A DNA stretch of 64,000 nt from Candidatus Peribacterales bacterium (GTDB lineage Bacteria > Patescibacteriota > Gracilibacteria > Peribacterales > Peribacteraceae). Below are positions 1-64,000 of this stretch, piece after piece. The stretch lies in assembly GCA_020058765.1 (NCBI GenBank), contig JAGVDM010000004.1:186001-250000 (forward strand), read 5' to 3'. The notes under the pieces are model-generated. The model was not told the DNA's origin. It saw nothing but the letters and a program-made list of their open reading frames with translations, and did not search any database. Each line of letters opens with the position of its first letter. Positions within the stretch are counted from its first letter, which is position 1. The position numbers were made by a program, and so were the translations under genes.

Positions 1-521
1 TTGTATTCAGGAATCGCCACGAAATCCTTCTTGCTCATTTGTTGATAGGTTCGGTTCCATTCCGCTGGCGTGCGCATAGCGCCCCAGTTTGGCACTCGGC
101 TCACTGGATGCACTGCACCAATAAATGCGGGGAATGTAGCTGTTGTATCGGACGTGGACATATCACGCACTACCGATGCAGGGAGCGGCTGTGCGGATTT
201 TCGTACAGGCTTTGCTGCTTTGTATATCACGGGTGTGGCGGGTGGTGCCATGTGCCGCACTGCCTGCTGTGTAGGTGCTGGTACCGCTGCAGGGCCGAAG
301 AGCTCCCTGCGAGGCGGTGGCTCTGGAGCGAAGTCATTCGTGCTCACCTCTGCACTGCGCAAGCCAAAAAATGTGAGCCATCCTGTGAGGTGTTCGCTGC
401 CGAATGTGAGCAGAGAAATAGTAAGGATGAAGCTTAAGGTGCCACATACAGCAGTGCGCACCGCTTCGCGGCGGCGCCATGCGTGTTCTGGATTGGTCTG
501 AGGGGTATTGCGGGCTGTCAT
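1..521 (-). CDS. Hypothetical membrane-anchored protein, C-terminus beyond the window
   Basis: About 173 residues are visible from an ATG at 521 running leftwards; the frame stays open to the window edge, so the gene is partial. The N-terminus is polar with an Arg-Arg-Arg cluster at residues 16-18, then one hydrophobic segment at about 23-41, then a Pro/Ala-rich linker at about 60-105. This suggests a single N-terminal anchor with the bulk outside the membrane. From about residue 135 the composition looks folded, with several Trp and Tyr. I recognise no family. A promoter overlapped by a palindrome lies just upstream (553-582). Coding is supported by the long open frame and promoter position; function is unknown. 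Confidence 0.7.
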   Translation of the reverse strand, partial: MTARNTPQTNPEHAWRRREAVRTAVCGTLSFILTISLLTFGSEHLTGWLTFFGLRSAEVSTNDFAPEPPPRRELFGPAAVPAPTQQAVRHMAPPATPVIYKAAKPVRKSAQPLPASVVRDMSTSDTTATFPAFIGAVHPVSRVPNWGAMRTPAEWNRTYQQMSKKDFVAIPEY

Positions 522-552
522 GTTTTTTTGTGTATTCGACTGGTCAATCAAT

Positions 553-582
553 AATTATACTATTTTTCAGTATAATTGTACA
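553..582 (-). promoter_or_regulatory. Promoter with overlapping inverted repeat
   Basis: AATTATACT (553-561) and AGTATAATT (569-577) form a perfect 9-bp inverted repeat with a 7-base spacer. Each arm carries TATAAT, one per strand. On the minus strand the -10 is TATAAT (559-554) and a 17-bp spacer leads to TGTACA (582-577), a 4/6 match to TTGACA, placing transcription start about 25 nt before the ATG at 521. The repeat could be an operator. Confidence 0.55.
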
Positions 583-603
583 TATCAAAGAAAAAGCCGA
601 ATT

Positions 604-1092
604 CTAGCCCTCCAGGCTGATTTGAGCGAAGTGCGAGAAGCAATCTGGTGCAATGCCCGCTGCATGCAATCCAGAAGCGGTGAGATGCAGAGTTACAGGT
701 TCTTGCTGCCGAGATATGAGTATTGCTTGTGTAACGCTTTGGGGCAATTGTGACGCCTCTAGATCTCCGTAGTCAGTAGAACGGATGGCATAGATATCTC
801 TGTTCTGGAGGCAGCCAACGCCAATACGATCACTGTCGGCAAATGCATTTCCGTGCATCTGTTCCAGATACAGAGCAAAAGACGGACTTGATACCTCTGT
901 GAGAATCACGAATACATAGGGCACGAGATCATCCGTTATTTCTGCATACCCGCGTACTAGCACTGTGCCGTTTGCGTCCCATGTGTCTGCTGGTATATCC
1001 GGTGCACTTGGATGCCTGGAAGACGTGCACCCTGTACAGAGAACTGCGAGCGCAAGGAGGAGCGATGGTTGTATACGATTGCGTATGGACAT
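604..1092 (-). CDS. Putative lipoprotein of unknown function
   Basis: The protein has 162 residues from the ATG at 1092. A start at 1116 is possible, but it would lie upstream of the -10 box at 1111-1106, so 1092 is preferred. Residues 1-21 form a lipoprotein signal (positive start, Leu/Ala core) with the lipidated Cys at 22 in the string CTGC. The mature part, about 140 residues, contains a beta-rich stretch and two further Cys near the middle and C-terminal end. No family is recognised. It is divergent from the papain-fold lipoprotein at 1224. Confidence 0.7.
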   Translation of the reverse strand: MSIRNRIQPSLLLALAVLCTGCTSSRHPSAPDIPADTWDANGTVLVRGYAEITDDLVPYVFVILTEVSSPSFALYLEQMHGNAFADSDRIGVGCLQNRDIYAIRSTDYGDLEASQLPQSVTQAILISRQQEPVTLHLTASGLHAAGIAPDCFSHFAQISLEG

Positions 1093-1105
1093 GGTAGGCG
1101 CGCAG

Positions 1106-1133
1106 ATGGTAGTCACCGCTGCTGCAGTGTCAA
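1106..1133 (-). promoter_or_regulatory. Promoter of the lipoprotein gene at 604-1092
   Basis: A perfect TTGACA (1133-1128), 16-bp spacer and TACCAT (1111-1106) sit 13 nt before the ATG at 1092. This gives a very short leader and decides the start codon. Confidence 0.6.
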
Positions 1134-1185
1134 CAAAGCAGAGGGAACACGATGTCAGGAATCACCGTCTTCGTCGTCTTCTAGA

Positions 1186-1214
1186 GCGACAACTCTTCCA
1201 ATTATTGTTACACT
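1186..1214 (+). promoter_or_regulatory. Promoter of the papain-fold lipoprotein gene
   Basis: GCGACA (1186-1191), a 17-bp spacer and TACACT (1209-1214) leave only 9 nt before the ATG at 1224, so the mRNA is probably leaderless or nearly so. No Shine-Dalgarno sequence is present. Confidence 0.6.
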
Positions 1215-1223
1215 CATCTTCTT

Positions 1224-2021
1224 ATGCGCCGAATACTGTTCCTCATTGCTCCACTCCTTCTGCTCTCCTGCACAGAGATTCCACAAGGGCAGGAGACGGA
1301 AGCACAGCAGCCACAGGCTGCAGCTTCTAGTGCAAGTGCTCAAGCCCCTGCGCCAGCACCTGTAGAAGTTCCAGTACCCACTCCTTCCGCTCGAGCATTT
1401 GATCCGCTCGCTGTAGCCGCGGGAATTGCTCTGCCCGATCGTGTGCATCTCGATGTGCCGTTCACGCCGCAGTCGCCGTATGCAGACTGGAATCCACCAT
1501 TCGATGAAGCGTGCGAAGAGGTATCGCTGATCATGGCGGAATTCGCCCTCCGCGGAGAGGATCTACCACAAGCACGCGCCGCACAGGAAATTCGCGATCT
1601 TGCCGCATGGGTAGACGATGCGGGATACGCGGTAGATGTGACCGTTGCCGAGCTCGCAGCTATCGCACGTGAGCGCTTTGGGAGAAAGGCAATCGTGTAC
1701 GAGGGGGAAGATGTGAACATCGAGAACATGCAACGTCTGCTTGCAGCGGGGTACCCGGTCATTGTTCCAGCCGCAGGGCAACACATCGGCAATCCGTACT
1801 TCAGCGGAGATGGGCCCCCGTACCATATGCTTGCTCTCATTGGGTATGAGGATGGAGGCATGCTTTCGGGCTTAGAATTCATCACGAATGAACCTGGCAC
1901 ACGACGCGGCGAAAACTATCGCTACAGTGCAGACGTGATCGACAAAGTGATCCACGACTGGAACGGCAGTAAAGAGACGATCCTCAGTGGCAAACGGGCA
2001 ATACTCGTGATTGGTGAGTAA
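1224..2021 (+). CDS. C39-like (papain-fold) peptidase-domain lipoprotein
   Basis: 265 residues. Residues 1-15 are a lipoprotein signal with the lipobox LLSC (Cys16). A Pro/Ala/Gln-rich linker runs to about residue 55. The remaining 200 residues resemble the peptidase_C39_2 family: Cys97 in DEACEEVS is the expected nucleophile, His201 in YHMLALIGYED the general base, and Asn222 in FITNEPG the third active-site residue. Such domains hydrolyse peptides or serve as cysteine proteases at the cell surface; the substrate here is unknown. The start is fixed by the -10 box 9 nt upstream. It is followed by a small ORF at 2052. Confidence 0.8.
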   Translation: MRRILFLIAPLLLLSCTEIPQGQETEAQQPQAAASSASAQAPAPAPVEVPVPTPSARAFDPLAVAAGIALPDRVHLDVPFTPQSPYADWNPPFDEACEEVSLIMAEFALRGEDLPQARAAQEIRDLAAWVDDAGYAVDVTVAELAAIARERFGRKAIVYEGEDVNIENMQRLLAAGYPVIVPAAGQHIGNPYFSGDGPPYHMLALIGYEDGGMLSGLEFITNEPGTRRGENYRYSADVIDKVIHDWNGSKETILSGKRAILVIGE

Positions 2022-2051
2022 GATATACAGTACCTGATCGTCAGTACATGT

Positions 2052-2207
2052 ATGACCAGTACCGAATCCGAATTCCTCGACTTCTTTATTCTTGAAGGTG
2101 CTGCTGCCGAAGAGGTGATGGATACCTTCGGCATGGTGCCCGAAAATGATTTCGGGCGGATATTCGAAAGCACACGATCCGGTGTTGCATCCACACTCTT
2201 CGGATGA
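2052..2207 (+). CDS. Small acidic protein of 51 residues
   Basis: An ATG at 2052 opens a 51-codon frame ending in TGA at 2205-2207, filling the space between the papain-fold gene and the convergent antiporter gene (stop at 2212). The product starts MTSTESEFLDFF and is acidic with alternating hydrophobic residues, so it could be helical; it has no signal peptide or membrane segment. I do not recognise it. Support is the snug fit and natural amino-acid composition only. Confidence 0.5.
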   Translation: MTSTESEFLDFFILEGAAAEEVMDTFGMVPENDFGRIFESTRSGVASTLFG

Positions 2208-2211
2208 TGCC

Positions 2212-3987
2212 TTACGGCATGAAGTAGAACGGCACTTGCATCCGCTTGATGTCATCAATGCGGAAGTCCAGCATTTTAGTGCCCACGAAGACAATAGAAA
2301 CGTCACCGCTCTGCACGAGTGATTCGATGTGATCTTGCAGCAACCCTGGCCCGCCAAGGAACTCGAAAGTGAGCTCGCGCTTCCCCTCGTTGACGAGTCG
2401 CGTATTGATCATCCGGAATTGTTTCATGGCTTCATCGCGCACTTCGTGCATGAATTCCTGCGTGTATTTATCTTCGGGGCAGTGTAGCAATACAACGTGC
2501 TCCACGGAGTGCTGCTGCGACCATTCCGTTACCGTTTGGAGGCGCTCCTTGTAGGAATACCCGCGCGAGCACAGAACCACCACGGGGCCGGAGTGCTTGC
2601 GAGGAAGTACGTCGCCCTGCTTGCCTGCGAGGCCGAGCCAACGAGCGAGCGCTGGCGTGAGCGGTGGCTCCACAATGAGTGTGAGCAGAATCACCCACAG
2701 ACCAATAGCCATAATCGTACCGCCTCCGGCAACGCCCTGCAGGAAGATTGTGAGGAGCAATGCGGCGGGGATTACGCCAGTCTCACGTACGAAACAGAGG
2801 AAGACTAACTCTCGGAAGTGTAGGCAGTTCCTGCCAAAGCAGAAGGGCCACAGCGTGATGAACACAATGAGTGGCCGCAGCACCAAGATGAAGAGCGTAC
2901 CCATGAGTAAGCCAAGTGGCGCTACATTCCAGAGCGCCTGCGGATCTACCATGGCACCCAGCAAGATGAAGAGAATTGGCTTCATAAAGTCTTCCACTGT
3001 GTGGTGGAAGTAGTGCTCCACGTGGCGGATGTGCGAACGCAGTTGGAAGAGCAGGCTCGACAGGAAGCTTGCGAGGAAGCCGCTCCCACCGAGCAATGTT
3101 GCGGTGGTGAACACGAGGAGTGGAACCGAGAGGAAGAGCGCACTGTCTCCTTCATCGCTGCTCATGCGAGTGGTTTTCCATTTATCCCATGCAGAGAGGA
3201 TGCCGAATCCGCCTAGCCCGACAACGCCGCCAATAGCGAGCGTCTTCAGTAGCAGCTCTAGATTCTGAAGGCTGAAGAGCATCGTGTAGGCCTGCAAGAT
3301 GGAGTAGAAGACTTGTCCCCCTTGGAAGATGGCAAGGAAAATACCCACCAGCACCGCACCGACCACGTCGTTGATCGCACTCTCGCTAATGGCAATGTGC
3401 TTCACAGTCGGGCGTACAAAGAAGAGCGACTGAATGCTTGGAATAATGGCAGCGGGATCTGTAGACGCGAGTGCCGCTCCCAGCAGCACTGCTGCGGGGA
3501 GTGGAATGGCAATGCCTAGCAACGGGGCAATGGAGATGAGTAGTGCAGAGAACAGGAACGCGTTGAAGATCGTTCCAAAGAGCGCAAGCGAGAAAATAGG
3601 ACCTACGAGATCACGGAACTTCCTAAAGGGTGTTTCTAATCCGCCCCCAAAGAGAATGAGCACTGCACCAACGTGAATGAGTGTGGAGACGACAAGCGTA
3701 TTGCTCGTCAGAAATGAGAAGACATCTCGCGTTGCAATGCCAAAAAAGATGGCCACAACGAAGGAGGGGAATATCGTTGGTTTGGCAACTTCACACACCA
3801 CAAATCCTAAAGTGAACACACAAACGATTCCCGAAAGCACCAAAATGGTCTGCTCCTCGGCACCCGCCTCAGCAATCACAGTATCGATAATGCCCGAAAA
3901 CCGATGTGCTGCAAACCAGCCTCCAACAAGGAGGAAAGCCATAAATGCGTAGTGTCGCGCCCGGGCAGCAGCAATCAGTAACGACAT
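2212..3987 (-). CDS. Cation:proton antiporter (CPA family)
   Basis: 591 residues with about 12 predicted membrane segments up to residue 450, then a soluble C-terminal domain of about 125 residues. The transporter core shows ASTDPAA (174-180) and ESAINDVVG (202-210), where Asn206-Asp207 is the ND pair expected in electroneutral CPA1-type Na+/H+ or K+/H+ exchangers. The C-terminal domain has a Rossmann-like alternation of beta strands (VVVLCSRG, VEHVVLLHC) and may be regulatory. It probably extrudes Na+ or K+ in exchange for H+ at the cytoplasmic membrane. It ends convergently 5 nt from the small ORF at 2052. Confidence 0.88.
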   Translation of the reverse strand: MSLLIAAARARHYAFMAFLLVGGWFAAHRFSGIIDTVIAEAGAEEQTILVLSGIVCVFTLGFVVCEVAKPTIFPSFVVAIFFGIATRDVFSFLTSNTLVVSTLIHVGAVLILFGGGLETPFRKFRDLVGPIFSLALFGTIFNAFLFSALLISIAPLLGIAIPLPAAVLLGAALASTDPAAIIPSIQSLFFVRPTVKHIAISESAINDVVGAVLVGIFLAIFQGGQVFYSILQAYTMLFSLQNLELLLKTLAIGGVVGLGGFGILSAWDKWKTTRMSSDEGDSALFLSVPLLVFTTATLLGGSGFLASFLSSLLFQLRSHIRHVEHYFHHTVEDFMKPILFILLGAMVDPQALWNVAPLGLLMGTLFILVLRPLIVFITLWPFCFGRNCLHFRELVFLCFVRETGVIPAALLLTIFLQGVAGGGTIMAIGLWVILLTLIVEPPLTPALARWLGLAGKQGDVLPRKHSGPVVVLCSRGYSYKERLQTVTEWSQQHSVEHVVLLHCPEDKYTQEFMHEVRDEAMKQFRMINTRLVNEGKRELTFEFLGGPGLLQDHIESLVQSGDVSIVFVGTKMLDFRIDDIKRMQVPFYFMP

Positions 3988-4042
3988 ATCGCGCGGCAGT
4001 CTACGACTGTGGTCGCTGCCTCACAAGCGATCATTTGTCATT

Positions 4043-5773
4043 TTATTGGGGAATTTTTCGGAGAAGCAGGGCATCAACAACAACCTTGCTTCCGGGTGTT
4101 TTATCGTTCACTCGGAATTCCACGCTGTTGTGCCCAGAGAACTCATCTATCGTAATTCGTGCGATTTTCTGCCAGGTCTTGTCCGCTACCGTTGGCCCCA
4201 TGGGAGCCCGAGACTGGTTCACAACTACCGTTTTAGAAATTTTCAGATAGCTACCGTTCGATGGAACCACAGTGGAGATCGTGATGGGGGCTGCGGGAGA
4301 CCCGCCTGGAACGCTTGGCCATGTGAGGTAGGCGTCATATTCACCGTGTTCTATGGTTGGCATGCGCCAACCTGCGTACGCACCACCCACGTCACTTTGC
4401 ACGCTTTGTGCTGGGGCAGCGCCGTGGAAGCTATTGCGATAGCCGCCAGCTTCAGCCGCGAAGCCGCGTGTATAGAAGTTTGCTGTTGTATTATCGAGCA
4501 CTGCAGAACCAGGTGTAAGGTCCAGTGGTCCCGTGCTTGCCTGCGATGTTGCAGTACTGCTCGATGCAGACGAATTGATATCCAATACAGGCGTACTCGT
4601 GGATGTTGATGTGCTTGATGCGGAAGTGCTTGTTGTCGTAGAAGACGATGTGCTCTCTTCTGATTCCTCACTGTCACTCGATGCGGAAGTCGTAGAAGCA
4701 CTGGTTGTGCTTGCAGATGTTGCGGAAGATTCCGCTGCAGCATGGAGAGCAGATGATTCTATTGTTACTGGGAACCAAACAACTCCACCCGGCGTTCCGG
4801 TGCCACCTGGGGGGTTGGCAACCATCCATTGTACAGTGATTGTTTGAGTATTGGCCGGGATATCTACAGTACCGAGTTCCTGCCAAAGAATACCGTCAAT
4901 ATTTTTACCGCTCGGCCGGTTCCGGAGATCCAGTGGCCGAACGAATGTGAACTCTGTAGCTTGTGCGTCAACAGTTGTTCCGAAAACTGCGAATTGCACA
5001 TAGGGAGATGGAGTATTGCTATTGGGGTTCGCTTTATCTGATGGAGAGAGGTCAGCAATTTTTTCCCAGGTTCCCAATATCACATACTTTCCAGGCACAA
5101 TGAGTCGCCCAGAGTCTTGGAGATCTACTTCTGCCCATTTTCTATCCTGTTGTACCTGGGCATCCTCAAAGGTGAAGCGTGTGTTGTTGGAGAATGTTTT
5201 CTCTCGGAAGAGGATACCATCAACAGGGGTTTCTTTGCCTGTAGACCCTGGAAGAGTTGCGAAAACAATTGAATGAAGGCTTGCGCCCTCCTCAAGAAAG
5301 AGGTCACCAACATAGCGCCACTGATGCCCATTGAAAGTCTCTGTTCGCGTCGGAGTATTCCCAAATGGAATGCTGTATGTAATGTTTGTGGAATCGCCTT
5401 CAGCATTGATTGTAAATGCAGACATTTTCGCGCTCACCGCTTGTTCAGTGATTGTGGGATTCGATACAAATACATCGTACATGCCTGCGACCGTTTGTGT
5501 GTCTTCGTCTTTCCAAAGCAGCGATTGGCCTTCTCGTAGTACGCTAAATTTTCCGTGAAGACCCTGCCCACTTACTGTACGAAGTGGGGTGTTTGGATCC
5601 AGCTTAATGCCGTTTGACAGTGTGGCAGATGCATCATCAAAAAGAACAAATGATTGCTCGTTATTCAACTGCGCGCGTTGCGTTTCCCCTCGCAGAGCAA
5701 GCGTGCTCACACAGAGCACCACTGCAGTGCAGAGCAGCGAAATTGAGCGCTTTGAGCGGAAAATTTGAGTCAT
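4043..5773 (-). CDS. Secreted protein with three golvesin-like domains
   Basis: 576 residues with a Sec signal peptide (about 1-29, core SLLCTAVVLCVSTLAL). Three beta-rich modules can be aligned by eye: about 35-190, 195-345 and 425-576. Each has a conserved Trp followed by a turn (WRYVGDLF, WQELGTVD, WQKIARIT) and ends in a VDxxL(L/F) strand (VDGILF, IDGILW, VDALLL), as in golvesin/xanthan-lyase C-terminal-like domains. A roughly 65-residue Ser/Thr-rich linker joins modules two and three. It is probably an extracellular carbohydrate-binding or adhesive protein. The promoter region (5798-5826) contains a palindrome. Confidence 0.7.
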   Translation of the reverse strand: MTQIFRSKRSISLLCTAVVLCVSTLALRGETQRAQLNNEQSFVLFDDASATLSNGIKLDPNTPLRTVSGQGLHGKFSVLREGQSLLWKDEDTQTVAGMYDVFVSNPTITEQAVSAKMSAFTINAEGDSTNITYSIPFGNTPTRTETFNGHQWRYVGDLFLEEGASLHSIVFATLPGSTGKETPVDGILFREKTFSNNTRFTFEDAQVQQDRKWAEVDLQDSGRLIVPGKYVILGTWEKIADLSPSDKANPNSNTPSPYVQFAVFGTTVDAQATEFTFVRPLDLRNRPSGKNIDGILWQELGTVDIPANTQTITVQWMVANPPGGTGTPGGVVWFPVTIESSALHAAAESSATSASTTSASTTSASSDSEESEESTSSSTTTSTSASSTSTSTSTPVLDINSSASSSTATSQASTGPLDLTPGSAVLDNTTANFYTRGFAAEAGGYRNSFHGAAPAQSVQSDVGGAYAGWRMPTIEHGEYDAYLTWPSVPGGSPAAPITISTVVPSNGSYLKISKTVVVNQSRAPMGPTVADKTWQKIARITIDEFSGHNSVEFRVNDKTPGSKVVVDALLLRKIPQ

Positions 5774-5797
5774 GTATATTTGTGGTATTTCCCAATA

Positions 5798-5826
5798 TTT
5801 TAGCAGAAATACATGTATTTGGGAAG
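5798..5826 (-). promoter_or_regulatory. Promoter with palindromic operator-like site
   Basis: TTCCCA (5826-5821), a 17-bp spacer and TAAAAT (5803-5798) lie 24 nt before the ATG at 5773. The spacer contains the perfect 14-bp palindrome AAATACATGTATTT (5808-5821), and a wider TTCCCAA/TTGGGAA inverted repeat flanks the promoter. A regulator binding here would block the promoter; this is inference. Confidence 0.5.
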
Positions 5827-5833
5827 ACGCGAA

Positions 5834-5865
5834 ACGGCTTGCAGTTGGTGTGCTGCAAGCCGTTG
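5834..5865 (-). terminator. Strong hairpin after the gene at 5891-6691
   Basis: AACGGCTTGCAG (5834-5845) and CTGCAAGCCGTT (5854-5865) form a perfect 12-bp stem with an 8-base loop, 25 nt beyond the stop of the minus-strand gene. The U-tract after it is poor, so it may be a weak terminator or an mRNA-stabilising 3' hairpin. Confidence 0.5.
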
Positions 5866-5890
5866 TTGCTCTTTGTGAGTGCGGCGATCC

Positions 5891-6691
5891 CTAGGGATGC
5901 GCTAGTCGATATTCGACGTCGATTTGCTTGGCGATGTTATCGAGGTACGTCCTTAGTCCGTACCGCATCACCGCGCCATAGCCGATGCCTTGCACATTGG
6001 CCCATTGCGGCCCAAGAGCAAGCCGTACGGCCAATGTTTGCTGCACCACAAATGGTTGTGAGAACACGCAAATTACTGGCGAAGGCTGCACCTTGAACTG
6101 CCGGAGCCATGCAGCTACGCAGTCCTCAACGGATGCATTGCGATCTTCGGGCTTCGGAGCGAACGGAAAGTGCGAAGCGGAAAACGCTTGGCCTCGCTCG
6201 GCTTCCCAAGCGAGTTTCCCTGCACTCCCAGCATCGAAGTACACGCGGCAGACCATCTGCGCTTCGTTCGAGAGCTGGAAGAGCGGATCGAACTCGTCGG
6301 TTTGCAGCGGACGGCCGCTGCCGAGCATCACCGCGATGCGGAATCGCATGTTGTGCTCCTTCCATTGCTTGGAAGCGAACGCGAGCCGATTTTCCACGGC
6401 GGTTTTTTTCCCGGCGCCAACGATCATGTACTCCGCGTGTACTCCTTCAGCAGTCAGCTGCTCCACAAAGCCCAGGGCTTCGAAGAGCTGGATATACTGT
6501 TGAAGTTTCGCCCGGTCGTCATCATCGCTGATTTCCGAACGCAGTTTCCCCGGCGTGAGCCAGGCAATCTGCGTAGCAGCACGAATGCCGCTGAATGTGC
6601 CGTCGTGTTGCACCTGAAATTGCGCAAGCAGTTCAAGCAACGAAGGTTGGGGGACGCCACTGGAATCAAAGAGCGTTGTGGTGTTGCTCAT
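5891..6691 (-). CDS. Hypothetical cytoplasmic protein, possibly DUF218/YdcF-like fold
   Basis: 266 residues from the ATG at 6691, preceded by AGGAGA with 7-nt spacing, one of the few clear ribosome-binding sites here. No signal peptide is present. From about residue 90 the order of motifs resembles DUF218 proteins: a strand ending in GAGKKT, a second ending in MLGSGRP, then NEAQMVC and a late strand VICVFSQP. The resemblance is weak and the N-terminal 85 residues are unexplained. The promoter at 6735-6763 is overlapped by a perfect inverted repeat. Function is unknown. Confidence 0.6.
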   Translation of the reverse strand: MSNTTTLFDSSGVPQPSLLELLAQFQVQHDGTFSGIRAATQIAWLTPGKLRSEISDDDDRAKLQQYIQLFEALGFVEQLTAEGVHAEYMIVGAGKKTAVENRLAFASKQWKEHNMRFRIAVMLGSGRPLQTDEFDPLFQLSNEAQMVCRVYFDAGSAGKLAWEAERGQAFSASHFPFAPKPEDRNASVEDCVAAWLRQFKVQPSPVICVFSQPFVVQQTLAVRLALGPQWANVQGIGYGAVMRYGLRTYLDNIAKQIDVEYRLAHP

Positions 6692-6734
6692 GCCAGAATC
6701 TCCTTTATTACGAGGAATGAAGCACCACAATATA

Positions 6735-6763
6735 TTTATACAATAAAATATTGTATTTGTAAA
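6735..6763 (-). promoter_or_regulatory. Promoter covered by an inverted-repeat operator
   Basis: TTTACA (6763-6758), 17-bp spacer and TATAAA (6740-6735) precede the gene starting at 6691. ATACAATA (6738-6745), 3 bases, TATTGTAT (6749-6756) is a perfect 8-bp inverted repeat lying across the spacer and -10, as expected of a repressor site. Confidence 0.6.
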
Positions 6764-6784
6764 TTCATCAGGAAACATTCTTTT

Positions 6785-7084
6785 CTACCACAAACGAGCA
6801 CTTCGCTCCGTTTCCACCACAACGCCGTCGGCGACGGGTTGTGCTATACACGTTTTGGCATAGGGAGCTACGTCGTCTCGTTGTTGGTAGGGGAGCCCTG
6901 TTTTTCTATTGAGAAGCTGCACAATGCCCGATGCAATATAGCGTGAGCACCCAGCACAAATACCGTGTCCGCCGCATGAGCCGTAAAGCTGTATGTCATG
7001 CAATCTCGCGGCCTCGGCGATAGTTTGCCCGTCTTGCACATCGATCGTTTTCTCTTGGCCTGCAGAGCGAAGTGTGAGAAACAT
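6785..7084 (-). CDS. 2Fe-2S ferredoxin
   Basis: 99 residues from the ATG at 7084; longer frames read through the tRNA-Leu gene and are not credible. Cys37, Cys43, Cys46 and Cys79 give the pattern C-x5-C-x2-C-x32-C within GSCGGHGICAGC and KTCIAQP. This is the cluster signature of plant/vertebrate-type [2Fe-2S] ferredoxins, with the x5 spacing of the adrenodoxin type. It is a soluble one-electron carrier, and its partner enzyme is not evident nearby. The start follows tRNA-Leu by about 25 nt, so it may be co-transcribed with that tRNA. Confidence 0.85.
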   Translation of the reverse strand: MFLTLRSAGQEKTIDVQDGQTIAEAARLHDIQLYGSCGGHGICAGCSRYIASGIVQLLNRKTGLPYQQRDDVAPYAKTCIAQPVADGVVVETERSARLW

Positions 7085-7108
7085 CTCTGCTGTGGATAGA
7101 AAATCAGA

Positions 7109-7195
7109 TGGTGCCGACGGAGAGAATCGAACTCTCACAGGATTGCTCCTACACGCTCCTGAAGCGTGCGCGTCTACCAATTCCGCCACGTCGGC
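7109..7195 (-). tRNA. tRNA-Leu (anticodon CAG)
   Basis: 87 nt including an encoded CCA. The acceptor GCCGACG pairs with CGTCGGC, discriminator A. The D-arm, a long variable arm typical of class II tRNAs, and the T-loop GTTCGATTC are present. The anticodon loop TTCAGGA gives CAG. Confidence 0.97.
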
Positions 7196-7233
7196 ACGTT
7201 TGCGATTTGCGGTAGAACGAAAGCGTCCGGAGT

Positions 7234-7261
7234 ATACGTTCCTCGCGTATTCACGCAATGA
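7234..7261 (-). promoter_or_regulatory. Promoter of tRNA-Leu
   Basis: On the minus strand TTGCGT, a 16-bp spacer and TATACT (7239-7234) lie about 40 nt before the tRNA 5' end. No partial tRNA copy is present in this leader, unlike three other tRNA genes in the window. Confidence 0.5.
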
Positions 7262-7300
7262 TCACGGTGCAAACTTCCCACGAAAGATGTGGGTGCAGTC

Positions 7301-7328
7301 TTGACAAGATAAAGATATTGTGTAGAAT
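7301..7328 (+). promoter_or_regulatory. Promoter of the gene at 7355
   Basis: A perfect TTGACA (7301-7306), 16-bp spacer and TAGAAT (7323-7328), 26 nt before the ATG at 7355. Confidence 0.75.
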
Positions 7329-7354
7329 GCCCGCGCTTACTTTTTCGCTTCATC

Positions 7355-7762
7355 ATGACACAATCCCCAGCATTACGTGTAGCTACTACAGAAAGTCTTG
7401 CTCCCGAACTACGGCAGCAATCGGGTGCCGAAACACAGGTTTCCCGCAAGAAGCAGCAGTCAGACTTTCCGTGGATGGAGCTCAAGCGTGAGTCCGCGCG
7501 GAAGTTTCGTGTGATTATCGAAGTAGCTGGTGATGATGAAGCTGCAGCAATATCAACGTATCAGGCAGCGCAACAGCACGGCAATGGGCAAACACTACAG
7601 GGTATGTTCACAAACTACGGTTCGTATGAGAAGACGACGCGTTCTGATCAGCAGACGAATTTCGAAATGTGGTTTGAGGGCACTTCGTACCACAACGTGC
7701 AAAAGGTGATTTCTCGCTTCGGGAAACTCATCAAGAACATTTCGTTCGTGGACGCAGGCTAA
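7355..7762 (+). CDS. Hypothetical soluble protein (135 residues)
   Basis: The first 45 residues are polar and Gln/Ser/Lys-rich and look disordered. Residues 45-135 look folded, with alternating strands and helices (FRVIIEVAGDDEAAA, MWFEGTSYHNVQKVISRFGK). There is no signal peptide, membrane segment or Cys. A consensus-like promoter precedes it, so it is probably well expressed. It lies 33 nt before the O-antigen-ligase-like gene. I do not recognise the family. Confidence 0.7.
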   Translation: MTQSPALRVATTESLAPELRQQSGAETQVSRKKQQSDFPWMELKRESARKFRVIIEVAGDDEAAAISTYQAAQQHGNGQTLQGMFTNYGSYEKTTRSDQQTNFEMWFEGTSYHNVQKVISRFGKLIKNISFVDAG

Positions 7763-7795
7763 GCGCCAACCTCGAAAGCTGCACGGAGAACAAAG

Positions 7796-9745
7796 ATGTG
7801 CCACACTGTGCGCATGCGATCTGTTGTGCAGCGCACGTTCTCTCGTAGCAACATCCCGGTTGTGATAGCCGCTTTTCTCATAGCGGCTGTGTTGTGGAAA
7901 GGCGGCAAAACTCTAGAAATGACATGGGTACTCGTTGCTCTTGCGTGGCTTTGTGCTGCTGATCAATGGTCAGTGGGATTCCAGCCAAAGCGTCCAGTGC
8001 CTGCTCTACTGTGGCTGCTGCTCTGCGGGTACGTGGGTATGAGCGTGGCAAGTGCATTCACATCGCAGACTGCAAACTATGGCCTCGATGAAATGTTACG
8101 CACAGGCGCGCTCGTTACGTTGTGCCTCTGGATGATACGCGTTGCGCAAGAGAGCGCGTTACAACGATTCCGTGGTGCGCTCATTGCCGCAACGATCGTT
8201 GCCTGTGCAGTGGGAATTCTTGTGTATGTCTTACAGCCCGTTGATCGCATGGTGGGTACGTTCCTTGATTTCCGTTTCCACACAGATTATTGGCCAAATG
8301 CGTGGGCGGAGTTCCTGCTGCTCGTGTGGCCTGTGCTGCTCGTGTGGTCATGGCAAACATTGCGCAGCACACCTATACGTTTGGTAACACTGGCACTCGT
8401 ATTAGCGTGCTTGCTGCTCTCGTACTCACGAGCGAGCATACTCGTTTTTGCTGCGCAGGCGGGCGGGTGGATTGTCTTTGTATTGTTGAGCGACTTGCAC
8501 AATCGCACGTGGCTGAAACCAGCGCTCTCCAAAGCACTCGCTGTTACCGTTCTTGCTCTCGTTCTGTTTGTGGGAATCAATGCAGTACGCTCGCGCATAT
8601 TCCCTGTGCAATCCGTAACAGAAAAGGTCACATTCACTGCGGCGGAAGGCACGTCATCTGTTTCCGAGCGCAGCCAGTTCTGGCAACAAGCACTTCGCAT
8701 GACCGCACAGAAGCCACTGCTCGGCTGGGGCCCGTACAGCTTCCGTTTTGTGCAACCGCGAATGCAGGAAGGAGTTTTGGCTACGTCTGATCATCCACAC
8801 AATGTGTTTCTCAAACTTGCATCGGAACGAGGGATTCCTGCCATGCTGTTCTTCGCTGGCGCGGTGATCGTTATTCTCTGGTGCGCTGCACAGTCTGTGC
8901 GCAGCACACCTTGGTCTACCGATGCGGCGATGTTTCTGGGTGTTGCAGGAGTGCTCGCGCACAACCTTGTGGATTACAATTTGCAGTTCGTTGGCATTGC
9001 GCTGCCGTTCTGGCTGTTTCTGGGTGCTCTCGGCCGACTGGTTCCTGTGTCGTCGTATTCGGTGCCGATGCGTTTTCAGCGTATTGCCGAAGTGGTACTG
9101 ATCACTGTGCTTATGCTTACAGCAATTGTGGAAGGTCGTTACCTTGCACTCTCTTCACTCGGTCGGCACGCCCAAGCGGCAGGGGATACCGAAGCTGCAT
9201 TAGAATGGTACGAGCGCTCAAGTGCGCAGCGCTTCAGCCGTGATTTGCACTTGAGTAGAGCGCAGCTCTTCATTGAGAAGGGCGACTACGCCAAAGCCAC
9301 CGAGGTGCTGAACGTGTACGCAGCGCAGAATGAGGAAGATGGCAGACTCTGGAAATTGCGTGGCGATCTCTGCACAGCGCAAAACGATGCAGCGTGTGCA
9401 CGCACCACATACGAACGAGCGTATGTGCTCTATGGGTGGAACGATTTGTCCATTCTGCGATTCCTCGTCGAAAGTATGATTGCCGCAGATGGTAAAGAGA
9501 GTGTTGATCTTCAAAAAGAGGAATTTACTGGGAGAATGCGTGCGTTTGCCAATGCCATCGAGCGCAACGCACATTTCATTGCACTCTCTCACAACGTGGA
9601 GGAGCTCATGCTGCTTACCAAACGGTTCGCTGCGCTCTATCCCGAAGAGGAGCCTGCATATCTGGTGCTCGGAGCTGCAGCAGCGCGCAATGCCGAAAGT
9701 GAGCGTTCTCGTTTGCAAACTCGATCACCGGGAGTGCTTTGGTAA
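7796..9745 (+). CDS. O-antigen ligase-like (Wzy/WaaL) membrane protein with C-terminal TPRs
   Basis: 649 residues. GGAG with 7-nt spacing supports the ATG at 7796 over the one at 7814. About ten membrane segments fill residues 20-440. The large loop has the Wzy_C-type signature LGWGPYSFRF followed by HPHNVFLKLASERG, conserved in O-antigen ligases, polymerases and related glycan or protein-glycan transferases. Residues 460-620 form TPR-like helical pairs (AQAAGDTEAALEWYERS, KATEVLNVYAAQNEEDG). It probably joins or polymerises a surface glycan on the outer face of the membrane. The lipoprotein gene at 9793 follows directly. Confidence 0.82.
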   Translation: MCHTVRMRSVVQRTFSRSNIPVVIAAFLIAAVLWKGGKTLEMTWVLVALAWLCAADQWSVGFQPKRPVPALLWLLLCGYVGMSVASAFTSQTANYGLDEMLRTGALVTLCLWMIRVAQESALQRFRGALIAATIVACAVGILVYVLQPVDRMVGTFLDFRFHTDYWPNAWAEFLLLVWPVLLVWSWQTLRSTPIRLVTLALVLACLLLSYSRASILVFAAQAGGWIVFVLLSDLHNRTWLKPALSKALAVTVLALVLFVGINAVRSRIFPVQSVTEKVTFTAAEGTSSVSERSQFWQQALRMTAQKPLLGWGPYSFRFVQPRMQEGVLATSDHPHNVFLKLASERGIPAMLFFAGAVIVILWCAAQSVRSTPWSTDAAMFLGVAGVLAHNLVDYNLQFVGIALPFWLFLGALGRLVPVSSYSVPMRFQRIAEVVLITVLMLTAIVEGRYLALSSLGRHAQAAGDTEAALEWYERSSAQRFSRDLHLSRAQLFIEKGDYAKATEVLNVYAAQNEEDGRLWKLRGDLCTAQNDAACARTTYERAYVLYGWNDLSILRFLVESMIAADGKESVDLQKEEFTGRMRAFANAIERNAHFIALSHNVEELMLLTKRFAALYPEEEPAYLVLGAAAARNAESERSRLQTRSPGVLW

Positions 9746-9792
9746 GGTTGCAGTCCTACTTCTGCGGACGTAGGATCGCAGCCCACATCATT

Positions 9793-10290
9793 ATGCGATT
9801 CTCTCTTCTTGTTCTCAGCGCGGCTCTGCTCCTCTCCGCGTGCTCACGCACTGTCTCAGATGCGCCAGATCAGGTTCTGGAGTACACGGTGCCGACCGGT
9901 GACCTGAAGTACGCAGACAGCATATTTGGGAAAGAGGCATGGTTTGCAATTGGTGCTTTCGCTCCCACTCAAGACGCGATAGCGAATGGTGTTGCCCAAG
10001 CCCATTTTTTTGAGAGCGGGGATTACCGCCTCACTGTGCAATTGAATGTTGAACGTGCCAAAGATGGAGCATTCTATGAGGTATGGCTGGCCAAAGAGGG
10101 CGAGGAGCCTCGCAGCGTGGGTCATCTGCGCAGTGTGCTCGGCGATGTGCGCCATGCGTTGGAGTACACGGCAAAAGAGGACTTGCGAGATTCGCTCACC
10201 GTGCTCGTTACCTTAGAGCTCGATGATGGTAATTCGGTACCTGGTCTGGCGATAGCAAGCGCACAACTGGCGCACTACGTTCGGGATTGA
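9793..10290 (+). CDS. Lipoprotein with a RskA-like (anti-sigma-K C-terminal) domain
   Basis: 165 residues from the ATG at 9793. The signal peptide ends in the lipobox LSAC (Cys17). The later pattern resembles the extracytoplasmic domain of anti-sigma-K factors: a YEVWLAKEGEEP strand, a short GHLRSVLGD segment, and VTLELDDGNSVPG near the end. No anti-sigma N-terminal region or membrane helix is present, so it is probably a free lipoprotein using the same beta fold and not a regulator. It is adjacent to the O-antigen-ligase-like gene and likely in its operon. Confidence 0.7.
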   Translation: MRFSLLVLSAALLLSACSRTVSDAPDQVLEYTVPTGDLKYADSIFGKEAWFAIGAFAPTQDAIANGVAQAHFFESGDYRLTVQLNVERAKDGAFYEVWLAKEGEEPRSVGHLRSVLGDVRHALEYTAKEDLRDSLTVLVTLELDDGNSVPGLAIASAQLAHYVRD

Positions 10291-10463
10291 TTTTGAAGGT
10301 GATCCAACGGCCAACTACATTCACACGTGCAAGAACCCTGCCGCCTCGTTCCCGCTTAAGCGAGTGTGAGGGGTATTGCGCGCTGCCTATTCCCTGTTGC
10401 AACGCTTCTGGCCGATCCTCTCCGCTCGCATGTGCGAGTCTCAGTCGGTTCCCCGAAGCGTTC
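10291..10463. other. Non-coding stretch with nested hairpins
   Basis: No convincing frame was found here; the one long ORF on the plus strand (10287-10559) is rich in Cys, Arg and Pro and looks non-coding. Several helices can be drawn: 10401-10408 with 10455-10462 (8 bp), enclosing 10411-10415 with 10445-10449 and the hairpin 10425-10438. They follow the stop codon of the small gene at 10464-10583 on the minus strand and could form its 3' UTR. Confidence 0.4.
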
Positions 10464-10583
10464 TTATCCGAAGGTCGGATACCACAGCAGGAGCTGAAGT
10501 GTGAACGCCGCGATCAGGCATGTGTGCACGAGCACAACAGGCCCAGGAACGTGGTGTGAAGTGTATTTCACGATCTTCATCAT
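10464..10583 (-). CDS. Small membrane peptide (39 residues)
   Basis: The ATG at 10583 opens a 39-codon frame ending in TAA at 10466-10464. The product starts MMKIVKYTSHHVPGP and continues into a hydrophobic segment (VVLVHTCLIAAFTLQLLLW), so it is a single-span membrane peptide with a basic, cytoplasmic N-terminus. A good promoter (10608-10635) lies 24 nt upstream, and the surrounding 530 bp hold no other credible gene of normal size. I recognise no family. The last codons overlap the 6-bp hairpin ATCCGA/TCGGAT (10466-10480). Confidence 0.6.
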   Translation of the reverse strand: MMKIVKYTSHHVPGPVVLVHTCLIAAFTLQLLLWYPTFG

Positions 10584-10607
10584 AGGGGTGTGGTGAAGGG
10601 GGTCGGC

Positions 10608-10635
10608 AGTGTACGTATGGGTCTTTTGTTGTCTA
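10608..10635 (-). promoter_or_regulatory. Promoter of the 39-residue peptide gene
   Basis: TAGACA (10635-10630), a 16-bp spacer and TACACT (10613-10608) on the minus strand place the start of transcription about 18 nt before the ATG at 10583. Confidence 0.6.
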
Positions 10636-10824
10636 GCAATACTTGATCACATATTGTGTTCGATGTTCTGGTACTACTTGGCACCGGCAAAATAGCCCGG
10701 TTTCATCTACCCGCATGTTCCTGCAGACCAAAGTGGATTATTGTTGAACACAAAAATTGTTCAAAAATCTTTATTTTGCCCTCATTCAAACACTAGACAA
10801 ATCAAATAAATATTATGAAACAGG
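10636..10824. other. AT-rich intergenic stretch
   Basis: No gene of normal size. A 27-codon minus-strand frame (10633-10716, starting MRVDETGLFCRCQ) ends inside the -35 box of the next promoter and is too short to assert. TTGAACA (10744-10750) and TGTTCAA (10758-10764) form a 7-bp inverted repeat followed by an A/T tract, possibly a weak terminator beyond the stop of the gene at 10825. Confidence 0.3.
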
Positions 10825-11439
10825 CTAAATAGCTCGCTCGGGCGTAGATTTGTACTGCCCCTCATTTGTAACAAGATGCGCTTCCAGAGTCGATGATCGT
10901 ACTGGTTCTGCTGGGGCAACAGCTCGTTGCTGTTTGCAATGCTCCATTGCTAATCGCACCTCTTCAATGATGCCGGCAACCTCTGGATTGTATGCGTGTC
11001 CTTCATGCAGCTCTAGGGTGGTGCGCAGGTGAAGCAGTACCTCTACAGTGCCGGAAGGCTTTTTGCCTGCGTTTCTTCGGTCAGAGGAATCTGGCGGGAA
11101 TCCATCCAATGCTATGCGCATGTCCACTTCCTGCCAGCGTGCCAAGAGTGAACGCAGTGCATTTGCCTGCGTTGCAAGAGTGCACATGAGGGTATCGTGC
11201 TGCTCAGTTGCGGCTTTCGCCATTTGTACATGCACCTCACGGCCCGGTGCATCAGAGAATTGCATGCGGAGCCATGGGGTTACGTGATTCGTTTTGGGCG
11301 TACGGCCTTGCACAAATTGTGCGCTCTCTCCGTCGGGGAGCTCAGCAGAGAGCCTGCGGCAGTACTCACCGGATGGTTCTGGGGTAAGGGAAGGTACCTG
11401 CATATGGAAGGGGGAAATAAAGAAAGCCCTCCGAGCCAT
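10825..11439 (-). CDS. Hypothetical soluble protein
   Basis: 204 residues from the ATG at 11439; a start at 11403 (MQVPSLTPEP) is equally possible. There is no signal peptide. Composition is polar with long predicted helices (about residues 60-100 and 130-175), including repeated small hydrophobic/charged patterns such as LATQANALRSLLARWQ. No family is recognised. A TTGACA-N16-TACGAT promoter at 11571-11544 lies 104 nt upstream, with a 17-codon leader frame between (11536-11483). The gene shares its polar, Arg/Pro-rich style with the gene at 11568-12728 and may be related in role. Confidence 0.6.
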   Translation of the reverse strand: MARRAFFISPFHMQVPSLTPEPSGEYCRRLSAELPDGESAQFVQGRTPKTNHVTPWLRMQFSDAPGREVHVQMAKAATEQHDTLMCTLATQANALRSLLARWQEVDMRIALDGFPPDSSDRRNAGKKPSGTVEVLLHLRTTLELHEGHAYNPEVAGIIEEVRLAMEHCKQQRAVAPAEPVRSSTLEAHLVTNEGQYKSTPERAI

Positions 11440-11482
11440 GTGGCGCGGGAGGTGCTCGTTTTCGTGGATTAGCAGCTCGTCC

Positions 11483-11536
11483 CTACGCCTGGCGCGGGTG
11501 AATAATGCAGCTGATAATCGCGAACTGAACGGTCAT
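11483..11536 (-). CDS. Possible 17-residue leader peptide
   Basis: An ATG at 11536 lies 7 nt after the -10 box TACGAT (11549-11544; TTGACA at 11571-11566, 16-bp spacer). The frame reads MTVQFAIISCIIHPRQA and stops with TAG at 11485-11483, before the gene at 10825-11439. Four of six consecutive residues are Ile. I see no terminator between it and the gene, so attenuation cannot be argued; it may only be the first ATG of a leaderless mRNA. Confidence 0.3.
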   Translation of the reverse strand: MTVQFAIISCIIHPRQA

Positions 11537-11567
11537 TGCGGATATCGTACTTTGCTTTAGTTGTCTG

Positions 11568-12728
11568 TCAAGAAGCTGGCGTGCGACGTGAGCGATACAC
11601 ATTGAGGCAAGCCGCGGCGTGATCTGCAGTTGTTCGGATGCAGATGAATACCTTCCCAGCAGGGTCTTCCTCTAGGTAGCGCTGCACATCACCACATAGG
11701 AGTTGGAGCTCCGCGGATTCCAGGGGGATGGGAAACTCGCAGAGATAATCTCGCTCTTTATCTACGTCCTTCGTGGAGGGCTCGAGCTTTCCTGGTAGAA
11801 CGACGATTCGATCGATTGCCAGCCCCATGCTCTCTAGCGTTGCTTCGAGCACTTGCTGCGTGCCCTTCTCTACCTCGTCGCCGGAGTAGCTCTTCTGCTC
11901 GGTACTCCACGTATCTGTCGTTTCCACATTCTCCTGCGGTGGTGCATCGGTGTACAGTGCAGCACTTTCCGATCCAGCATTGGAACGTGCAGATGCCGCA
12001 TTCACATGTAGCGTCCATGGATCCGCGGGATCTGCCCACACAATAAGTGTGCCGCCTGGCACGTCACGAAGAATATCTGCTTCGATGTATTCTGCGAGTC
12101 CTTGTGCTCCGCGGAACCATTGTTCTGCATCGTGCATACGAAACGGCGGAACACGGATAGATCGAGTGCTGCGTGGGTTGTGCCCTGCAGAAAAGAGATA
12201 TTTGCGCAGCTCGCCCGGCGGTAGTGACGGCGCCATGCGTACATTCGGTAATTGCATGTGTGGGAGAGCAAACCACGTACGGCTCCCCTCGGTGCCCATG
12301 CCCTGCCAGCAACGTAATGCATCTACTGCGCTATCAATAGGTGTAACCGAATGGAGTAGTGCCTCGCGCTCTGTTTGGGGGAGTTCGAGCGACAGTGCAT
12401 CGATTATTTTCTTGCGAATTACGTATAGTGTTTCGGCAGGGTTGCGGAGTAATTCGGCGTAGAGGGTGGTGGGACGAACGCAGATCTTGTCGGACAGCGT
12501 ACATTCGATCACGCGCAGAGAATCACCCTGATCTGAAGGGACAACTGCGGGGTAGATATGGAGGTTCGATGCATCGATACCATTCGCTCGCAATAATGGA
12601 GAGATCTCGCGCAGTAAATACGACCGAATCTCATCAACAGATATTTGTGTATCCCACACACGCAAATGATCTTCCCTTGTGGTAGAGGAGTCGGCTGATT
12701 GTGTGCGTTCCGGAGTCATTGGGGGCAT
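11568..12728 (-). CDS. Hypothetical protein, large and soluble
   Basis: 386 residues from the ATG at 12728 (or 383 from 12719). There is no signal peptide or membrane segment. The N-terminal third has alternating strands and helices (ISVDEIRSYLLREISPLLRANG, ETLYVIRKKIIDALSLELP); the middle contains Trp-rich segments (WFALPHMQL, WADPADPWTLHVN); residues 270-320 are polar and probably a linker; the C-terminal 70 residues look folded. I do not recognise the family. TATACA about 9 nt before the ATG could be a -10 box, and no Shine-Dalgarno sequence is seen. Its last codons overlap the -35 box of the downstream gene's promoter. Confidence 0.65.
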   Translation of the reverse strand: MPPMTPERTQSADSSTTREDHLRVWDTQISVDEIRSYLLREISPLLRANGIDASNLHIYPAVVPSDQGDSLRVIECTLSDKICVRPTTLYAELLRNPAETLYVIRKKIIDALSLELPQTEREALLHSVTPIDSAVDALRCWQGMGTEGSRTWFALPHMQLPNVRMAPSLPPGELRKYLFSAGHNPRSTRSIRVPPFRMHDAEQWFRGAQGLAEYIEADILRDVPGGTLIVWADPADPWTLHVNAASARSNAGSESAALYTDAPPQENVETTDTWSTEQKSYSGDEVEKGTQQVLEATLESMGLAIDRIVVLPGKLEPSTKDVDKERDYLCEFPIPLESAELQLLCGDVQRYLEEDPAGKVFICIRTTADHAAACLNVYRSRRTPAS

Positions 12729-12865
12729 TATTCGTGTATATCGAATTTCGTCAACTTTCTTGGATGCCGAAGTGACGACAGACTGTTTAGCGCGTACGTG
12801 CGAGCCATGAATACAACTCTGCGCTCTAGCACCGCGCGTTTGCCTTGCGTACACTTTGAGATGTT

Positions 12866-12942
12866 CGGGATGTAGCTCAGTTGGCTAGAGCGCGTCGTTC
12901 GGGACGACGAGGCCGGAGGTTCAAGTCCTCTCATCCCGACCA
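12866..12942 (+). tRNA. tRNA-Pro (anticodon CGG)
   Basis: 77 nt including encoded CCA. The acceptor CGGGATG pairs with CATCCCG, discriminator A. The anticodon stem CGTCG/CGACG holds the loop TTCGGGA (CGG), and the T-loop is GTTCAAGTC. A C1 start is typical of bacterial tRNA-Pro. Confidence 0.97.
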
Positions 12943-13019
12943 TTTTTGGTTCGGCAGTTGGTTGCGTGAACTCTGCGACGTTTTCTGCTAGGATATCGCC
13001 GTTTTCCCCACACACTGTT

Positions 13020-13592
13020 ATGGCGCTCCTCTCGAAATCGAAATTTTCTCTCCTCATCCTTGGCGGCATTGCCGTGCTCCTTTTGGGGTGGGTATGGTCC
13101 ACGTATAACGGTCTCGTGACAGTGAAGGAATCTCTTGATGGCACATGGGCACAGGTGGAAACCCAATACCAACGTCGCTTTGACCTTATTCCGAACCTGC
13201 AAGCGACTGTACAAGGCGCTGCAGATTTTGAGCAGGAAACATTCACTGCGGTGACTGCTGCCCGCAGCCAGTGGCAAGGTGCCACATCTCGTGAAGGTCA
13301 AATTGCTGCGATCAATGGATTTGATTCCGCGCTGTCCAGATTGCTGGTGACGGTGGAGGCATATCCGCAGTTGCAGGCTACACAGGCATTCCGCGACTTC
13401 ATGACGCAGCTCGAAGGAACAGAGAATCGCATCGCAACCGCACGCCGCGATTACAACGACGTCGTCCGGGAGTACAACGTGTACGTTCGTGTGTTCCCAA
13501 GGAACGTTCTTGCGGGCATGTTCGGCTTTGAGCCTGCGGCCTTCTTCGCCAGTGCGGAGGATGCTGCCGTAGCTCCAGCAGTGCAGTTCTAA
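13020..13592 (+). CDS. lemA: LemA family membrane protein
   Basis: 190 residues from the ATG at 13020. One membrane helix (about 9-26, SLLILGGIAVLLLGWVWS) is followed by the conserved LemA helical domain, recognised by YNGLVTVKESLDGTWAQVE, the YQRRFDLIPNLQATV segment (residues about 50-65) and the C-terminal YNVYVRVFPRNVLAGMFGF. LemA proteins have an N-out topology and form helical bundles in the envelope; their molecular role is unsettled. Its TAA overlaps the ATG of the TPM-domain gene by one base, a pairing widely conserved in bacteria. -10 candidate TAGGAT lies at 12989-12994. Confidence 0.95.
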   Translation: MALLSKSKFSLLILGGIAVLLLGWVWSTYNGLVTVKESLDGTWAQVETQYQRRFDLIPNLQATVQGAADFEQETFTAVTAARSQWQGATSREGQIAAINGFDSALSRLLVTVEAYPQLQATQAFRDFMTQLEGTENRIATARRDYNDVVREYNVYVRVFPRNVLAGMFGFEPAAFFASAEDAAVAPAVQF

Positions 13593-14482
13593 TGCCTCAT
13601 CGCCTTTTCACGGTCGCGCTCTTCTGCTTCGCATGTGTACCGCATGTGCACGCCTATGAAGTTCCTGCAAATGATGGATTTGTGACGGTTGTGTTGCCTG
13701 CAGAAAAAAGAGCTCTCGTGTTGCCGGAGTCTGACGAAGAAATCCTGGAGGCACGATTGAGCGCGTATAGGGAACAAACAAGTAATGAAATCGCGATACT
13801 CATTGTTGAGTCGTTGTATGGAGAAGCAATAGTGGATGTTGCTGTGGAGGCAGGGAGAGAGTGGGGTGTGGGTACGGAAGAGAATGACAACGGCATTGTG
13901 ATTGTAATGAGTTACGATGATCAGGAAGTGTTCATTGCCACGGGGTACGGTTTGGAGGGAGCGGTTCCGGATCTTGTTGCGAAAGGGATTATTGATCTCG
14001 ACGTTGTTCCGGCATTCCGAGAAGGTGAATACGCGGAGGGATTGACCGCTGCAGTTGCATCACTCGAGAAGCATATTGGAGGTGAGTACACGGCAGAGCG
14101 ATATGCAGAGAGTGAGAGTGGGAGCATTCCTTGGCCGTTCATTCTTTTCATGGGTTTTCTAGGTATTGATGCGCTCGCTGCATTCCTCGGCCGTACGAAG
14201 TCCTGGTGGCTTGGCGGTGTTATGGGCGCGCTTCTCGGTGTGGTGTTCCTCCTCGCATTTGGTTGGTGGTTGAGCATTCCGCTCCTCGTCGTTTGTGGGT
14301 TGCTTTTCGATTACGTCGTGTCGAAATTGTTCCCAGCGAGTAATGCACGTCGCAGATCACGGCGTGGCGGAGGCGGATTCTACGGAGGTGGATTTGGAGG
14401 TCGAGGAGGAGGTGGTGGCGGTGGCTTTGGTGGATTTAGTGGCGGATCATTTGGGGGAGGAGGAGCAGGAGGCAGGTGGTAA
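13592..14482 (+). CDS. TPM-domain (YgcG-like) secreted membrane protein
   Basis: 296 residues. A Sec signal peptide (about 1-22) precedes a TPM domain (about 45-185) with EEILEARLSAYREQTSNEIAILIVES and GVGTEENDNGIVIVMSYDDQEVFIATGYGLEGAVPD features of that family. Two or three membrane helices occupy about 193-255. The C-terminal 40 residues are almost pure Gly with Arg, Phe and Ser, the usual tail of these proteins. TPM-domain proteins act with LemA in the envelope; phosphatase activity has been reported for plant members only. It overlaps lemA by one nucleotide and so is translationally coupled to it. Confidence 0.92.
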   Translation: MPHRLFTVALFCFACVPHVHAYEVPANDGFVTVVLPAEKRALVLPESDEEILEARLSAYREQTSNEIAILIVESLYGEAIVDVAVEAGREWGVGTEENDNGIVIVMSYDDQEVFIATGYGLEGAVPDLVAKGIIDLDVVPAFREGEYAEGLTAAVASLEKHIGGEYTAERYAESESGSIPWPFILFMGFLGIDALAAFLGRTKSWWLGGVMGALLGVVFLLAFGWWLSIPLLVVCGLLFDYVVSKLFPASNARRRSRRGGGGFYGGGFGGRGGGGGGGFGGFSGGSFGGGGAGGRW

Positions 14483-14536
14483 AAACGTGTGCGTCATCAC
14501 AGCGAATAGAGAGATTTCTGCTAGAGTGACAGAAGT

Positions 14537-15463
14537 ATGATTGTCGCGTCCTCATTCATCGCGCTCTACCTGCATCACTTTCAGCTCCCGCCGTCTCTGC
14601 CCAACGCTGTGCAGCGGCCCTCGAGTGTTGCAGGGCAGCTCTCTGTTACGGTGCGGAATGCAGATACTCTCACGTCTATTCCGAAAGGTGCACAGCGCAT
14701 ACCCATGCTGCAGCTTGATCTGCAGGCTACGTGCAGTGCAGATATTCGAGTGGTGTCACTCGCATTGCGCAAAACAGGTTTGGGCGATCGTAGTGATCTT
14801 GAGGCGATCTACGCAGAAGGAGCGGGTGGTCGTGTGAGCAACGTCCAAAGTGTGTCATCGAAAGATGGTCGACTCTCTCTGCGTATACGTGATGTGATTG
14901 TTGAGGCGTGTGATAGAGAAACCATCACTATCTATGCAAATTTTGCTGCAACAGCGGCTGTCGCCGGCGAGCATCGGTTCGCTCTGGAAAGTGTGGATGC
15001 CGCAGGTGCATCTGTGCGATTGCTCAACGCGCAAGTTGCAAGTCAACTTCGGCGCACAGTGGGAGATACACAGGGTGGCGTACGACTGGAAATGCTCGAC
15101 CCACTCTCACGTATTCGATTCGGCACGGATCGTACAGTTGCCCGCATTCGTCTGACCGCAGAAGGTGACGACGCGCAACATGTTCGGTCGATTCGCTTTG
15201 AGAACAACGGTAGTGCATCCGACGATGATCTCCAAAACCTTGTACTCGTCACCAATCGCGCTGAACGAGTGTCATCCGTTTTGCCTTCTATGGAGGGCAA
15301 AACAGCACTCCTACATATGAACGAAAGTTTTCTTCTTGAGCGCGGACAGACGCGTGTTTTGGAATTGCATGCTGATGTACATATTGGAGCAAGTACCACC
15401 GTACGCTTCGTTGTGGAAGATCCGGCAGATGTCACTACAGAACCGGTGCGACGAAGGCGCTAG
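14537..15463 (+). CDS. Exported protein with duplicated beta-domain
   Basis: 308 residues with a short hydrophobic N-terminus (residues 1-14), probably a weak signal or anchor. Two halves align by eye: about 50-150 (MLQLDLQATCSADIRVVSLA) and about 205-300 (ARIRLTAEGDDAQHVRSIRF), each with an LE(A)I/LV strand, a V(S)SV turn, a long hydrophilic segment and a closing T(I/V) strand. This indicates tandem immunoglobulin-like beta domains. No family name can be given. TAGAGT (14522-14527) lies 9 nt before the ATG and may be the -10 box. It heads the surface operon continuing to 18725. Confidence 0.7.
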   Translation: MIVASSFIALYLHHFQLPPSLPNAVQRPSSVAGQLSVTVRNADTLTSIPKGAQRIPMLQLDLQATCSADIRVVSLALRKTGLGDRSDLEAIYAEGAGGRVSNVQSVSSKDGRLSLRIRDVIVEACDRETITIYANFAATAAVAGEHRFALESVDAAGASVRLLNAQVASQLRRTVGDTQGGVRLEMLDPLSRIRFGTDRTVARIRLTAEGDDAQHVRSIRFENNGSASDDDLQNLVLVTNRAERVSSVLPSMEGKTALLHMNESFLLERGQTRVLELHADVHIGASTTVRFVVEDPADVTTEPVRRRR

Positions 15464-15526
15464 TGGTTGCTCCTGACAGGCGTTGAGATTCATGGCACAC
15501 TGGCGAGGTATCCCTTTCCTTTAGAC

Positions 15527-16579
15527 ATGCGACACACGTCATTGCCATTGCTCTTCTCTGTTGCGGCTGCAGCATCTCTTTTTGCCTGTACGCCTGATGT
15601 GCAAGTGCCCCAAATGGAACCAGAAGAAGTGCTACGCAAGAGCGCAGCGGAAAGCAGATTGATGCAATCAGCAACGTTCAATGGTGACTTCCAGGTTGAG
15701 GCAACAACACCGAACGAGAATACCAAATTCTCATTCTCCGGCATCACGAATGGTGTGTTTCAGGATTCTGGGAATGACGTCTCCTTCACACTCACCGACG
15801 GCGTGATTCGTGGTGATTCCGCCTCAGGTGGACCATTCACCGTTTCACTTGGTGCATCGGTGACAGCATTCACTCCCGGGGACATCTACGTACGGATTGA
15901 TGCGTTCGAAACAGTGGAAGGTGATCCAATGTTTTCCGATGAGTTGCTCACCAATGCGCTCTCGAAGTGGTGGCGTATTCCTTCGAACAATGTGGCACCC
16001 GATGACGTAGCCGTCACCCCGGATCCCAGTCTGCTGCGTGCGCAGGCGGAAGTTGTACGAATCACCGAAGACAAAGGTGTTGCCATGGTGGAAGGCAGGC
16101 CCGCATACCACTACGGTGTTGCCGTCGACCAGGAGAAACTTGTCGCATTCTTGCGTACTGCTGCTCAGGAGAAAAATGAACCATTCGATGACCTTGAAAT
16201 ACAGAAAATGCTTTCATCGACGACCATGGAAGGTGAACTGTTGATTGATGCACAAACGTTCTTCGTTCGTCGGCTTTCTTGGACAATCAAGAGAACAGGC
16301 ACTGAGGATTCCCCTGGTGATTTGCTCATTGTGTTCGGAATGACCGTCTCCAATCACAACAGTGCCCCGGAGATTCTCCCACCGGAAAATGCGGAGGAGT
16401 TTTCTCCACTCATGTTCCTTGGCGTATCCGGCGGATTACCATCACTCGATGCCTTGCCACAAATGGACAGCGCACAGCCCGATCCTTTTGAGCAATTGGA
16501 GGGTCTGTCGCAAGAAGAACAGCAACAGCTTCTGCTCCAAATGATGGAACAAGGGACGATGCCTCTTCCTGTTCAATAG
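15527..16579 (+). CDS. Lipoprotein, LppX/LolA-like fold suspected
   Basis: 350 residues from the ATG at 15527. The signal peptide ends in LFAC (Cys21). A heptad-rich helix (EEVLRKSAAESRLMQSA) is followed by repeated amphipathic strands (FNGDFQVEAT, FSFSGITNGVF, VSFTLTDGVI), as in the half-barrel fold of LolA/LppX/LprG lipoproteins that hold lipid. The C-terminal 60 residues are Pro/Gln-rich and may be disordered. Function is inferred from fold resemblance only. Its TAG overlaps the GTG start of the PKD gene by one base, so the two are coupled. Confidence 0.7.
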   Translation: MRHTSLPLLFSVAAAASLFACTPDVQVPQMEPEEVLRKSAAESRLMQSATFNGDFQVEATTPNENTKFSFSGITNGVFQDSGNDVSFTLTDGVIRGDSASGGPFTVSLGASVTAFTPGDIYVRIDAFETVEGDPMFSDELLTNALSKWWRIPSNNVAPDDVAVTPDPSLLRAQAEVVRITEDKGVAMVEGRPAYHYGVAVDQEKLVAFLRTAAQEKNEPFDDLEIQKMLSSTTMEGELLIDAQTFFVRRLSWTIKRTGTEDSPGDLLIVFGMTVSNHNSAPEILPPENAEEFSPLMFLGVSGGLPSLDALPQMDSAQPDPFEQLEGLSQEEQQQLLLQMMEQGTMPLPVQ

Positions 16580-18633
16580 TGACTCCACAGTCCGCACCTC
16601 TCGACGGCATTTCTCCACAGGAGCCTGCAGGTGCTCCTGCTGCTCCGCAACCAGCGCCGCAGCCCTTGGCGCAGGAGCGCGCTGCATCCCCAAATGACAC
16701 GAAGCGTAAGCGCGTGGAAATTCTCTTGGTTGCGCTGTTTGCCGTTCCATACCTCATGTTTCTCGGGTGGTGCCTGTTCCTCATGTCTGTATTGCCAGAT
16801 GCAACAGGCGAGTACGACTCGCTTATTCCGAGCGGTTCGGCGAGCGGCTTTGTTGGGGCGATGGGACTGTTGCTTATTGGTGTTTTTGCTGCAGTACGGA
16901 TCGTTCAGCGAGGTAAGAAGCTCGCCGGATTCACTGTGGCAATGAGTGCGGTTCGTCTGCTTGTTGTGCTCATACCCGGTATCGCGATTGGTATCATGAC
17001 CCCTATTACCATCTCTGCGGAGCCAAAATTATGGATGGCGATTGCCGAACCTGAGTCAACAGATGAGCTTATTGCTCCCATTTCCATCACCTTCAGTGTT
17101 GAAGATGCACAGAATATTTTGCAGCGTCGCAATGTTCGGGCGCTTTCCTACAAATGGGATTTCGATGGAGATGGTCAGGTGAACGAAGAAACCGTTTTAC
17201 CAATGGCAACAGCGTTTTACAACCGCATGGGATCCTACAACATCGCTGTAGCAATTGAGGCGAGCGATGGAAAATCGCGTACGATCCGCTTCCGTCTGCC
17301 AATTCAGAAAGAAGTATTCCAGGTGACGCCACCGATCCCCATCGTGGATGAACCAGCAAAGTTCAGTGTTGCTCACTTGGTCGATCTCCCCGAGGAAATT
17401 CAGGAGGTTCGTTGGGATTTTGACAGCGACGGTGAAGCGGATGAAACCACGAGCAATCTCGATGTTGTTCATACATTTGTTCGGCCAGGCATCGTGAGCG
17501 TTTCAGCGACAGTAATCATGCAAAATCAGAACCAGCAGGAGCACAAACGTGACATTGAAATCCGCAATCCGGCACCGCTACCTTTCCCCGTGCAAATTCA
17601 GTCCGAGCCGAATATCCTTGTGAGCCCTCCGCCGTTTCAAACAATATTCGAGGTGATTACTGACGAGCCGGTACGCGAAGTGAAATGGAATTTTGGAGAT
17701 GGCGAAGAACGAACAGGTGCACGTGTTGGTTACACATTCGCACAGAAGGGCAACTTCGTGGTCACTGCTGAAGTGCGATCGGAATCTGGAGATCTTGCAC
17801 GCCTTACAACACTCGTACGTGTTGTGGAGGAATTGAGTATTCCGGATTTGTCGTTCACCGGTACGCCTACCGTCGATATGCGCACGAGTAGTATTTCCGG
17901 TGAAGTACCCCTCATGGTGAACCTAACACCACGATCGAGCTTGCCGCTCATTTCGTACACATGGGAGGCACCAGAGGCAACAAGCTTCGCGGCAACGGAG
18001 GCAACGGTGGAGGCTGTCTACCGCAGACCAGATACCTATACCTTGGTATTACTTGCACAAGATCCGGCAGGGCATGCCATGCGTAAGCCAATTCGCGTTG
18101 AAGTGAAGCCACCTTCCACACTCATTTCCATCAAAATGAATCCAGAGGGCGGCGTGGCTCCGTTGGATGTGACATTCGATGCATCCGAGACCCGTATTCC
18201 GAATCAAACAGTTGCAGGTTTTGAGTGGCTCTTTGGTGAGGAGCTCGAAGGTGCAACACCCCGCCCGGGCAGTGCAGTCATGCGCTATACGTACGAAAAG
18301 CCCGGCACATACATTGTGCGATTGCTTGCGCGAACCGCATCGGGGGAAGTGCAAGAAGCAACACGAACGGTTGTTGTACGTGCACCATTGCTCGATGCGT
18401 GCTTTACAGCAAGTAGGCTGCGTGGCACTGCACCGTTGGGTGTAAAATTCACCATGGACTGTACAACGGGTCTTGCCAGCACGATCGAATGGAACTTTGG
18501 AGACGGTGCTCGTACCGACGAAAAAAACCCTATTCACGTCTTTGAGGAAGCAGGTGAATACAAAGTCGTGCTTTCCGTGCGCGATGCATCCGGGAACTCC
18601 AGCACCAAGGAATTACTTATTACTGCTGAATAA
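16579..18633 (+). CDS. Membrane protein with six PKD domains
   Basis: 684 residues, starting with GTG at 16579 (TAGTG overlap with the preceding stop). After a Pro/Ala-rich cytoplasmic segment there are three membrane helices at about 50-75, 90-112 and 118-140. The rest is a chain of PKD-type beta domains, recognised by YKWDFDGDG, VRWDFDSDG, VKWNFGDG, YTWEAPEA, FEWLFGEE and IEWNFGDG, each followed 20-30 residues later by the Y/F-xxPGxYxV strand. PKD domains mediate protein-protein or glycan contacts at cell surfaces. It is followed directly by a 30-residue membrane peptide. Confidence 0.9.
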   Translation: MTPQSAPLDGISPQEPAGAPAAPQPAPQPLAQERAASPNDTKRKRVEILLVALFAVPYLMFLGWCLFLMSVLPDATGEYDSLIPSGSASGFVGAMGLLLIGVFAAVRIVQRGKKLAGFTVAMSAVRLLVVLIPGIAIGIMTPITISAEPKLWMAIAEPESTDELIAPISITFSVEDAQNILQRRNVRALSYKWDFDGDGQVNEETVLPMATAFYNRMGSYNIAVAIEASDGKSRTIRFRLPIQKEVFQVTPPIPIVDEPAKFSVAHLVDLPEEIQEVRWDFDSDGEADETTSNLDVVHTFVRPGIVSVSATVIMQNQNQQEHKRDIEIRNPAPLPFPVQIQSEPNILVSPPPFQTIFEVITDEPVREVKWNFGDGEERTGARVGYTFAQKGNFVVTAEVRSESGDLARLTTLVRVVEELSIPDLSFTGTPTVDMRTSSISGEVPLMVNLTPRSSLPLISYTWEAPEATSFAATEATVEAVYRRPDTYTLVLLAQDPAGHAMRKPIRVEVKPPSTLISIKMNPEGGVAPLDVTFDASETRIPNQTVAGFEWLFGEELEGATPRPGSAVMRYTYEKPGTYIVRLLARTASGEVQEATRTVVVRAPLLDACFTASRLRGTAPLGVKFTMDCTTGLASTIEWNFGDGARTDEKNPIHVFEEAGEYKVVLSVRDASGNSSTKELLITAE

Positions 18634-18725
18634 TGAAACAGAAATCTCTCGTACGCGCTGTAGCCATTCTGGGGGCACTAGCAATTTTGCTCAGCGCACT
18701 CCTGCCTGCGCTTTCCGCATTTTAA
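18633..18725 (+). CDS. Small membrane peptide (30 residues)
   Basis: The ATG overlaps the TAA of the PKD gene (TAATG), and the frame ends in TAA at 18723-18725. The product begins MKQKSLVRAVAILGALAILL and is a basic start plus a single hydrophobic helix of about 20 residues ending in PALSAF. Translational coupling to the PKD gene suggests a partner or assembly subunit in the membrane. It overlaps the 3' end of convergent tsaD by 4 bp. Function is unknown. Confidence 0.7.
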   Translation: MKQKSLVRAVAILGALAILLSALLPALSAF

Positions 18726-19747
18726 CGTTCGAGGAATGCTTCCAGTGGGGCGGTTGCACTTGTGCTCCATGCGTTCTTCATCGCAATCGGGTTTTCCTGT
18801 AGCAGGAACCCAGCCGCACATGCGATCATTGCGGCGTTGTCTGTGCAGTAGCGAATGTGCTGTGGCCAGCGAACGGGAACAGACACCGCATCCTGCACAA
18901 GCAATCGCAGTGCGGTATTTGCAGAAACCCCTCCAACCAAGTGCACCTCGTTGCATGCGTGCTCTTTCACCGCACGACGTATGCGATCAACGAGGTGTAG
19001 GCAAATAGCGTGTTGATAGGATGCAGCAAGATCCTGCAATTGTGCGGGCGAAAGCTCGCCCGCATCTCGCATGGTGTACTTGAGGGCTGTTTTGAGCCCC
19101 GAAAAGCTAAAATCGAGTGTATCACTGTCGTGAAGGGGCAGTGGAAAAGGAAATGCTGTTATGTTTCCCCCTTCGGCGTTGCGCGCAATCGATGGGCCGC
19201 CGGGGTAGGGGAGTCCGAGCATACTCGCTCCTTTGTCGAAAGCTTCACCTGCTGCATCATCACGTGTTCTACCCAAGAGCTCACCTTTCACGTGTGATGT
19301 TCGCAGCCAAAGATCCGTGTGACCACCCGATGCAGAGAGTGTAAGTATGGGGAAGGACTGCACGTTTGGGGCGCCGCCGTCGTGTAGCCATGTCGAACTC
19401 AAGTGACCAAAGGTATGGTGAATTCCGACGACAGGAGTGCCCCACATAGAACCCAGTGTGCGTGCAAGAGTGGTACCGACGAGCAGGGAGCCAAGGAGAC
19501 CTGGCCCGTAGGTTACGGCAATAAGCTCGATCGATTCGTGGTCACAATTTGCGAGTTGTAACGCTTCATGCACGACCGGCAGTGCATATTCCACCTGTTT
19601 ACGAGCGGCGTCCTCAGGCACAACACCACCGCTCGCATGGAATGTATGGCTGGAACTTGCAATCACGTTTGAAAGCACATGTCCGCCCGTTTCTACAACT
19701 GCAGCGGATGTTTCGTCGCACGATGATTCGATGCCTAAAATGCGCAC
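18722..19747 (-). CDS. tsaD: tRNA N6-adenosine threonylcarbamoyltransferase TsaD
   Basis: 341 residues, the usual family length. It starts with GTG at 19747, 6 nt after a TAGGAT -10 box (19759-19754). The family hallmarks are all visible: LGIESSCDETSAA at the N-terminus, VTYGPGLLGSLLVG, the metal-binding His pair in HHTFGH, LSASGGHTDL, and FDKGASMLGLPYPGGP. TsaD transfers the threonylcarbamoyl group to A37 of tRNAs reading ANN codons, in complex with TsaB/TsaE, which are not in this window. It is divergent from the sortase gene, with the two promoters overlapping. Confidence 0.97.
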   Translation of the reverse strand: MRILGIESSCDETSAAVVETGGHVLSNVIASSSHTFHASGGVVPEDAARKQVEYALPVVHEALQLANCDHESIELIAVTYGPGLLGSLLVGTTLARTLGSMWGTPVVGIHHTFGHLSSTWLHDGGAPNVQSFPILTLSASGGHTDLWLRTSHVKGELLGRTRDDAAGEAFDKGASMLGLPYPGGPSIARNAEGGNITAFPFPLPLHDSDTLDFSFSGLKTALKYTMRDAGELSPAQLQDLAASYQHAICLHLVDRIRRAVKEHACNEVHLVGGVSANTALRLLVQDAVSVPVRWPQHIRYCTDNAAMIACAAGFLLQENPIAMKNAWSTSATAPLEAFLER

Positions 19748-19764
19748 AGAGGCATCCTAGCAGA

Positions 19765-19793
19765 TTGCTAATACACTACAAATATTGTATAAT
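19765..19793 (+). promoter_or_regulatory. Promoter of the sortase gene
   Basis: TTGCTA (19765-19770), 17-bp spacer and TATAAT (19788-19793) precede the ATG at 19809 by 15 nt. The -10 sits in TATTGTATAAT, similar to the 6738-6756 operator half-site TATTGTAT. Confidence 0.65.
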
Positions 19794-19808
19794 ATATACA
19801 TTACAAAT

Positions 19809-20480
19809 ATGAAGACCAAAAGCCATAATCAGCGCGTTCCACGAACTGTTCAGTGGGCGATTATCCTCGCAATTACCGCGATTCTGTTTTCGTTTTTCCT
19901 TTGGACGGAAGTGCTGCTGCTCCGCTCACTTGCACAGCTCGTTCCAGAAACACATTCCTTGCAGCATGCAGCAGCAGATGAGCGCATAGCAGGATTTCCC
20001 GTAATCGCGTCGCTGTCGATCCCCAAAATTAACGTCCGCGCTCCGGTACTGCTCGCCGAGCGAACGCTGTGGGATACACGCAGTTGGGAATTGCTCGAAG
20101 AGCGGATGCAGGATGCTCTTGTGTACGGCACAGTGGCATACCCTCACTCCGTGCTTCCTGGACAACAGGGAAATCTGATTGTTGCCGGGCATAGTAGCCC
20201 GCCAGATCTTCGTGCGGGGGAGAGCCAATTTGGTGATGTGTTTCATCGACTGCCTGAGCTACAGGTGAGTGATGTGATCACGCTATTGCAGCCGGACGGA
20301 GGATATGCCGATTACGTTGTGCGATCGACAAAGGTCGTATCGGCAAGTGAAACGGAGGTACTCAAGCAAGATCATAGAGGATCAATCCTGACACTCATTA
20401 CCTGTTACCCCATTGGCACAACAAAGGATCGGTGGATCGTGACTGCTGAACGTATCGACGTGGGAAGTAGTCACCAGTAG
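19809..20480 (+). CDS. Sortase (transpeptidase)
   Basis: 223 residues from the ATG at 19809. One N-terminal membrane anchor (about 15-40) precedes the sortase domain. The catalytic residues are His128 in VAGHSS, Cys199 in LITCYP and Arg208 in KDRW; the sequence between has the expected beta-barrel strands. Sortases cleave a C-terminal sorting signal and attach proteins to the cell wall or to each other. No LPxTG-type substrate was found in this window, so the substrates are elsewhere. It stands next to lgt, 10 nt downstream. Confidence 0.93.
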   Translation: MKTKSHNQRVPRTVQWAIILAITAILFSFFLWTEVLLLRSLAQLVPETHSLQHAAADERIAGFPVIASLSIPKINVRAPVLLAERTLWDTRSWELLEERMQDALVYGTVAYPHSVLPGQQGNLIVAGHSSPPDLRAGESQFGDVFHRLPELQVSDVITLLQPDGGYADYVVRSTKVVSASETEVLKQDHRGSILTLITCYPIGTTKDRWIVTAERIDVGSSHQ

Positions 20481-20489
20481 AATCACCGT

Positions 20490-21275
20490 GTGATTGTATT
20501 CTTCCCGTCGCGAACGGTGTTTGTGGAAATTGGAACGTTCGCCGTGCACTGGTATGGAATCATGTACCTCTGTGCGTTTTTGCTGGCATTGTTTCTGCTG
20601 CCAAGGTTGCAGCGCTATCGATCAACGGTAGCTATTGAGAAGGATCAGTGGTCAGAATTGCTCACACTCGGCGTACTTGGCGTACTTGCAGGTGGGAGGC
20701 TTGGGTTCGTGTTCTTCTATGAGCCCCTATATTTTTTGCAGCACCCTCTCGATGTGTTCGCCGTATGGAAAGGTGGAATGTCCTCACATGGAGGCCTGAT
20801 CGGTGTGGTCTTTGGTGTATGGCTCTTTTGCAGAAAACACCGAGTACCTGTGTTGGCACTGGCTGATCTTATTGTGGTGCCTGCCGCATTGGGACTTGCA
20901 CTCGGCCGCATAGGCAATTTCATCAATTTGGAGCTCTACGGCTCCGTCACGACGTTACCGTGGGGCATTGCCATTCCCGGAGTAGAGGGACTGCGTCACC
21001 CAACTCAACTGTATGCTGTAGCGAAAGATCTTGCGATTGCAGGTATCTGTTTCAGTGCACTTTCCCGATCATCAATTGCAGGATTCCCTACGGGAATGTT
21101 CTTTATTTCGTATGGTGTCTTGCGGTTTCTGTTGGAATACCTGCGTGTTCCGTCACATGAGACCGTAAACCTTGCGGGAGTGGTAGTTACACGAGGGCAA
21201 TTGTTGACGATTCCACTCGTCGTCGTCGGCCTGCTGCTTGTGTGGGCTGTGGCGAAGCGGCACCGACGCGTGTAA
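20490..21275 (+). CDS. lgt: Prolipoprotein diacylglyceryl transferase
   Basis: 261 residues with a GTG start at 20490 (the preceding sortase stop is 10 nt away). About seven membrane segments are seen. Lgt signatures are AVHWYGIMY near the N-terminus (containing the catalytic-region His), GGRLGFVFFYEP, and the hallmark LGRIGNFINLELYG at about 137-150 with the essential Arg and Asn. Lgt transfers diacylglycerol from phosphatidylglycerol to the lipobox Cys of the many lipoproteins encoded here. Its last 89 bp overlap rnhB on the opposite strand. Confidence 0.96.
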   Translation: MIVFFPSRTVFVEIGTFAVHWYGIMYLCAFLLALFLLPRLQRYRSTVAIEKDQWSELLTLGVLGVLAGGRLGFVFFYEPLYFLQHPLDVFAVWKGGMSSHGGLIGVVFGVWLFCRKHRVPVLALADLIVVPAALGLALGRIGNFINLELYGSVTTLPWGIAIPGVEGLRHPTQLYAVAKDLAIAGICFSALSRSSIAGFPTGMFFISYGVLRFLLEYLRVPSHETVNLAGVVVTRGQLLTIPLVVVGLLLVWAVAKRHRRV

Positions 21276-21831
21276 TGAACGTACGCCGATGGAGAGGGCA
21301 CGCACCAAAGCGTTCAATGAGTGAAAAGTGAGCGGGCGTCCCGTAGCCCTTATGTTCCCTGAAGCCATACAGCGGGAATTCGAGGTGTGACCGAACCATC
21401 AACTGATCTCGCATTACTTTGGCAACGATCGACGCAGCAGCAATGCATTTTTCGGTTTGATCACCTCGCACAATAGAACTGTGCGGGTAATCGAACCAGA
21501 AGTGATCCTGACCATCTACGAGCAGGTACGTTGGTATTTTCTGCATCGCCAAACTGCGAACCGCAGCCTGCATAGCGAGCTCAGTCGCAGTAAGAATGCC
21601 ACTACGATCAATGCACTCTGCTGGTACTACGCCCCAGCCGAATGCGCAGTGGCGCTCAATCCAGTGGAAGGCGTCTGTTCGGGCTGCCGGAGACAGTTGC
21701 TTACTGTCACGAATGAATTCGGGAACAGTGACGTTGCTCGGCAAGATACAGGCGCCAGCAACCACAGGGCCGGCTACAGCGCCACGACCTGCCTCATCAA
21801 CGCCGGCGATAACGGGAGACGTGGACTGCAT
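21187..21831 (-). CDS. rnhB: Ribonuclease HII
   Basis: 214 residues. The catalytic motif is IAGVDEAGRG (Asp12, Glu13) near the N-terminus, with a further acidic residue in LLVDGQ and the conserved DQTEKCIAAASIVAKVMRD and GYGTPAH segments. The enzyme cleaves the RNA strand of RNA-DNA hybrids, including single ribonucleotides in DNA. The final 30 residues (Arg/Pro-rich) extend past the usual RNase HII end and are read antisense to the end of lgt. It is downstream of the murE-like gene with 9 nt between and likely in its operon. Confidence 0.95.
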   Translation of the reverse strand: MQSTSPVIAGVDEAGRGAVAGPVVAGACILPSNVTVPEFIRDSKQLSPAARTDAFHWIERHCAFGWGVVPAECIDRSGILTATELAMQAAVRSLAMQKIPTYLLVDGQDHFWFDYPHSSIVRGDQTEKCIAAASIVAKVMRDQLMVRSHLEFPLYGFREHKGYGTPAHFSLIERFGACPLHRRTFITRVGAASPQPTQAAGRRRRVESSTIALV

Positions 21832-21840
21832 AGCGTACTG

Positions 21841-23148
21841 TTACTTCGTGGGGACTGTTCGAAGCATGCCTCGAACGATTTCCTGTTCGTTCCAGGGAAC
21901 GAGCCCGTGCAACGTTTGGCGCACCGGATAACTGCCCATTCCGCAGAGCAGCACACTGTCACCGGGTTTTGCCTGAGCAAGAATGAACGCAATAGCCTCT
22001 CGCCGATCGGCGATTTGGTGTGCCTGTGTTGCGGATTGATCAATGCCTTTCCAGATTTCCGCCATGATCTGTTCCGTTGGTTCGGTATAGGTTTCATCGT
22101 CTGTAATTACAACGATATCTGCGCGCTCGGAACAGATGCGCCCGATCACCGGACGCTTCTCGCGCATACGATTGCCACAACTTCCCGTGAGCACCAGCAG
22201 CCGCGCGCCGTCTTTGAGTGTTGCACGGAGGGCATCGAGTGTTTGCACAAAGGCATTTGGCGATACGGTGAAATCGACATACACACTAAACGGCTGCCCC
22301 TCATCGATACGCTCCATCCTGCCGGGTGGCGCTTTGTATGTACGCAGTGCACGTAGCCCGTCTGTTACAGGCACGCCAATGCTATGCAGACAGGCGACCG
22401 CACATTGCGCATTGAGGAGATTGAATATTCCCGGCATAGAGAGCGCTAGTGAATGTGGTGGCTCGCTGGTATTCCATTGCAACACCGCTTCACTTGAATG
22501 ATTCGTTACAGTGCTTCCACTGAGCCAGCACGCGTATTCTCCTTGTCTGGCATCTACTGGTGATTGTGTGCCGTAGGTGTATGTCTTTTCCGATGTGATA
22601 GCCCGATAGAGCACGTACGTACGGTCATCACGATTCAGTACTTTCACCCCTTTACCCTTGAGCATAGAGAACAGAAGCGACTTGTCCTTTGCGTACTGTT
22701 CCATGCTTCCATGGTAATCAAGGTGTTCCTCAGAAAGATTGGTAATGGCTGCTACCTTCGGGAATGTCCAGTCCAAACGATGCTGCACGAGGCCATGTGA
22801 GGAGTATTCAACGACTGCATGTGTACAGTGCTGCTGAACAAGTGTGCGTAAAAATTTCTGTACCACAAAGGGTGAGGGCGATGTCAGCCGCGTCTCATTC
22901 CACTGAATGTCTTCTCTTATTCGAAAAAATGCCGTTGAGAGCGCGCCCACAGGGATGCGCTGCTCATGGAGGACGTGCGCAATTATTCCGACGGTTGTAG
23001 TTTTTCCATCAGTTCCCGTTACGCCGATCACCGTGAGTTTTCTGGCGGGGAAGCCGTACCACGCAGCAGCAACGAGTGCTCGAAACGCATGGTAAGCAAG
23101 GCGCACGGGGTTTCTCTGACCGATGAGAGCCTTAATCGCCCGAAGCAT
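21841..23148 (-). CDS. murE: MurE-like Mur ligase (UDP-MurNAc-tripeptide synthetase family)
   Basis: 435 residues from the ATG at 23148. The ATP-binding loop GVTGTDGKTT is at about 42-51, followed by EYSSHGL, AITNLSEEHLDYHGSMEQYAKDK and PPGRMERI, all typical of MurE. Two usual motifs are altered: the VDYAHTPD segment reads VDFTVSPNAF, and the DNPR specificity motif reads DDETYTEP. It presumably adds a diamino acid to UDP-MurNAc-dipeptide in the cytoplasm, but the amino acid cannot be predicted. It overlaps the flavokinase gene by 17 bp. Confidence 0.8.
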   Translation of the reverse strand: MLRAIKALIGQRNPVRLAYHAFRALVAAAWYGFPARKLTVIGVTGTDGKTTTVGIIAHVLHEQRIPVGALSTAFFRIREDIQWNETRLTSPSPFVVQKFLRTLVQQHCTHAVVEYSSHGLVQHRLDWTFPKVAAITNLSEEHLDYHGSMEQYAKDKSLLFSMLKGKGVKVLNRDDRTYVLYRAITSEKTYTYGTQSPVDARQGEYACWLSGSTVTNHSSEAVLQWNTSEPPHSLALSMPGIFNLLNAQCAVACLHSIGVPVTDGLRALRTYKAPPGRMERIDEGQPFSVYVDFTVSPNAFVQTLDALRATLKDGARLLVLTGSCGNRMREKRPVIGRICSERADIVVITDDETYTEPTEQIMAEIWKGIDQSATQAHQIADRREAIAFILAQAKPGDSVLLCGMGSYPVRQTLHGLVPWNEQEIVRGMLRTVPTK

Positions 23149-23521
23149 GGGTGGACAGCATAGCACGTGCTGCCACGATGTCTTCTTTGATTGCCTGGGT
23201 AAGTGCATCTACTGAGGGAAAGTCGCGAATCTCACGAATCCGCTCCCCTATAAGTGTCACCGTAACCTGCTCAGGAGAGGTTTGTACATCACTATCGAGC
23301 AGATGAACTTCGAAGGATCGGTCATCCTGAAACACTGGACGTGGACCTACGTGCACCACGGCATTTCTTGTATTGGCTTCATCGTCGAGAATCGCAAGGC
23401 ATGCGTAGATTCCATCTTCAATATCTGCAGGGACATCACGTAGATCCAGATTAATAGTGGGGTACTGCAGCCCTTTGCCCCGCCCTGCCCCTCGAATTGT
23501 TCGTGCGGTAAAACTTTTCAT
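23132..23521 (-). CDS. Stand-alone riboflavin kinase domain protein
   Basis: 129 residues matching only the C-terminal flavokinase half of RibF. The signature GRGKGLQYPTINLDL carries the Gly-rich loop and the PTxN motif that binds Mg-ATP; DGIYACLAIL, VVHVGPRPVF and FEVHLLD follow in family order, then RIREIRDFPSVDALTQAIKEDI. It would phosphorylate riboflavin to FMN. The FAD synthetase (adenylyltransferase) half of ordinary RibF is absent. It overlaps the murE-like start by 17 bp. Confidence 0.85.
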   Translation of the reverse strand: MKSFTARTIRGAGRGKGLQYPTINLDLRDVPADIEDGIYACLAILDDEANTRNAVVHVGPRPVFQDDRSFEVHLLDSDVQTSPEQVTVTLIGERIREIRDFPSVDALTQAIKEDIVAARAMLSTHASGD

Positions 23522-23569
23522 GCAAAAGAAGACTACGGGTTACGTTTTCAAACGCAAATCTATTGCTCG

Positions 23570-23887
23570 CTAGAGTGTAATCGGTGCTTCACGCGCCATT
23601 CGTTCATAGCCACCGGCATTGCGTCCAGTACCAAATGGGAGGATCGGTAGCATAGACAGAGCCTTGCCTGCTGTTTTCGCTCCTTCCCATGCGAGAATTC
23701 CTGAAATTCGCAGGGCTGTGCGCATGCTGATGCCAAATACGTTCAGCGCAACCTTTGCTGGTTGTACAAGAAGCACTTCCGCAGCCATTTCTGGTGCGGT
23801 TTTGCTATGCAGAATTTCACTGCCTGCCTGCTTTGCAGTACCGAACAAATCGTTCCCTGCGCGTGATAATTCAGCACCAATACCCAT
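23570..23887 (-). CDS. Small amphipathic protein of unknown function
   Basis: 105 residues from the ATG at 23887; the longer frame (start 23905) would run through the -10 box and is rejected. There is no cleavable signal. Several amphipathic helical stretches are rich in Ala, Gly and Leu (APEMAAEVLLVQPAKVALNV, ISGILAWEGAKTAGKAL), with no Cys or Trp-rich core. It might associate with membranes peripherally. The TATAAT box is only 6 nt before the ATG, so the mRNA should be leaderless. Family not recognised. Confidence 0.65.
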   Translation of the reverse strand: MGIGAELSRAGNDLFGTAKQAGSEILHSKTAPEMAAEVLLVQPAKVALNVFGISMRTALRISGILAWEGAKTAGKALSMLPILPFGTGRNAGGYERMAREAPITL

Positions 23888-23893
23888 ATGTAT

Positions 23894-23921
23894 ATTATAC
23901 AACATAATGGCAATATATCAA
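23894..23921 (-). promoter_or_regulatory. Leaderless promoter
   Basis: TTGATA (23921-23916), 16-bp spacer and TATAAT (23899-23894), with 6 nt before the ATG at 23887. Both hexamers are near consensus. Confidence 0.75.
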
Positions 23922-23981
23922 AAGCGTACTTTGGCGCTTCTGACCTTTTCCATTCGGGATCTCTCGCACTATACTGACTAC

Positions 23982-24069
23982 GGAGGGATGGCAGAGTGGC
24001 CGATCGCGCCTGACTTGAAATCAGGTTGACCGCAAGGTCACGTGGGTTCGAATCCCACTCCCTCCGCCA
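23982..24069 (+). tRNA. tRNA-Ser (anticodon UGA)
   Basis: 88 nt including encoded CCA. The acceptor GGAGGGA pairs with TCCCTCC, discriminator G. The anticodon stem CCTGA/TCAGG holds the loop CTTGAAA (TGA), and a long variable arm (GACCGCAAGGTC) is present. A promoter TTTCCA-N17-TATACT (23947-23975) is immediately upstream. Confidence 0.97.
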
Positions 24070-24108
24070 CTGCTTGTTCATTGTGATGTCTATTTGTACG
24101 ATGTTCTC

Positions 24109-24570
24109 ATGCGTCACACTCTCCTCTCATGTTCACTGGCACTAGTTCTCACAGCATGCTCGTCTACTTCTAGCGAGGTAAGCGGCTCACTCTTGTTCGG
24201 TGAATCGAATGCGACAACAGCCTTGCGGGGAGACAAGCCTGCAGTACTACATTTTTGGACTGATGATTGTGCAATGTGCATGAGCGATGTGGATGTTCTC
24301 CTTTCCACACAAGAAGAGTTTCCTGAATTCGCGCTGATTAGTGTGTACGTTGGCGATGATGCTTCTGCAGCCAGGGCGTCGTGGAGATCCATCGGCGAAC
24401 CATTCCCGTTGCTCGTGGATAAGCAGAATACGCTTTGGCAGGGCTACCAGGTCACCACACTCCCAACAACGCTCTTTCTCAATGCAGAAGGCCTCGTGAT
24501 TTCGCGTGTAGATGCTCCATTGGATGCCGCACTGGCACCAATGCGCATGCTGGAAATTCAGCAGATGTAA
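24109..24570 (+). CDS. Thioredoxin-like (TlpA/ResA-type) lipoprotein
   Basis: 153 residues from the ATG at 24109. The lipoprotein signal ends in LTAC (Cys17). The thioredoxin fold starts with AVLHFWTDDCAMCMSD, giving the redox pair Cys54-x-x-Cys57, and has the cis-Pro motif TTLPTTLFLN. It should reduce or exchange disulfides outside the membrane. It follows tRNA-Ser by 40 nt and runs convergently into tkt. Confidence 0.9.
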   Translation: MRHTLLSCSLALVLTACSSTSSEVSGSLLFGESNATTALRGDKPAVLHFWTDDCAMCMSDVDVLLSTQEEFPEFALISVYVGDDASAARASWRSIGEPFPLLVDKQNTLWQGYQVTTLPTTLFLNAEGLVISRVDAPLDAALAPMRMLEIQQM

Positions 24571-24579
24571 CCCGCGTCT

Positions 24580-26901
24580 CTACGCGAAACTCTCTGCGGA
24601 GAGTTCTTCCAGAGTCCTCCGTAGCTGTTCGTTCGCGGGGAGTTTGTCTGGTGAGCACTCTCTGTTCTTCCAGAAAGAACGGAGTGATTCCAGGTATCCC
24701 TTTTCCTCCTGTAGCCTGCGCACAAATACCTTCATTTGTGAGCGGAATCGACTATGACGCACATTGTGCGTGAGTTCCAGAACGGCGGATACAAGAGCGT
24801 CTTCTCCACCTCGTACTTCGCTGCGTACTTCATCGAGAACCGCATCCACAATACTGTCTTGATCGAGACCCGCGAGGAATTTGAGATCCTCGGCAGAACC
24901 TGAGGGGAAGTAGTGGGATAGCCCGAGCCGACGCAATGAACACGGGAGTGCGAAATCTGCGATCACATCGGCGACTTGAGTTGCGAGTCCGCCTTCGCTG
25001 TTATGGTCCTCTGCAACAACAAGATGCCCTGTTTCCAAGGCAGCCTGCACGATTGCGGACGCATCGAGCGGACGGATGCAGGCAACGTTGAGCACGCGAA
25101 CCCGCACTGGTGTTTCCAATTGATTGAGGGCATCTGCTGCGGCCACCGCATCATGCACGGCTATACCCGTTGCAATGATGGTGACTTGGTCAGAGGTATC
25201 GCCATTTCCGCGTACAAGATCAATTTTTCCATCGAACACGTAGCCCGCATCGTAGAGCACATCTCCCTTTGGCGTAGTGAGTTGCGGGTGATCCGAACGC
25301 GCAGAGAACACGAAGACACTTGTATGCCCCTCTGCAATAAGTTCCAATCCTCGCTCTGCCATGGCACCCGCTTGATTACAGTCAGCGGGCATCCATACCT
25401 GCGTATGGTGATAGGGAATGTTGAGGTAATTCTGCTCTTGGTGTGTTTCGCCGTCTTCACCTACAGAAAGGCCGGCATGTGTGCAGTCGTGCAGCACAGC
25501 GCAACGCGTATGCCCGCAGTTCACATCAATGAGCCTGGCATTTGCACGAGCTTCGTTGGTGCCGAATGCAGCGAATGTGTACGTGACGGGGAGTAAGCCT
25601 GTCTGGCGCATCCCCGCTGCCATCATTGCCATGTTCGCCTCCGCAACACCCACATTGATCACGCGATCAGGAAATTCCTTCTGTACTTTGTCGAATCCAC
25701 CCGATGCGGCAAGGTCTGCATGCAGCACAACGATGCGCGGATCTGCCGCCATCAAGTTCTTGAGATGCACGGCGCCGAAATCCTTTCGAGCGCCGCCTTT
25801 ATCTTTTGTGATTGTGCGAGGTGCTGGTTTCTTCCATGACAGGGGAATGTCCGTCTCCGTTGGCTTTGCAGATTCGTAGCGCTTCTTCTCCTGTGTGCGA
25901 ATCGGCTCATACTTTGCGATGGTCTCATCGAAATCGGGGAGCTCCTGCAGTGCCTTCTCCGCTTCTTCGTCGGAAAGAGGGGAGCCGTGGTAGTTCTTCT
26001 TCCCAGAATTCGAACCTTCTTCCATAAAGGAAATTCCATGACCCATGGTCGTGTAGTAGCACACGAAGATCGGTGCGCCCTTGCCGAGCTCTGTATCAAC
26101 AGCATCGAGCGCAGCCTCCACTTGCGCGGGATCATTGCCGTTCTGTACTTCGATTACTTTCCACCCACATGCATGTGCAATAGCAGCAAAGTCTGCAGCG
26201 ACAGTGCGAGATGGCAGATCTGAAAGCTGCATATCGTTGAAGTCCCCATGCACCACCAAGTGGTCGAGCTCTAAGTGACTGGCAAGACGGAATGCCTCCA
26301 TCACTTGCCCCTCTTGCGCATCTCCATCTGCTAAAAGCACATCCACAATGCCAGGTTTCTTCTGCATCTTGAGTCCGAATGCCACACCAAGGGCATTGCT
26401 CACGCCTTTGCCGAGTGGCCCTGTTCCAAACGGGATATCACCAATGCCTGCCTCAATGTGACCGGGTAATCCGGCAGGAATGCGGAAGTTTTCGATAATT
26501 GCCTCTGGGCTCGCCAAACGAGGATCGTCTCCTTCTCTCCCAAAGAGCCACTGCAAACCATAGCTCAATACAGAAAGGTGCCCCGCACTAATGCGAAGTG
26601 GCTGATCCACGTGTGGATTTCTGCGCTTGGAAAGCAAGTACGCAAAAGTGAATGCAGAAAGCGGCCCGCCTGGATGGCCAGACTTGTGTGCGCGCGGTGC
26701 GCGCACAGACAAATGGCGAAGAATGGTGTGCGCAAGATCGTAGCGCGTCTGTTCTTCTGCATTCAGCGTCATTGCCTGCGCAGGCCCAATCCAAAGGGAA
26801 TCCACCTTGCGTGCACTTGCGAGCACGCGCTGAAGGGATTGCGGAACATTGGCGGAATCCTTCCCTAGGAGAGTATTCGGTAGTGGTCGGGCGAGAGACA
26901 T
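24580..26901 (-). CDS. tkt: Transketolase
   Basis: 773 residues from the ATG at 26901, longer than the usual 620-680 because of an extra 60 residues at each end. The thiamine-diphosphate site is seen in VLLADGDAQEGQVMEA and HGDFNDMQL, and substrate-contact segments in AHKSGHPGGPLSA, GHGISFMEEG, INVGVAEANM and HDCTHAGLSVGEDG. It transfers two-carbon units between sugar phosphates in the non-oxidative pentose phosphate pathway and supplies ribose 5-phosphate. It is divergent from the tal-gnd genes, so the whole pentose phosphate set is clustered. Confidence 0.96.
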   Translation of the reverse strand: MSLARPLPNTLLGKDSANVPQSLQRVLASARKVDSLWIGPAQAMTLNAEEQTRYDLAHTILRHLSVRAPRAHKSGHPGGPLSAFTFAYLLSKRRNPHVDQPLRISAGHLSVLSYGLQWLFGREGDDPRLASPEAIIENFRIPAGLPGHIEAGIGDIPFGTGPLGKGVSNALGVAFGLKMQKKPGIVDVLLADGDAQEGQVMEAFRLASHLELDHLVVHGDFNDMQLSDLPSRTVAADFAAIAHACGWKVIEVQNGNDPAQVEAALDAVDTELGKGAPIFVCYYTTMGHGISFMEEGSNSGKKNYHGSPLSDEEAEKALQELPDFDETIAKYEPIRTQEKKRYESAKPTETDIPLSWKKPAPRTITKDKGGARKDFGAVHLKNLMAADPRIVVLHADLAASGGFDKVQKEFPDRVINVGVAEANMAMMAAGMRQTGLLPVTYTFAAFGTNEARANARLIDVNCGHTRCAVLHDCTHAGLSVGEDGETHQEQNYLNIPYHHTQVWMPADCNQAGAMAERGLELIAEGHTSVFVFSARSDHPQLTTPKGDVLYDAGYVFDGKIDLVRGNGDTSDQVTIIATGIAVHDAVAAADALNQLETPVRVRVLNVACIRPLDASAIVQAALETGHLVVAEDHNSEGGLATQVADVIADFALPCSLRRLGLSHYFPSGSAEDLKFLAGLDQDSIVDAVLDEVRSEVRGGEDALVSAVLELTHNVRHSRFRSQMKVFVRRLQEEKGYLESLRSFWKNRECSPDKLPANEQLRRTLEELSAESFA

Positions 26902-27000
26902 AGAGACAAGTGTAAGGAGAGTAGACCGAGTGTATGAGCTGTTGCCGCAGGCGTAAAGCACTCCCGTTTGGCTTATAAATAGAGAGTCAAGTCGGGTTCC

Positions 27001-27028
27001 TTGCCCGTGAAAATCTCGGTGCTAGAGT
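27001..27028 (+). promoter_or_regulatory. Promoter of the 37-residue peptide gene
   Basis: TTGCCC (27001-27006), 16-bp spacer and TAGAGT (27023-27028), 24 nt before the ATG at 27053. Confidence 0.5.
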
Positions 27029-27052
27029 GCACTCCCGTTCACACGGTTCTCT

Positions 27053-27166
27053 ATGCATCGCACTCTCCCAGGGCAACGAAAGAAGCCGCTTTCACTTGTG
27101 ACGCTCAATGTCACAGCCATCGTTCTCTTCAGCTTGTTTCTGCTGACTACTGCCAATCCGTTTTAG
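27053..27166 (+). CDS. Small membrane peptide (37 residues)
   Basis: An ATG at 27053 opens 37 codons ending in TAG. The product has a basic N-terminus (MHRTLPGQRKKPLSLV) and a hydrophobic helix (VTAIVLFSLFLLTTA), so it is a single-span, N-in membrane peptide. It occupies the 370-bp gap between tkt and tal and has its own promoter-like sequence. It resembles the 30-residue peptide at 18633 only in architecture. Function is unknown. Confidence 0.6.
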   Translation: MHRTLPGQRKKPLSLVTLNVTAIVLFSLFLLTTANPF

Positions 27167-27229
27167 TAGACGGTGACGCATCTTCACAGTGGAGAGAACA
27201 AAATGTTTTCGCGTAGGGTGGATACGCCC

Positions 27230-27258
27230 TTGCATTTCGTGCATACTGATTTTGTAAT
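27230..27258 (+). promoter_or_regulatory. Promoter of tal-gnd
   Basis: TTGCAT (27230-27235), 17-bp spacer and TGTAAT (27253-27258), 14 nt before the ATG of tal at 27273; no Shine-Dalgarno sequence is seen. Confidence 0.55.
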
Positions 27259-27272
27259 TTTTACGATTGTGC

Positions 27273-27917
27273 ATGAAACTTTTCATTGATACCGCAAGCG
27301 TCGAAGAAGTACGTGAGATCGCATCTTGGGGCATTCTTGATGGAGTGACGACGAATCCCTCTCTTGTACTGAAAGCAGGTGCAGAGTTTGAGCCTACTGT
27401 GAAGGCGATGTGCGCCTTGGTGAAGGAGGTCAGTGCTCAGGTTACGGCGTCTGATTTCGCAGGCATGCAAGAACAGGCAAAGGAATATTCGTCTTGGCAC
27501 AAGCACGTAGTGGTGAAAGTGCCCATGACGGTCGAGGGTTTAAAAACCTTGGCTTGGTGCAAATCGAAGGGTATTCCCACCAATACGACGCTCGTTTTCT
27601 CCGTCGCACAAGCTGTTCTCGCTGCGAAGGCGGGTGCAACAATGATCAGTCCGTTTGTTGGTCGTCTCGACGATATTGGCGAGGATGGCATGAAGCTCAT
27701 CGAAGATATTCGTGCAGCATGGGACCGATATGACTTTGCAACCCAGATTCTTGTGGCTTCGATTCGAGACGTAGAGCATGTGCGTCGTGCAGCCGTTGCA
27801 GGAGCCCACATCTGTACTATCCCGTACAAGGTTTTTCTTGAGCTTCCAAAACATGATCTCACCGAGAAGGGCCTCCAAAAATTCCTTGAGGATTGGGAAA
27901 GTGTTCAGAGCAAATAA
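27273..27917 (+). CDS. tal: Transaldolase (TalC/fructose-6-phosphate aldolase-like type)
   Basis: 214 residues, the size of the short transaldolase subfamily. It begins with the signature MKLFIDTASVEEVREI and has GVTTNPSLVLKA; Lys82 in HVVVKVPMT is the Schiff-base lysine. NTTLVFSVAQA and ISPFVGRLDDIG complete the barrel motifs. It transfers dihydroxyacetone units between sugar phosphates in the pentose phosphate pathway. Start chosen at 27273; an upstream in-frame codon gives only two extra residues. gnd begins 3 nt after its stop. Confidence 0.95.
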   Translation: MKLFIDTASVEEVREIASWGILDGVTTNPSLVLKAGAEFEPTVKAMCALVKEVSAQVTASDFAGMQEQAKEYSSWHKHVVVKVPMTVEGLKTLAWCKSKGIPTNTTLVFSVAQAVLAAKAGATMISPFVGRLDDIGEDGMKLIEDIRAAWDRYDFATQILVASIRDVEHVRRAAVAGAHICTIPYKVFLELPKHDLTEKGLQKFLEDWESVQSK

Positions 27918-27920
27918 CGT

Positions 27921-29318
27921 ATGTCCTTCTCACTCGGCCTCATCGGCCTTGGAACCATGGGGGCCAATCTGGCTCGCAATGCCGCGCGAAACGGCGCGAC
28001 CGTAGTCCTTTTCAATCGCACGCAGGAAAAAACAGATTCCTTTATGCACGCATACGGTGCAGAGGGCGAATTCATTGCAACCGATTCGTACGAGTCCTTC
28101 GTGGAGGCGCTCCCGTCACCGCGTGCAATCTTGCTCATGGTAAAAGCGGGTAGCGCCGTGGATGATGTCCTACTTGAGCTCGTGCCGCATCTGCAGAAGG
28201 GTGACATTCTGATCGATGGTGGCAATAGCCATTACCGAGATTCCGAGCGACGGGAAAACACGCTGAAGAAGAAGGGAATACAGTTTGTAGGTATGGGCGT
28301 ATCGGGCGGAGAACAGGGTGCGCTACTCGGTCCAAGTATGATGCCCGGTGGTTCCAAGGAGGCCTATGACCACCTTGCACCGCTACTGCAGTCCATGGCC
28401 GCGGACGACGGTGATAAGGGCAAATGCGTCGCATACATGGGCTCCGGTGGAGCAGGGCATTTTGTGAAGATGGTGCATAACGGTATTGAATACGGAGTCA
28501 TGCAGTTGCTTGCGGAAAGCTATCATCTGCTTAAAGAAGGTGCAGGCCTCGATGCGAAGAGCCTTGCTGATCTCTACGCAAAATGGAGCAAAACCCCTGA
28601 ACTCTCCAGCTTCTTGCTCGACATTACTGCAAAGATTTTTTTGCAGAATGATCCAGATACAGGAGCACCGCTCATCGATGTGATTCGTGACGCTGCAGGG
28701 CAAAAAGGAACAGGAAAATGGACGACGGAAGCAGCGTTTGATCTTGGTATTGCCATACCGAGCATTACCGCTGCGGTCGATGCTCGGATCATTTCATCGG
28801 CAAAGGACTTCCGGCTCGCAGAGAGTGTGAAGTCTTCACCAGAGCATGAAGAAGCGAAAGTTCCGCCTACGTTCATCGAGGATGTCCGCAGCGCATTGGA
28901 GCTCTCGATCCTGAATACCTACGCGCAAGGTTTTCAGCTCCTGGTTGCTGCAAGCGCGCAGAATCAGTGGAACCTGCCCTTGTCAGAAATCATCCGTTGC
29001 TGGCAGGGTGGCTGCATTATTCGTGCCGAACTCCTCACGTGGTATCGCAAAGCTTTCAGTGGAGAAGAAAAGGCATCAGCACATCTTCGAGCGCGTTTCT
29101 CTGCAGAACATCAGCATGCTTGGAGGCGCATTGTCGCTTTTGGCGCAATTCGTGCACTTCCTCTTCCTGCAATGAGTGCATCGCTTTCGTACTACGATAG
29201 TTATCGCAGTGCATGGCTGCCACAGAATCTCATTCAGGCGCAACGCGACGCGTTCGGCGCACATACCTATGAGCGCCTCGACAAAGAAGGAACATTCCAC
29301 ACCGAGTGGCTAGCATGA
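27921..29318 (+). CDS. gnd: 6-phosphogluconate dehydrogenase
   Basis: 465 residues. The N-terminal Rossmann motif is LIGLGTMGANLARN with a following FNRT, typical of NADP use. The family signature IDGGNSHYRDSERR and the catalytic region GSGGAGHFVKMVHNGIEYG (with the catalytic Lys and the HNGIEY motif) are intact, and GTGKWTTEAA is present. It oxidatively decarboxylates 6-phosphogluconate to ribulose 5-phosphate. It is in an operon with tal. Its end overlaps the convergent FAD monooxygenase gene by 9 bp. Confidence 0.97.
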   Translation: MSFSLGLIGLGTMGANLARNAARNGATVVLFNRTQEKTDSFMHAYGAEGEFIATDSYESFVEALPSPRAILLMVKAGSAVDDVLLELVPHLQKGDILIDGGNSHYRDSERRENTLKKKGIQFVGMGVSGGEQGALLGPSMMPGGSKEAYDHLAPLLQSMAADDGDKGKCVAYMGSGGAGHFVKMVHNGIEYGVMQLLAESYHLLKEGAGLDAKSLADLYAKWSKTPELSSFLLDITAKIFLQNDPDTGAPLIDVIRDAAGQKGTGKWTTEAAFDLGIAIPSITAAVDARIISSAKDFRLAESVKSSPEHEEAKVPPTFIEDVRSALELSILNTYAQGFQLLVAASAQNQWNLPLSEIIRCWQGGCIIRAELLTWYRKAFSGEEKASAHLRARFSAEHQHAWRRIVAFGAIRALPLPAMSASLSYYDSYRSAWLPQNLIQAQRDAFGAHTYERLDKEGTFHTEWLA

Positions 29319-30500
29319 TTTGGGCAGCTGCAGTCGTACGCTTGTAAGGCGTCGAGGGAACATCCAGCTCGGGAGTAGTGCAAAGAGGCGAAGCGTGCGG
29401 TTGCGAATTGCCATGCCAATCCTTGTATCAGGTATATGAAAACCTGCAGAGAGCAGTGTTCGGCTGTGAATCTCTTTGGCGATCGGATGGAAGATTCGTT
29501 CATATTCTTCAAACGCCTTCGCAGGATTCTTGGGGAATTTCACCATTGCAGATGCGAGCACATACGCACCGCCAAGCGCGAGAGATACACCTTGCCCGGA
29601 AAGCGGTGAGGCAAGGCAAGCAGCATCACCAATGAGGCCCACTCTTCCTGTGTGCCACTTGGGCATACGGATTTGCGTTACGGCATCGAGGTAGAAGTCC
29701 TTTGCTTCGTCCAAACACTGTAGAAAACGCGCACATTGTTCGTCTCCTCCAGTGAATGCACGCCTGAGGATATCTTTTTGCAGCGCCGTGTCCTGCGGGG
29801 CAAAGTCGAGCATTCTTCGCTCACGGAATACAAACTCTACGACGGTCTTTCCGCCAGGGATGCCATATGCCGTAATGCGACGCCCAGGGAGTGAATACTG
29901 AAGCATTGTGTGCTCCTCCACTATCGCGCTTGGGACAGTGAACGCAGAAATGTAGAACCCGCAGTGCTTCTCGTATTTCGACTTTTCGCCAAATGCGAGA
30001 GTTCGCACAATAGAATTCTCTCCGTCTGCGCCGATCACGTAGTCTACATCCATCGGTTCACTTTTTGAGAATGTCACATGCACTTTGTCTTTCTGATCTT
30101 CAATCGAGCTGATCACATCACCAAAAATGTACGTCACGTTCTTCTGTGCGGCATCGAGGACAACTTTTGAAAGCTCCCCGCGCAAGATACTCACAATACG
30201 TTCGCCACTCTTTTCCCGAACGATACGAGGATCTAAGCCGATGATGCATTGATCATTGCAATCAATCACGCGAACGTTGCGCATGTCACATCGCTGCTTT
30301 TCCAGTAGCGGAAGAATTCCCATTCGTTCGGCCACGTCACAGCCAATTTCGCGGACGTCCAGCAAGTAGCCTCCGTGGCGCGGTGCCGGTGCTTTCTCCA
30401 CGATGGTTACGTCAAAGCCGTGCTCTGCAAGAAAGTATGCGAGAGCCGGACCGGCAATGCCCGCTCCGGAGATGAGTACACGCGTGCCATGAGTGTGCAT
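29310..30500 (-). CDS. FAD-dependent monooxygenase (PHBH/TetX-like fold)
   Basis: 396 residues from the ATG at 30500. The FAD-binding motif VLISGAGIAGPALAYFLAEHG is at about 9-29, then the DG motif in YVIGADGENSIVRT and the second FAD motif GRVGLIGDAACLASPLSGQG at about 285-305. This order defines the class A flavoprotein monooxygenases and related reductases. The substrate cannot be predicted; relatives hydroxylate aromatic compounds, isoprenoids or antibiotics. It has no operon partner and is unusual amid core genes, so acquisition by transfer is possible. Confidence 0.85.
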   Translation of the reverse strand: MHTHGTRVLISGAGIAGPALAYFLAEHGFDVTIVEKAPAPRHGGYLLDVREIGCDVAERMGILPLLEKQRCDMRNVRVIDCNDQCIIGLDPRIVREKSGERIVSILRGELSKVVLDAAQKNVTYIFGDVISSIEDQKDKVHVTFSKSEPMDVDYVIGADGENSIVRTLAFGEKSKYEKHCGFYISAFTVPSAIVEEHTMLQYSLPGRRITAYGIPGGKTVVEFVFRERRMLDFAPQDTALQKDILRRAFTGGDEQCARFLQCLDEAKDFYLDAVTQIRMPKWHTGRVGLIGDAACLASPLSGQGVSLALGGAYVLASAMVKFPKNPAKAFEEYERIFHPIAKEIHSRTLLSAGFHIPDTRIGMAIRNRTLRLFALLPSWMFPRRLTSVRLQLPKSC

Positions 30501-30590
30501 GCAACTGTAGGAAGAATATGTGTGGTGTCTGAATCTATAGTAGCAAAAAACGCTTGTTGACTCAACGAAGCGGTTTGCTGGTTTCGCATC

Positions 30591-30678
30591 TGGCGGAGAG
30601 GGAGGGATTCGAACCCTCGAGACCTTGCGGTCTGCCACGTTAGCAGTGTGGTGCCTTCAGCCACTCGGCCACCTCTCC
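30591..30678 (-). tRNA. tRNA-Ser (anticodon GCU)
   Basis: 88 nt including encoded CCA. The acceptor GGAGAGG pairs with CCTCTCC, discriminator G. The anticodon loop CTGCTAA gives GCT, and the long variable arm GACCGCAAGGTC matches that of tRNA-Ser(UGA). One A-C mismatch is seen in the anticodon stem next to the loop. Confidence 0.96.
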
Positions 30679-30759
30679 CTGTTGCGAAGCGCAGAAAGTA
30701 TATGCGAGGGGAGGGGAGGGGGCTACTGCATCTTTCAGAAGTTTTTGAACAACTATTGT

Positions 30760-31731
30760 ATGCAGAAATATTCTCATCTGAATGCAATTCTTTCTCCTTG
30801 TGTGCCTGCATTTCCTCAGCAGAATAGTCGTGTGTCGACTGCTATCCACATCCCCGTGTTGCTTGCAGAAGTTCTGCACGTGCTTCATCCGCAAGAGGGG
30901 GAAGCTGTGCTCGATGCAACACTTGGATTAGGTGGTCACAGCGCCGCATTTTTGGATGCCATTGGCGAGAAGGGAACACTCGTTGCTTTGGATGCCGATG
31001 AACAAAATCTTGCCGATGCAAAAGCAGCTCTCCAAGGAAAACCAGGGAATGCGCACTATCTCCATCGCAACTTTCGAGATGTGCAGGGTCTGCCCTCACC
31101 GCTTTTTGATGTGATATTTGCAGACCTTGGCGTGAGTTCTCCGCACTTTGATGATCCAGTGCGAGGATTTTCTTTTCGTGCAGATGCCCCTCTGGATATG
31201 CGTTTTGACCGTTCGTCCGGGATGACTGCGTCGCAATTCATTCGCATAGCAACCGAGCAGGAACTGGTTGAAATGTTCCGAATGTACGGGGAATTCCCCG
31301 GTGCTCGCCGCCTCGCGTCCCTTCTTAAGGCACAATTACCAGAAACAACATCCGCGCTTCGGTCGATTGTGGAAACTGCCTATGGGTTTCGAGCCCCTTC
31401 AATCTTGCCGCAAGTGTTTCAGGCGTTGCGCATAGCGGTCAACGATGAAATTGGTGCACTGAAGAGTTTCCTTGAGACAGCACCCACTCTTTTGCGGCCT
31501 GGCGGTCGACTGGGCATCATCAGCTTTCATTCACTCGAAGATCGACTGGTAAAGCAGTGCTTCCGCACGCTCACCACAGCAGAAGTGGATCAGCACACAG
31601 GCGCTCCGCTACAAGAGCCAGATTTTCTTTTACCGCAGCGAAAACCCATAAGTGCCAGTGCCGAGGAGGCACACCAGAATCCACGAAGCAGAAGCGCGAA
31701 ATTTCGCTCTATTACGCGACGTCTTCCCTAA
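30760..31731 (+). CDS. rsmH: 16S rRNA m4C1402 methyltransferase RsmH
   Basis: 323 residues from the ATG at 30760; a GTG at about 30832 just before TAIHIPVLLAEV would give the more usual RsmH length and is a serious alternative. Motifs: HIPVLLAEVL, the SAM loop LDATLGLGGHS, DADEQNL, FADLGVSSPHFD, RGFSFRADAPLDMRFD and the C-terminal ISFHSLEDRLVK. It methylates N4 of C1402 in 16S rRNA. It heads a short cell-division-type cluster with the FtsL-like gene. Confidence 0.96.
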   Translation: MQKYSHLNAILSPCVPAFPQQNSRVSTAIHIPVLLAEVLHVLHPQEGEAVLDATLGLGGHSAAFLDAIGEKGTLVALDADEQNLADAKAALQGKPGNAHYLHRNFRDVQGLPSPLFDVIFADLGVSSPHFDDPVRGFSFRADAPLDMRFDRSSGMTASQFIRIATEQELVEMFRMYGEFPGARRLASLLKAQLPETTSALRSIVETAYGFRAPSILPQVFQALRIAVNDEIGALKSFLETAPTLLRPGGRLGIISFHSLEDRLVKQCFRTLTTAEVDQHTGAPLQEPDFLLPQRKPISASAEEAHQNPRSRSAKFRSITRRLP

Positions 31732-31740
31732 GGCAACTTT

Positions 31741-32112
31741 ATGGTATACTCCTCCACAGTCTTGGGATCCTTCTCGCACACATCAACGGTGCCGAGGCGT
31801 TCATCGCTTGGTCATCTGATCAGTCAGAGTACCATCCTGCTCATGCTCTGCATTGGCTCGCTGATCCTTATGCTTGCATTGCTTATTCTGTTCCACCAGA
31901 ACGCAAATGCCACAAAGGGGTATATGCTCCGTACCTTAGAAAGGGAGCGAACACAGCTCCTTTTGGAAGAGGAGGTATTGAAGATGGAATTGGCTCAAGA
32001 GCAATCCTTGGCTGTGCTGGAGCAGGATAATCAGATTCAGCTTATGCTTGAGCCCACAGCCGTTTTGTACACGAATGAAGAGGCAACGCTGGCGGGAATT
32101 CGGGCTCAGTAG
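31741..32112 (+). CDS. FtsL/FtsB-like septal protein (predicted)
   Basis: 123 residues. A single membrane helix (about 31-52, LLMLCIGSLILMLALLILF) is followed by a coiled coil of about 40 residues (ERERTQLLLEEEVLKMELAQ). Size, topology and position immediately after rsmH match FtsL, which recruits septal peptidoglycan synthases with FtsB. Sequence identity in this family is always low, so the call rests on architecture and gene order. It starts 9 nt after the rsmH stop. Confidence 0.65.
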   Translation: MVYSSTVLGSFSHTSTVPRRSSLGHLISQSTILLMLCIGSLILMLALLILFHQNANATKGYMLRTLERERTQLLLEEEVLKMELAQEQSLAVLEQDNQIQLMLEPTAVLYTNEEATLAGIRAQ

Positions 32113-32168
32113 GGGGTAGCGAAAACAGAGAAAAATGGTACAATAGAACCAAATACACAGTACACATC

Positions 32169-34058
32169 GTGCATGCTCTCTTAAAGACCACAGTTGCGGT
32201 TCCTGTTGCGCTTCTTGCGCAGGTACTCTTTGTGTTGCCTGTCTTCTCGCAGGAGGAATGTGTTGGGAAGCTCTACGGCACTTCTGGATGCCCCGTGATT
32301 CAGGAGGCAGCGAAAACCGTCTCCACTACTTGCGGTAATGGCGTTGTGGAAGCGAACGAAGAATGTGACTTAGGCCGCTTTAATGGTCTTACGAATTGCA
32401 CTGAAGAATGCAGAATTCTCTTCTGTGGAGATAGTGTTGTTTCGCCCTACCTCGGTGAAGAATGTGAGCCACTCACAGAACAGTACTATGGTATAGATCC
32501 GCAAACTGGCGCACTCACAAAAGAAATTCGCTTTGTCACCCCAAGCTGCAGCGCCATTTGTGAGGCACCTACATGTGATACAAGTGGGCAGTGCTTTGGC
32601 GGCTGTCGCCGAAAGTTCCTTCCAGAATGCGTTGGAGAAGCCAAGCTTGTTCCTTCGGTGATTCAGGTCACTACAGCCGTGGTACAGAAATCGAGTTCCT
32701 CGAGCAGCGCTGTGCCTGCCCCAAGTGCAGACGCCGAAACGGTAGATCATGGTGCCGCACCAGTAGAACCGGAAAGCGACGAAGTTCAGCTGCCAGCAAC
32801 TGCTCAGTCGGCATCGAGCGCAACAGGCGCGGCTCTCTCGCTCGATGAAGCCAGCCCTGTACCAGAACCAATGACTCCTACCCCGCAAATGTCGGCAGCC
32901 AATTTGTGGTGTGGCAATGGAATTGTGGATGCGGGTGAGGAATGTGATGATGGAAACTTTATTAATAGCGATACATGCCCCAACAACTGCAAGTTGCCTA
33001 TTTGCGGGAATGCAATTCGCGAGGGCGAGGAGCAGTGCGACGACGGCAACGAATTGAACACGGACTTCTGTAGCGATAATTGCAAGCACACCATGTGTGG
33101 CGATGGTGTAGTACAGAAGAATGAGGAGTGTGATGATGGTGCGCGAAATTCCAATGTAAAAACAGACGCTTGCCGCCTACAGTGTGTACGTGCGCATTGC
33201 GGAGATGGTGTAACAGACAGCGGCGAAACGTGTGACGACGGCAATACAGACAGCACAGATTTCTGCACTGTTTCGTGCACGCGCCCTGTGTGCGGTGACG
33301 GTTTTGTGCAGGATGGAGAAGAGTGTGACGACGGAGAAAAGAATAGTGATGAAGCAAAAGATGCTTGTCGCCGCGACTGCACCAATCCTGTCTGTGGCGA
33401 TGCAGTTATAGACACAGGTGAAGATTGTGATGATGGCAATGCTAATGATCTTGATGAGTGCACAGCACTCTGCGTGCATACGAAGTGCGGAGACGCAGTT
33501 GTTCAGGCTGCAGAAGAGTGCGATGACGGCAATGCTGATGAAACAGATGAATGTAGCACGCGCTGCACAAACACATTCTGTGGAGATGGCTATGTTCAGG
33601 GAAATGAGCAGTGCGATGACGGCAATGATGTATCTACAGATGACTGCACAGCAGAGTGCAGCAAAGCTGTATGTGGAGATGGCTTTCTGCAAATGAATGA
33701 AGAGTGCGACGATGGGCCGCAGAACTCGAATACAGCCGCAGATGCCTGCAGAGAAGACTGCTCAATGGCGCTTTGCGGTGATGGTGTAGTCGATAGCAGC
33801 GAAGAGTGCGATGGTGGTGATCGCTGCACCCCGGAATGCACCAAAATTACATTCGGCATGATCTTGCGGTCGCACATGTGGCTCCTAGGGGGTGGTGGCG
33901 TACTGATCGGCGGAGGAGGCCTCACCGGAGGCTACATGCTCATTCGCCGGAGTTCTTCCCTCAAGAAAGGTTCAAAAAAGGGGGCCAACGAATCTGTAGA
34001 CGATATCCCGCTCTCGCAATTTGAACTGCCTTGGCACCGGTGGGGCAAGCAGTCATAG
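32169..34058 (+). CDS. Surface protein with twelve DUF4215-type cysteine-rich repeats
   Basis: 629 residues from a GTG at 32169. TACAAT (32139-32144) is the likely -10 box. The signal peptide is about 1-28. Twelve repeats of the form CGDGxVxxxEECDDGNxxxxDxCxxxC are counted: two N-terminal (from about residue 55), then ten in tandem from about 250 to 560. A Ser/Ala-rich linker separates the groups. A Gly-rich membrane helix near 573-595 and a basic C-terminal tail anchor it. These repeats, known from myxobacteria and eukaryotes, form disulfide knots and may bind calcium through the Asp-rich turns. It has no LPxTG motif. Confidence 0.88.
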   Translation: MHALLKTTVAVPVALLAQVLFVLPVFSQEECVGKLYGTSGCPVIQEAAKTVSTTCGNGVVEANEECDLGRFNGLTNCTEECRILFCGDSVVSPYLGEECEPLTEQYYGIDPQTGALTKEIRFVTPSCSAICEAPTCDTSGQCFGGCRRKFLPECVGEAKLVPSVIQVTTAVVQKSSSSSSAVPAPSADAETVDHGAAPVEPESDEVQLPATAQSASSATGAALSLDEASPVPEPMTPTPQMSAANLWCGNGIVDAGEECDDGNFINSDTCPNNCKLPICGNAIREGEEQCDDGNELNTDFCSDNCKHTMCGDGVVQKNEECDDGARNSNVKTDACRLQCVRAHCGDGVTDSGETCDDGNTDSTDFCTVSCTRPVCGDGFVQDGEECDDGEKNSDEAKDACRRDCTNPVCGDAVIDTGEDCDDGNANDLDECTALCVHTKCGDAVVQAAEECDDGNADETDECSTRCTNTFCGDGYVQGNEQCDDGNDVSTDDCTAECSKAVCGDGFLQMNEECDDGPQNSNTAADACREDCSMALCGDGVVDSSEECDGGDRCTPECTKITFGMILRSHMWLLGGGGVLIGGGGLTGGYMLIRRSSSLKKGSKKGANESVDDIPLSQFELPWHRWGKQS

Positions 34059-34077
34059 AAACCTCGATGGTCCTTTG

Positions 34078-35490
34078 TTACAGCGTTCGCTGCTGAATGC
34101 TCCAGTCGGCAAGCTCTTTGGGCACGTCAGAAACCAGGATCAATCGAGATCCCTTGGGAACTATTCCAAATGTTCGTAGTGCCTCCATGCCGCGGAGAAT
34201 GGTTTCCTCCGGCTCGCCAAATGCAATGTGTAGAGGATACACGCCATAGAGCAGCGTCATAACGCGCTGAACAGATTCCTCATTGGTGCAGGCAATCACG
34301 GGCACATGTGGTCGAAACTTGCTGATTTGCTGAGCTGTTCTGCCTGAGCGAGTGAATACGAGAATAGCAGCCGCATCAGTTGTGCGGGCAAGGTTCACTG
34401 CAGCCTGCGACCGAGCATCGTATTCATCTTCGCTCAAACGAATATCGGACGGGGATGTGAAGCGTGCGATATGTGCTTCTGTGGAGCGCAGCAAACGATC
34501 CATGGCTTCCAGAGCTGTTACTGGATGTCTGCCGGTGGCTGTTTCGCCGGAGAGCATAGTCGCATCGGTCCTTTCTGTTGCAGCGTGAGCCACATCGGTC
34601 ATTTCTGCCCGTGTAGGGATTGGGTGATCCTTCATGCTCTCAAGCATGTGCGTGGCTACAATGACCGGCTTACCAGCATCGGAGCAGCGTACGACGATTT
34701 CATCTTGAATGGCAGGCAGGCGCTCAAATGGCACCTCTGCACCCAAATCGCCACGGGCCACCATGATGCCATCGGATGCCTGGATGATTGAGGCAATGTT
34801 CTCTACGGCGCGGGCCGTTTCAATTTTGCTCACAAGCGCAACGGGGGTTTCCTTCTTGCGGAGAAACGCCCGAACTTCCTCCACTTCATCTGCTGATCGA
34901 ATGAAGGATAACGCGAGGAAATCAACGCCTTGTGCACCTCCAAAGGCAACGTCATCCCAATCTTGATCCGTGAGTGATGGAAGATCGACATCCGCACCAG
35001 GAAGATTCACATGGCGTCTGCTCCCAATTTCGCCGTCTTCCCTTGCCTTCGCCAGCACTGTTTTGTCGGGGTTTATGGCAACGATGTCGAAAGAAAGCTC
35101 ACCATTATCAATCAGAATACGATTGGTCTCCTGTACGTCCTTGGCAAAGCCGTCGTAGTTCACCGTCACGAATCCCGGCTGATTGGCACGCTTATCGCTC
35201 TCGGAAATGAAAATAATCTCGTCACCGGCATGCACTGTAAGAGGTGTCTGTACGTCACCTGTGCGAATTTCAGCACCTTTGGTATCCAGTAGGATGGCAA
35301 CAGGGATTGCACGCCCTTTGTTCACTGTGCGAATTCTCGCAATCACTTCTTCATGCTCCTTTCTTGTTCCGTGGGAGAGGTTGATGCGTGCCACGCTCAT
35401 GCCGTTATCCGCTAGAGCGCGAATCTGTTCCACAGAGGCGCAGGCAGGCCCCAGAGTGCAGACGATTTTGGTAAGACGACAGTGCGACAT
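34078..35490 (-). CDS. pyk: Pyruvate kinase
   Basis: 470 residues, family-typical length. It begins with TKIVCTLGPA and ARINLSHGTRKEHEE, then LLDTKGAEIRTGD, and the active-site helix VSKIETARAVENI (catalytic Lys, Mg-binding Glu) followed by GIMVARGDLGAEVPFERLP. The C-terminal domain has the TRSGRTA loop. It converts phosphoenolpyruvate and ADP to pyruvate and ATP. An extended -10 box, TGCTATACT (35539-35531), lies 40 nt upstream. Confidence 0.97.
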   Translation of the reverse strand: MSHCRLTKIVCTLGPACASVEQIRALADNGMSVARINLSHGTRKEHEEVIARIRTVNKGRAIPVAILLDTKGAEIRTGDVQTPLTVHAGDEIIFISESDKRANQPGFVTVNYDGFAKDVQETNRILIDNGELSFDIVAINPDKTVLAKAREDGEIGSRRHVNLPGADVDLPSLTDQDWDDVAFGGAQGVDFLALSFIRSADEVEEVRAFLRKKETPVALVSKIETARAVENIASIIQASDGIMVARGDLGAEVPFERLPAIQDEIVVRCSDAGKPVIVATHMLESMKDHPIPTRAEMTDVAHAATERTDATMLSGETATGRHPVTALEAMDRLLRSTEAHIARFTSPSDIRLSEDEYDARSQAAVNLARTTDAAAILVFTRSGRTAQQISKFRPHVPVIACTNEESVQRVMTLLYGVYPLHIAFGEPEETILRGMEALRTFGIVPKGSRLILVSDVPKELADWSIQQRTL

Positions 35491-35570
35491 GCGCAGATGG
35501 GCTGTGTAAACGGATCTGACTATTACTTACAGTATAGCATAAAAGTCATGGCTTTTCCCTAGCACATAAG

Positions 35571-35599
35571 AAAAAGGACCCCTCGTGCGAGGAATCCTT
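35571..35599 (-). terminator. Rho-independent terminator after the Tyr-rich gene
   Basis: On the minus strand AAGGATTCCTCG and CGAGGGGTCCTT pair (two mismatches) and are followed by TTTTT, 22 nt beyond the stop at 35621. Confidence 0.75.
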
Positions 35600-35620
35600 G
35601 TTCCCTTTCCTCCATCACGC

Positions 35621-36073
35621 CTACCAGGAGTACCCGTAGGATGGACGATCACAGTAGGAGTAATGGCAAGGATCATACGTTCGGCGAGTGGAGTACCGAG
35701 TACGCACCTCGTAGGGGTGGTAGCTCCGGTTGTTGTAGTGATAGTTGTAGCTTGGGTACTGGTAGTACGGCGTATTCGTGTAGCTGTAGTTGTAGCATGC
35801 GCCATCGCTGCCGTAGTAGTGGCAGTTGGAATAGCCGCCATTCCACCGCGTGTTATACGAATTGTTATACGAGTTTCCGTAGTTATAGCTCGGGTAGTAG
35901 TTGTTCGAATTGTTGTAGTACGGCGTATCGTAGTTGTACGAATTGTTATAGTACGGTGTGTTGTAGTAGTTCGGGGCAACATAGGAGTATGCCTCTACAC
36001 CCCCGACGTTCGCAGCGAAGGCGACGAAGGCCGTAATGCCGATGGTGCCGATTGAAATGAGGAGTTTCTGCAT
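35621..36073 (-). CDS. Secreted Tyr/Asn-rich low-complexity protein
   Basis: 150 residues from the ATG at 36073; a longer frame (36133) starts inside the promoter. The signal peptide is MQKLLISIGTIGITAFVAFA, cleaved near residue 21-28. The mature protein is dominated by Tyr, Asn, Ser and Pro in short repeats such as YYNNSYNYDTPYYNNS and YPSYNYGNSYNN, ending in an Arg/Tyr-rich tail. Four Cys are present. Such composition suits an extracellular matrix, adhesive or self-assembling protein, possibly with Tyr cross-linking; this is inference. It has its own promoter and terminator. Confidence 0.75.
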   Translation of the reverse strand: MQKLLISIGTIGITAFVAFAANVGGVEAYSYVAPNYYNTPYYNNSYNYDTPYYNNSNNYYPSYNYGNSYNNSYNTRWNGGYSNCHYYGSDGACYNYSYTNTPYYQYPSYNYHYNNRSYHPYEVRTRYSTRRTYDPCHYSYCDRPSYGYSW

Positions 36074-36104
36074 AACCGTGGGGGAAATTTGAGAAAGGTT
36101 GTCG

Positions 36105-36133
36105 ACTGTACGCAGGACTACGCGAATCGTCAA
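36105..36133 (-). promoter_or_regulatory. Promoter of the Tyr-rich protein gene
   Basis: TTGACG (36133-36128), 17-bp spacer and TACAGT (36110-36105), 31 nt before the ATG at 36073. Confidence 0.6.
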
Positions 36134-36190
36134 TGATGCTAAATAACACTAAATAGAATTTGGCAAGTACTCTACGATCAATATCGTCAT

Positions 36191-37339
36191 CTACGCTACA
36201 GCCTTGCAGAGTGAAGAGATGATGGTATCCAGAATTTGCATTTGTGCACTGGAAGAAAACTGAGAGAGAATCTTCGCTCGCGCAGCACGGGATACTGCTT
36301 GCCAGTGTATTTCGTCAGCGTAGAGCTTCTCCATACAGCTTGTCATTGCCTGTACGTCTTTCTCATGAATTAAGTACCCAGATACACCGTCATCAATTTC
36401 ATGCACGATGCCAGCGTGACGAGTGCCAATCACAGGGACTCCACATGCCATTGCTTCTTGGATGACGAGCGGTGTTCCCTCGCGATCTCCATAACGCCCT
36501 TCAACCGCATGATGGAGAAGTACATGCGATTGCCGTAGAACCTCGCGAACTTGTATATGAGATAGCGCACCTAGGAAATGAACCGAATCCTGCAAATTCT
36601 GATTGCGCACATATTGACGAAGAACATGCTCTCGCGGACCCGAACCAACAATGTTATAGACAGAGTTCGGCTGTTTTTTGTGGAAGTCCGCAAACGCTTG
36701 TAGCGAATATATTGTCCCTTTTTTTTCCACAAGTCGGCCAACCGAGAGAAACGTGAATGGTGAACGAGAAGGGGGTGATGGTGCAGGGTGGAAAAACTCT
36801 GTATCAACACCGTAGTTCCAAACCACCACTTTCTCTTGCGGTGCACCAAGGGCAACAAGTTGTTTCTGCATTTCCTGCGAAACCGCAATGAGGCCAACGG
36901 CAGAGTGAAAAAGTTTTTTGTATTGTGCGGAATAGAGCTTGAGTGCGCGTCTATCGAACGCGTCGTATCCATGGAAATTACAAATGACCGGTATACCAAG
37001 AGTGTTTGCGGCAGAAAGTACATTCACGCCGGAAGGGCCAAATTCTGCAAGAATGACGTTGATCCTGTGCTCGCGAAAAATCTTCATGTACGTTGCGGTT
37101 CTTGCGCGGTGCACGAAGGGATCAGCAATATACGCACCCAGTGGCGTATTGATGGCACGAGTGAGAAATGACTGTGTTGGTGGAGCGAGAATAGCTGCTG
37201 AATCGAATGGAGGTGTATGCACTCGAACAGGAAAACTTTCAGCGAATATACGAACGTTAGCCAGATGTGTTGCATGCTGCATCACAAAAGTCTCAGATGG
37301 CTTAATTGCCCGGCTTTTCACGATCGCAAGATTATACAT
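36191..37339 (-). CDS. Glycosyltransferase family 4 (GT-B fold)
   Basis: 382 residues. The C-terminal domain has the GT4 hallmarks FTFLSVGRLVEKKG, YNIVGSGPRE, VHFLGALSHIQVREVL and the E-x7-E motif in EGTPLVIQEAMACGVPVIGT, which binds the nucleotide sugar. The N-terminal acceptor domain contains NFHGYDAF. It probably adds a hexose to a surface glycan or lipid on the cytoplasmic side. The neighbouring GT31-like gene lies 9 nt upstream in the same direction, so the two form an operon. Confidence 0.92.
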   Translation of the reverse strand: MYNLAIVKSRAIKPSETFVMQHATHLANVRIFAESFPVRVHTPPFDSAAILAPPTQSFLTRAINTPLGAYIADPFVHRARTATYMKIFREHRINVILAEFGPSGVNVLSAANTLGIPVICNFHGYDAFDRRALKLYSAQYKKLFHSAVGLIAVSQEMQKQLVALGAPQEKVVVWNYGVDTEFFHPAPSPPSRSPFTFLSVGRLVEKKGTIYSLQAFADFHKKQPNSVYNIVGSGPREHVLRQYVRNQNLQDSVHFLGALSHIQVREVLRQSHVLLHHAVEGRYGDREGTPLVIQEAMACGVPVIGTRHAGIVHEIDDGVSGYLIHEKDVQAMTSCMEKLYADEIHWQAVSRAARAKILSQFSSSAQMQILDTIISSLCKAVA

Positions 37340-37348
37340 GCGAAAATT

Positions 37349-38053
37349 CTAGCGTGTTTTCGTATTCCGCCCAATCGAGAGCATTTGTTGGAATGCAACA
37401 CGAAGTTCCGATCGCAGTGCAGAGGCGTAAATTTGAAATTTCTCACGAGGAGACAAATAATGTTGCAAGAGAACACGGCCAACCAGAACATCTTCTATGC
37501 CGCCGAGGTCTGTATTGAACGTTTCTTCGTACGATCGGCCATACTGAGCAATTGCAGCAACTGCACCCCAGCTCAATGTGTATAGCTTTCCTGCGTAGAA
37601 TGGGCAAAACCAAGGGTAGCTTTGTTTGCGAAAAGGCAATTGTCGTTCTTGAAACCATCGAGTTGAAGTGATGGGTAGTGTAAACAATGGGCGTATCCCG
37701 CAGTAGGATCCGTGGCAAAGCTCTACAATTGAAGAGGGGAGTTTCCCGCTAAGAGGGCTCGCTAAAATTGAATCATCCATTTTAATCAAATAATCAAATC
37801 CCCCACGTCTGGAGAAGAATTCCAGCATGCGAAGTGTCTTTGATGCGAGCTGTGCGTATGCATCCTCGCAAGGGAGAAACAGATCCATACCGGAAAGCGT
37901 CGGCTCGCGGCAGTGAGGATCTGCATATACAAAAAACACTTCAATACTCGGATCTTTCAGCGGAGATTGAAACCAATCTTGTGCCAGCAACTCCTTGCGC
38001 AAACGCGCATATGGCTCTCGCTGGCAGGAGTACACACAAAGAATGAATCGCAT
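37349..38053 (-). CDS. GT31-like (beta-1,3-galactosyltransferase type) glycosyltransferase
   Basis: 234 residues. The DxD-like metal site is FDYLIKMDDSILA (about 88-100), with YPWFCPFYAGKLYTLSW and the EDV motif in LGGIEDVLVG near residue 190. That triad (DDx, P-Y-C/Y-G-x-G/Y, EDVxxG) is characteristic of GT31 enzymes that transfer Gal or GlcNAc in beta-1,3 linkage, best known in animals and plants. No membrane anchor is seen. It precedes the GT4 gene by 9 nt and probably acts in the same glycan. Confidence 0.75.
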   Translation of the reverse strand: MRFILCVYSCQREPYARLRKELLAQDWFQSPLKDPSIEVFFVYADPHCREPTLSGMDLFLPCEDAYAQLASKTLRMLEFFSRRGGFDYLIKMDDSILASPLSGKLPSSIVELCHGSYCGIRPLFTLPITSTRWFQERQLPFRKQSYPWFCPFYAGKLYTLSWGAVAAIAQYGRSYEETFNTDLGGIEDVLVGRVLLQHYLSPREKFQIYASALRSELRVAFQQMLSIGRNTKTR

Positions 38054-38132
38054 AGCGGTTCTTGAAATATACAGGAGATACTCCTCACTCAGTACAGTCT
38101 TGTGAGTGTTGGAATTTCGTTGCGTGAGTCAT

Positions 38133-38209
38133 TGGTACCCCGGACAGGATTCGAACCTGTGACCTACAGCTTAGAAGGCTGCCGCTCTATCCACCTGAGC
38201 TACCGGGGC
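38133..38209 (-). tRNA. tRNA-Arg (anticodon UCU)
   Basis: 77 nt including encoded CCA. The acceptor GCCCCGG pairs with CCGGGGT (terminal G-U), discriminator A. The anticodon loop CTTCTAA gives TCT and the T-loop is GTTCGAATC. Its leader contains an exact 20-nt copy of its own 5' end (38286-38305). Confidence 0.97.
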
Positions 38210-38316
38210 ACTGTGGTAATGCTATTCTTTGACAGACACCGCGGTTCGCTTATTTGATGTGTGACTCGCGCAAGCGCTCGTCAACCCACCTGAGCTACCG
38301 GGGCATACGAACAGTA
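38210..38316 (-). other. Structured leader of tRNA-Arg with a copy of the tRNA 5' end
   Basis: Read on the minus strand, the -10 box TATACT (38316-38311) is followed at 38305-38286 by a perfect 20-nt copy of the tRNA start plus one flanking base (38210-38191), offset 95 nt. Next comes a hairpin TGAC-GA-GCGCTTGCGC-GA-GTCA in which GA faces GA and the loop is CUUG, then TAAGCGAAC and AGCATTACCA just before the tRNA. Similar elements occur before tRNA-Phe. Confidence 0.65.
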
Positions 38317-38398
38317 TAGCAAGAAATCGTGGCTTTCTCATGGGCATTTCTCGGTCGGCAGCCAAGAAGACGCCTTGGCAACGAGAGGTGCTGCCAGT

Positions 38399-39118
38399 AT
38401 GCTACGAGCGATGAAATACAAGCGCGTAATGCTCAAAATCTCCGGCGAAGCTCTCGCAGGAAACAAGGAGTTTGGTCTCGACCACCCCACACTCACCGCT
38501 CTCGCAAAAGACATTCTGTCTGTAACAAAAAAGGGTGTGCAGATGGTGGTTGTCGTGGGTGGGGGGAATATTTGGCGCTATCGCGACACAACAGATAGCG
38601 GCATTGAACGTACAGCAAGTGACGCTATGGGCATGCTTGCGACGATTATGAACTCTGTTGGTCTGCAATCTGCATTGGAATCGATGGGTGCTGATACACG
38701 CGTGTGCAGTGCAATCGACGTACCGCAACTCGCCGAGCCATTCATTTACCGGCGAGCTGTTCGCCACTTACAGAAGAAGCGCATCGTGATTTGCGCAGGT
38801 GGAACGGGCAACCCGTTCTTCACAACCGATAGTGCGGCAGCACTCCGTGCATCCGAACTCAATTGTGACATTCTTCTAAAGGCTACGAATGTGGATGGCG
38901 TGTACGACAAAGATCCCAAGAGGAACAAAAATGCCAAGCTCTACAAAAATGTGTCGTTCGATGAGGCGATTGAGAAGAATCTCAAGGTGATGGATCAGGC
39001 GGCTTTCAGCCTTTGCCGCGAGCAGAAACTTCCCATTCGCGTATTCAATTTGGGCACCAAAGGTGCTCTCCTCAAGGCAGCCACGGGTTCACCTGTTGGC
39101 ACACTTGTGCATTTGTAA
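38399..39118 (+). CDS. pyrH: UMP kinase
   Basis: 239 residues from the ATG at 38399, preceded by GAGAGGTG with about 8-nt spacing; the ATG at 38411 (MKYKRVMLKISG) matches the usual family start and is the alternative. Motifs: MLKISGEALAG, VVVVGGGNIWRY, MGMLATIMNS, ICAGGTGNPFFTTDSAAALRA and the C-terminal GTLVHL. It phosphorylates UMP to UDP with ATP. frr follows after 14 nt, the common pyrH-frr order. Confidence 0.97.
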   Translation: MLRAMKYKRVMLKISGEALAGNKEFGLDHPTLTALAKDILSVTKKGVQMVVVVGGGNIWRYRDTTDSGIERTASDAMGMLATIMNSVGLQSALESMGADTRVCSAIDVPQLAEPFIYRRAVRHLQKKRIVICAGGTGNPFFTTDSAAALRASELNCDILLKATNVDGVYDKDPKRNKNAKLYKNVSFDEAIEKNLKVMDQAAFSLCREQKLPIRVFNLGTKGALLKAATGSPVGTLVHL

Positions 39119-39132
39119 TCTTCCCCACCACT

Positions 39133-39675
39133 ATGGCAGACGCCGACATTACAACATTCGTCGCAGAAGCGAAAAAGGTCATCGATTTCCTCCATACCGA
39201 ATTTTCGAAACTTCAAACAGGGCGCGCAAACGCTTCTCTGATTGAACATGTGGAAGTGGAAGCCTATGGCACAAAGCAAACGCTGCAAACGGTTGCTGGG
39301 ATTAGTGTGCAGGATGCGCGCACTATCGTGGTGCAACCATGGGATAAAAGTGTCATTCAAGCTATTGAGCAGGCTCTGCACAAAGCAGATCTTGGTACCG
39401 CTCCGGTGAATGACGGACATGTGATCCGCATTAATTTACCCCCTATGACGGAAGAGCGGCGTGCAGTGCTTGTGAAGCATGTGAACACACTCGCAGAAGA
39501 GGCAAAGATCAGCCTCCGCCATTCACGTCATGAAGCGGTAGAAAAGATCCGGAAGGAAACCGATGAGGATGTTCGCGAAACGCAGCTCGAAACTCTGCAG
39601 AAGGCGGTCGATAAGGCAAATGCAGATATTGAGGAGACGGCGAAGAAGAAATCGGAGGAAGTGATGACCGTGTAA
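39133..39675 (+). CDS. frr: Ribosome recycling factor
   Basis: 180 residues from the ATG at 39133. RRF features: LQTGRANASLIEHVEVEAYG, the hinge and domain II around ISVQDARTIVVQPWDKSVIQAIE, and the C-terminal helices RHSRHEAVEKIRKETDEDV. It splits post-termination ribosomes together with EF-G. It is co-transcribed with pyrH. The -10 box of the next gene lies just beyond its stop. Confidence 0.97.
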   Translation: MADADITTFVAEAKKVIDFLHTEFSKLQTGRANASLIEHVEVEAYGTKQTLQTVAGISVQDARTIVVQPWDKSVIQAIEQALHKADLGTAPVNDGHVIRINLPPMTEERRAVLVKHVNTLAEEAKISLRHSRHEAVEKIRKETDEDVRETQLETLQKAVDKANADIEETAKKKSEEVMTV

Positions 39676-39699
39676 CTCCTGTCTTGCTACACTCCGCAC

Positions 39700-40905
39700 G
39701 TGCAACCACGTATCGCTGTCCTGTCCTTCCCCGGCAATAACTGCGAAGTGGAATCTATGCGCGCCATACAACGCGCAGGCATGGAGCCGGTCTTTTGCCG
39801 TTGGAATGGTGATATTGCCGTACTGGAATCTATGGATGGGTACCTTATTCCTGGTGGATTTAGCTATGAAGATCGCGGTCGTGCCGGAATGATCCCTGCT
39901 CGTGATCCGGTGATGGATATCCTCCGGCAACAGGCGAGCGCAGGGAAGCCAGTGATTGGTATTTGCAACGGAGCACAGGTGCTTGTGGAAAGCGGGCTCA
40001 TTCCCAATGCATCAGGCTTGCAAATGTCCCTTGCCCGCAATTCCAACGAAGGAGAAAGGGTAGGTGGTTTTTTGAGTGAGTGGGTATGGATTACGCCAAC
40101 GTGTGCAAAGGAGCGTTGTGCAACATCGGATTGGGAAGGCCCCATGCACTTGCCGATCGCGCATGGTGAGGGGCGTTTTACTACATCGGACACTACCCTC
40201 TGGAAAACGTTAATGGACAACGACCAGCTCGCATTTTGTTACTGCGACGCAGAGGGCAACGTAGCCCCAACAGGCAAAGAGAATCCCAACGGTTCAGAAT
40301 TTGGTGCTGCAGGTATTTGCAATCCGGCGGGCAACGTTGTTGCCCTTATGCCACATCCTGAGCGATCACCGCATGGCCAGCCGTACTTTGATGCACTCAA
40401 GCAGTGGATCGACCGTACTCCTCGTACTCCGTATTCTGCGCCTGCGAACCTCTCGACAACGCGTGAAATTGCTACCCAGTCGCGCCCAGCTGCCGAAATC
40501 TTCATTGATACAATCATCGTGAACAATGAGGAGCGCTCCGTAGAACAGGCTGCAAAACGGATTCTTTCTGGATTGCGATTGAAACAACTCAAATACATTG
40601 CTCTTTCAAACGACGATCCGACCGCAGTTCTGAGCCAGCTCTCCATCTATAATTCCAACAAAGAGATCGCGTACATCCGTAGGGGCGATACAATGCACCG
40701 TTGGAATGCACAAACGAAAACAGAGGAAGCCACAAAAACTTCTCCGCTTTCCAATGGAGTGCCACTCGTTCGGTTTGACGGAGAAGAGAGGCACAGCGGC
40801 GTGTGCTATGTGTGCATGGACGTAACCGAAGCGGAACTCCTGCGTTCTGATGTGCAGGAAGTTTTCGGAAACCCGCATGCAAGCACTCTTGTGCGCTTGT
40901 CATGA
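39700..40905 (+). CDS. purQ: PurQ-like glutamine amidotransferase fused to an unknown C-terminal domain
   Basis: 401 residues from a GTG at 39700, which is 6 nt after the -10 box TACACT (39688-39693). Residues 1-245 match PurQ (FGAM synthase subunit I): VLSFPGNNCE, GGFSYEDRGRAG, nucleophile Cys89 in GKPVIGICNGAQVL, and the His/Glu pair in LMPHPERS (219-221). Residues 260-401 are an extra domain with alternating strands and helices that I do not recognise. PurQ supplies ammonia to PurL, but no other purine gene is in this window. It overlaps the SpoU gene by 4 bp (ATGA). Confidence 0.8.
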   Translation: MQPRIAVLSFPGNNCEVESMRAIQRAGMEPVFCRWNGDIAVLESMDGYLIPGGFSYEDRGRAGMIPARDPVMDILRQQASAGKPVIGICNGAQVLVESGLIPNASGLQMSLARNSNEGERVGGFLSEWVWITPTCAKERCATSDWEGPMHLPIAHGEGRFTTSDTTLWKTLMDNDQLAFCYCDAEGNVAPTGKENPNGSEFGAAGICNPAGNVVALMPHPERSPHGQPYFDALKQWIDRTPRTPYSAPANLSTTREIATQSRPAAEIFIDTIIVNNEERSVEQAAKRILSGLRLKQLKYIALSNDDPTAVLSQLSIYNSNKEIAYIRRGDTMHRWNAQTKTEEATKTSPLSNGVPLVRFDGEERHSGVCYVCMDVTEAELLRSDVQEVFGNPHASTLVRLS

Positions 40906-41357
40906 AGCGAAAGGTAGTCCTGCTCGCGCATAACATTCGCTCATTGTGGAATGTCGGTTCCTTTTTTCGCAGTGCAGATTGTTTTGGTATCGAAAGAATT
41001 CTCCTTTCTGGCTACTCACCAATTCCTCCTCGGCGAGAAATTAGCAAAACCGCTCTGGGGGCGGAAGAATGGATTCCTTGGGAGAGCGTAGACGATCCAC
41101 TCGTCGCCATAGAGCATGCTCGAAAAAGCGGCTACAGGATCGTAGCGCTAGAGAAGAAAGAACGAGCTATACCACTGCATTCATACACAGCAGCTGAGAA
41201 AATTTTCCTCATTGCAGGGCACGAAGTTTTGGGCGTGCCAGAAGCACTACTTGCCCAAGCAGATGATGTCGTACAAATTCTCATGCACGGCAAAAAAGAA
41301 TCCCTCAACGTTGCTGTTGCCGTAGGCATTGCACTGGAGCACTTTGCGAATGCGTAG
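40902..41357 (+). CDS. SpoU-family RNA 2'-O-methyltransferase
   Basis: 151 residues, a minimal SPOUT methylase. Motif 1 is NIRSLWNVGSFFRSAD, motif 2 IFLIAGHEVLGVPEALL (normally GNE; here GHE), and motif 3 ESLNVAVAVGIALEHF, which forms the trefoil knot and binds SAM. It lacks the N-terminal substrate-binding domain of TrmH or RlmB and is closer in size to TrmL. It methylates a ribose in tRNA or rRNA. It is translationally coupled to the PurQ-like gene. Confidence 0.88.
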   Translation: MKRKVVLLAHNIRSLWNVGSFFRSADCFGIERILLSGYSPIPPRREISKTALGAEEWIPWESVDDPLVAIEHARKSGYRIVALEKKERAIPLHSYTAAEKIFLIAGHEVLGVPEALLAQADDVVQILMHGKKESLNVAVAVGIALEHFANA

Positions 41358-41359
41358 TG

Positions 41360-43954
41360 TTACTTCTTTGTAAGAACGATTGCATCATTCTTGGCATCTA
41401 CTTTCACGGTGTCACCATCGCCAATCTTTCCCTCAATGATTTGCAGCGAGAGATCGTCGAGAATGTCGTTTTGAATCACTCTCTTGAGCGGCCGCGCACC
41501 GTACGACGGGTCGTAGCCGCGCTTGGCAAGCAACGCCGATGCTGCTTTTGTAAGCGATAGCGTAATGCCTTGTAACTGCAAGCGTGCAGCAACACGCTCT
41601 ATTTGCAGATCAACAATATGTGCAATTTGCTCTTCGGATAGTGGATCGAACACGATGATATCGTCTATGCGATTGAGGAATTCCGGACGGAAGAACTCTC
41701 GTAGAACTTTCTGCACCTCGCCTTCTGGAGAGAACACTGTATCCAGTATTGCGCTCTCTGCACCCTTCTTCTTTTCTGCGAATTTTAGCAGAATATCGCT
41801 CCCCAAATTACTGGTCATAATTATGACTGTGTTCTTAAAGTTCACTGTTCGTCCTTTGGCATCGGTAAGCCGACCATCGTCGAGCACCTGGAGGAGCACG
41901 TTGAAGACATCTGGATGTGCTTTTTCGATTTCATCGAACAGAATGACCGTGTAGGGATGGCGACGCACGGCTTCTGTGAGCTGACCACCTTCTTCGTAGC
42001 CCACGTAACCAGGAGGTGAACCCACAAGCCGAGCAATGGAGTGCTTTTCTCCGTACTCGGACATGTCGATTCGTGTGATCAAATCCTCATCATTGAACAG
42101 GAACTCGGCGAGCGCCTTCGCAAGCTCGGTCTTCCCCACGCCTGTTGGCCCCAAGAAAATGAATGACCCAATCGGGCGGTTCTCTTCTTGAATGCCGGCA
42201 CGGCTCCGCCGCACGGCATTGGCAACAGCGGTTATAGCTCTACTCTGGCCAATGACACGTCGTTGCAGCGTTTGTTCCATATCGGTGAGCTTCTTGGACT
42301 CTTCTGCAAGCATTTTGCTCACAGGTATGCCCGTCCAGCGCGAGACAACTCGGGCAATGTCCTCTTCGCGTACTTCCTCTTTCAGAATGGGATTGCCCTG
42401 CTGAATGGCGCTAAGCTCTGCTTGGGAAGCCTGAATCTTCTTTTCAAGTGCGGGGATTTCCCCGTAGCGAATTTCGGCAACTCTCTGCAAGTTTGCTTCT
42501 CGTTCTGCCTTTTCGGATTCCAAACGGAGCGTTTCAATTTGCTTACTCGATGCTTTAATTGCGTCGATAACATTCTTCTCGTTGCGCCAACGCGCCTCGA
42601 GCGATCGCTGCTTTTCTTGCAGATCGGAGAGCTCTTTTTCTATGACAGAAAGACGCTGCTTGGATGGAGCGTCCGTCTCCTTCTTGAGCGCTTCACGCTC
42701 CACTTCCAGCTGGCGGATACTGCGGTCGAGCTGGTCGAGTTCACTCGGCTTACTGTCTGTTTCTATGCGCAGTACAGATGCAGCCTCATCCATCAGATCG
42801 ATAGCTTTATCGGGCAAGAATCGATCACTGATATATCGATCAGAGAGCGTCACCGCAGCGACAACTGCGGCATCGGTGATGCGTATACCGTGGTGCACTT
42901 CGTATTTTTCCTTAATACCTCGGAGGATAGAAATGGCATCTTTGATGCTTGGCGGATGTACAAGTACGGGCTGGAATCGTCGTTCAAGTGCCGCATCCTT
43001 TTCTACATGCTTGCGGTATTCCTTGAGCGTGGTTGCACCGATCGTACGTAATGCACCACGAGCGAGTGCGGGCTTGAGGAGGTTGCCTGCATCCATGGCA
43101 CCTTCTGCGCCACCTGCGCCAACAATAGTATGTAACTCATCGATAAAGAGGATGATTTGCCCGTCTGACGTTTCGATTTCTCGAATGATAGCCTTGAGAC
43201 GATCCTCAAACTCACCGCGATACTTGGTACCTGCTACGAGGGCGCCCAGGTCTAATGAGAGAAGTCGCTTGTCTTTGAGGGTTTCGGGTACATCGCCGTC
43301 GATGATTTTCTTGGCAAGCCCCTCAACGATCGCTGTTTTCCCCGTTCCAGGCTCACCAACCAACACGGGATTATTTTTGGTTCTGCGCGAAAGGATCTGC
43401 ATGATGCGCCGAATTTCCTCATCGCGTCCGATCACGGGATCGATTTTTCCTTCCCGAGCGAGACGCGTGAAGTCGACGGTGTACTTCTCGAGCGATTGGT
43501 ACTTGCCCTCGGGGTCAGGATCGGTAACACGTTGCGAGCCACGGAGCTTCTGCAATGCATCAAGTACTTCCGTGCGCTTGAGTGGCAGAATGGACTGGAC
43601 GTCCTTGTTTTCCAGTAATCCCAAGAACAAATGTTCAGTGGATATATAGTCGTCGCGGAGTTTCCCCGCCTCCGATTCTGCAGCGTTCAGCACCGACTGT
43701 AACTCGGGCGTGAGGTATGGCTGGCCGCCGCTTACCGTTCCAAGAGCGGACACTTTCTGCTGTAGCTGCTCTGCAACCTGCTCCGCATTGTGTTCCAGGC
43801 TCGTAAGCAAGCTCGGCACAATACCCCCTTGCTGGCGAACCAGCACGAGAGCTAAATGCAGTGGCGAAAGCGCCTGCTGCGACAGAGATCCAGCGAGCTG
43901 CATTGTGCTCTGGATCGCTTCTGATGCCTTCGTTGTATAGCGATGCAGATCCAT
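41360..43954 (-). CDS. clpB: ClpB disaggregase
   Basis: 864 residues from the ATG at 43954. The N-domain holds two Clp repeats; the first AAA+ module has [15 protein letters not shown] and [21 protein letters not shown]; a coiled-coil M-domain lies at about 400-520 ([20 protein letters not shown]); the second module has [17 protein letters not shown] and [16 protein letters not shown]. ClpB rescues aggregated proteins with DnaK. A CIRCE-type operator overlaps the start codon. Its stop is 2 nt from the convergent SpoU gene. Confidence 0.97.
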
Positions 43955-43980
43955 TATCACTCTCGAGTGTAGAGTGACAA
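43954..43980 (-). promoter_or_regulatory. CIRCE (HrcA) operator and promoter of clpB
   Basis: TTATCACTC (43954-43962), 9 bases, GAGTGACAA (43972-43980), an almost exact match in architecture to CIRCE (TTAGCACTC-N9-GAGTGCTAA). On the minus strand the -10 TACACT (43971-43966) lies in its centre, with TTGACT 17 bp upstream (43994-43989). Only 11 nt separate the -10 from the ATG. Confidence 0.85.
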
Positions 43981-43997
43981 TGCTGTGTAGTCAACTG

Positions 43998-45185
43998 CTA
44001 GCGCAGCTCTTTGAGCTTCTTCCACTTCACCTGCAAGAGTGCGCCGCAACAGAACCAGCTAATCAGCATAATGCTCAGCCAGCCCACCAGCGGTGCCATT
44101 GCAACAATACACAGGACAATAAAAGCGAAGATGGATGCACAGAGTTGCTGCCATAGGTGCCAGTGTTGGTGCAGCCGCAGCTCCACAAGTTTTGCGAGAA
44201 TGATCGCGGAGAGTGGCAGTGCGAAATAGAGCGAGAAGCCGTAGAGCACCCCACCAAGAATGGCCAGAGGAAGGCCGACAACAGTAATCGTCAGGAGAAG
44301 CAAAACAACTGGCGTACAGCAGAAGTACAGTAGACCGGTAAGCGCGCTCGCCCACGGGCGAGAGTGCAATCGCTTGGCTGCATCGGTGAATGTGGTTTTC
44401 GCAAATGCAACAGCGAGCACAATGAAGGCAATCGAGAAGAACAGCGATGTGAGCACGCCGCTTACAATGGCGATAATTGTTGCCTTACCTGCGTTCTTCG
44501 CTACCTGTGCATGAGCTGGCTCCAGCGCAGGATCCAGCACAGCGCCTGCGCCATCGAGTGCGGGTGTAAAATCGATTTCAGAAGACTTCGTCCAGTAGGT
44601 AACGTCTCCTGCAAACCGTGCACTCTCACCAAGCTCCATCTTCTCGGCAACAAGTTTGGATGTACCACGGAGAGTGCCAAGAACAGTGAGGTCCGCTGCA
44701 GAGACTTCTACAGAGCCACCAACTGTTCCGCGCATGACCACTCGCGCTGCACGAATGTCGATGTCCCCGTCGATCTGACCGTCAATGAACACCTCTCCGC
44801 CAACAATGCGTACATCTCCTCCAATTTCAGCAGACTCTAGAATTTCGATTCGACCACCAGTGATGATGACGTCATCCGTCACACTACCCGAAATGCGCAC
44901 TTCGCCACCAGCAATGCGAACATCATCACCAACGGTGCCACCGACATTCACTCTGCCCCCAGCCAGAGCCAAATCTTGGCTAATCGCACCATTGCTTGTG
45001 ATTTCTCCACCAGCGCCAATGATGTCCCCTCGGACTCCTGCGTTCACATCCACTTGTCCGCCAACAAGGTAGAGATCGTCGGTCTGGTTTTCTGCGATGA
45101 CAAGTATTTCACCTGCACGTAGTTCCGCGGCGTTCGCAGAAAATGGAAGGAGAGCACAAGGGAGAATGAGGAGGAGTCGGCGCAT
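43998..45185 (-). CDS. Exported bactofilin-like repeat protein with C-terminal membrane domain
   Basis: 395 residues. The signal peptide is about 1-19. Residues 25-205 are short repeats of GG-V-(DN)-G-V-GDD-V/I type (VGGQVDVNAGVRGDIIGAGG, LAGGRVNVGGTVGDDVRIAGG), which predict a right-handed beta-helix like bactofilin. Five or six membrane helices fill 235-380. Ordinary bactofilins are cytoplasmic, while this one appears to present its beta-helix outside. Function is unknown; a scaffold role is plausible. It is the next gene upstream of clpB on the same strand. Confidence 0.8.
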   Translation of the reverse strand: MRRLLLILPCALLPFSANAAELRAGEILVIAENQTDDLYLVGGQVDVNAGVRGDIIGAGGEITSNGAISQDLALAGGRVNVGGTVGDDVRIAGGEVRISGSVTDDVIITGGRIEILESAEIGGDVRIVGGEVFIDGQIDGDIDIRAARVVMRGTVGGSVEVSAADLTVLGTLRGTSKLVAEKMELGESARFAGDVTYWTKSSEIDFTPALDGAGAVLDPALEPAHAQVAKNAGKATIIAIVSGVLTSLFFSIAFIVLAVAFAKTTFTDAAKRLHSRPWASALTGLLYFCCTPVVLLLLTITVVGLPLAILGGVLYGFSLYFALPLSAIILAKLVELRLHQHWHLWQQLCASIFAFIVLCIVAMAPLVGWLSIMLISWFCCGALLQVKWKKLKELR

Positions 45186-45251
45186 GCAGAAGATCCTACT
45201 CCTATACTCCTTTGAATGCTGTTGAAAGTAATTGCGCGAAGCTTTCTCGTC

Positions 45252-47390
45252 TTACACGCAATCCAGAGGATCAATATCGATAACCGCCTTTGTAGTGTCA
45301 ACAATATCGAGTAGTGGCAGCAGATTCTGGCCGCGAATGAGAACATGCCATTCCTTGCCACCACCGAAGAATGTGGGCGCGGCGGAGATGGCTGTAGAGG
45401 GAGATTGCGCTGCAGCTGTCGTGCGCAGAACATCACGCAAGCGCTGCGCATCGGGTGCGGCGGTCGGCCCGCGGAGGAGCAAGCGAATCATAGACGTATG
45501 TGGCGGATACCCCGCATGCTCTCGCAATTTTACCTCCTGATCGAGGTACTCTTCTGTGCGATGCTGTGCGGCGAACTGTACCTCTGGAGCCGTAGGTCGA
45601 AATGTTTGAATGATCACTTCACCTGGCTTTGCTCTGCCGCTACGCCCAATGAGCTGTGTGAGAAGCTGAAACACACGCTCGCCGGCGCGGAAGTGCGGGA
45701 GGGAAAGGCCAACGTCTGCCACGAGCACTGCTGCAAGTGTCACCTCGGGAAGATCCAGACCCTTCACTACCGACTGCGTGCCAAGGAGAATATCCGCCTC
45801 TCGGGCACGCATTGTAGTGAGCAATGTGCGCATCTGCTCGGGGTGCGTGAGTGTGTCGCTATCCGCACGCAGTACACGTGCCGCAGGGAAGTGCTTGGCT
45901 AGCAGATCTTCAATTTTCTGTGTTCCTGCACCCACCGTATGCAGCCGCACTGAACGACACGATGGGCAGCGATCAGGTAACGCCACCCGTAGCCCTGTCG
46001 TGTGATCTGCAAGAATTGGCAATCCTCGGCTGTCACGATGCACAGTAAAAGGCAGTGCGGAATCGGGTGACACCACTCTGCGGCGGCAATCGAGGCAGAG
46101 GAGTGCACTCCCTACGCCACGGCGATTGAGGAAAAGGACGCTCTGCTCTTTTCGTGCGAGGCGCTCTTCGATTGCGGCGCGCAGAGTAGGGGAGAGGGGA
46201 TACGACGATCCGCACTCCGCCTCTGCAAGATCAATAATACGTACAGAAGGAAACGCGTGAGAGTTGTAGCGATCCGGAAGTCGAGCAAGGTGATACACAC
46301 CATTCTTGGCGCGGTGCCAAGATTCCAGCGACGGCGTTGCAGTACCCAATACCAATTTGGCAGTGGAGAAACGGCAGAGCGCCTCGGCAGCTTCCCGCGC
46401 ATGGTAGCGGGGTGTTTGCTCGTTTTTGTATGTCCACTCATGCTCCTCATCGAGGATCACCAAGCCCAGTGTGGCAAGTGGGGCAAAGAGTGCTGAGCGC
46501 GAACCAATTACCAGCGCAACACTGCCCGAATGAATACGCTTCCAAGTGTTTCTGCGCTGTGCAGGTGTAAGGCGACTATGAACAACGGCAACCTGCTCGT
46601 GGCCCAGTAAGGCAGTAAAGCGGTCAATGCAGTGCTCTGTGAGCAGGATTTCTGGAACGAGCAGCAGAGATTGCCTGCCGCGCGATGCCTGCTCTGCAAT
46701 CAGCGCGGCGTAGATCTCTGTTTTGCCGCTGGACGTTACACCAAAGAGCAACGACGGCCGCGGATCTGCTGCAATATCGGCAAAGACGCTTTGCTGAGCA
46801 GATGTGAGTGCAGGACGGCGTGCGTCGTCTACTGTGTACGCTGTCCCTTCTGCTCGGCTCGCTGCGAGCTGCTCCTCCATATGTACTCTGCCAGAGGCAA
46901 CCAGCGCATGTAGTGTTGCAGCGCTCGCACCTGTTTTTTCTAGTAATGCACTCCTTTCCACTGTGCCAGCAGCACAGAGTTCTTCCAGAACCTTCTTTTG
47001 CTTTGATCCTTTTGCTTGTGTGTTCTGGTTAATGCCAAGGGAATAGAGAGCACTCGGCACCGGCAGAAGCGCCTTCCATGGCGGTGCGGGCAGCCATACG
47101 CGCATTGCTTGGCGTAGGCTGCAGCGGTAATGCGTTGCCATCCAGCGAAGTGTGGCAAGCTGTGCAGGTGTGAGCAAAGCACGTGGCGAGGGGGTGTCGT
47201 GCACCGAGAGAATGTCGTACTGCTCCTGTTTTTGCACTGCTTCCTGTACATCTAACACAATGCCTTCCACAATTTTCTTTCGCAGTGGCACGCGAACAAT
47301 TGTCCCAGGAGAGAGTGCTCCCGCGCTTTCATACGTAAGCCCTCCGGCAATCCCGGGATTCTGTGCCACAGTGAGGACAGTGCAACGCAT
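45252..47390 (-). CDS. priA: Primosomal helicase PriA with a reduced zinc region
   Basis: 712 residues from the ATG at 47390. Walker A is GVTSSGKTEIY (about 217), the DEEH box is LVILDEEHEW (about 314), and later helicase motifs include LGTATPSLESWHR, LLGTQSVVKGLDLPEV and QLIGRSGRAKPGEV. The N-terminal 3'-DNA-binding region is present. Of the eight zinc-binding Cys of typical PriA only two pairs remain, Cys432/Cys435 and Cys475/Cys478. PriA restarts stalled forks by loading DnaB. A -10-like TATATT lies close to the ATG. Confidence 0.95.
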   Translation of the reverse strand: MRCTVLTVAQNPGIAGGLTYESAGALSPGTIVRVPLRKKIVEGIVLDVQEAVQKQEQYDILSVHDTPSPRALLTPAQLATLRWMATHYRCSLRQAMRVWLPAPPWKALLPVPSALYSLGINQNTQAKGSKQKKVLEELCAAGTVERSALLEKTGASAATLHALVASGRVHMEEQLAASRAEGTAYTVDDARRPALTSAQQSVFADIAADPRPSLLFGVTSSGKTEIYAALIAEQASRGRQSLLLVPEILLTEHCIDRFTALLGHEQVAVVHSRLTPAQRRNTWKRIHSGSVALVIGSRSALFAPLATLGLVILDEEHEWTYKNEQTPRYHAREAAEALCRFSTAKLVLGTATPSLESWHRAKNGVYHLARLPDRYNSHAFPSVRIIDLAEAECGSSYPLSPTLRAAIEERLARKEQSVLFLNRRGVGSALLCLDCRRRVVSPDSALPFTVHRDSRGLPILADHTTGLRVALPDRCPSCRSVRLHTVGAGTQKIEDLLAKHFPAARVLRADSDTLTHPEQMRTLLTTMRAREADILLGTQSVVKGLDLPEVTLAAVLVADVGLSLPHFRAGERVFQLLTQLIGRSGRAKPGEVIIQTFRPTAPEVQFAAQHRTEEYLDQEVKLREHAGYPPHTSMIRLLLRGPTAAPDAQRLRDVLRTTAAAQSPSTAISAAPTFFGGGKEWHVLIRGQNLLPLLDIVDTTKAVIDIDPLDCV

Positions 47391-47473
47391 GGAAAAATAT
47401 ACTAGCAGTTGGCAGACTTCCTGTATCCTATGAACACGTTGGACGTTTATCCCAGTAGACGGGCAGCGTTGCT

Positions 47474-47518
47474 GGCTAGATACCGAGGTTCGAGTACGTG
47501 CAGAATCTTCTAGCCAGA
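47474..47518 (+). other. Hairpin upstream of tRNA-Pro(UGG)
   Basis: CTGGCTAGA and TCTAGCCAG form a perfect 9-bp stem. The enclosed sequence contains GAGGTTCGAGTAC, similar to the tRNA T-arm (GAGTTCGAGTCCC), and the stem shares GGCTAGA with the tRNA D-arm. It may be part of a long tRNA leader or a decayed tRNA remnant. The region 47391-47553 is otherwise without a convincing gene. Confidence 0.45.
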
Positions 47519-47552
47519 CACACTGCATTCCGATTACTCTTTGCACATCAAC

Positions 47553-47653
47553 TGGGCGTTGCTCAGTTGGGTCGAGTCCCGCATATGCGGGACGAGCACT
47601 AGAAAAACTCGCCTGACGAGGCGCGCCAGGAAATCATGCATCATTCACATCAT
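47553..47653 (+). other. Structured leader of tRNA-Pro(UGG) with a partial tRNA copy
   Basis: GGGCGTTGCTCAGTTGG (47554-47570) matches the tRNA 5' region (47656-47672) in 16 of 17 positions, offset 102 nt. It is followed by TCGAGTCCCGC (47572-47582), identical to part of the tRNA T-arm (47709-47719), inside a hairpin GA-GTCCCGCATATGCGGGAC-GA. A second hairpin, CGCCTGACGAGGCG, comes before the tRNA. Confidence 0.6.
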
Positions 47654-47730
47654 CGGGGCGTAGCTCAGTTGGCTAGAGCGCCTGGTTTGGGACCAGGAGG
47701 CCGCGAGTTCGAGTCCCGCCGCCCCGACCA
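47654..47730 (+). tRNA. tRNA-Pro (anticodon UGG)
   Basis: 77 nt including encoded CCA. The acceptor CGGGGCG pairs with CGCCCCG, discriminator A. The anticodon stem CCTGG/CCAGG holds TTTGGGA (TGG); the T-loop is GTTCGAGTC. Confidence 0.97.
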
Positions 47731-47775
47731 ATCGTCTTTGCTCCGTATCTACGGAGCTTTTACGATGGCCAGAAA

Positions 47776-48237
47776 CTACTGCGCTTCGTCGAAAATACCC
47801 TGTTCTACCTGTCGACGTTTTTCGCGCAAATTCGCACGATGCGTCTTGAGCTTATCGCTGCGCTGCTGTGTTGTGAGGTGTGCATCAGGCATCACTTGTC
47901 GGCGCATTTGCAACTTTCGTTCTCGGAGGAATCGCTTCTCTACATTTTCGCGAAGGAGCGAAGCTCGATTGCGCGAGTTCCCATAAATATCCTGCACACG
48001 AGTTGTACGATCCTGCATCGTCTTGAGGCGGTGCGCTGCTGCATCTTTTTTCACCACACATCGGCGGAAGGTAAACAGATGCACGGCAATAAGCTTTTGA
48101 TCACTGCTATAGCCCAGCTCCTTGCGACACTCCTGTTCGTACTGAGCGCGCAACACCGCTGGTGATTCATCCAAAATCGGCGGAACGGTCATTGTTGTAC
48201 CGGTTCCAAGTAGAAGCAGAAGTGCTGTTGTAATCAT
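47776..48237 (-). CDS. Small exported basic helical protein
   Basis: 153 residues from the ATG at 48237. A hydrophobic start (MITTALLLLLGTGTTMT) suggests a signal peptide or anchor. The rest is strongly helical and highly basic, rich in Arg, Lys and Gln (RENVEKRFLRERKLQMRRQV, KLKTHRANLREKRRQ), with two Cys near residues 41 and 58. It looks like a coiled-coil or nucleic-acid-binding type sequence but is exported, so its partner may be an acidic surface polymer. No family recognised. It is divergent from the SLH-protein gene. Confidence 0.65.
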   Translation of the reverse strand: MITTALLLLLGTGTTMTVPPILDESPAVLRAQYEQECRKELGYSSDQKLIAVHLFTFRRCVVKKDAAAHRLKTMQDRTTRVQDIYGNSRNRASLLRENVEKRFLRERKLQMRRQVMPDAHLTTQQRSDKLKTHRANLREKRRQVEQGIFDEAQ

Positions 48238-48379
48238 GAGTGCATTCTCTCGTGAACAGCGAAGAAGTGCAACCAACGGAAAAATCGTGTGGGAGTGATT
48301 CAAGCCACAATTCTCACTGCCGTCAGTAGCGCTCTGGCCTCGTACAGGCAAGAATGAGCTGTTCTTTCTCCCATTTTCT

Positions 48380-49471
48380 ATGCGTTTTCGATTGAGTGTT
48401 CTTGCAGCGTCGCTGCTTATGGCGTCGCCGGCACTGGCGATGTTCAACGATTCCAAGGGTCACCCGTATGAAGATGCAATCCAATACGTATTGGATAACG
48501 GCATTGTAAGCGGGTATCCCGATAGAACGTACCGACCTGAACAAGTGATTAATCGCGCAGAATTCACGAAGATCGTTATGGGCGCGAGGTTCGCATCGGA
48601 GATTGATGCATGTGCTCTTTCCACGCTCACTTTCCCAGACGTTCCAAAAGATTCGTGGTTTGCCAAATACGTGTGTGTGGCCAAGGCAAAAGGAATCGTT
48701 GGTGGCTATCCTGACGGCACATTCAAGCCAGATCGAAACGTGAACGCAGCGGAAGCTGCCAAAATCGTTACGGCTGCCTACGGTGTTGCGCCTGCACAGG
48801 CAGGTACTGCGGTGTGGTACCAGCCGTACGTGGATGTGCTAAAGCAGAAAACAGCATACCCACCAACGGTCTCCAATGTTTCCGCCGGCCTCACTCGCGG
48901 GGAAATGGCCTACATCATCCACCGTATGGGAGGATACGCAGAGGTTCCATCCACAGGTGGTGGCTGCAAAGTGGCAGGGTGCAGCAGTCAGCTGTGCGTG
49001 GATGAAGAAGAAGATGGTATATCTACCTGCGAATGGCGGGCAGAATATGCGTGCTACCAAAATGCAGAGTGTGAGCGCCAAGGCAACGGCCAGTGCGGTT
49101 GGACCATGACCGATGATCTTGCGGAGTGCTTGGAAGGTGATCGTGATGACACAGCAGGATTGGGTGAATATGAGCCCTATGCCCCAGCCGCTGCAGATGC
49201 ACAAACAAAGCCGTATGTGTTGTTTTTCCATGCGGAGTGGTGCCCCTACTGCCAAAAGAACGATAGCTACCTCGAGGACTTCTACGGCGAAGGTCGTGCC
49301 GGTGCATACACCGTGTACAAACTCAATTACGACACAGCCAATGACATGCGTTCTGCGTACAACGTCACGACACAAGATACATTTATTCTGCTTGATGCCG
49401 ACGGAAACGAGATCGAACGCGTATCGTTCCCATCGCAGGTACAGCTCGAAGCGTTGATTACAATTGAATAG
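48380..49471 (+). CDS. SLH / eight-cysteine / thioredoxin-like fusion protein
   Basis: 363 residues. Signal peptide 1-20. Three S-layer homology repeats occupy about 21-185, recognised by YVLDNGIVSGYPDRTYRPEQ, KAKGIVGGYPDGTFKPDRNV and a weaker third; they bind pyruvylated cell-wall glycans or a substitute. Residues 196-250 hold eight Cys in the pattern of the eight-cysteine-cluster domain (196, 201, 206, 217, 225, 231, 239, 250). Residues 275-363 are a thioredoxin fold with CPYC at 288-291. A cell-wall-bound disulfide oxidoreductase is the simplest reading. Confidence 0.85.
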   Translation: MRFRLSVLAASLLMASPALAMFNDSKGHPYEDAIQYVLDNGIVSGYPDRTYRPEQVINRAEFTKIVMGARFASEIDACALSTLTFPDVPKDSWFAKYVCVAKAKGIVGGYPDGTFKPDRNVNAAEAAKIVTAAYGVAPAQAGTAVWYQPYVDVLKQKTAYPPTVSNVSAGLTRGEMAYIIHRMGGYAEVPSTGGGCKVAGCSSQLCVDEEEDGISTCEWRAEYACYQNAECERQGNGQCGWTMTDDLAECLEGDRDDTAGLGEYEPYAPAAADAQTKPYVLFFHAEWCPYCQKNDSYLEDFYGEGRAGAYTVYKLNYDTANDMRSAYNVTTQDTFILLDADGNEIERVSFPSQVQLEALITIE

Positions 49472-49508
49472 TCATTGTCTCTGAGTGTAACGGGTATACT
49501 GCATACCC

Positions 49509-51557
49509 ATGCGTCTCTCCACGCCACTTGGCCAGGTGCTGCGGACTACACCGCAGCATTTGGCGTGCCTGGAAGGAATGGGGCTGCACACCGTGGAGGA
49601 TCTGGTGCTCTATTTGCCTCGGGCGCACGAAGATTTAAGCGCGATGCATGTGCTACGCACAGCACCTTTCGATCAGAAGGGCTCATTCCGCGGCATTGTG
49701 GATCACCTGCGCCGAGTGCGAACAAAGAGCGGAAAAGTGCTCGTTACAGCCGATTTCACCGATACAGAAGGGGAAGCAGCCGAAGTAATTTGGTTCAATC
49801 AGCCGCACGTCCTTCGCATGCTGAAAAGCGGGCAAGAGATCGTGCTGACCGGGAAACTCACGCTCAACGGAAAGCGGCTGCAGCTCCAGAGCCCCAAGTT
49901 CGAACAAGCAGAACGAGGCACGCTGCTTCACGCAGGCAGATTGGTGCCTATCTACCCAGAGCATGAGCTGATCAATACGGTGTGGCTTCGTGAGAAAATG
50001 GTTCTTGTACAGGAGGCAATCAGCGAGCTCCCGGAAACGTTGCCGGCCGCTGTGGTGATGGAAGAATTGCTTCCATCTCGCAGCGAAGCAATCCACACAC
50101 TTCACTTCCCAGAATCCGGTGAAGCACTACAGCGTGCGCGTGAACGAATGGCATTCCAGGAAATGTATGCACTGCAGCGTGAAGCGCTGGAACGAAAGCA
50201 GGAGTGGCAAGGAGAACACCAAGAGCGCTTACGCGTGCCGATGGATGTGGAGCTCATTCGTGCATTTTTCCAGTCGCTGAATTTCACACCCACAAATAGT
50301 CAGAAGATTGCTATCTACGAAATTCTGCGTGACATGGAAAAAGATCAACCGATGTCGCGCCTCCTTGAGGGGGATGTAGGCTCAGGCAAAACGCTCGTTG
50401 CTACTGCAGTGATTGCGAACGTGCTTCGCAACAAAGGGCAATGCGCACTCATGGTTCCTACGGAAGTTCTCGCTCGCCAGCATACGATTTCTATCGGGAA
50501 GACACTCATTGCCTTCCACACCTATCTGGAAGCCGCACGTGCACGCGGAGAGCAACTGCCAATTATGCCGCACCCTACGGTACAAATGCTCACAGGATCA
50601 GTCCAGTCAGCAGATGCAAAGGCTATTCGACACGGCCTCACGACTGGCGCCGTTGATCTCGTGATCGGCACGCACGCTCTCATTCAAGATTCAGTCACAT
50701 TTCGCAATTTGCAACTTGTTGTTGTAGATGAGCAGCATCGGTTTGGTGTTGTGCAACGTGCGAAACTCAAGGAGAAGGGGAGTCCGCATTTCCTCTCGAT
50801 GACAGCTACACCTATTCCTCGCACGCTCGCACTCACCGCCCATGGGCATCACGATCTCTCAGTGCTCACCGAGAAGCCGGGTAATCGTAAACGCATTCAT
50901 ACTAAAGTGGTCTCCCCCAGCGATCGCACAACGGTTGAGCGCTTTATTGATCAGCAAATTGGCGAGGGGAGACAGGCGTTTGTGATCTGTCCACTCATCA
51001 ATGAATCGGAAAACGAGGAAATGAACGACGTAAAAAATGTGACACAGGAAGTAGCAAGACTAAAAGAGGGCTTCCCACATAGACGCATCATTGCGCTGCA
51101 CGGGCGAATGTCTGCTCAGGAAAAGGAATCAACCATGCACGCATTCAAGAATCGTGAGTACGACATTCTCGTATCCACATCGGTAATCGAAGTGGGAATC
51201 GATATTCCCAATTCAACAATTATTGTAATTGAAGGTGCGGAGCGGTTCGGGCTGTCCCAGCTCCATCAGTTCCGCGGACGGGTCGGTCGAAGTGATCATC
51301 AAAGCCATTGTTTCCTGTTTACCACCACGCCTCAGCAAGCCTATTCAGAGCGCTTGAAAGCAATGGAGCAACACGACTCAGGGTTCCTTCTTGCAGAGAT
51401 TGATCTGCAGATTCGCGGCCCGGGCGAGCTGTTTGGCTTGAGGCAGAGCGGCCTCCCCGAATACCAAGCTATCGGCTTACTGAATCCAGAACTGGTTGTA
51501 CGAGCCAGGCGAGCTGCAGAACGTGCACTTGGGATGCGTGAATCGACGGTTGTGTAA
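49509..51557 (+). CDS. recG: ATP-dependent DNA helicase RecG
   Basis: 682 residues. The N-terminal wedge domain (about 55-150) has the OB-fold strands VLVTADFTDTEGEAAEVIWFN. Helicase motifs follow: RLLEGDVGSGKTLVA, the DEQH box in LVVVDEQHRFGV, SMTATPIPRTLAL, LVSTSVIEVGIDIPN and QFRGRVGRSDHQ. It reverses stalled replication forks and branch-migrates Holliday junctions. TATACT (49495-49500) lies 8 nt before the ATG inside the inverted repeat GGGTAT-ACTGC-ATACCC (49492-49508), so the mRNA is probably leaderless. Confidence 0.97.
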   Translation: MRLSTPLGQVLRTTPQHLACLEGMGLHTVEDLVLYLPRAHEDLSAMHVLRTAPFDQKGSFRGIVDHLRRVRTKSGKVLVTADFTDTEGEAAEVIWFNQPHVLRMLKSGQEIVLTGKLTLNGKRLQLQSPKFEQAERGTLLHAGRLVPIYPEHELINTVWLREKMVLVQEAISELPETLPAAVVMEELLPSRSEAIHTLHFPESGEALQRARERMAFQEMYALQREALERKQEWQGEHQERLRVPMDVELIRAFFQSLNFTPTNSQKIAIYEILRDMEKDQPMSRLLEGDVGSGKTLVATAVIANVLRNKGQCALMVPTEVLARQHTISIGKTLIAFHTYLEAARARGEQLPIMPHPTVQMLTGSVQSADAKAIRHGLTTGAVDLVIGTHALIQDSVTFRNLQLVVVDEQHRFGVVQRAKLKEKGSPHFLSMTATPIPRTLALTAHGHHDLSVLTEKPGNRKRIHTKVVSPSDRTTVERFIDQQIGEGRQAFVICPLINESENEEMNDVKNVTQEVARLKEGFPHRRIIALHGRMSAQEKESTMHAFKNREYDILVSTSVIEVGIDIPNSTIIVIEGAERFGLSQLHQFRGRVGRSDHQSHCFLFTTTPQQAYSERLKAMEQHDSGFLLAEIDLQIRGPGELFGLRQSGLPEYQAIGLLNPELVVRARRAAERALGMRESTVV

Positions 51558-51565
51558 GGCGGTGC

Positions 51566-51593
51566 TTGACACCCATTCAAAGTCGGATATCCT
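51566..51593 (+). promoter_or_regulatory. Strong promoter of the attenuator transcript
   Basis: Perfect TTGACA (51566-51571), 16-bp spacer and TATCCT (51588-51593). Transcription would begin at about 51600, at or next to the GTG that opens the leader ORF. Confidence 0.75.
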
Positions 51594-51600
51594 GCACATC

Positions 51601-51681
51601 GTGCAATCCGTCCCGCACTTCGCCGGCATGATGATGTCGATGATGATGCTCTCCTCGCGAGGGACGGCTGCTTGCGCATAA
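51601..51681 (+). CDS. Putative leader peptide with a Met run
   Basis: A GTG at 51601 (expected transcription start) opens 26 codons ending in TAA at 51679-51681; an internal ATG at 51628 gives 17. The peptide begins MQSVPHFAG and continues with MMMSMMM, six Met codons in seven. It lies between a strong promoter and an intrinsic terminator, as a transcription-attenuation leader would. No other reason for the Met run is evident. Confidence 0.5.
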   Translation: MQSVPHFAGMMMSMMMLSSRGTAACA

Positions 51682-51707
51682 AGAAGACTTCTCACTCAAG
51701 CAACCAG

Positions 51708-51735
51708 AACCCTCGCCACAAACGAGGGTTTTTTT
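51708..51735 (+). terminator. Rho-independent terminator inside the leader
   Basis: AACCCTCG (51708-51715), loop CCACAAA, CGAGGGTT (51723-51730), then a T-run continuing to 51735. A perfect 8-bp stem, 22 nt before the next ATG. Confidence 0.9.
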
Positions 51736-51757
51736 ATCACCTCATTTCATTCATTTC

Positions 51758-52861
51758 ATGGAAAACACGATTATCCCCAAACTCCGAGATACGATCTCTG
51801 CGGATTTCGATCCACAGACAGGCAGATTGCTTTCCGACGATGTACTGCAAGAATCATCGGATCTCACCGACTTTGAACAAGAAGTGTTCGCCAAGCGCAC
51901 ACGACGATTGCTGCAAGTGACTGACGTTGGAGATGGGCCACGCGATTTTGATGCACATGAAACGATTCTGGCACGTCATTTACAATTGCAGGATAACCGA
52001 ATTTACAGCACAGGTGATAATCCCGGTGTACTTGCCTATGCAGCGGATTTCACCACTGATCTACAGAAGATCAGTGAGGATGTTATCCGGCGCGCTGCAC
52101 TGCAGGCGAAGAAGAACGGGAGAAATCTTCCTGCAGACGTGGTCGAAGCATTGCAGACACTCGATACAAGCACACTTCGAATTCTGCTCAACTCCGCTCC
52201 ACGCAATCAACAAGCAGCTGAAGGCCGCAACGGGCGGGACTTCCATTTAGGGCTCACTGCAGATGGAATCGAGGTCTATGCCGTGCCAGTGAGCTCACTG
52301 CGGTATATCCGCAGCAAGCTGGTGTCACTCTTCCGCATTCCTACAAATGGGCACCCGCTTACAGAAGACGGCGAACAGTTCCGCTCGTCGCTCTTTGGAC
52401 AAAGCGCTCACAGCGCACAAGAGCATTTGGTGCCGCTATGGCGTAGAGAAGATGACAACGAAGAGGAACTGGATACATTCCTCCCGACGGTTACAGAGGA
52501 AGAAGTGGCCTACAAGGATGCCCCATTCTGCAACCGACGAGTGTTCTCCCCAAATGTGGAGCGGTTTCTGGATCAAATCGAAAGCAACATCACCTGCAGC
52601 GACAGAACGGTTCGGGTACAAATCGGCAATACGCCAGTTCGAGCCTACCGCGTGAAGAATCTGGCAGAAATTCCAGGTGGGCAATGGGGTATTTACGCGA
52701 ACGTTGCCGATGGAAATGGTCGGGCTTCCGGCTATGTTGAGCTCAATAAGCGCCTTCCGGACGGCGGTAGCATTGAGGATCCATCGCAGCGTTCTGACCA
52801 AGATTTGCAGCCAGAAGATCGACATTTGGGCGTTTCTGTACGCATTCTCCCAAGGGAGTAA
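51758..52861 (+). CDS. Hypothetical soluble protein controlled by a putative attenuator
   Basis: 367 residues with no signal peptide or membrane segment. The N-terminal 60 residues are acidic and helical; about 150-190 and 270-345 look like mixed alpha/beta domains (FHLGLTADGIEVYAVPVSS, RTVRVQIGNTPVRAYRVKN). The C-terminus is polar. I do not recognise the family. It is preceded by a promoter, leader ORF and terminator, so its expression is probably conditional. The next gene has its own promoter. Confidence 0.75.
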   Translation: MENTIIPKLRDTISADFDPQTGRLLSDDVLQESSDLTDFEQEVFAKRTRRLLQVTDVGDGPRDFDAHETILARHLQLQDNRIYSTGDNPGVLAYAADFTTDLQKISEDVIRRAALQAKKNGRNLPADVVEALQTLDTSTLRILLNSAPRNQQAAEGRNGRDFHLGLTADGIEVYAVPVSSLRYIRSKLVSLFRIPTNGHPLTEDGEQFRSSLFGQSAHSAQEHLVPLWRREDDNEEELDTFLPTVTEEEVAYKDAPFCNRRVFSPNVERFLDQIESNITCSDRTVRVQIGNTPVRAYRVKNLAEIPGGQWGIYANVADGNGRASGYVELNKRLPDGGSIEDPSQRSDQDLQPEDRHLGVSVRILPRE

Positions 52862-52874
52862 CGAAACATTCGCT

Positions 52875-52902
52875 TTGTCAATTTGGCCTCTCCTGCTACA
52901 CT
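52875..52902 (+). promoter_or_regulatory. Promoter of the gene at 52929
   Basis: TTGTCA (52875-52880), 16-bp spacer and TACACT (52897-52902), 26 nt before the ATG. Confidence 0.6.
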
Positions 52903-52928
52903 GGTAGCGATATTCCCCTATAGAACGC

Positions 52929-53597
52929 ATGAGCGATTCCGCACAACCACAGCAGCAATCCGGTCAGGGTGGAGCCCAGCCGATTCGGCCGGGAGACCCG
53001 ATCCCTTCTGGCGGAATTGATCCCACACAGGTGTTTGCTGCGCCACCACCGCCTCCACCGTCTGCTCAGCAAGGCGCTCAGCAGGATGGTGCTCAACCAC
53101 AGCCACCAAAAGATGCTGGCCCTCCTCCACCACCTGCAGGTCCATTGCCTGCAGATGACCAGCTCAAGGCTGCCGGATATGACGATGAAGATATCCGCGT
53201 ACTGAAAGAGGTAGGCAACTACCGCTTCGGTTCCCTTACAGGGCAGCTCTCCAATCAGAACGTTGTTGTGCCAACGCACCCAGAAACAACATTCGATGAG
53301 CAGCGTTTCCTCAATCTGCTTCGCGGGAGTATTTCCCTTACGCGAGATGAGAAGTGGCGCATCATTATGGCGATCCCAAAGCTCAGCCAGTTCCAGATTG
53401 ATGAGCTCCAGAAGATTTTGGACGAAGAGCGCATCAAGTTTAGCGAGCTTTCACCCAAGCACCTGCTACAGCTCATGAAGTTGGAGCAGAAGCACGGTGA
53501 CGACTGGAAGGATCTGCAAGCGATTACCGCACAGCAAAGCGCCAAAGCGGATGAATCTGCTCAAGCAGACGCCATTCGTAAGCAGCTCGGGCTGTAA
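52929..53597 (+). CDS. Hypothetical protein with Pro/Gln-rich N-terminus and helical C-terminus
   Basis: 222 residues. The first 75 are Pro-, Gln- and Gly-rich with two runs of five or six prolines, so probably disordered. Residues 78-222 are mainly helical (LKAAGYDDEDIRVLKEVG, DEKWRIIMAIPKLSQFQIDE, KFSELSPKHLLQLMKLEQKH). There is no signal peptide or transmembrane segment. Pro-rich regions may bind partner domains. No family recognised. It converges on the GspF-N-like gene with 3 nt between stops. Confidence 0.7.
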   Translation: MSDSAQPQQQSGQGGAQPIRPGDPIPSGGIDPTQVFAAPPPPPPSAQQGAQQDGAQPQPPKDAGPPPPPAGPLPADDQLKAAGYDDEDIRVLKEVGNYRFGSLTGQLSNQNVVVPTHPETTFDEQRFLNLLRGSISLTRDEKWRIIMAIPKLSQFQIDELQKILDEERIKFSELSPKHLLQLMKLEQKHGDDWKDLQAITAQQSAKADESAQADAIRKQLGL

Positions 53598-53600
53598 TCG

Positions 53601-54266
53601 CTAGACGTTCACTCGGTAGAACACGAAGGCGAGTACGCCAACAATTGTGCAGAACAATGCCGAAAGGGTTCCTGTACCAAGCTTTTTGTAGAGGCTGGTC
53701 ATTGCGAGGAAGAGGAACGACGCCAGTGTGAACGAAAGCACTAATGGAGACGCATAGATCCCCATGAGGTACGGGATCTCAAAGGGCAAACTGCGTGTGG
53801 TGGTATATGCGCCCAATGCATAGACTAAGGCGTACCACGCAAGTAGCCACCCGGCATAGAGCCGCAGAGTATCCAGGAACGGATAATACTGACGAGTATC
53901 TGCAGATTCGGTAGATGAAGGCTTCTGAGCCCAGTCATGCGCAGGTGCCTGCTCTCGAGGAGGAGGGATGGTGATTGGCTTGTTTACTGACGCTGCCGAA
54001 GCCGGAGTAGGTTGCGCTGGAGGCTGCTTCTGCACTGGGGCAGCAGGCGGAGGGCTCTGCACGGCCTTTGCTGGTGTGGGATTCTGCTGAGGCGCAGAAG
54101 AGAAGTCTGTGCTGTTTTTGGTCTCGTAGGAAATTTGAAACACCTCCTCTGGAAGCAGTGCTTGCTCTGCAAGAGCAATTCTTGCTGCGGTCACATCTGC
54201 AGCATCTATGCTGCCGTGGACGCGTTCGCCTTTGGCATTCCGTGCACTGTACGAGTAGAGCACCAT
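53601..54266 (-). CDS. Four-helix membrane protein with a GspF/PilC-like N-terminus
   Basis: 221 residues. The first 40 (LYSYSARNAKGERVHGSIDA, then AARIALAEQALLPEEV) closely follow the opening segment of type II secretion F / type IV pilus PilC proteins. The F domains themselves are absent. A Pro/Gln/Ala-rich linker runs to about residue 120, then four hydrophobic helices fill 130-221. It may be a pilus-assembly accessory or a domain borrowed for another purpose; I cannot decide. It lies downstream of the lipoprotein gene at 54290 on the same strand, 23 nt apart. Confidence 0.65.
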   Translation of the reverse strand: MVLYSYSARNAKGERVHGSIDAADVTAARIALAEQALLPEEVFQISYETKNSTDFSSAPQQNPTPAKAVQSPPPAAPVQKQPPAQPTPASAASVNKPITIPPPREQAPAHDWAQKPSSTESADTRQYYPFLDTLRLYAGWLLAWYALVYALGAYTTTRSLPFEIPYLMGIYASPLVLSFTLASFLFLAMTSLYKKLGTGTLSALFCTIVGVLAFVFYRVNV

Positions 54267-54289
54267 GGACGCAGTGTAGCAGAACTCGC

Positions 54290-55264
54290 CTAGCCAGCGA
54301 ATGCCACCAACTGTGCAGTGATATACGCCACTGCAGCTTGCAGGCGCGCATCGGCAACAATCTCAAAGTGTGAGTTGTCTTGCCATGCTCGGTACCCAAT
54401 AGCTGTGGATCCTTGCACGGAGACTTGTCCGTCCGTTGCGTTCTTGGATGCCACCGTACCGGAAACGAGTTTTATAACGATCACGCCGTCACCAATGCTA
54501 TCGATAGGTGCGTTGCCTACCTCCACGTGCCACAGGTGCGACGTGGTGTTCCCAAATGACTGGAACCACCAATTCTTATGCACAGGGAAACAGAAACCAA
54601 TGTGACCTGTGCAGTACTTCTGGGTCCAGCGCTCAGCGGCATAATCCTCGGCAGCCATTGCAGTGATTGCGCTTTCCTGAGAAGCGGTGAGTTTGACGGG
54701 CTCCTCATTTGGCTCTTCTGTTTCAACAGGCGTATCCGGCTCCTCCACGGCACCCGTATTCGTTACAGGCTTCTCGGGAATTGGCTGGTCTTTAGGCTCA
54801 TCGTCCGTTTCATCTGGCGTGTCGGCTACTGTTCCAGTCGCTGTATCTGGTACCACTGCGCCGGAATTCGTTGAAGAGACACCTTCGCTCTCTGCAGAAA
54901 GCAGATGAATATTCTCCACGCGCATGATCATGCCGCCTTCTTCGACGGTTGGGCGAATGGCACCGAACACCTCCACGTCCTCCTCTACGTATCCATTCAG
55001 GTCCACAGAATCACTCTCTAGCAGTATGAACCTACCATCATCGAGAACAAGTCGGTGACTGCCTTGCTGGTACACGCTAATTCCAGCGGGTTTCACGATT
55101 CCGCTGTAGGTGACATTTTCTGTCTCGCGGACAGCGGGTTCCTGGGGAACTTCCTGCGTGTCTTCAGGAGTTGGCTCGGGCAGCGGTTCAGCTTGCGGTG
55201 CTCCCAGGGAGCAAGCAGCGAAAACGGTGCATGCACCGAGTGCAATTGCACGGAGAAAACGCAT
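54290..55264 (-). CDS. Lipoprotein with acidic linker and two beta-rich domains
   Basis: 324 residues from the ATG at 55264. The signal peptide ends in FAAC (Cys18). Residues 48-118 look like an OB-type beta domain (VTYSGIVKPAGISVYQQGSH, DVEVFGAIRP). A Glu/Pro/Thr-rich linker spans about 125-195. Residues 200-324 form a second folded domain with a Cys pair in KYCTGHIGFCFP and many aromatics (KNWWFQSFGNTTSHLWHVEV). No family recognised. A terminator at 55344-55380 separates it from dsbA-like, so it needs its own promoter. Confidence 0.7.
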   Translation of the reverse strand: MRFLRAIALGACTVFAACSLGAPQAEPLPEPTPEDTQEVPQEPAVRETENVTYSGIVKPAGISVYQQGSHRLVLDDGRFILLESDSVDLNGYVEEDVEVFGAIRPTVEEGGMIMRVENIHLLSAESEGVSSTNSGAVVPDTATGTVADTPDETDDEPKDQPIPEKPVTNTGAVEEPDTPVETEEPNEEPVKLTASQESAITAMAAEDYAAERWTQKYCTGHIGFCFPVHKNWWFQSFGNTTSHLWHVEVGNAPIDSIGDGVIVIKLVSGTVASKNATDGQVSVQGSTAIGYRAWQDNSHFEIVADARLQAAVAYITAQLVAFAG

Positions 55265-55343
55265 CGGAGAAACAGGGAAGGAGTCGATGCCGTAAGTATA
55301 CTCGCGGATGGAGAAAAGACACCAAAATCTCCGCAATTTCCCT

Positions 55344-55380
55344 TACAAAAAAGAGAGGTATTTCACCTCTCTTTTTTGTA
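55344..55380 (-). terminator. Bidirectional terminator after the DsbA-like gene
   Basis: TACAAAAAAGAGAGGT (55344-55359), loop ATTTC and ACCTCTCTTTTTTGTA (55365-55380) form a perfect 16-bp stem with T-runs in both directions, 16 nt past the stop at 55396. Confidence 0.92.
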
Positions 55381-55395
55381 CGAATACAGGCACGA

Positions 55396-56112
55396 CTACT
55401 TGAGTGCCTCTACTGCTGCCTTGAAGGCCTCAAGCGGCTGTGCGCCGGAGACGATCTGGCTCTTGCCTGTTTCGTTGTTGATCACGATGTTGCCTGGAGT
55501 ACCGCGAATGCCCGCTGCCGTACCACCAGCCATCTGATCGGTGACTTTCTGTGCGTACTTGCCGGAATCTAAACAGTCCTTGAAGTCACCGGCATCCAAA
55601 CCGAGATCAGCAGCGTATGTTTCGAGCTGCGTATTGTCTGCGCCTTTCTCGAAGAGCATGTCTGCGTACTCCCAGAACTTGCCCTGTTCACCCGCACACT
55701 CGCTTGCCTCTGAAGCCTTCTGTGCGTTGGGGTGGAAGCCAAGAGGATAGTGGCGAAGCACCCAGTTCACGTCGTCCACTTCAGCAACGAGCTGCTTCAT
55801 TGTGGGGTGATGACGGGAGCAGAATGGACACTCGAAGTCGGAGTACTCGATCACCGTGATGAGTGCATCTTCATCACCACGAATGTAATCCTGATCTGGG
55901 TCTACCTCTGGAACCTCACCTGCTGGTGCAGGAGCTGGGGCTGGAGTTGGTGCTGCTGGCGTAGGCTGTGCAGCTACAGAAGGCTTGTTAGCACCACCAA
56001 TGTTTACAGAACCGCCGGAAACCGTAGCAGCGCCATAACCGACGATGACACCAATGAGCACCATGGAAATGCCGAACCACGGCGTATTTGCTGTAAATGA
56101 TTCTTTGGACAT
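55396..56112 (-). CDS. Membrane-anchored DsbA-like thiol oxidoreductase
   Basis: 238 residues. One membrane anchor (about 13-30) and a Pro/Ala-rich linker (about 42-70) precede the thioredoxin/DsbA fold. The active site is Cys95-Pro-Phe-Cys98 in EYSDFECPFCSRH, with cis-Pro in IRGTPGNIVIN near 205; the helical insert has Cys pairs (ECAGEQGKFW, DCLDSGKY). It should introduce or isomerise disulfides in exported proteins, of which several Cys-rich examples are encoded here. The upstream gene at 56159 is on the same strand. Confidence 0.92.
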   Translation of the reverse strand: MSKESFTANTPWFGISMVLIGVIVGYGAATVSGGSVNIGGANKPSVAAQPTPAAPTPAPAPAPAGEVPEVDPDQDYIRGDEDALITVIEYSDFECPFCSRHHPTMKQLVAEVDDVNWVLRHYPLGFHPNAQKASEASECAGEQGKFWEYADMLFEKGADNTQLETYAADLGLDAGDFKDCLDSGKYAQKVTDQMAGGTAAGIRGTPGNIVINNETGKSQIVSGAQPLEAFKAAVEALK

Positions 56113-56158
56113 GAGAGAAAAAGAAAAAACGAATAAAAAACGAAATACAGTACTCGTC

Positions 56159-56614
56159 CTACTCGCGCTTTATGAGTACATGAGCAAGAAGCGGCGCTGC
56201 GTGAAAACGAGGACCATCTTGTGCAAGAAGATACTGAACGCGCCCCTCATACACTACCGCTTCCTCCGGAAGAATTGCCGGAAGTGACGGTGCGTCATCG
56301 GATCCAAGTACGAGCGGAATATCTTCACGGCTTCCGCGTACAGCATTCTGGAAGCAGAAATCACTGTCCTGGCACCCCGAACCGTGGCTTGCAGCGGCAA
56401 CGGCGGACTGCACATCACCTTCCGCCACAGGGGTGAAGAGCTGGCAGAGGAGCGTGTCCTCGCTGAAAAGAACTGCTGTAGCGTCATTGGTACCAATACG
56501 CCCCGCAAACGCGGCAGAAACAGAGAAAATGCCACCCGTGCATACGGAAGAATGCAGGCTGATAATCAATGTCCCGATGAGAAGTACCCGTAAGCGGGAA
56601 ACACACAGAGCCAT
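56159..56614 (-). CDS. Small exported protein with cysteines
   Basis: 151 residues from the ATG at 56614 (a start at 56656 would lie close to the tRNA-Phe 3' end). A signal peptide is likely (MALCVSRLRVLLIGTLIISL). The mature part has Cys residues near 24, 56, 81 and 87, suggesting two disulfides, and beta-type segments (AVVYEGRVQYLLAQDG). Family not recognised. It precedes the DsbA-like gene by 46 nt on the same strand, so it may be a DsbA substrate or partner. Confidence 0.65.
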   Translation of the reverse strand: MALCVSRLRVLLIGTLIISLHSSVCTGGIFSVSAAFAGRIGTNDATAVLFSEDTLLCQLFTPVAEGDVQSAVAAASHGSGCQDSDFCFQNAVRGSREDIPLVLGSDDAPSLPAILPEEAVVYEGRVQYLLAQDGPRFHAAPLLAHVLIKRE

Positions 56615-56663
56615 CGGGCACGCACTGTACCCGACAGTCTGGGGACTGTCACGCACGGAAAAC

Positions 56664-56739
56664 TGGTGGCCCAGACCAGGTTCGAACTGGTGACACCTCG
56701 CTCTTCAGGCGAGTGCTCTACCAACTGAGCTACCGGGCC
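56664..56739 (-). tRNA. tRNA-Phe (anticodon GAA)
   Basis: 76 nt including encoded CCA. The acceptor GGCCCGG pairs with CTGGGCC (one G-U), discriminator A. The anticodon stem CTCGC/GCGAG holds CTGAAGA (GAA), and the T-loop is GTTCGAACC. Confidence 0.97.
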
Positions 56740-56848
56740 ACGTATTTGGTACGATGCTGTGAACGATACAGGACCGAGCATACTTGTTCTCTTACGCCTC
56801 GGCCAAGGCCTCGGCGGTCAACTTGAGCTACCGGGCCACGAGATCTCG
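56740..56848 (-). other. Structured leader of tRNA-Phe with a copy of the tRNA 5' end
   Basis: On the minus strand CGTGGCCCGGTAGCTCA (56840-56824) repeats the tRNA start and three flanking bases (56742-56726) exactly, offset 98 nt. It is followed by a hairpin CGCC-GA-GGCCTTGGCC-GA-GGCG with GA facing GA and a CUUG loop, then TAAGAGAAC and AGCATCGTACCA before the tRNA. The palindrome CGAGATCTCG (56839-56848) abuts the copy. Confidence 0.65.
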
Positions 56849-57010
56849 CCCTTGCATGTAAGGCCTGGCAGGTGCTCCCAAGCCACAGTCACGCGTAAGC
56901 GGGGCAACTTTAGCAAGAACGCTACTGCAAGAGAAGAGATTCCCTGCGCGGTTTTACATGGAAGCCAAACAGCCTTTCTGCTACACTATAGTGATACCAA
57001 AACCCATTTT

Positions 57011-58429
57011 GTGAGCCACAAATTGCCCTCTACAGACAAGGCTGCACTCCTGCTGATCGCCATGACGATTGCGGGTATTGCTGCATTGGGAGTCTTCTTC
57101 TTCCAGCGCAGTGAGCAGGTGCTCGATTCCATGTTCAAAGAAAAGCTGCAGGGCTTTGCTGCTATCGGTGCCATGCAATTCACTGCGGAGGAAATTGCTG
57201 CTATTCGTACAGCAGAAGATCTCGATGCAAATGTATACGCCACTGTGGTAAACAAACTATTACGCATCAAACAGGGCATCCACGATGCCCAGTACGTCTA
57301 CATCATGCGGCGTACAGACGACGCATTCACATTGGAATTCGTTGCGGATGCGCAAGCAGGGCTGGGCATAGCAGAGTTGGATGGCGATGGAGACGGCATG
57401 CTCGATAGCTCAGAGGCACCATCACAGCCAGGAGATCCCTACGACATTTCTGAAACACCTGCGTTGCAGTCTATCGCATTCGAATTCCCAACAACCGACG
57501 AAGAAATTACCGAAGACCAATGGGGCGCATTCCTCTCTGGATACGCACCGATCAAAGATCAAAATGGCAATACAGTCGCGGTAATCGGCATCGACGTTTC
57601 AGCAGATGATTATCTGAATGAAGTGCAGAGTATCTTCACTGCTTTTGCCATCGAGCTGCTGCTCGCTGTGTGCTGTGTACTCGTGTGTTCCATTGTGTTC
57701 ATTTTCGGGCGCAGAAAGATTGATGTCGTGCGCCGGATTGAAGAAGAGCGCACCTGGCTCACACAACTCGCTATGCACCAGGTGGGCAACGCATTGAGTA
57801 TTTTCCGCTTTACCACAGAACTCTTGCGCGATCGCCTGGGCGAACGCTGCAAGGAACTCGCCATCTGCGAGCACTTAGAAAACCTCGACGAGGGGATTAA
57901 GCAACTCAGTGTCATGTTTGAAAAACTCCAAATGGCAGATCGCATTCGCGGTGATCACATTCCGTATCGAGCAAAGAGTACATCGCTTTCTGCATTCATT
58001 TCGGACACAGTCGCGCTGTTTCCGCACCGAAAGATTTCGGTGCAGAGCACGGGTGACGACACAGTGAATCTGGATGCAGAAGTCATTGGCGGAGTACTCC
58101 GTGAGCTGCTCACGAATGCCGATCGTTTCTCTGCGCCAGGTGCACCGATCACCATAACGGCGCATGTAGAAAAACACGATCTTGAAGTATCTGTGAAGGA
58201 TTACGGCGTAGGAATCGACAAGCATGAAATCCCACATGTGTTCGAGCGCCTGTATGTGGGGAAGCACGGGTGGGAGCGCAATCCACATGCACTCGGCCTC
58301 GGGCTCTTTATTGCCAAAGGTATTCTGGAGCACATTGGAGGGTCGATCGACATCGAAAGTGAGAAGAATGTCGGAACGACCGCTACATTCCGAGTGCCAC
58401 TCCCCAGGCGAAAGCCTGTGCAATCGTAG
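57011..58429 (+). CDS. Sensor histidine kinase with an extracellular EF-hand loop
   Basis: 472 residues from a GTG at 57011; TACACT (56982-56987) is a likely -10. Transmembrane helices at about 11-31 and 209-232 enclose a sensor domain containing a canonical EF-hand loop, Asp124-x-Asp126-x-Asp128-Gly ... Glu135. The phosphoacceptor is His256 in LAMHQVGNALSI; the N-box is ELLTNADRF, then DYGVGID and GLGLFIAKGILEHIGG. It probably autophosphorylates in response to an external signal, perhaps Ca2+ dependent. No response regulator is adjacent. It ends 4 nt from convergent obg. Confidence 0.88.
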   Translation: MSHKLPSTDKAALLLIAMTIAGIAALGVFFFQRSEQVLDSMFKEKLQGFAAIGAMQFTAEEIAAIRTAEDLDANVYATVVNKLLRIKQGIHDAQYVYIMRRTDDAFTLEFVADAQAGLGIAELDGDGDGMLDSSEAPSQPGDPYDISETPALQSIAFEFPTTDEEITEDQWGAFLSGYAPIKDQNGNTVAVIGIDVSADDYLNEVQSIFTAFAIELLLAVCCVLVCSIVFIFGRRKIDVVRRIEEERTWLTQLAMHQVGNALSIFRFTTELLRDRLGERCKELAICEHLENLDEGIKQLSVMFEKLQMADRIRGDHIPYRAKSTSLSAFISDTVALFPHRKISVQSTGDDTVNLDAEVIGGVLRELLTNADRFSAPGAPITITAHVEKHDLEVSVKDYGVGIDKHEIPHVFERLYVGKHGWERNPHALGLGLFIAKGILEHIGGSIDIESEKNVGTTATFRVPLPRRKPVQS

Positions 58430-58433
58430 TGTG

Positions 58434-59756
58434 CTACGCGATACCTAGCACCTCAGTTACAGCAGTTCCCGCGATGTACACTTCGCCGGGCTGCTTGTTC
58501 CATTCGCGCTGAATGGCACGCCGGAGGCCAATGCGATCTACTACGTCGCGGAATCGCTCCACTGCTCCTGGAGCACCAAAATTTGTCATCTTCGTAAATT
58601 GTTCGATTCTGGCGCCGAGAACCATGATGGAACCGTCTTCCTTCCGCTCCAATCGAAACGCTCCCATCTTCGCATCGTTCACTTGTGGGTTGAGTACAGG
58701 TAAATCTGTACTCGGCACAGGCTCGCTCGCTATTCGGCGCTTTTCGCGCTCTTCGAGGACGATGGGAAGCAGCTGTGCCATGAGTTCGCGGGTACCCATT
58801 GTTGTTGCAGCGGAAATCACTGCAAAAAGGGGAATACCCGCCCTTTCAATCGCTGAGCGAACGTCATTCAGGGTATCCGGAGACAAATCGATTTTGTTGA
58901 GCACGACAACCTCTCGTTTGTCGGCAAGTGTTGAAGAATACGCTGCAAGCTCTTTACGAATAATACGATGATCTTCGATGAGTGCTGCAGGATCGACAGA
59001 GCCGTCATGCTGCAATGCATGAGAATAATCCAACAGATGAATCAGAATGCCGCACCGTTCAATGTGGCGCAAAAACTGATCGCCGAGGCCTTTCCCCTCG
59101 CTCGCTCCTTCGATGAGACCCGGCACATCACACAACACAAATGAGCGATCATGTACGCTCACCACGCCAAGGTTGGGTACGAGAGTGGTGAACGGATAAT
59201 CGGCAATTTTCGGTTTTGCCGAGCTCACAACGGAGATCAACGTGGACTTCCCTGCACTCGGGAAACCGATGATGCCAACATCTGCAACGAGCTTGAGCGT
59301 AAGGCGAACAGTCAATTCTTCACCGGGTTCGCCAAGCTCGGCGAAGTCGGGTCGCTGCCGCGTGGACGAGAGAAAGTGTGCATTACCATATCCGCCGCGA
59401 CCGCCGCGAGCCACAATCATTTGATCGCCATCTACAGCGAGATCCGCAAGAACAGCACCCTCTTCATTTGCCACAACCGTTCCCGCTGGGATACGCAACA
59501 CCAGGTCTTCACCGTCTTTGCCGCGCTTGTTCTGCCCCATACCGAATTTGCCCTTCTCTGCCTCAAAGCGCTTGCGGGATCCGAAGTCGCTTAAGGTATC
59601 TGTATTGGCATCCGCAAGCAGAATCACGTTCCCTCCGCGACCGCCATCTCCACCATCAGGGCCGCCCATAGGAACGTATTTTTCACGGCGCCAAGAAACG
59701 CAACCGCGGCCGCCGTTGCCCCCAAACACGGTGATAGTGACTGCATCCAAAAACAT
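58434..59756 (-). CDS. obg: Obg GTPase
   Basis: 440 residues. The Gly-rich Obg fold is at 1-158 (FGGNGGRGCVSWRREKYVPM, GGPDGGDGGRGGNVIL). The G domain follows with G1 GFPSAGKSTL, G3 DVPGLIEGASEGKGLG and G4 NKID. A C-terminal OCT domain ends the protein. It links ribosome assembly and stress signalling. TATACT (59770-59765) lies 8 nt before the ATG, again a leaderless arrangement; the promoter overlaps that of the divergent gene at 59811. Confidence 0.97.
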   Translation of the reverse strand: MFLDAVTITVFGGNGGRGCVSWRREKYVPMGGPDGGDGGRGGNVILLADANTDTLSDFGSRKRFEAEKGKFGMGQNKRGKDGEDLVLRIPAGTVVANEEGAVLADLAVDGDQMIVARGGRGGYGNAHFLSSTRQRPDFAELGEPGEELTVRLTLKLVADVGIIGFPSAGKSTLISVVSSAKPKIADYPFTTLVPNLGVVSVHDRSFVLCDVPGLIEGASEGKGLGDQFLRHIERCGILIHLLDYSHALQHDGSVDPAALIEDHRIIRKELAAYSSTLADKREVVVLNKIDLSPDTLNDVRSAIERAGIPLFAVISAATTMGTRELMAQLLPIVLEEREKRRIASEPVPSTDLPVLNPQVNDAKMGAFRLERKEDGSIMVLGARIEQFTKMTNFGAPGAVERFRDVVDRIGLRRAIQREWNKQPGEVYIAGTAVTEVLGIA

Positions 59757-59773
59757 GTGCGCGGAGTATAGAC

Positions 59774-59801
59774 TTGTCTTGAAGGAAAGAGGAGGTAGAT
59801 T
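59774..59801 (+). promoter_or_regulatory. Promoter of the gene at 59811
   Basis: TTGTCT (59774-59779), 16-bp spacer, TAGATT (59796-59801), 9 nt before the ATG. An AGGAGG sequence lies upstream of the -10 and so is not transcribed as a ribosome-binding site. Confidence 0.5.
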
Positions 59802-59810
59802 GGGGAACTT

Positions 59811-60335
59811 ATGGCTGAAAATTCACCAGAACCGCCTGAGCAGTTTCTCTTGGATTGTTCGAGTCCGAAGGCACTGATCACTTCACTTGAGGCGATTGGG
59901 AACGCACACCTCTACGACCTTGAGCGACAAGACATTGTACGTGCCATTGCCTGCGCACGAGCGAGAATGGACGCCTATGTGCGGCAGGACAAAGCAAAGG
60001 AGTACTGCGAAGAGTCCGCTGCGGTAGATCAACTCGTAGAGACGCGCCGCTACGCAATGGGAATGACACTCCTCTACGGTACGTCTCGCTATGGCGCATG
60101 GCTTGGCGCCGAAGCAGAAGAGAACAACATGGCCGCACTGCTCCATAAGGGGAAGGCAGAGCTTAAAACCGTGACAGCATTCAACATTCTCGAACGAGAT
60201 ACTCAGGCCCTCATGGAGATGCATCAAGCAACCCCACATATTCCAACACACAGAATCCTGATCGAAAGTCGTGAACTGCTGGAGTATCTACGAGACTGTG
60301 TTTTGGAGGCAGAGAGCAACGAGACAACGGATTGA
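59811..60335 (+). CDS. Hypothetical helical soluble protein
   Basis: 174 residues, acidic and predicted all-helical (DIVRAIACARARMDAYVRQD, VDQLVETRRYAMGMTLLYG, AFNILERDTQALMEMH). No signal peptide or transmembrane segment; Cys residues at about 16, 48 and 67. The N-terminal ten residues are Pro/Glu-rich. No family recognised. It sits between obg and dnaK, divergent from the former and 58 nt before the latter; dnaK has its own CIRCE-controlled promoter. Confidence 0.7.
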   Translation: MAENSPEPPEQFLLDCSSPKALITSLEAIGNAHLYDLERQDIVRAIACARARMDAYVRQDKAKEYCEESAAVDQLVETRRYAMGMTLLYGTSRYGAWLGAEAEENNMAALLHKGKAELKTVTAFNILERDTQALMEMHQATPHIPTHRILIESRELLEYLRDCVLEAESNETTD

Positions 60336-60372
60336 CGACTGTGAATTATCACTCTAGACTCTTGAGTGACAA
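60332..60372 (+). promoter_or_regulatory. CIRCE (HrcA) operator and promoter of dnaK
   Basis: TTGACG (60332-60337), 17-bp spacer and TAGACT (60355-60360). TTATCACTC (60346-60354), 9 bases, GAGTGACAA (60364-60372) surrounds the -10. The half-sites are identical to those before clpB. CIRCE consensus is TTAGCACTC-N9-GAGTGCTAA. Confidence 0.88.
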
Positions 60373-60393
60373 AGCTTTTCCCCTGTACTCCTT

Positions 60394-62283
60394 ATGGCAA
60401 AGATCATTGGTATTGACCTTGGAACAACAAACTCGTGCATGGCGGTGATCGAGGGTGGTGAACCCACAGTGATCCCGAATGCCGAAGGCAATCGCACCAC
60501 TCCATCGATAGTCGCGTTCAAAGATGCGAACGTGCTCGTTGGCGTAACAGCAAAAAGACAAGCGGTTACCAATCCAAAGAACACGGTCTTTTCTGCCAAG
60601 CGCTTTATTGGCCGCAGGCACGACGAAGTGCAAGACGAAGCAAAGCGTATGCCCTACGAGGTAAAAGCGGGTAAGGAAGGACGCGCTGTGATTGATGTGA
60701 ATGGCAAGCAGATGCTCCCACAGGAAATCAGCGCAAAGGTGCTGCAGAAACTCAAGGCAGATGCAGAGGCGTTTCTTGGCACAACTGTCGATAAAGCCGT
60801 AATCACAGTGCCCGCGTACTTCGACGACTCACAGCGCCAGGCAACCAAAGATGCAGGTGAAATTGCCGGCTTGGAAGTAGTGCGCATCATCAACGAGCCA
60901 ACTGCAGCCGCACTCGCATACGGTCTGGATAAAACCAACGAGCACAAGATTGCCGTGTACGACCTTGGTGGAGGCACATTCGACGTATCTATCTTAGATC
61001 TCGCGGAAGGCGTGTTCGAAGTGTTGGCAACGAACGGAGACACACACCTGGGCGGAGACAACTTCGACCAAGTGCTCATGGACTGGCTCATTGCCGAGTT
61101 CAAAAAGGATCAAGGGATCGACTTAAGCGCAGACAAGATCGCTCTGCAGCGCCTCAAGGAAGAGGCAGAGAAGGCGAAGATTGAGCTCTCATCCGCAACA
61201 GAAACAGAGATCAATCTGCCGTTCATTACAGCCGATGCTAGCGGACCAAAACACCTCAACCTGAAGCTCAGCCGCGCGAAGATGGAAAGCTTGGTGAAGG
61301 ATCTTATCGACCGCACGGTCGGCCCATGTGAAAAAGCACTCAAAGATGCGGGCCTAAGTAAGAGTGACATTGATGAAGTAGTGCTCGTAGGTGGTATGAC
61401 GCGTATGCCTGCGGTGCAAGCACTCGTAAAAGAACTGTTCGGCAAGGAGCCACACAAGGGCGTGAATCCCGATGAAGTCGTTGCCATTGGCGCCGCTATT
61501 CAGGCGGGCGTGATGGGCGGCGATATCGATAAGGACATTGTGCTCGTAGACGTGACGCCGCTGTCTCTTGGCTTAGAAACCCTCGGCGGAGTGGCCACCA
61601 AGCTCATTGAGCGCAATACGAAGATCCCTACCAAGAAGAGCCAAGTGTTCTCTACCGCTGCAGATAACCAACCATCCGTGGAAATCCATGTGGTGCAAGG
61701 TGAGCGCGAAATGGCCGCCGATAACAAATCGCTCGGTCGCTTTATACTGGATGGCATTCCTCCTGCTCCGCGCGGCATGCCTCAGGTGGAGGTGATATTC
61801 GATATCGATACCAACGGCATTCTGCATGTGACTGCCAAAGACAAAGGCACCAACAAAGAGCAGCACATCACTATTTCTGGCTCAACAGGCTTGAGCGAAG
61901 AGGAGATTGAGAAGATGAAGAAAGATGCAGAGCTGCACGCGGATGAAGACAAGAAGAAGAAAGAAGTGATTGATGCCCGCAACAATGCAGACGCTCTCGT
62001 CTTCAACCTAGAAAAACAGATGCGCGAGCACGATGCGAAAGTCGGAGATGATCTGAAGAAGAAGGTGAATACGAAGATTGGTGACCTCAAAGAGCTGCTC
62101 AAGAAGGAGGACGCCTCTGCCGAAGACTTGAAGAAGTCGACCGAAGCTCTAGCAACGGAAGCGCAGGAAATCGGTAAGATCATCTACGAAGCCGCAGCCA
62201 AGGAGGGGGAGAAGAAGGCGGAATCGACCGATGAAAAAGTGGTAGATGCCGAGGTTGTGGACGAGGAGAAGAAAGACGAATAA
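60394..62283 (+). CDS. dnaK: Chaperone DnaK (Hsp70)
   Basis: 629 residues, normal length. The ATPase domain starts [19 protein letters not shown] and has [32 protein letters not shown] and [14 protein letters not shown]; the substrate domain has [14 protein letters not shown]; the acidic C-terminal tail ends in EKKDE. It folds and protects client proteins with DnaJ and GrpE, which are not in this window. A CIRCE site covers its promoter and a terminator follows at 62308. Confidence 0.98.
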
Positions 62284-62307
62284 ACCGCACATACAAGGGA
62301 TGAACAC

Positions 62308-62333
62308 AAAGTCATGCGGACGCGCATGACTTT
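62308..62333 (+). terminator. Terminator of dnaK
   Basis: AAAGTCATGCG (62308-62318), loop GACG and CGCATGACTTT (62323-62333) form a perfect 11-bp stem followed by CTATTTGG, 24 nt after the stop. The T-tract is short, and the -35 box of the next gene begins at 62338. Confidence 0.75.
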
Positions 62334-62337
62334 CTAT

Positions 62338-62365
62338 TTGGCAACTTTATATAAAATTGTACAAT
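62338..62365 (+). promoter_or_regulatory. Leaderless promoter of the gene at 62372
   Basis: TTGGCA (62338-62343), 16-bp spacer and TACAAT (62360-62365), 6 nt before the ATG. Confidence 0.7.
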
Positions 62366-62371
62366 TCTCAC

Positions 62372-63019
62372 ATGGTCGAACCAAGAAGAGTGGACATCAC
62401 AGCGGATGAGGCAGAAGCACTTGTGCAACAGGACGATCGAAATGTCTTCGGTACAGAGTCGATGCAGAGAATTAGTGCTGCATTTCGTCGCAAAGTGAAA
62501 GAAAGGGGCATTCCTGTAATGCAGCAAGTGCAGCAATTACTCAGTGAGCGTACGGATGAGAGTCGATCAAAGGCTCTCGCACTATTACAAAGCAGCACAC
62601 CCCGCAATCCGGATGATCTCAATGACGCGCGCTATTTCTCCGTGTACTGGACGCTCGGAAAGACAAAAAAGGATGAAGGAGATGCACATCTTGCGCTCAG
62701 GCACTTCCTGCAGGCCGTAGAGCAATTCCCGAGCAAGAGTCGTGCTGAGCACTACATGCTCATTGCCTCGCTCATCCAGGAGCTTTTCGCCAATGGCGAA
62801 ACCGATGCAGCAGCAGTGCTGCAACGGGGGCTGTCGCAACTCTCACAACGTGTTCAATCAGCCACTCTAGAACGCCTGCACAATGAATATTCCAAACTGG
62901 AGACCGGAGTACCAAGGAACTCGGCAAGCCGAACACCATTTGGCGATCGCCTCCCGATCAACGCGCAACCCATCAATGTGGTAGCAGGCAGAGTGGTACG
63001 GAGATTACGCGGAAACTAA
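62372..63019 (+). CDS. TPR-like helical protein
   Basis: 215 residues from the ATG at 62372. It is helical and soluble. A TPR-like pair stands out in the middle (YWTLGKTKKDEGDAHLALRH, then FLQAVEQFPSKSRAEHYMLI), so it may be a protein-interaction adaptor. The C-terminal 40 residues are basic and Pro-containing (VVAGRVVRRLRGN). No family can be named. It overlaps the convergent gap gene by 4 bp. Confidence 0.7.
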   Translation: MVEPRRVDITADEAEALVQQDDRNVFGTESMQRISAAFRRKVKERGIPVMQQVQQLLSERTDESRSKALALLQSSTPRNPDDLNDARYFSVYWTLGKTKKDEGDAHLALRHFLQAVEQFPSKSRAEHYMLIASLIQELFANGETDAAAVLQRGLSQLSQRVQSATLERLHNEYSKLETGVPRNSASRTPFGDRLPINAQPINVVAGRVVRRLRGN

Positions 63020-64000
63020 AGCTTCTTGCCAATGTACGCTGCGAGCTCCACCAATCGATTGGCGTAGCCCCATTCGTTGTCGTACCAGCCAAAAGCTTTT
63101 ACGAGTGAGCCTTTGCCTGCAGGCTGCACATCGGTGAGATCGGCATCCACAATACAGCTGTGGCTGTCGCCAACGATATCGCGCGAGACGATAGGATTGC
63201 GCTCAACGTGCAGGATACTAGGGTGCTTTTTCTCGTACGCGTCGTACGCGGCAAGGATTTCCTCCACAGTCGCCGGCTTTTTGGTGATCACCGTAAGATC
63301 GGTGATGCTCCCCGTGGGCGTAGGCACACGCAACGAAGAGCCATTGAGCTTCCCCTCCAGTTCCGGCACCACGAGCCCGATTGCCTTCGCGGCACCTGTG
63401 GTCGAAGGCACAATGCTCTGGGTTGCCCCTCGTGCACGGCGAAGATCTTTGTGTGGGAGATCGAGCAAGTTCTGATCGTTCGTGAAGCTATGTACGGTGG
63501 TCATGAATCCGGATTCGACGCCGAACGCATCCGAAAGAACTTTCACAAGCGGTGCTAAGCAGTTTGTGGTGCACGATGCATTACTAATCACGTGCATTGT
63601 CTTTGGATCGTACGTCTCTTCGTTCACGCCAAGGCAGAACGTGCCATCTGCTTTGTCTTTGCAAGGAGCAGAGATAATTACCTTCTTCGCACCACCAACG
63701 AGGTGTGCGGCAGCAGCGTCGCGCTTCGTGAATACACCAGTGCATTCGAGCACCACATCTACTTTGTAATCCTTATGCGGAAGTTTGCTCGGATCTTTCT
63801 CCTCTGTGGTAGCTATCGTCTTCCCATCAATGGAAATGCCGTTTTCGTTTGCCGATACATCACCCGCAAACGTGCCGTAGGTGGAATCATACTTCAAGAG
63901 ATGCGCAAGCGTGACGTCGTCCGTGAGATCGTTGATGAGCACCACGTGCAGATCTGGATGCTTGGCGAGAATGATGCGCAATGCCTGGCGCCCAATACGA
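63016..64000 (-). CDS. gap: Glyceraldehyde-3-phosphate dehydrogenase, N-terminus beyond the window
   Basis: The frame continues past the right edge: the last visible residues read RIGRQALRIIL, so only about ten N-terminal residues of the Rossmann start are missing. The catalytic Cys is in SNASCTTNCLAPL, the catalytic His in TVHSFTNDQNLLDL, and FGWYDNEWGYANR closes the fold. It makes 1,3-bisphosphoglycerate in glycolysis. A TTG at 63981 is not the true start. Confidence 0.97.
   Translation of the reverse strand, partial: RIGRQALRIILAKHPDLHVVLINDLTDDVTLAHLLKYDSTYGTFAGDVSANENGISIDGKTIATTEEKDPSKLPHKDYKVDVVLECTGVFTKRDAAAAHLVGGAKKVIISAPCKDKADGTFCLGVNEETYDPKTMHVISNASCTTNCLAPLVKVLSDAFGVESGFMTTVHSFTNDQNLLDLPHKDLRRARGATQSIVPSTTGAAKAIGLVVPELEGKLNGSSLRVPTPTGSITDLTVITKKPATVEEILAAYDAYEKKHPSILHVERNPIVSRDIVGDSHSCIVDADLTDVQPAGKGSLVKAFGWYDNEWGYANRLVELAAYIGKKL

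Follow-up and report, generated by a model that had tools for sequence, protein, structure and literature searches.

In T-box riboswitches (RF00230 and relatives), a structured leader specific for one tRNA contacts this tRNA at several sites, reads its anticodon and 3' CCA, and precedes aminoacyl-tRNA synthetase or amino-acid genes. Attenuators and riboswitches of the trp type employ a repeated segment competing for one complementary strand (mutually exclusive 1:2 and 2:3 pairings). A separate tRNA 5' half completing a tRNA-like structure with another strand is described in passages on human tRNase ZL, where guide RNAs mimicking 5'-half-tRNA direct the cleavage of target RNAs (PMC2691602). Half-tRNA units and interrupted D-arms are features of split and intron-bearing tRNAs (archaeal, and bacterial with group I introns), and partial tRNA duplicates near tRNA genes are left behind as integration scars (att duplications). 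Duplications made by integrases usually comprise 3' parts of the tRNA.

The leaders reported here appear, by their sequences, to resemble these nearest analogues only in part. Unlike T-boxes, they precede tRNA genes (the first gene downstream in 114/114 single-unit leaders), copy the tRNA 5' half and carry an antisense segment to the D-arm. In contrast to trp-type attenuators, they would control a tRNA, with its own fold as one of the alternatives, and no terminator is seen. Compared to the guides of the human enzyme as portrayed in the above passages, the 5' half here is bacterial and is supplied in cis, ahead of the very tRNA it mimics. Other than in split or intron-bearing tRNAs, the downstream tRNA is complete and a leader segment replaces, rather than interrupts, nt 20-23; other than in att scars, the duplicate consists of 5' nt 1-19 and is accompanied by a covarying hairpin and antisense. 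Rfam searches of the analysed DNA (contig C6, 186001-250000; 64,000 nt of a 1.17-Mb genome, 99 % complete; hereafter the window) at the gathering threshold and of 8 leader loci at E ≤ 1 yielded only tRNAs and chance matches; neither the T-box covariance model nor the group I core (RF00028) matched the window or these loci, nor did any intron family. The literature, mainly open-access papers, revealed no description of such tRNA leaders, in agreement with the initial annotation of this locus, which knew of no RNA class of this form. A study of five Peribacteria genomes reports 46 tRNA genes and, in the passages found, makes no mention of tRNA leaders (PMC4736985). The leaders have apparently been overlooked because tRNA leaders are rarely examined.

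The tRNA-Arg(UCU) gene (38133-38209, minus strand; ARAGORN, and Rfam RF00005 with 70 bits) is preceded by its leader at 38210-38304 on the same strand. The leader opens with GCCCCGGTAGCTCAGGTGG (38286-38304), identical in 19/19 positions to nt 1-19 of the tRNA at an offset of 95 nt; 18-19 of these 19 positions are kept in most syntenic leaders of other genera. The exact 20-nt copy claimed initially corresponds to nt 1-19 plus the preceding base, since a T stands both before the copy and before the tRNA. By our own arithmetic, an ungapped 19/19 match within 220 nt has a chance probability of the order of 1e-9. The TATACT -10 box noted before the copy locates at 38313-38318, 8 nt upstream (enriched at group level, 26/80), which is compatible with the initial suggestion that the primary transcript starts with the copy: the latter would lie at, or a few bases from, the likely transcription start. 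Further downstream follow hairpin 1 (38263-38282; GAC-GA-GCG-CUUG-CGC-GA-GUC), for which the predicted tandem GA internal loop and CUUG loop were found and which is supported by covariation across 108 distinct sequences, an A-rich linker (38250-38262) of a kind present 3' of hairpin 1 in all leader types, and hairpin 2 (38241-38249). The latter combines sense AGCG (tRNA nt 24-27, starting one base before) with antisense CCGC (complement of nt 25-28); these pieces are weak in the Arg(UCU) leader of the window and strong in relatives. A candidate tRNA-proximal -10 box, TAGCAT (38219-38224), fits a loose -10 pattern, for which enrichment is evident at group level only (39/81 vs 3/81). Thermodynamic folding of the Arg leader alone gave ordinary stability (z = 0.02); covariation serves as the evidence for structure. 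The structured parts of the Pro and Phe leaders reached z = -2.99 and z = -2.07, respectively.

The like organisation proposed for tRNA-Phe (offset 98) and, in looser form, tRNA-Pro(UGG) (offset 102) was recovered at both genes. The leader of tRNA-Phe(GAA) (gene 56664-56739, leader 56740-56837, minus strand; ARAGORN and Rfam for the gene, match to the retrained covariance model R2 for the leader, locus L019) comprises a copy at 56819-56837 (16/20 ungapped, one inserted base in the D-loop), hairpin 1 at 56795-56816 with the same GA/GA internal loop and CUUG loop as in Arg, an A-rich linker at 56783-56794 and antisense UGCUC at 56776-56780. On the plus strand, tRNA-Pro(UGG) (47654-47730; ARAGORN and Rfam) follows a leader at 47552-47653 (R2 match of 59.8 bits, locus L020), in which the copy (47552-47570; 17/19, or 17/20 over 20 nt) is succeeded by hairpin 1 (47571-47597; longer stem, AUAU loop, flanking GA...GA), the A-rich linker (47598-47608), sense nt 26-31 (47610-47615) and antisense (47619-47624). 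The remaining four tRNAs of the window were correctly described as lacking a copy, their best upstream match to the own 5' end being ≤12/20. In these leaderless genes (7109-7195, 12866-12942, 23982-24069 and 30591-30678), TATACT/TACACT -10 boxes lie a short distance upstream; the same applies to further leaderless tRNAs of this genome, and very short 5' leaders are implied. Absence of RNase P as a cause of such starts was rejected, as the genome encodes both RNase P RNA and RNase P protein.

The three genes initially recognized are real instances of a wider occurrence: a leader of ~95-113 nt with nt 1-19 of the own tRNA precedes 15/43 tRNA genes of the genome, namely Ala(UGC), Arg(UCG), Arg(UCU), Asp, His, Ile(GAU), Ile(UAU), Met, Phe, Pro(GGG), Pro(UGG), Thr(GGU), Thr(UGU), Val(CAC) and Val(GAC), where Arg(UCG) is counted despite being split across two contig ends. 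Two leader units stand in tandem before Ile(GAU), and a truncated leader remnant before Val(UAC) is probably a decaying copy. A covariance model of D-arm copy, hairpin 1 and A-rich linker (R1) matched 21/59 relatives, every one within the family Ca. Peribacteria. Retraining (R2) extended this to 58/74 genomes and 32/40 genera of the family, so that the model search of relatives suggested in the initial annotation proved productive. Among 287 genomes sampled from the phylum, those outside the family gave weak matches only (E > 1e-5), mostly 70-88 nt long and representing the tRNA itself. A pattern scan of 84,980 genomes retrieved 17 stretches, all but two from Ca. Peribacteria/Peregrinibacteria records; the two from unrelated organisms were taken for chance matches. 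No leader match was obtained in viral contigs, and a sister-family genome had leaders at 0/32 tRNAs and a single tandem tRNA only. Within the family, two individual genomes carry leaders at 0/31 and at least 7/31 tRNAs, respectively. These searches under-detect type C leaders (R2, e.g., Trp, Lys and Thr in genome G028), leaders of tRNAs with other D-arms may escape them, and counts from related sequences do not represent independent events. The surveyed genomes are mostly metagenome-assembled; an assembly artefact is unlikely because syntenic leaders recur in many assemblies. Leaders of single isoacceptors are syntenic between genera, with flanking proteins mostly 40-75 % identical, as at the Arg(UCU) locus of the window and four further loci. 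Leaders at such syntenic loci are vertically inherited.

Leader anatomy was derived from 125 non-redundant leaders preceding tRNAs, 114 of them single-unit, with types A, B and C assigned through simple patterns. Over a length of ~75-118 nt, the copy of nt 1-19 is followed by hairpin 1, the A-rich linker, often a sense segment of nt ~24-32, the D-arm antisense, a tail with a -10 box and the tRNA; hairpin 1 and linker occupy the place of the D-loop and the 3' strand of the D-stem. Among the leaders free of tail duplication (83), copy and tRNA showed an identity of 0.82-0.96 over nt 1-19 (~90 %), which fell to 0.18 at nt 20; upstream of the copy it was 0.2-0.35 at most positions (~0.3 through -3), with 0.57 at -2 and 0.71 at -1. 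Nucleotides 1-7 of the copy matched the cognate tRNA with an identity of 0.877 (shuffled 0.447, maximum 0.52), and among tRNAs for the same amino acid but with different acceptors, identity was 0.866 to the own tRNA vs 0.678. Beyond the first of each isoacceptor, at least 21 acceptor variants possess exact copies, as exemplified by GGGCGCC/GGGCGGU/GGGCGCA of Val(UAC). From these comparisons the copies are seen to follow their own tRNA upon change of the acceptor strand, the kind of compensatory change between copy and cognate tRNA that the initial annotation had proposed to look for. Nucleotides 1-7 are not exactly kept in 36/114 leaders (palindromic insertions cause some of these cases), hence the acceptor copy is dispensable in places.

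Hairpin 1 displays massive compensatory change. Across the 108 distinct sequences, 93.2 % of paired cells were complementary (59.1 % shuffled), double changes numbered 284 (92 in shuffles), and the covariation score reached 0.748, compared to 0.193 for shuffled and ≤0.146 for slid alignments. Compensatory changes beyond these controls place the leaders among functional structured RNAs. Tandem GA/GA characterizes hairpin 1 of types A and B, a different motif that of type C. In a kink-turn, a three-base bulge lies beside tandem sheared G-A pairs; types A and B contain tandem GA/GA, but in a symmetric loop, and type C is devoid of GA/GA.

Several constituents had not been recognized in the initial annotation, i.e., the antisense to the D-arm, the sense segment of nt ~24-32, the tRNA-proximal promoter, tandem arrays and the family-wide distribution. 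The antisense covers nt ~28 to 22 and in type B extends up to 31 to 13. Its longest exact match to cognate nt 14-32 averages 9.72 nt in type B (up to 17; permuted 6.62, sd 0.22) and 6.4 nt in types A and C (permuted 5.3, sd 0.14), where little is present past GCUC plus 1-3 bases. Tracking was assessed from D-loop bases 20/20a, which are present in the tRNA and absent from the copy, in 45 leaders with a recognisable core: the antisense matched the own tRNA in 39/45 (expected 15.9), a value attained in 0/20,000 permutations. The sense segment of nt 24-32 likewise tracks the cognate tRNA in type B (0/5000 permutations) and type A (2/5000), tracking in type C not being significant. Covariation of the leader with the tRNA covers nt 1-7, 15-28 and 24-32. 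Since sense and antisense both track the cognate, the leader represents a decoy of the tRNA 5' half together with a clamp for the genuine one. The conserved class thus carries two complementarities directed at its tRNA; judged from sequence, the leaders belong to a single family of structured leader RNAs, each cognate to its tRNA, which is confined to one bacterial family.

With respect to transcription, -10-like boxes end 7-14 nt ahead of the copy in 26/80 leaders, against 6/80 for a control span, and at the same spacing before the tRNA at 39/81 leader loci (3/81 in the control); 10/26 leaderless tRNAs of the genome have such a box. Enrichment at both sites indicates that copy and tRNA probably each have a promoter of the same spacing. 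Transcripts from the upstream promoter should begin 2-6 nt before the copy. T-runs across leader loci gave no terminator signature 3' of the leader; they mostly occupy fixed positions (-26 to -23 from the tRNA), resembling a promoter element, and their interpretation as a terminator behind the leader was rejected for this fixed distance.

A strand-exchange switch of tRNA folding is tentatively favoured. RNA from the upstream promoter would start with the copy and continue into the tRNA, allowing two mutually exclusive folds. In the native fold, the tRNA would fold by itself and the copy remain with the leader. In the exchanged fold, the copy would displace the tRNA 5' half within the long transcript: nt 1-7 of the copy would pair with tRNA nt 66-72 (3' acceptor strand) and copy nt 27-31 with tRNA nt 39-43 (3' anticodon strand), hairpin 1 would substitute for the D-arm, and the antisense would trap the authentic 5' half by clamping nt 15-31. 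The leader would thereby decide whether an upstream transcript yields tRNA, while RNA from the tRNA-proximal promoter, being without leader, would represent ordinary pre-tRNA. Hairpin 1 and linker form a probable, putative binding site for a protein or ligand, through which a signal might be sensed; the analysis pinpointed neither a conserved ligand pocket nor a partner protein. Strand exchange would account for every conserved leader piece, and the initially suggested pairing of the copy with the 3' acceptor strand in competition with correct folding fits all parts found and is the leading candidate mechanism. Equilibrium folding preferred the copy-closed fold, equally so with the rest of the leader shuffled, and was discarded as proof of a switch because of this control. 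The patchy spread over tRNAs and genomes sits oddly with essential control. The inexact nt 1-7 of 36/114 copies and the short antisense of types A and C also speak against the switch, as does the ability of the copy to pair within its own leader in several leaders of the genome of the window (His, Ala, Ile). It is also conceivable, if somewhat doubtful, that the two 5' halves compete for one 3' half and the antisense arm removes the authentic one, giving rise to a tRNA-like hybrid whose D-arm, hairpin 1, is foreign, as a gene-specific switch or a second RNA product.

Strand exchange in cis shares its complementarities with an unlikely alternative, in which the leader, directly or after processing, acts in trans on its own tRNA as an independent small RNA, a cognate anti-tRNA (D-arm antisense plus acceptor decoy), to unfold, store or mark it. 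A promoter apparently belonging to the copy and release of the leader by RNase P, encoded in the genome and cutting at the tRNA, would agree with such an RNA. The T-runs, however, keep a fixed distance to the tRNA rather than trailing the leader, so that no terminator capable of ending an independent leader RNA is seen. Action in cis is favoured by the position of all 114/114 single-unit leaders beside their cognate tRNA; of the few matches lacking a called tRNA downstream, most lie at contig ends or beside degenerate tRNA copies. The two promoters of identical spacing would equally suit a device at the level of transcription, where duplication of the promoter and of the first transcribed stretch would serve to double or insulate transcription of the tRNA, the RNA structure having only a protective role for the transcript. 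This is quite improbable, as it leaves unexplained why the antisense follows the D-loop bases of each tRNA and why the sense segment of nt 24-32 exists.

A selfish or inserted element in tRNA genes, its copy being a target-site duplication upheld by recent spread or conversion, could be read from the patchy distribution, the tandem arrays and the interrupted second tRNA copies. It is nevertheless very unlikely: same-isoacceptor leaders are syntenic across genera, with flanks mostly 40-75 % identical, copies track the tRNA at these loci, tail duplications resemble remnants of tandem units rather than target duplications, conversion cannot create a reverse-complement segment, and viral contigs contain none. 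Little can be said for RNA joining, with copy nt 1-19 as exon and the antisense as splint for ligation to tRNA nt 20-76, whereby the intervening RNA would be removed and a perfect tRNA result. The sharp end of the copy at nt 19 and the type B antisense, which spans the 19|20 junction unbroken, are in its favour; joining would, however, be redundant because the downstream tRNA is complete, in types A and C the antisense fails to follow the boundary of the copy (its 3' half lacks covariation with the copy/hairpin boundary), Rfam gives no group I match, and the changes in many copies would spoil the product. That the leaders are tandem tRNA duplications or integrations in decay is scarcely credible even though tandem tRNAs are generally common and some loci hold tandem or broken tRNA copies, for a 19-nt block of 90 % identity with random flanks on either side is unexpected of a neutral duplicate, as are the compensatory changes in hairpin 1 and the cognate antisense; a neutral relic or att scar was rejected for the whole class (sharp edges at nt 1 and 19, synteny, no viral matches), and lack of conservation or neutral decay of duplicates, named beforehand in the initial annotation as outcomes against its own reading, did not occur. 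Chance was dismissed as origin of the copy given the 19/19 match at Arg and the sharp nt 1-19 module in 83 leaders.

Should strand exchange hold true, the leaders, which occur in at least 32 genera of a single reduced lineage, would form an extensive group of RNA elements encoded in cis by which tRNAs are regulated or remodelled, and would provide a natural design for switching tRNA folding; gene-by-gene tuning of tRNA supply in minimal-genome cells becomes testable. Even under another mechanism, co-evolving sense and antisense of the own tRNA within a leader demand explanation.

Variation among copies and leader units was also observed. Palindromic repeats of the CCTGCCTGCCGGCAGGCAGG or CCTCCTTCGCCAAGGCTACGGAGG types reside in the D-stem (GTAGC/TC) of ten copies from several genera and were seen in no functional tRNA. 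A hairpin-like mobile repeat seems to find in the copy a landing site where it is tolerated. In five diverged copies (L007, L116, L121, L172 and L181), nt 5-8 are changed to (A/G)CA(G/A), mostly giving AGAGCUC, and can pair with the leader's own antisense in L116, L121 and L172; the change recurs among different tRNAs and genera. At ten loci, the whole unit of copy, hairpins and tail (~87-112 nt) is present two or three times in tandem before one tRNA. Six others harbour an intact tRNA followed by a second, interrupted tRNA copy, in which hairpin 1, A-rich linker and hairpin 2 stand in place of nt ~20-26, with anticodon arm, T-arm and CCA retained in some. As most look degenerate, these interrupted tRNAs (type II) were read as by-products and rejected as a functional form.

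Two further arrangements concern individual tRNAs in the genome of the window. A variant without hairpin 1 precedes tRNA-Ser(GGA) (locus L042), where two tandem partial copies of the 5' half, folding on themselves (GGAGA...UCUCC), lie ~63 and 136 nt upstream, possibly as a class II tRNA variant of the same principle. On contig C1, a second tRNA-Ala(UGC) copy devoid of acceptor nt 1-6 is situated 15 nt past the intact gene (locus L045, C1:81951-82011, minus strand).
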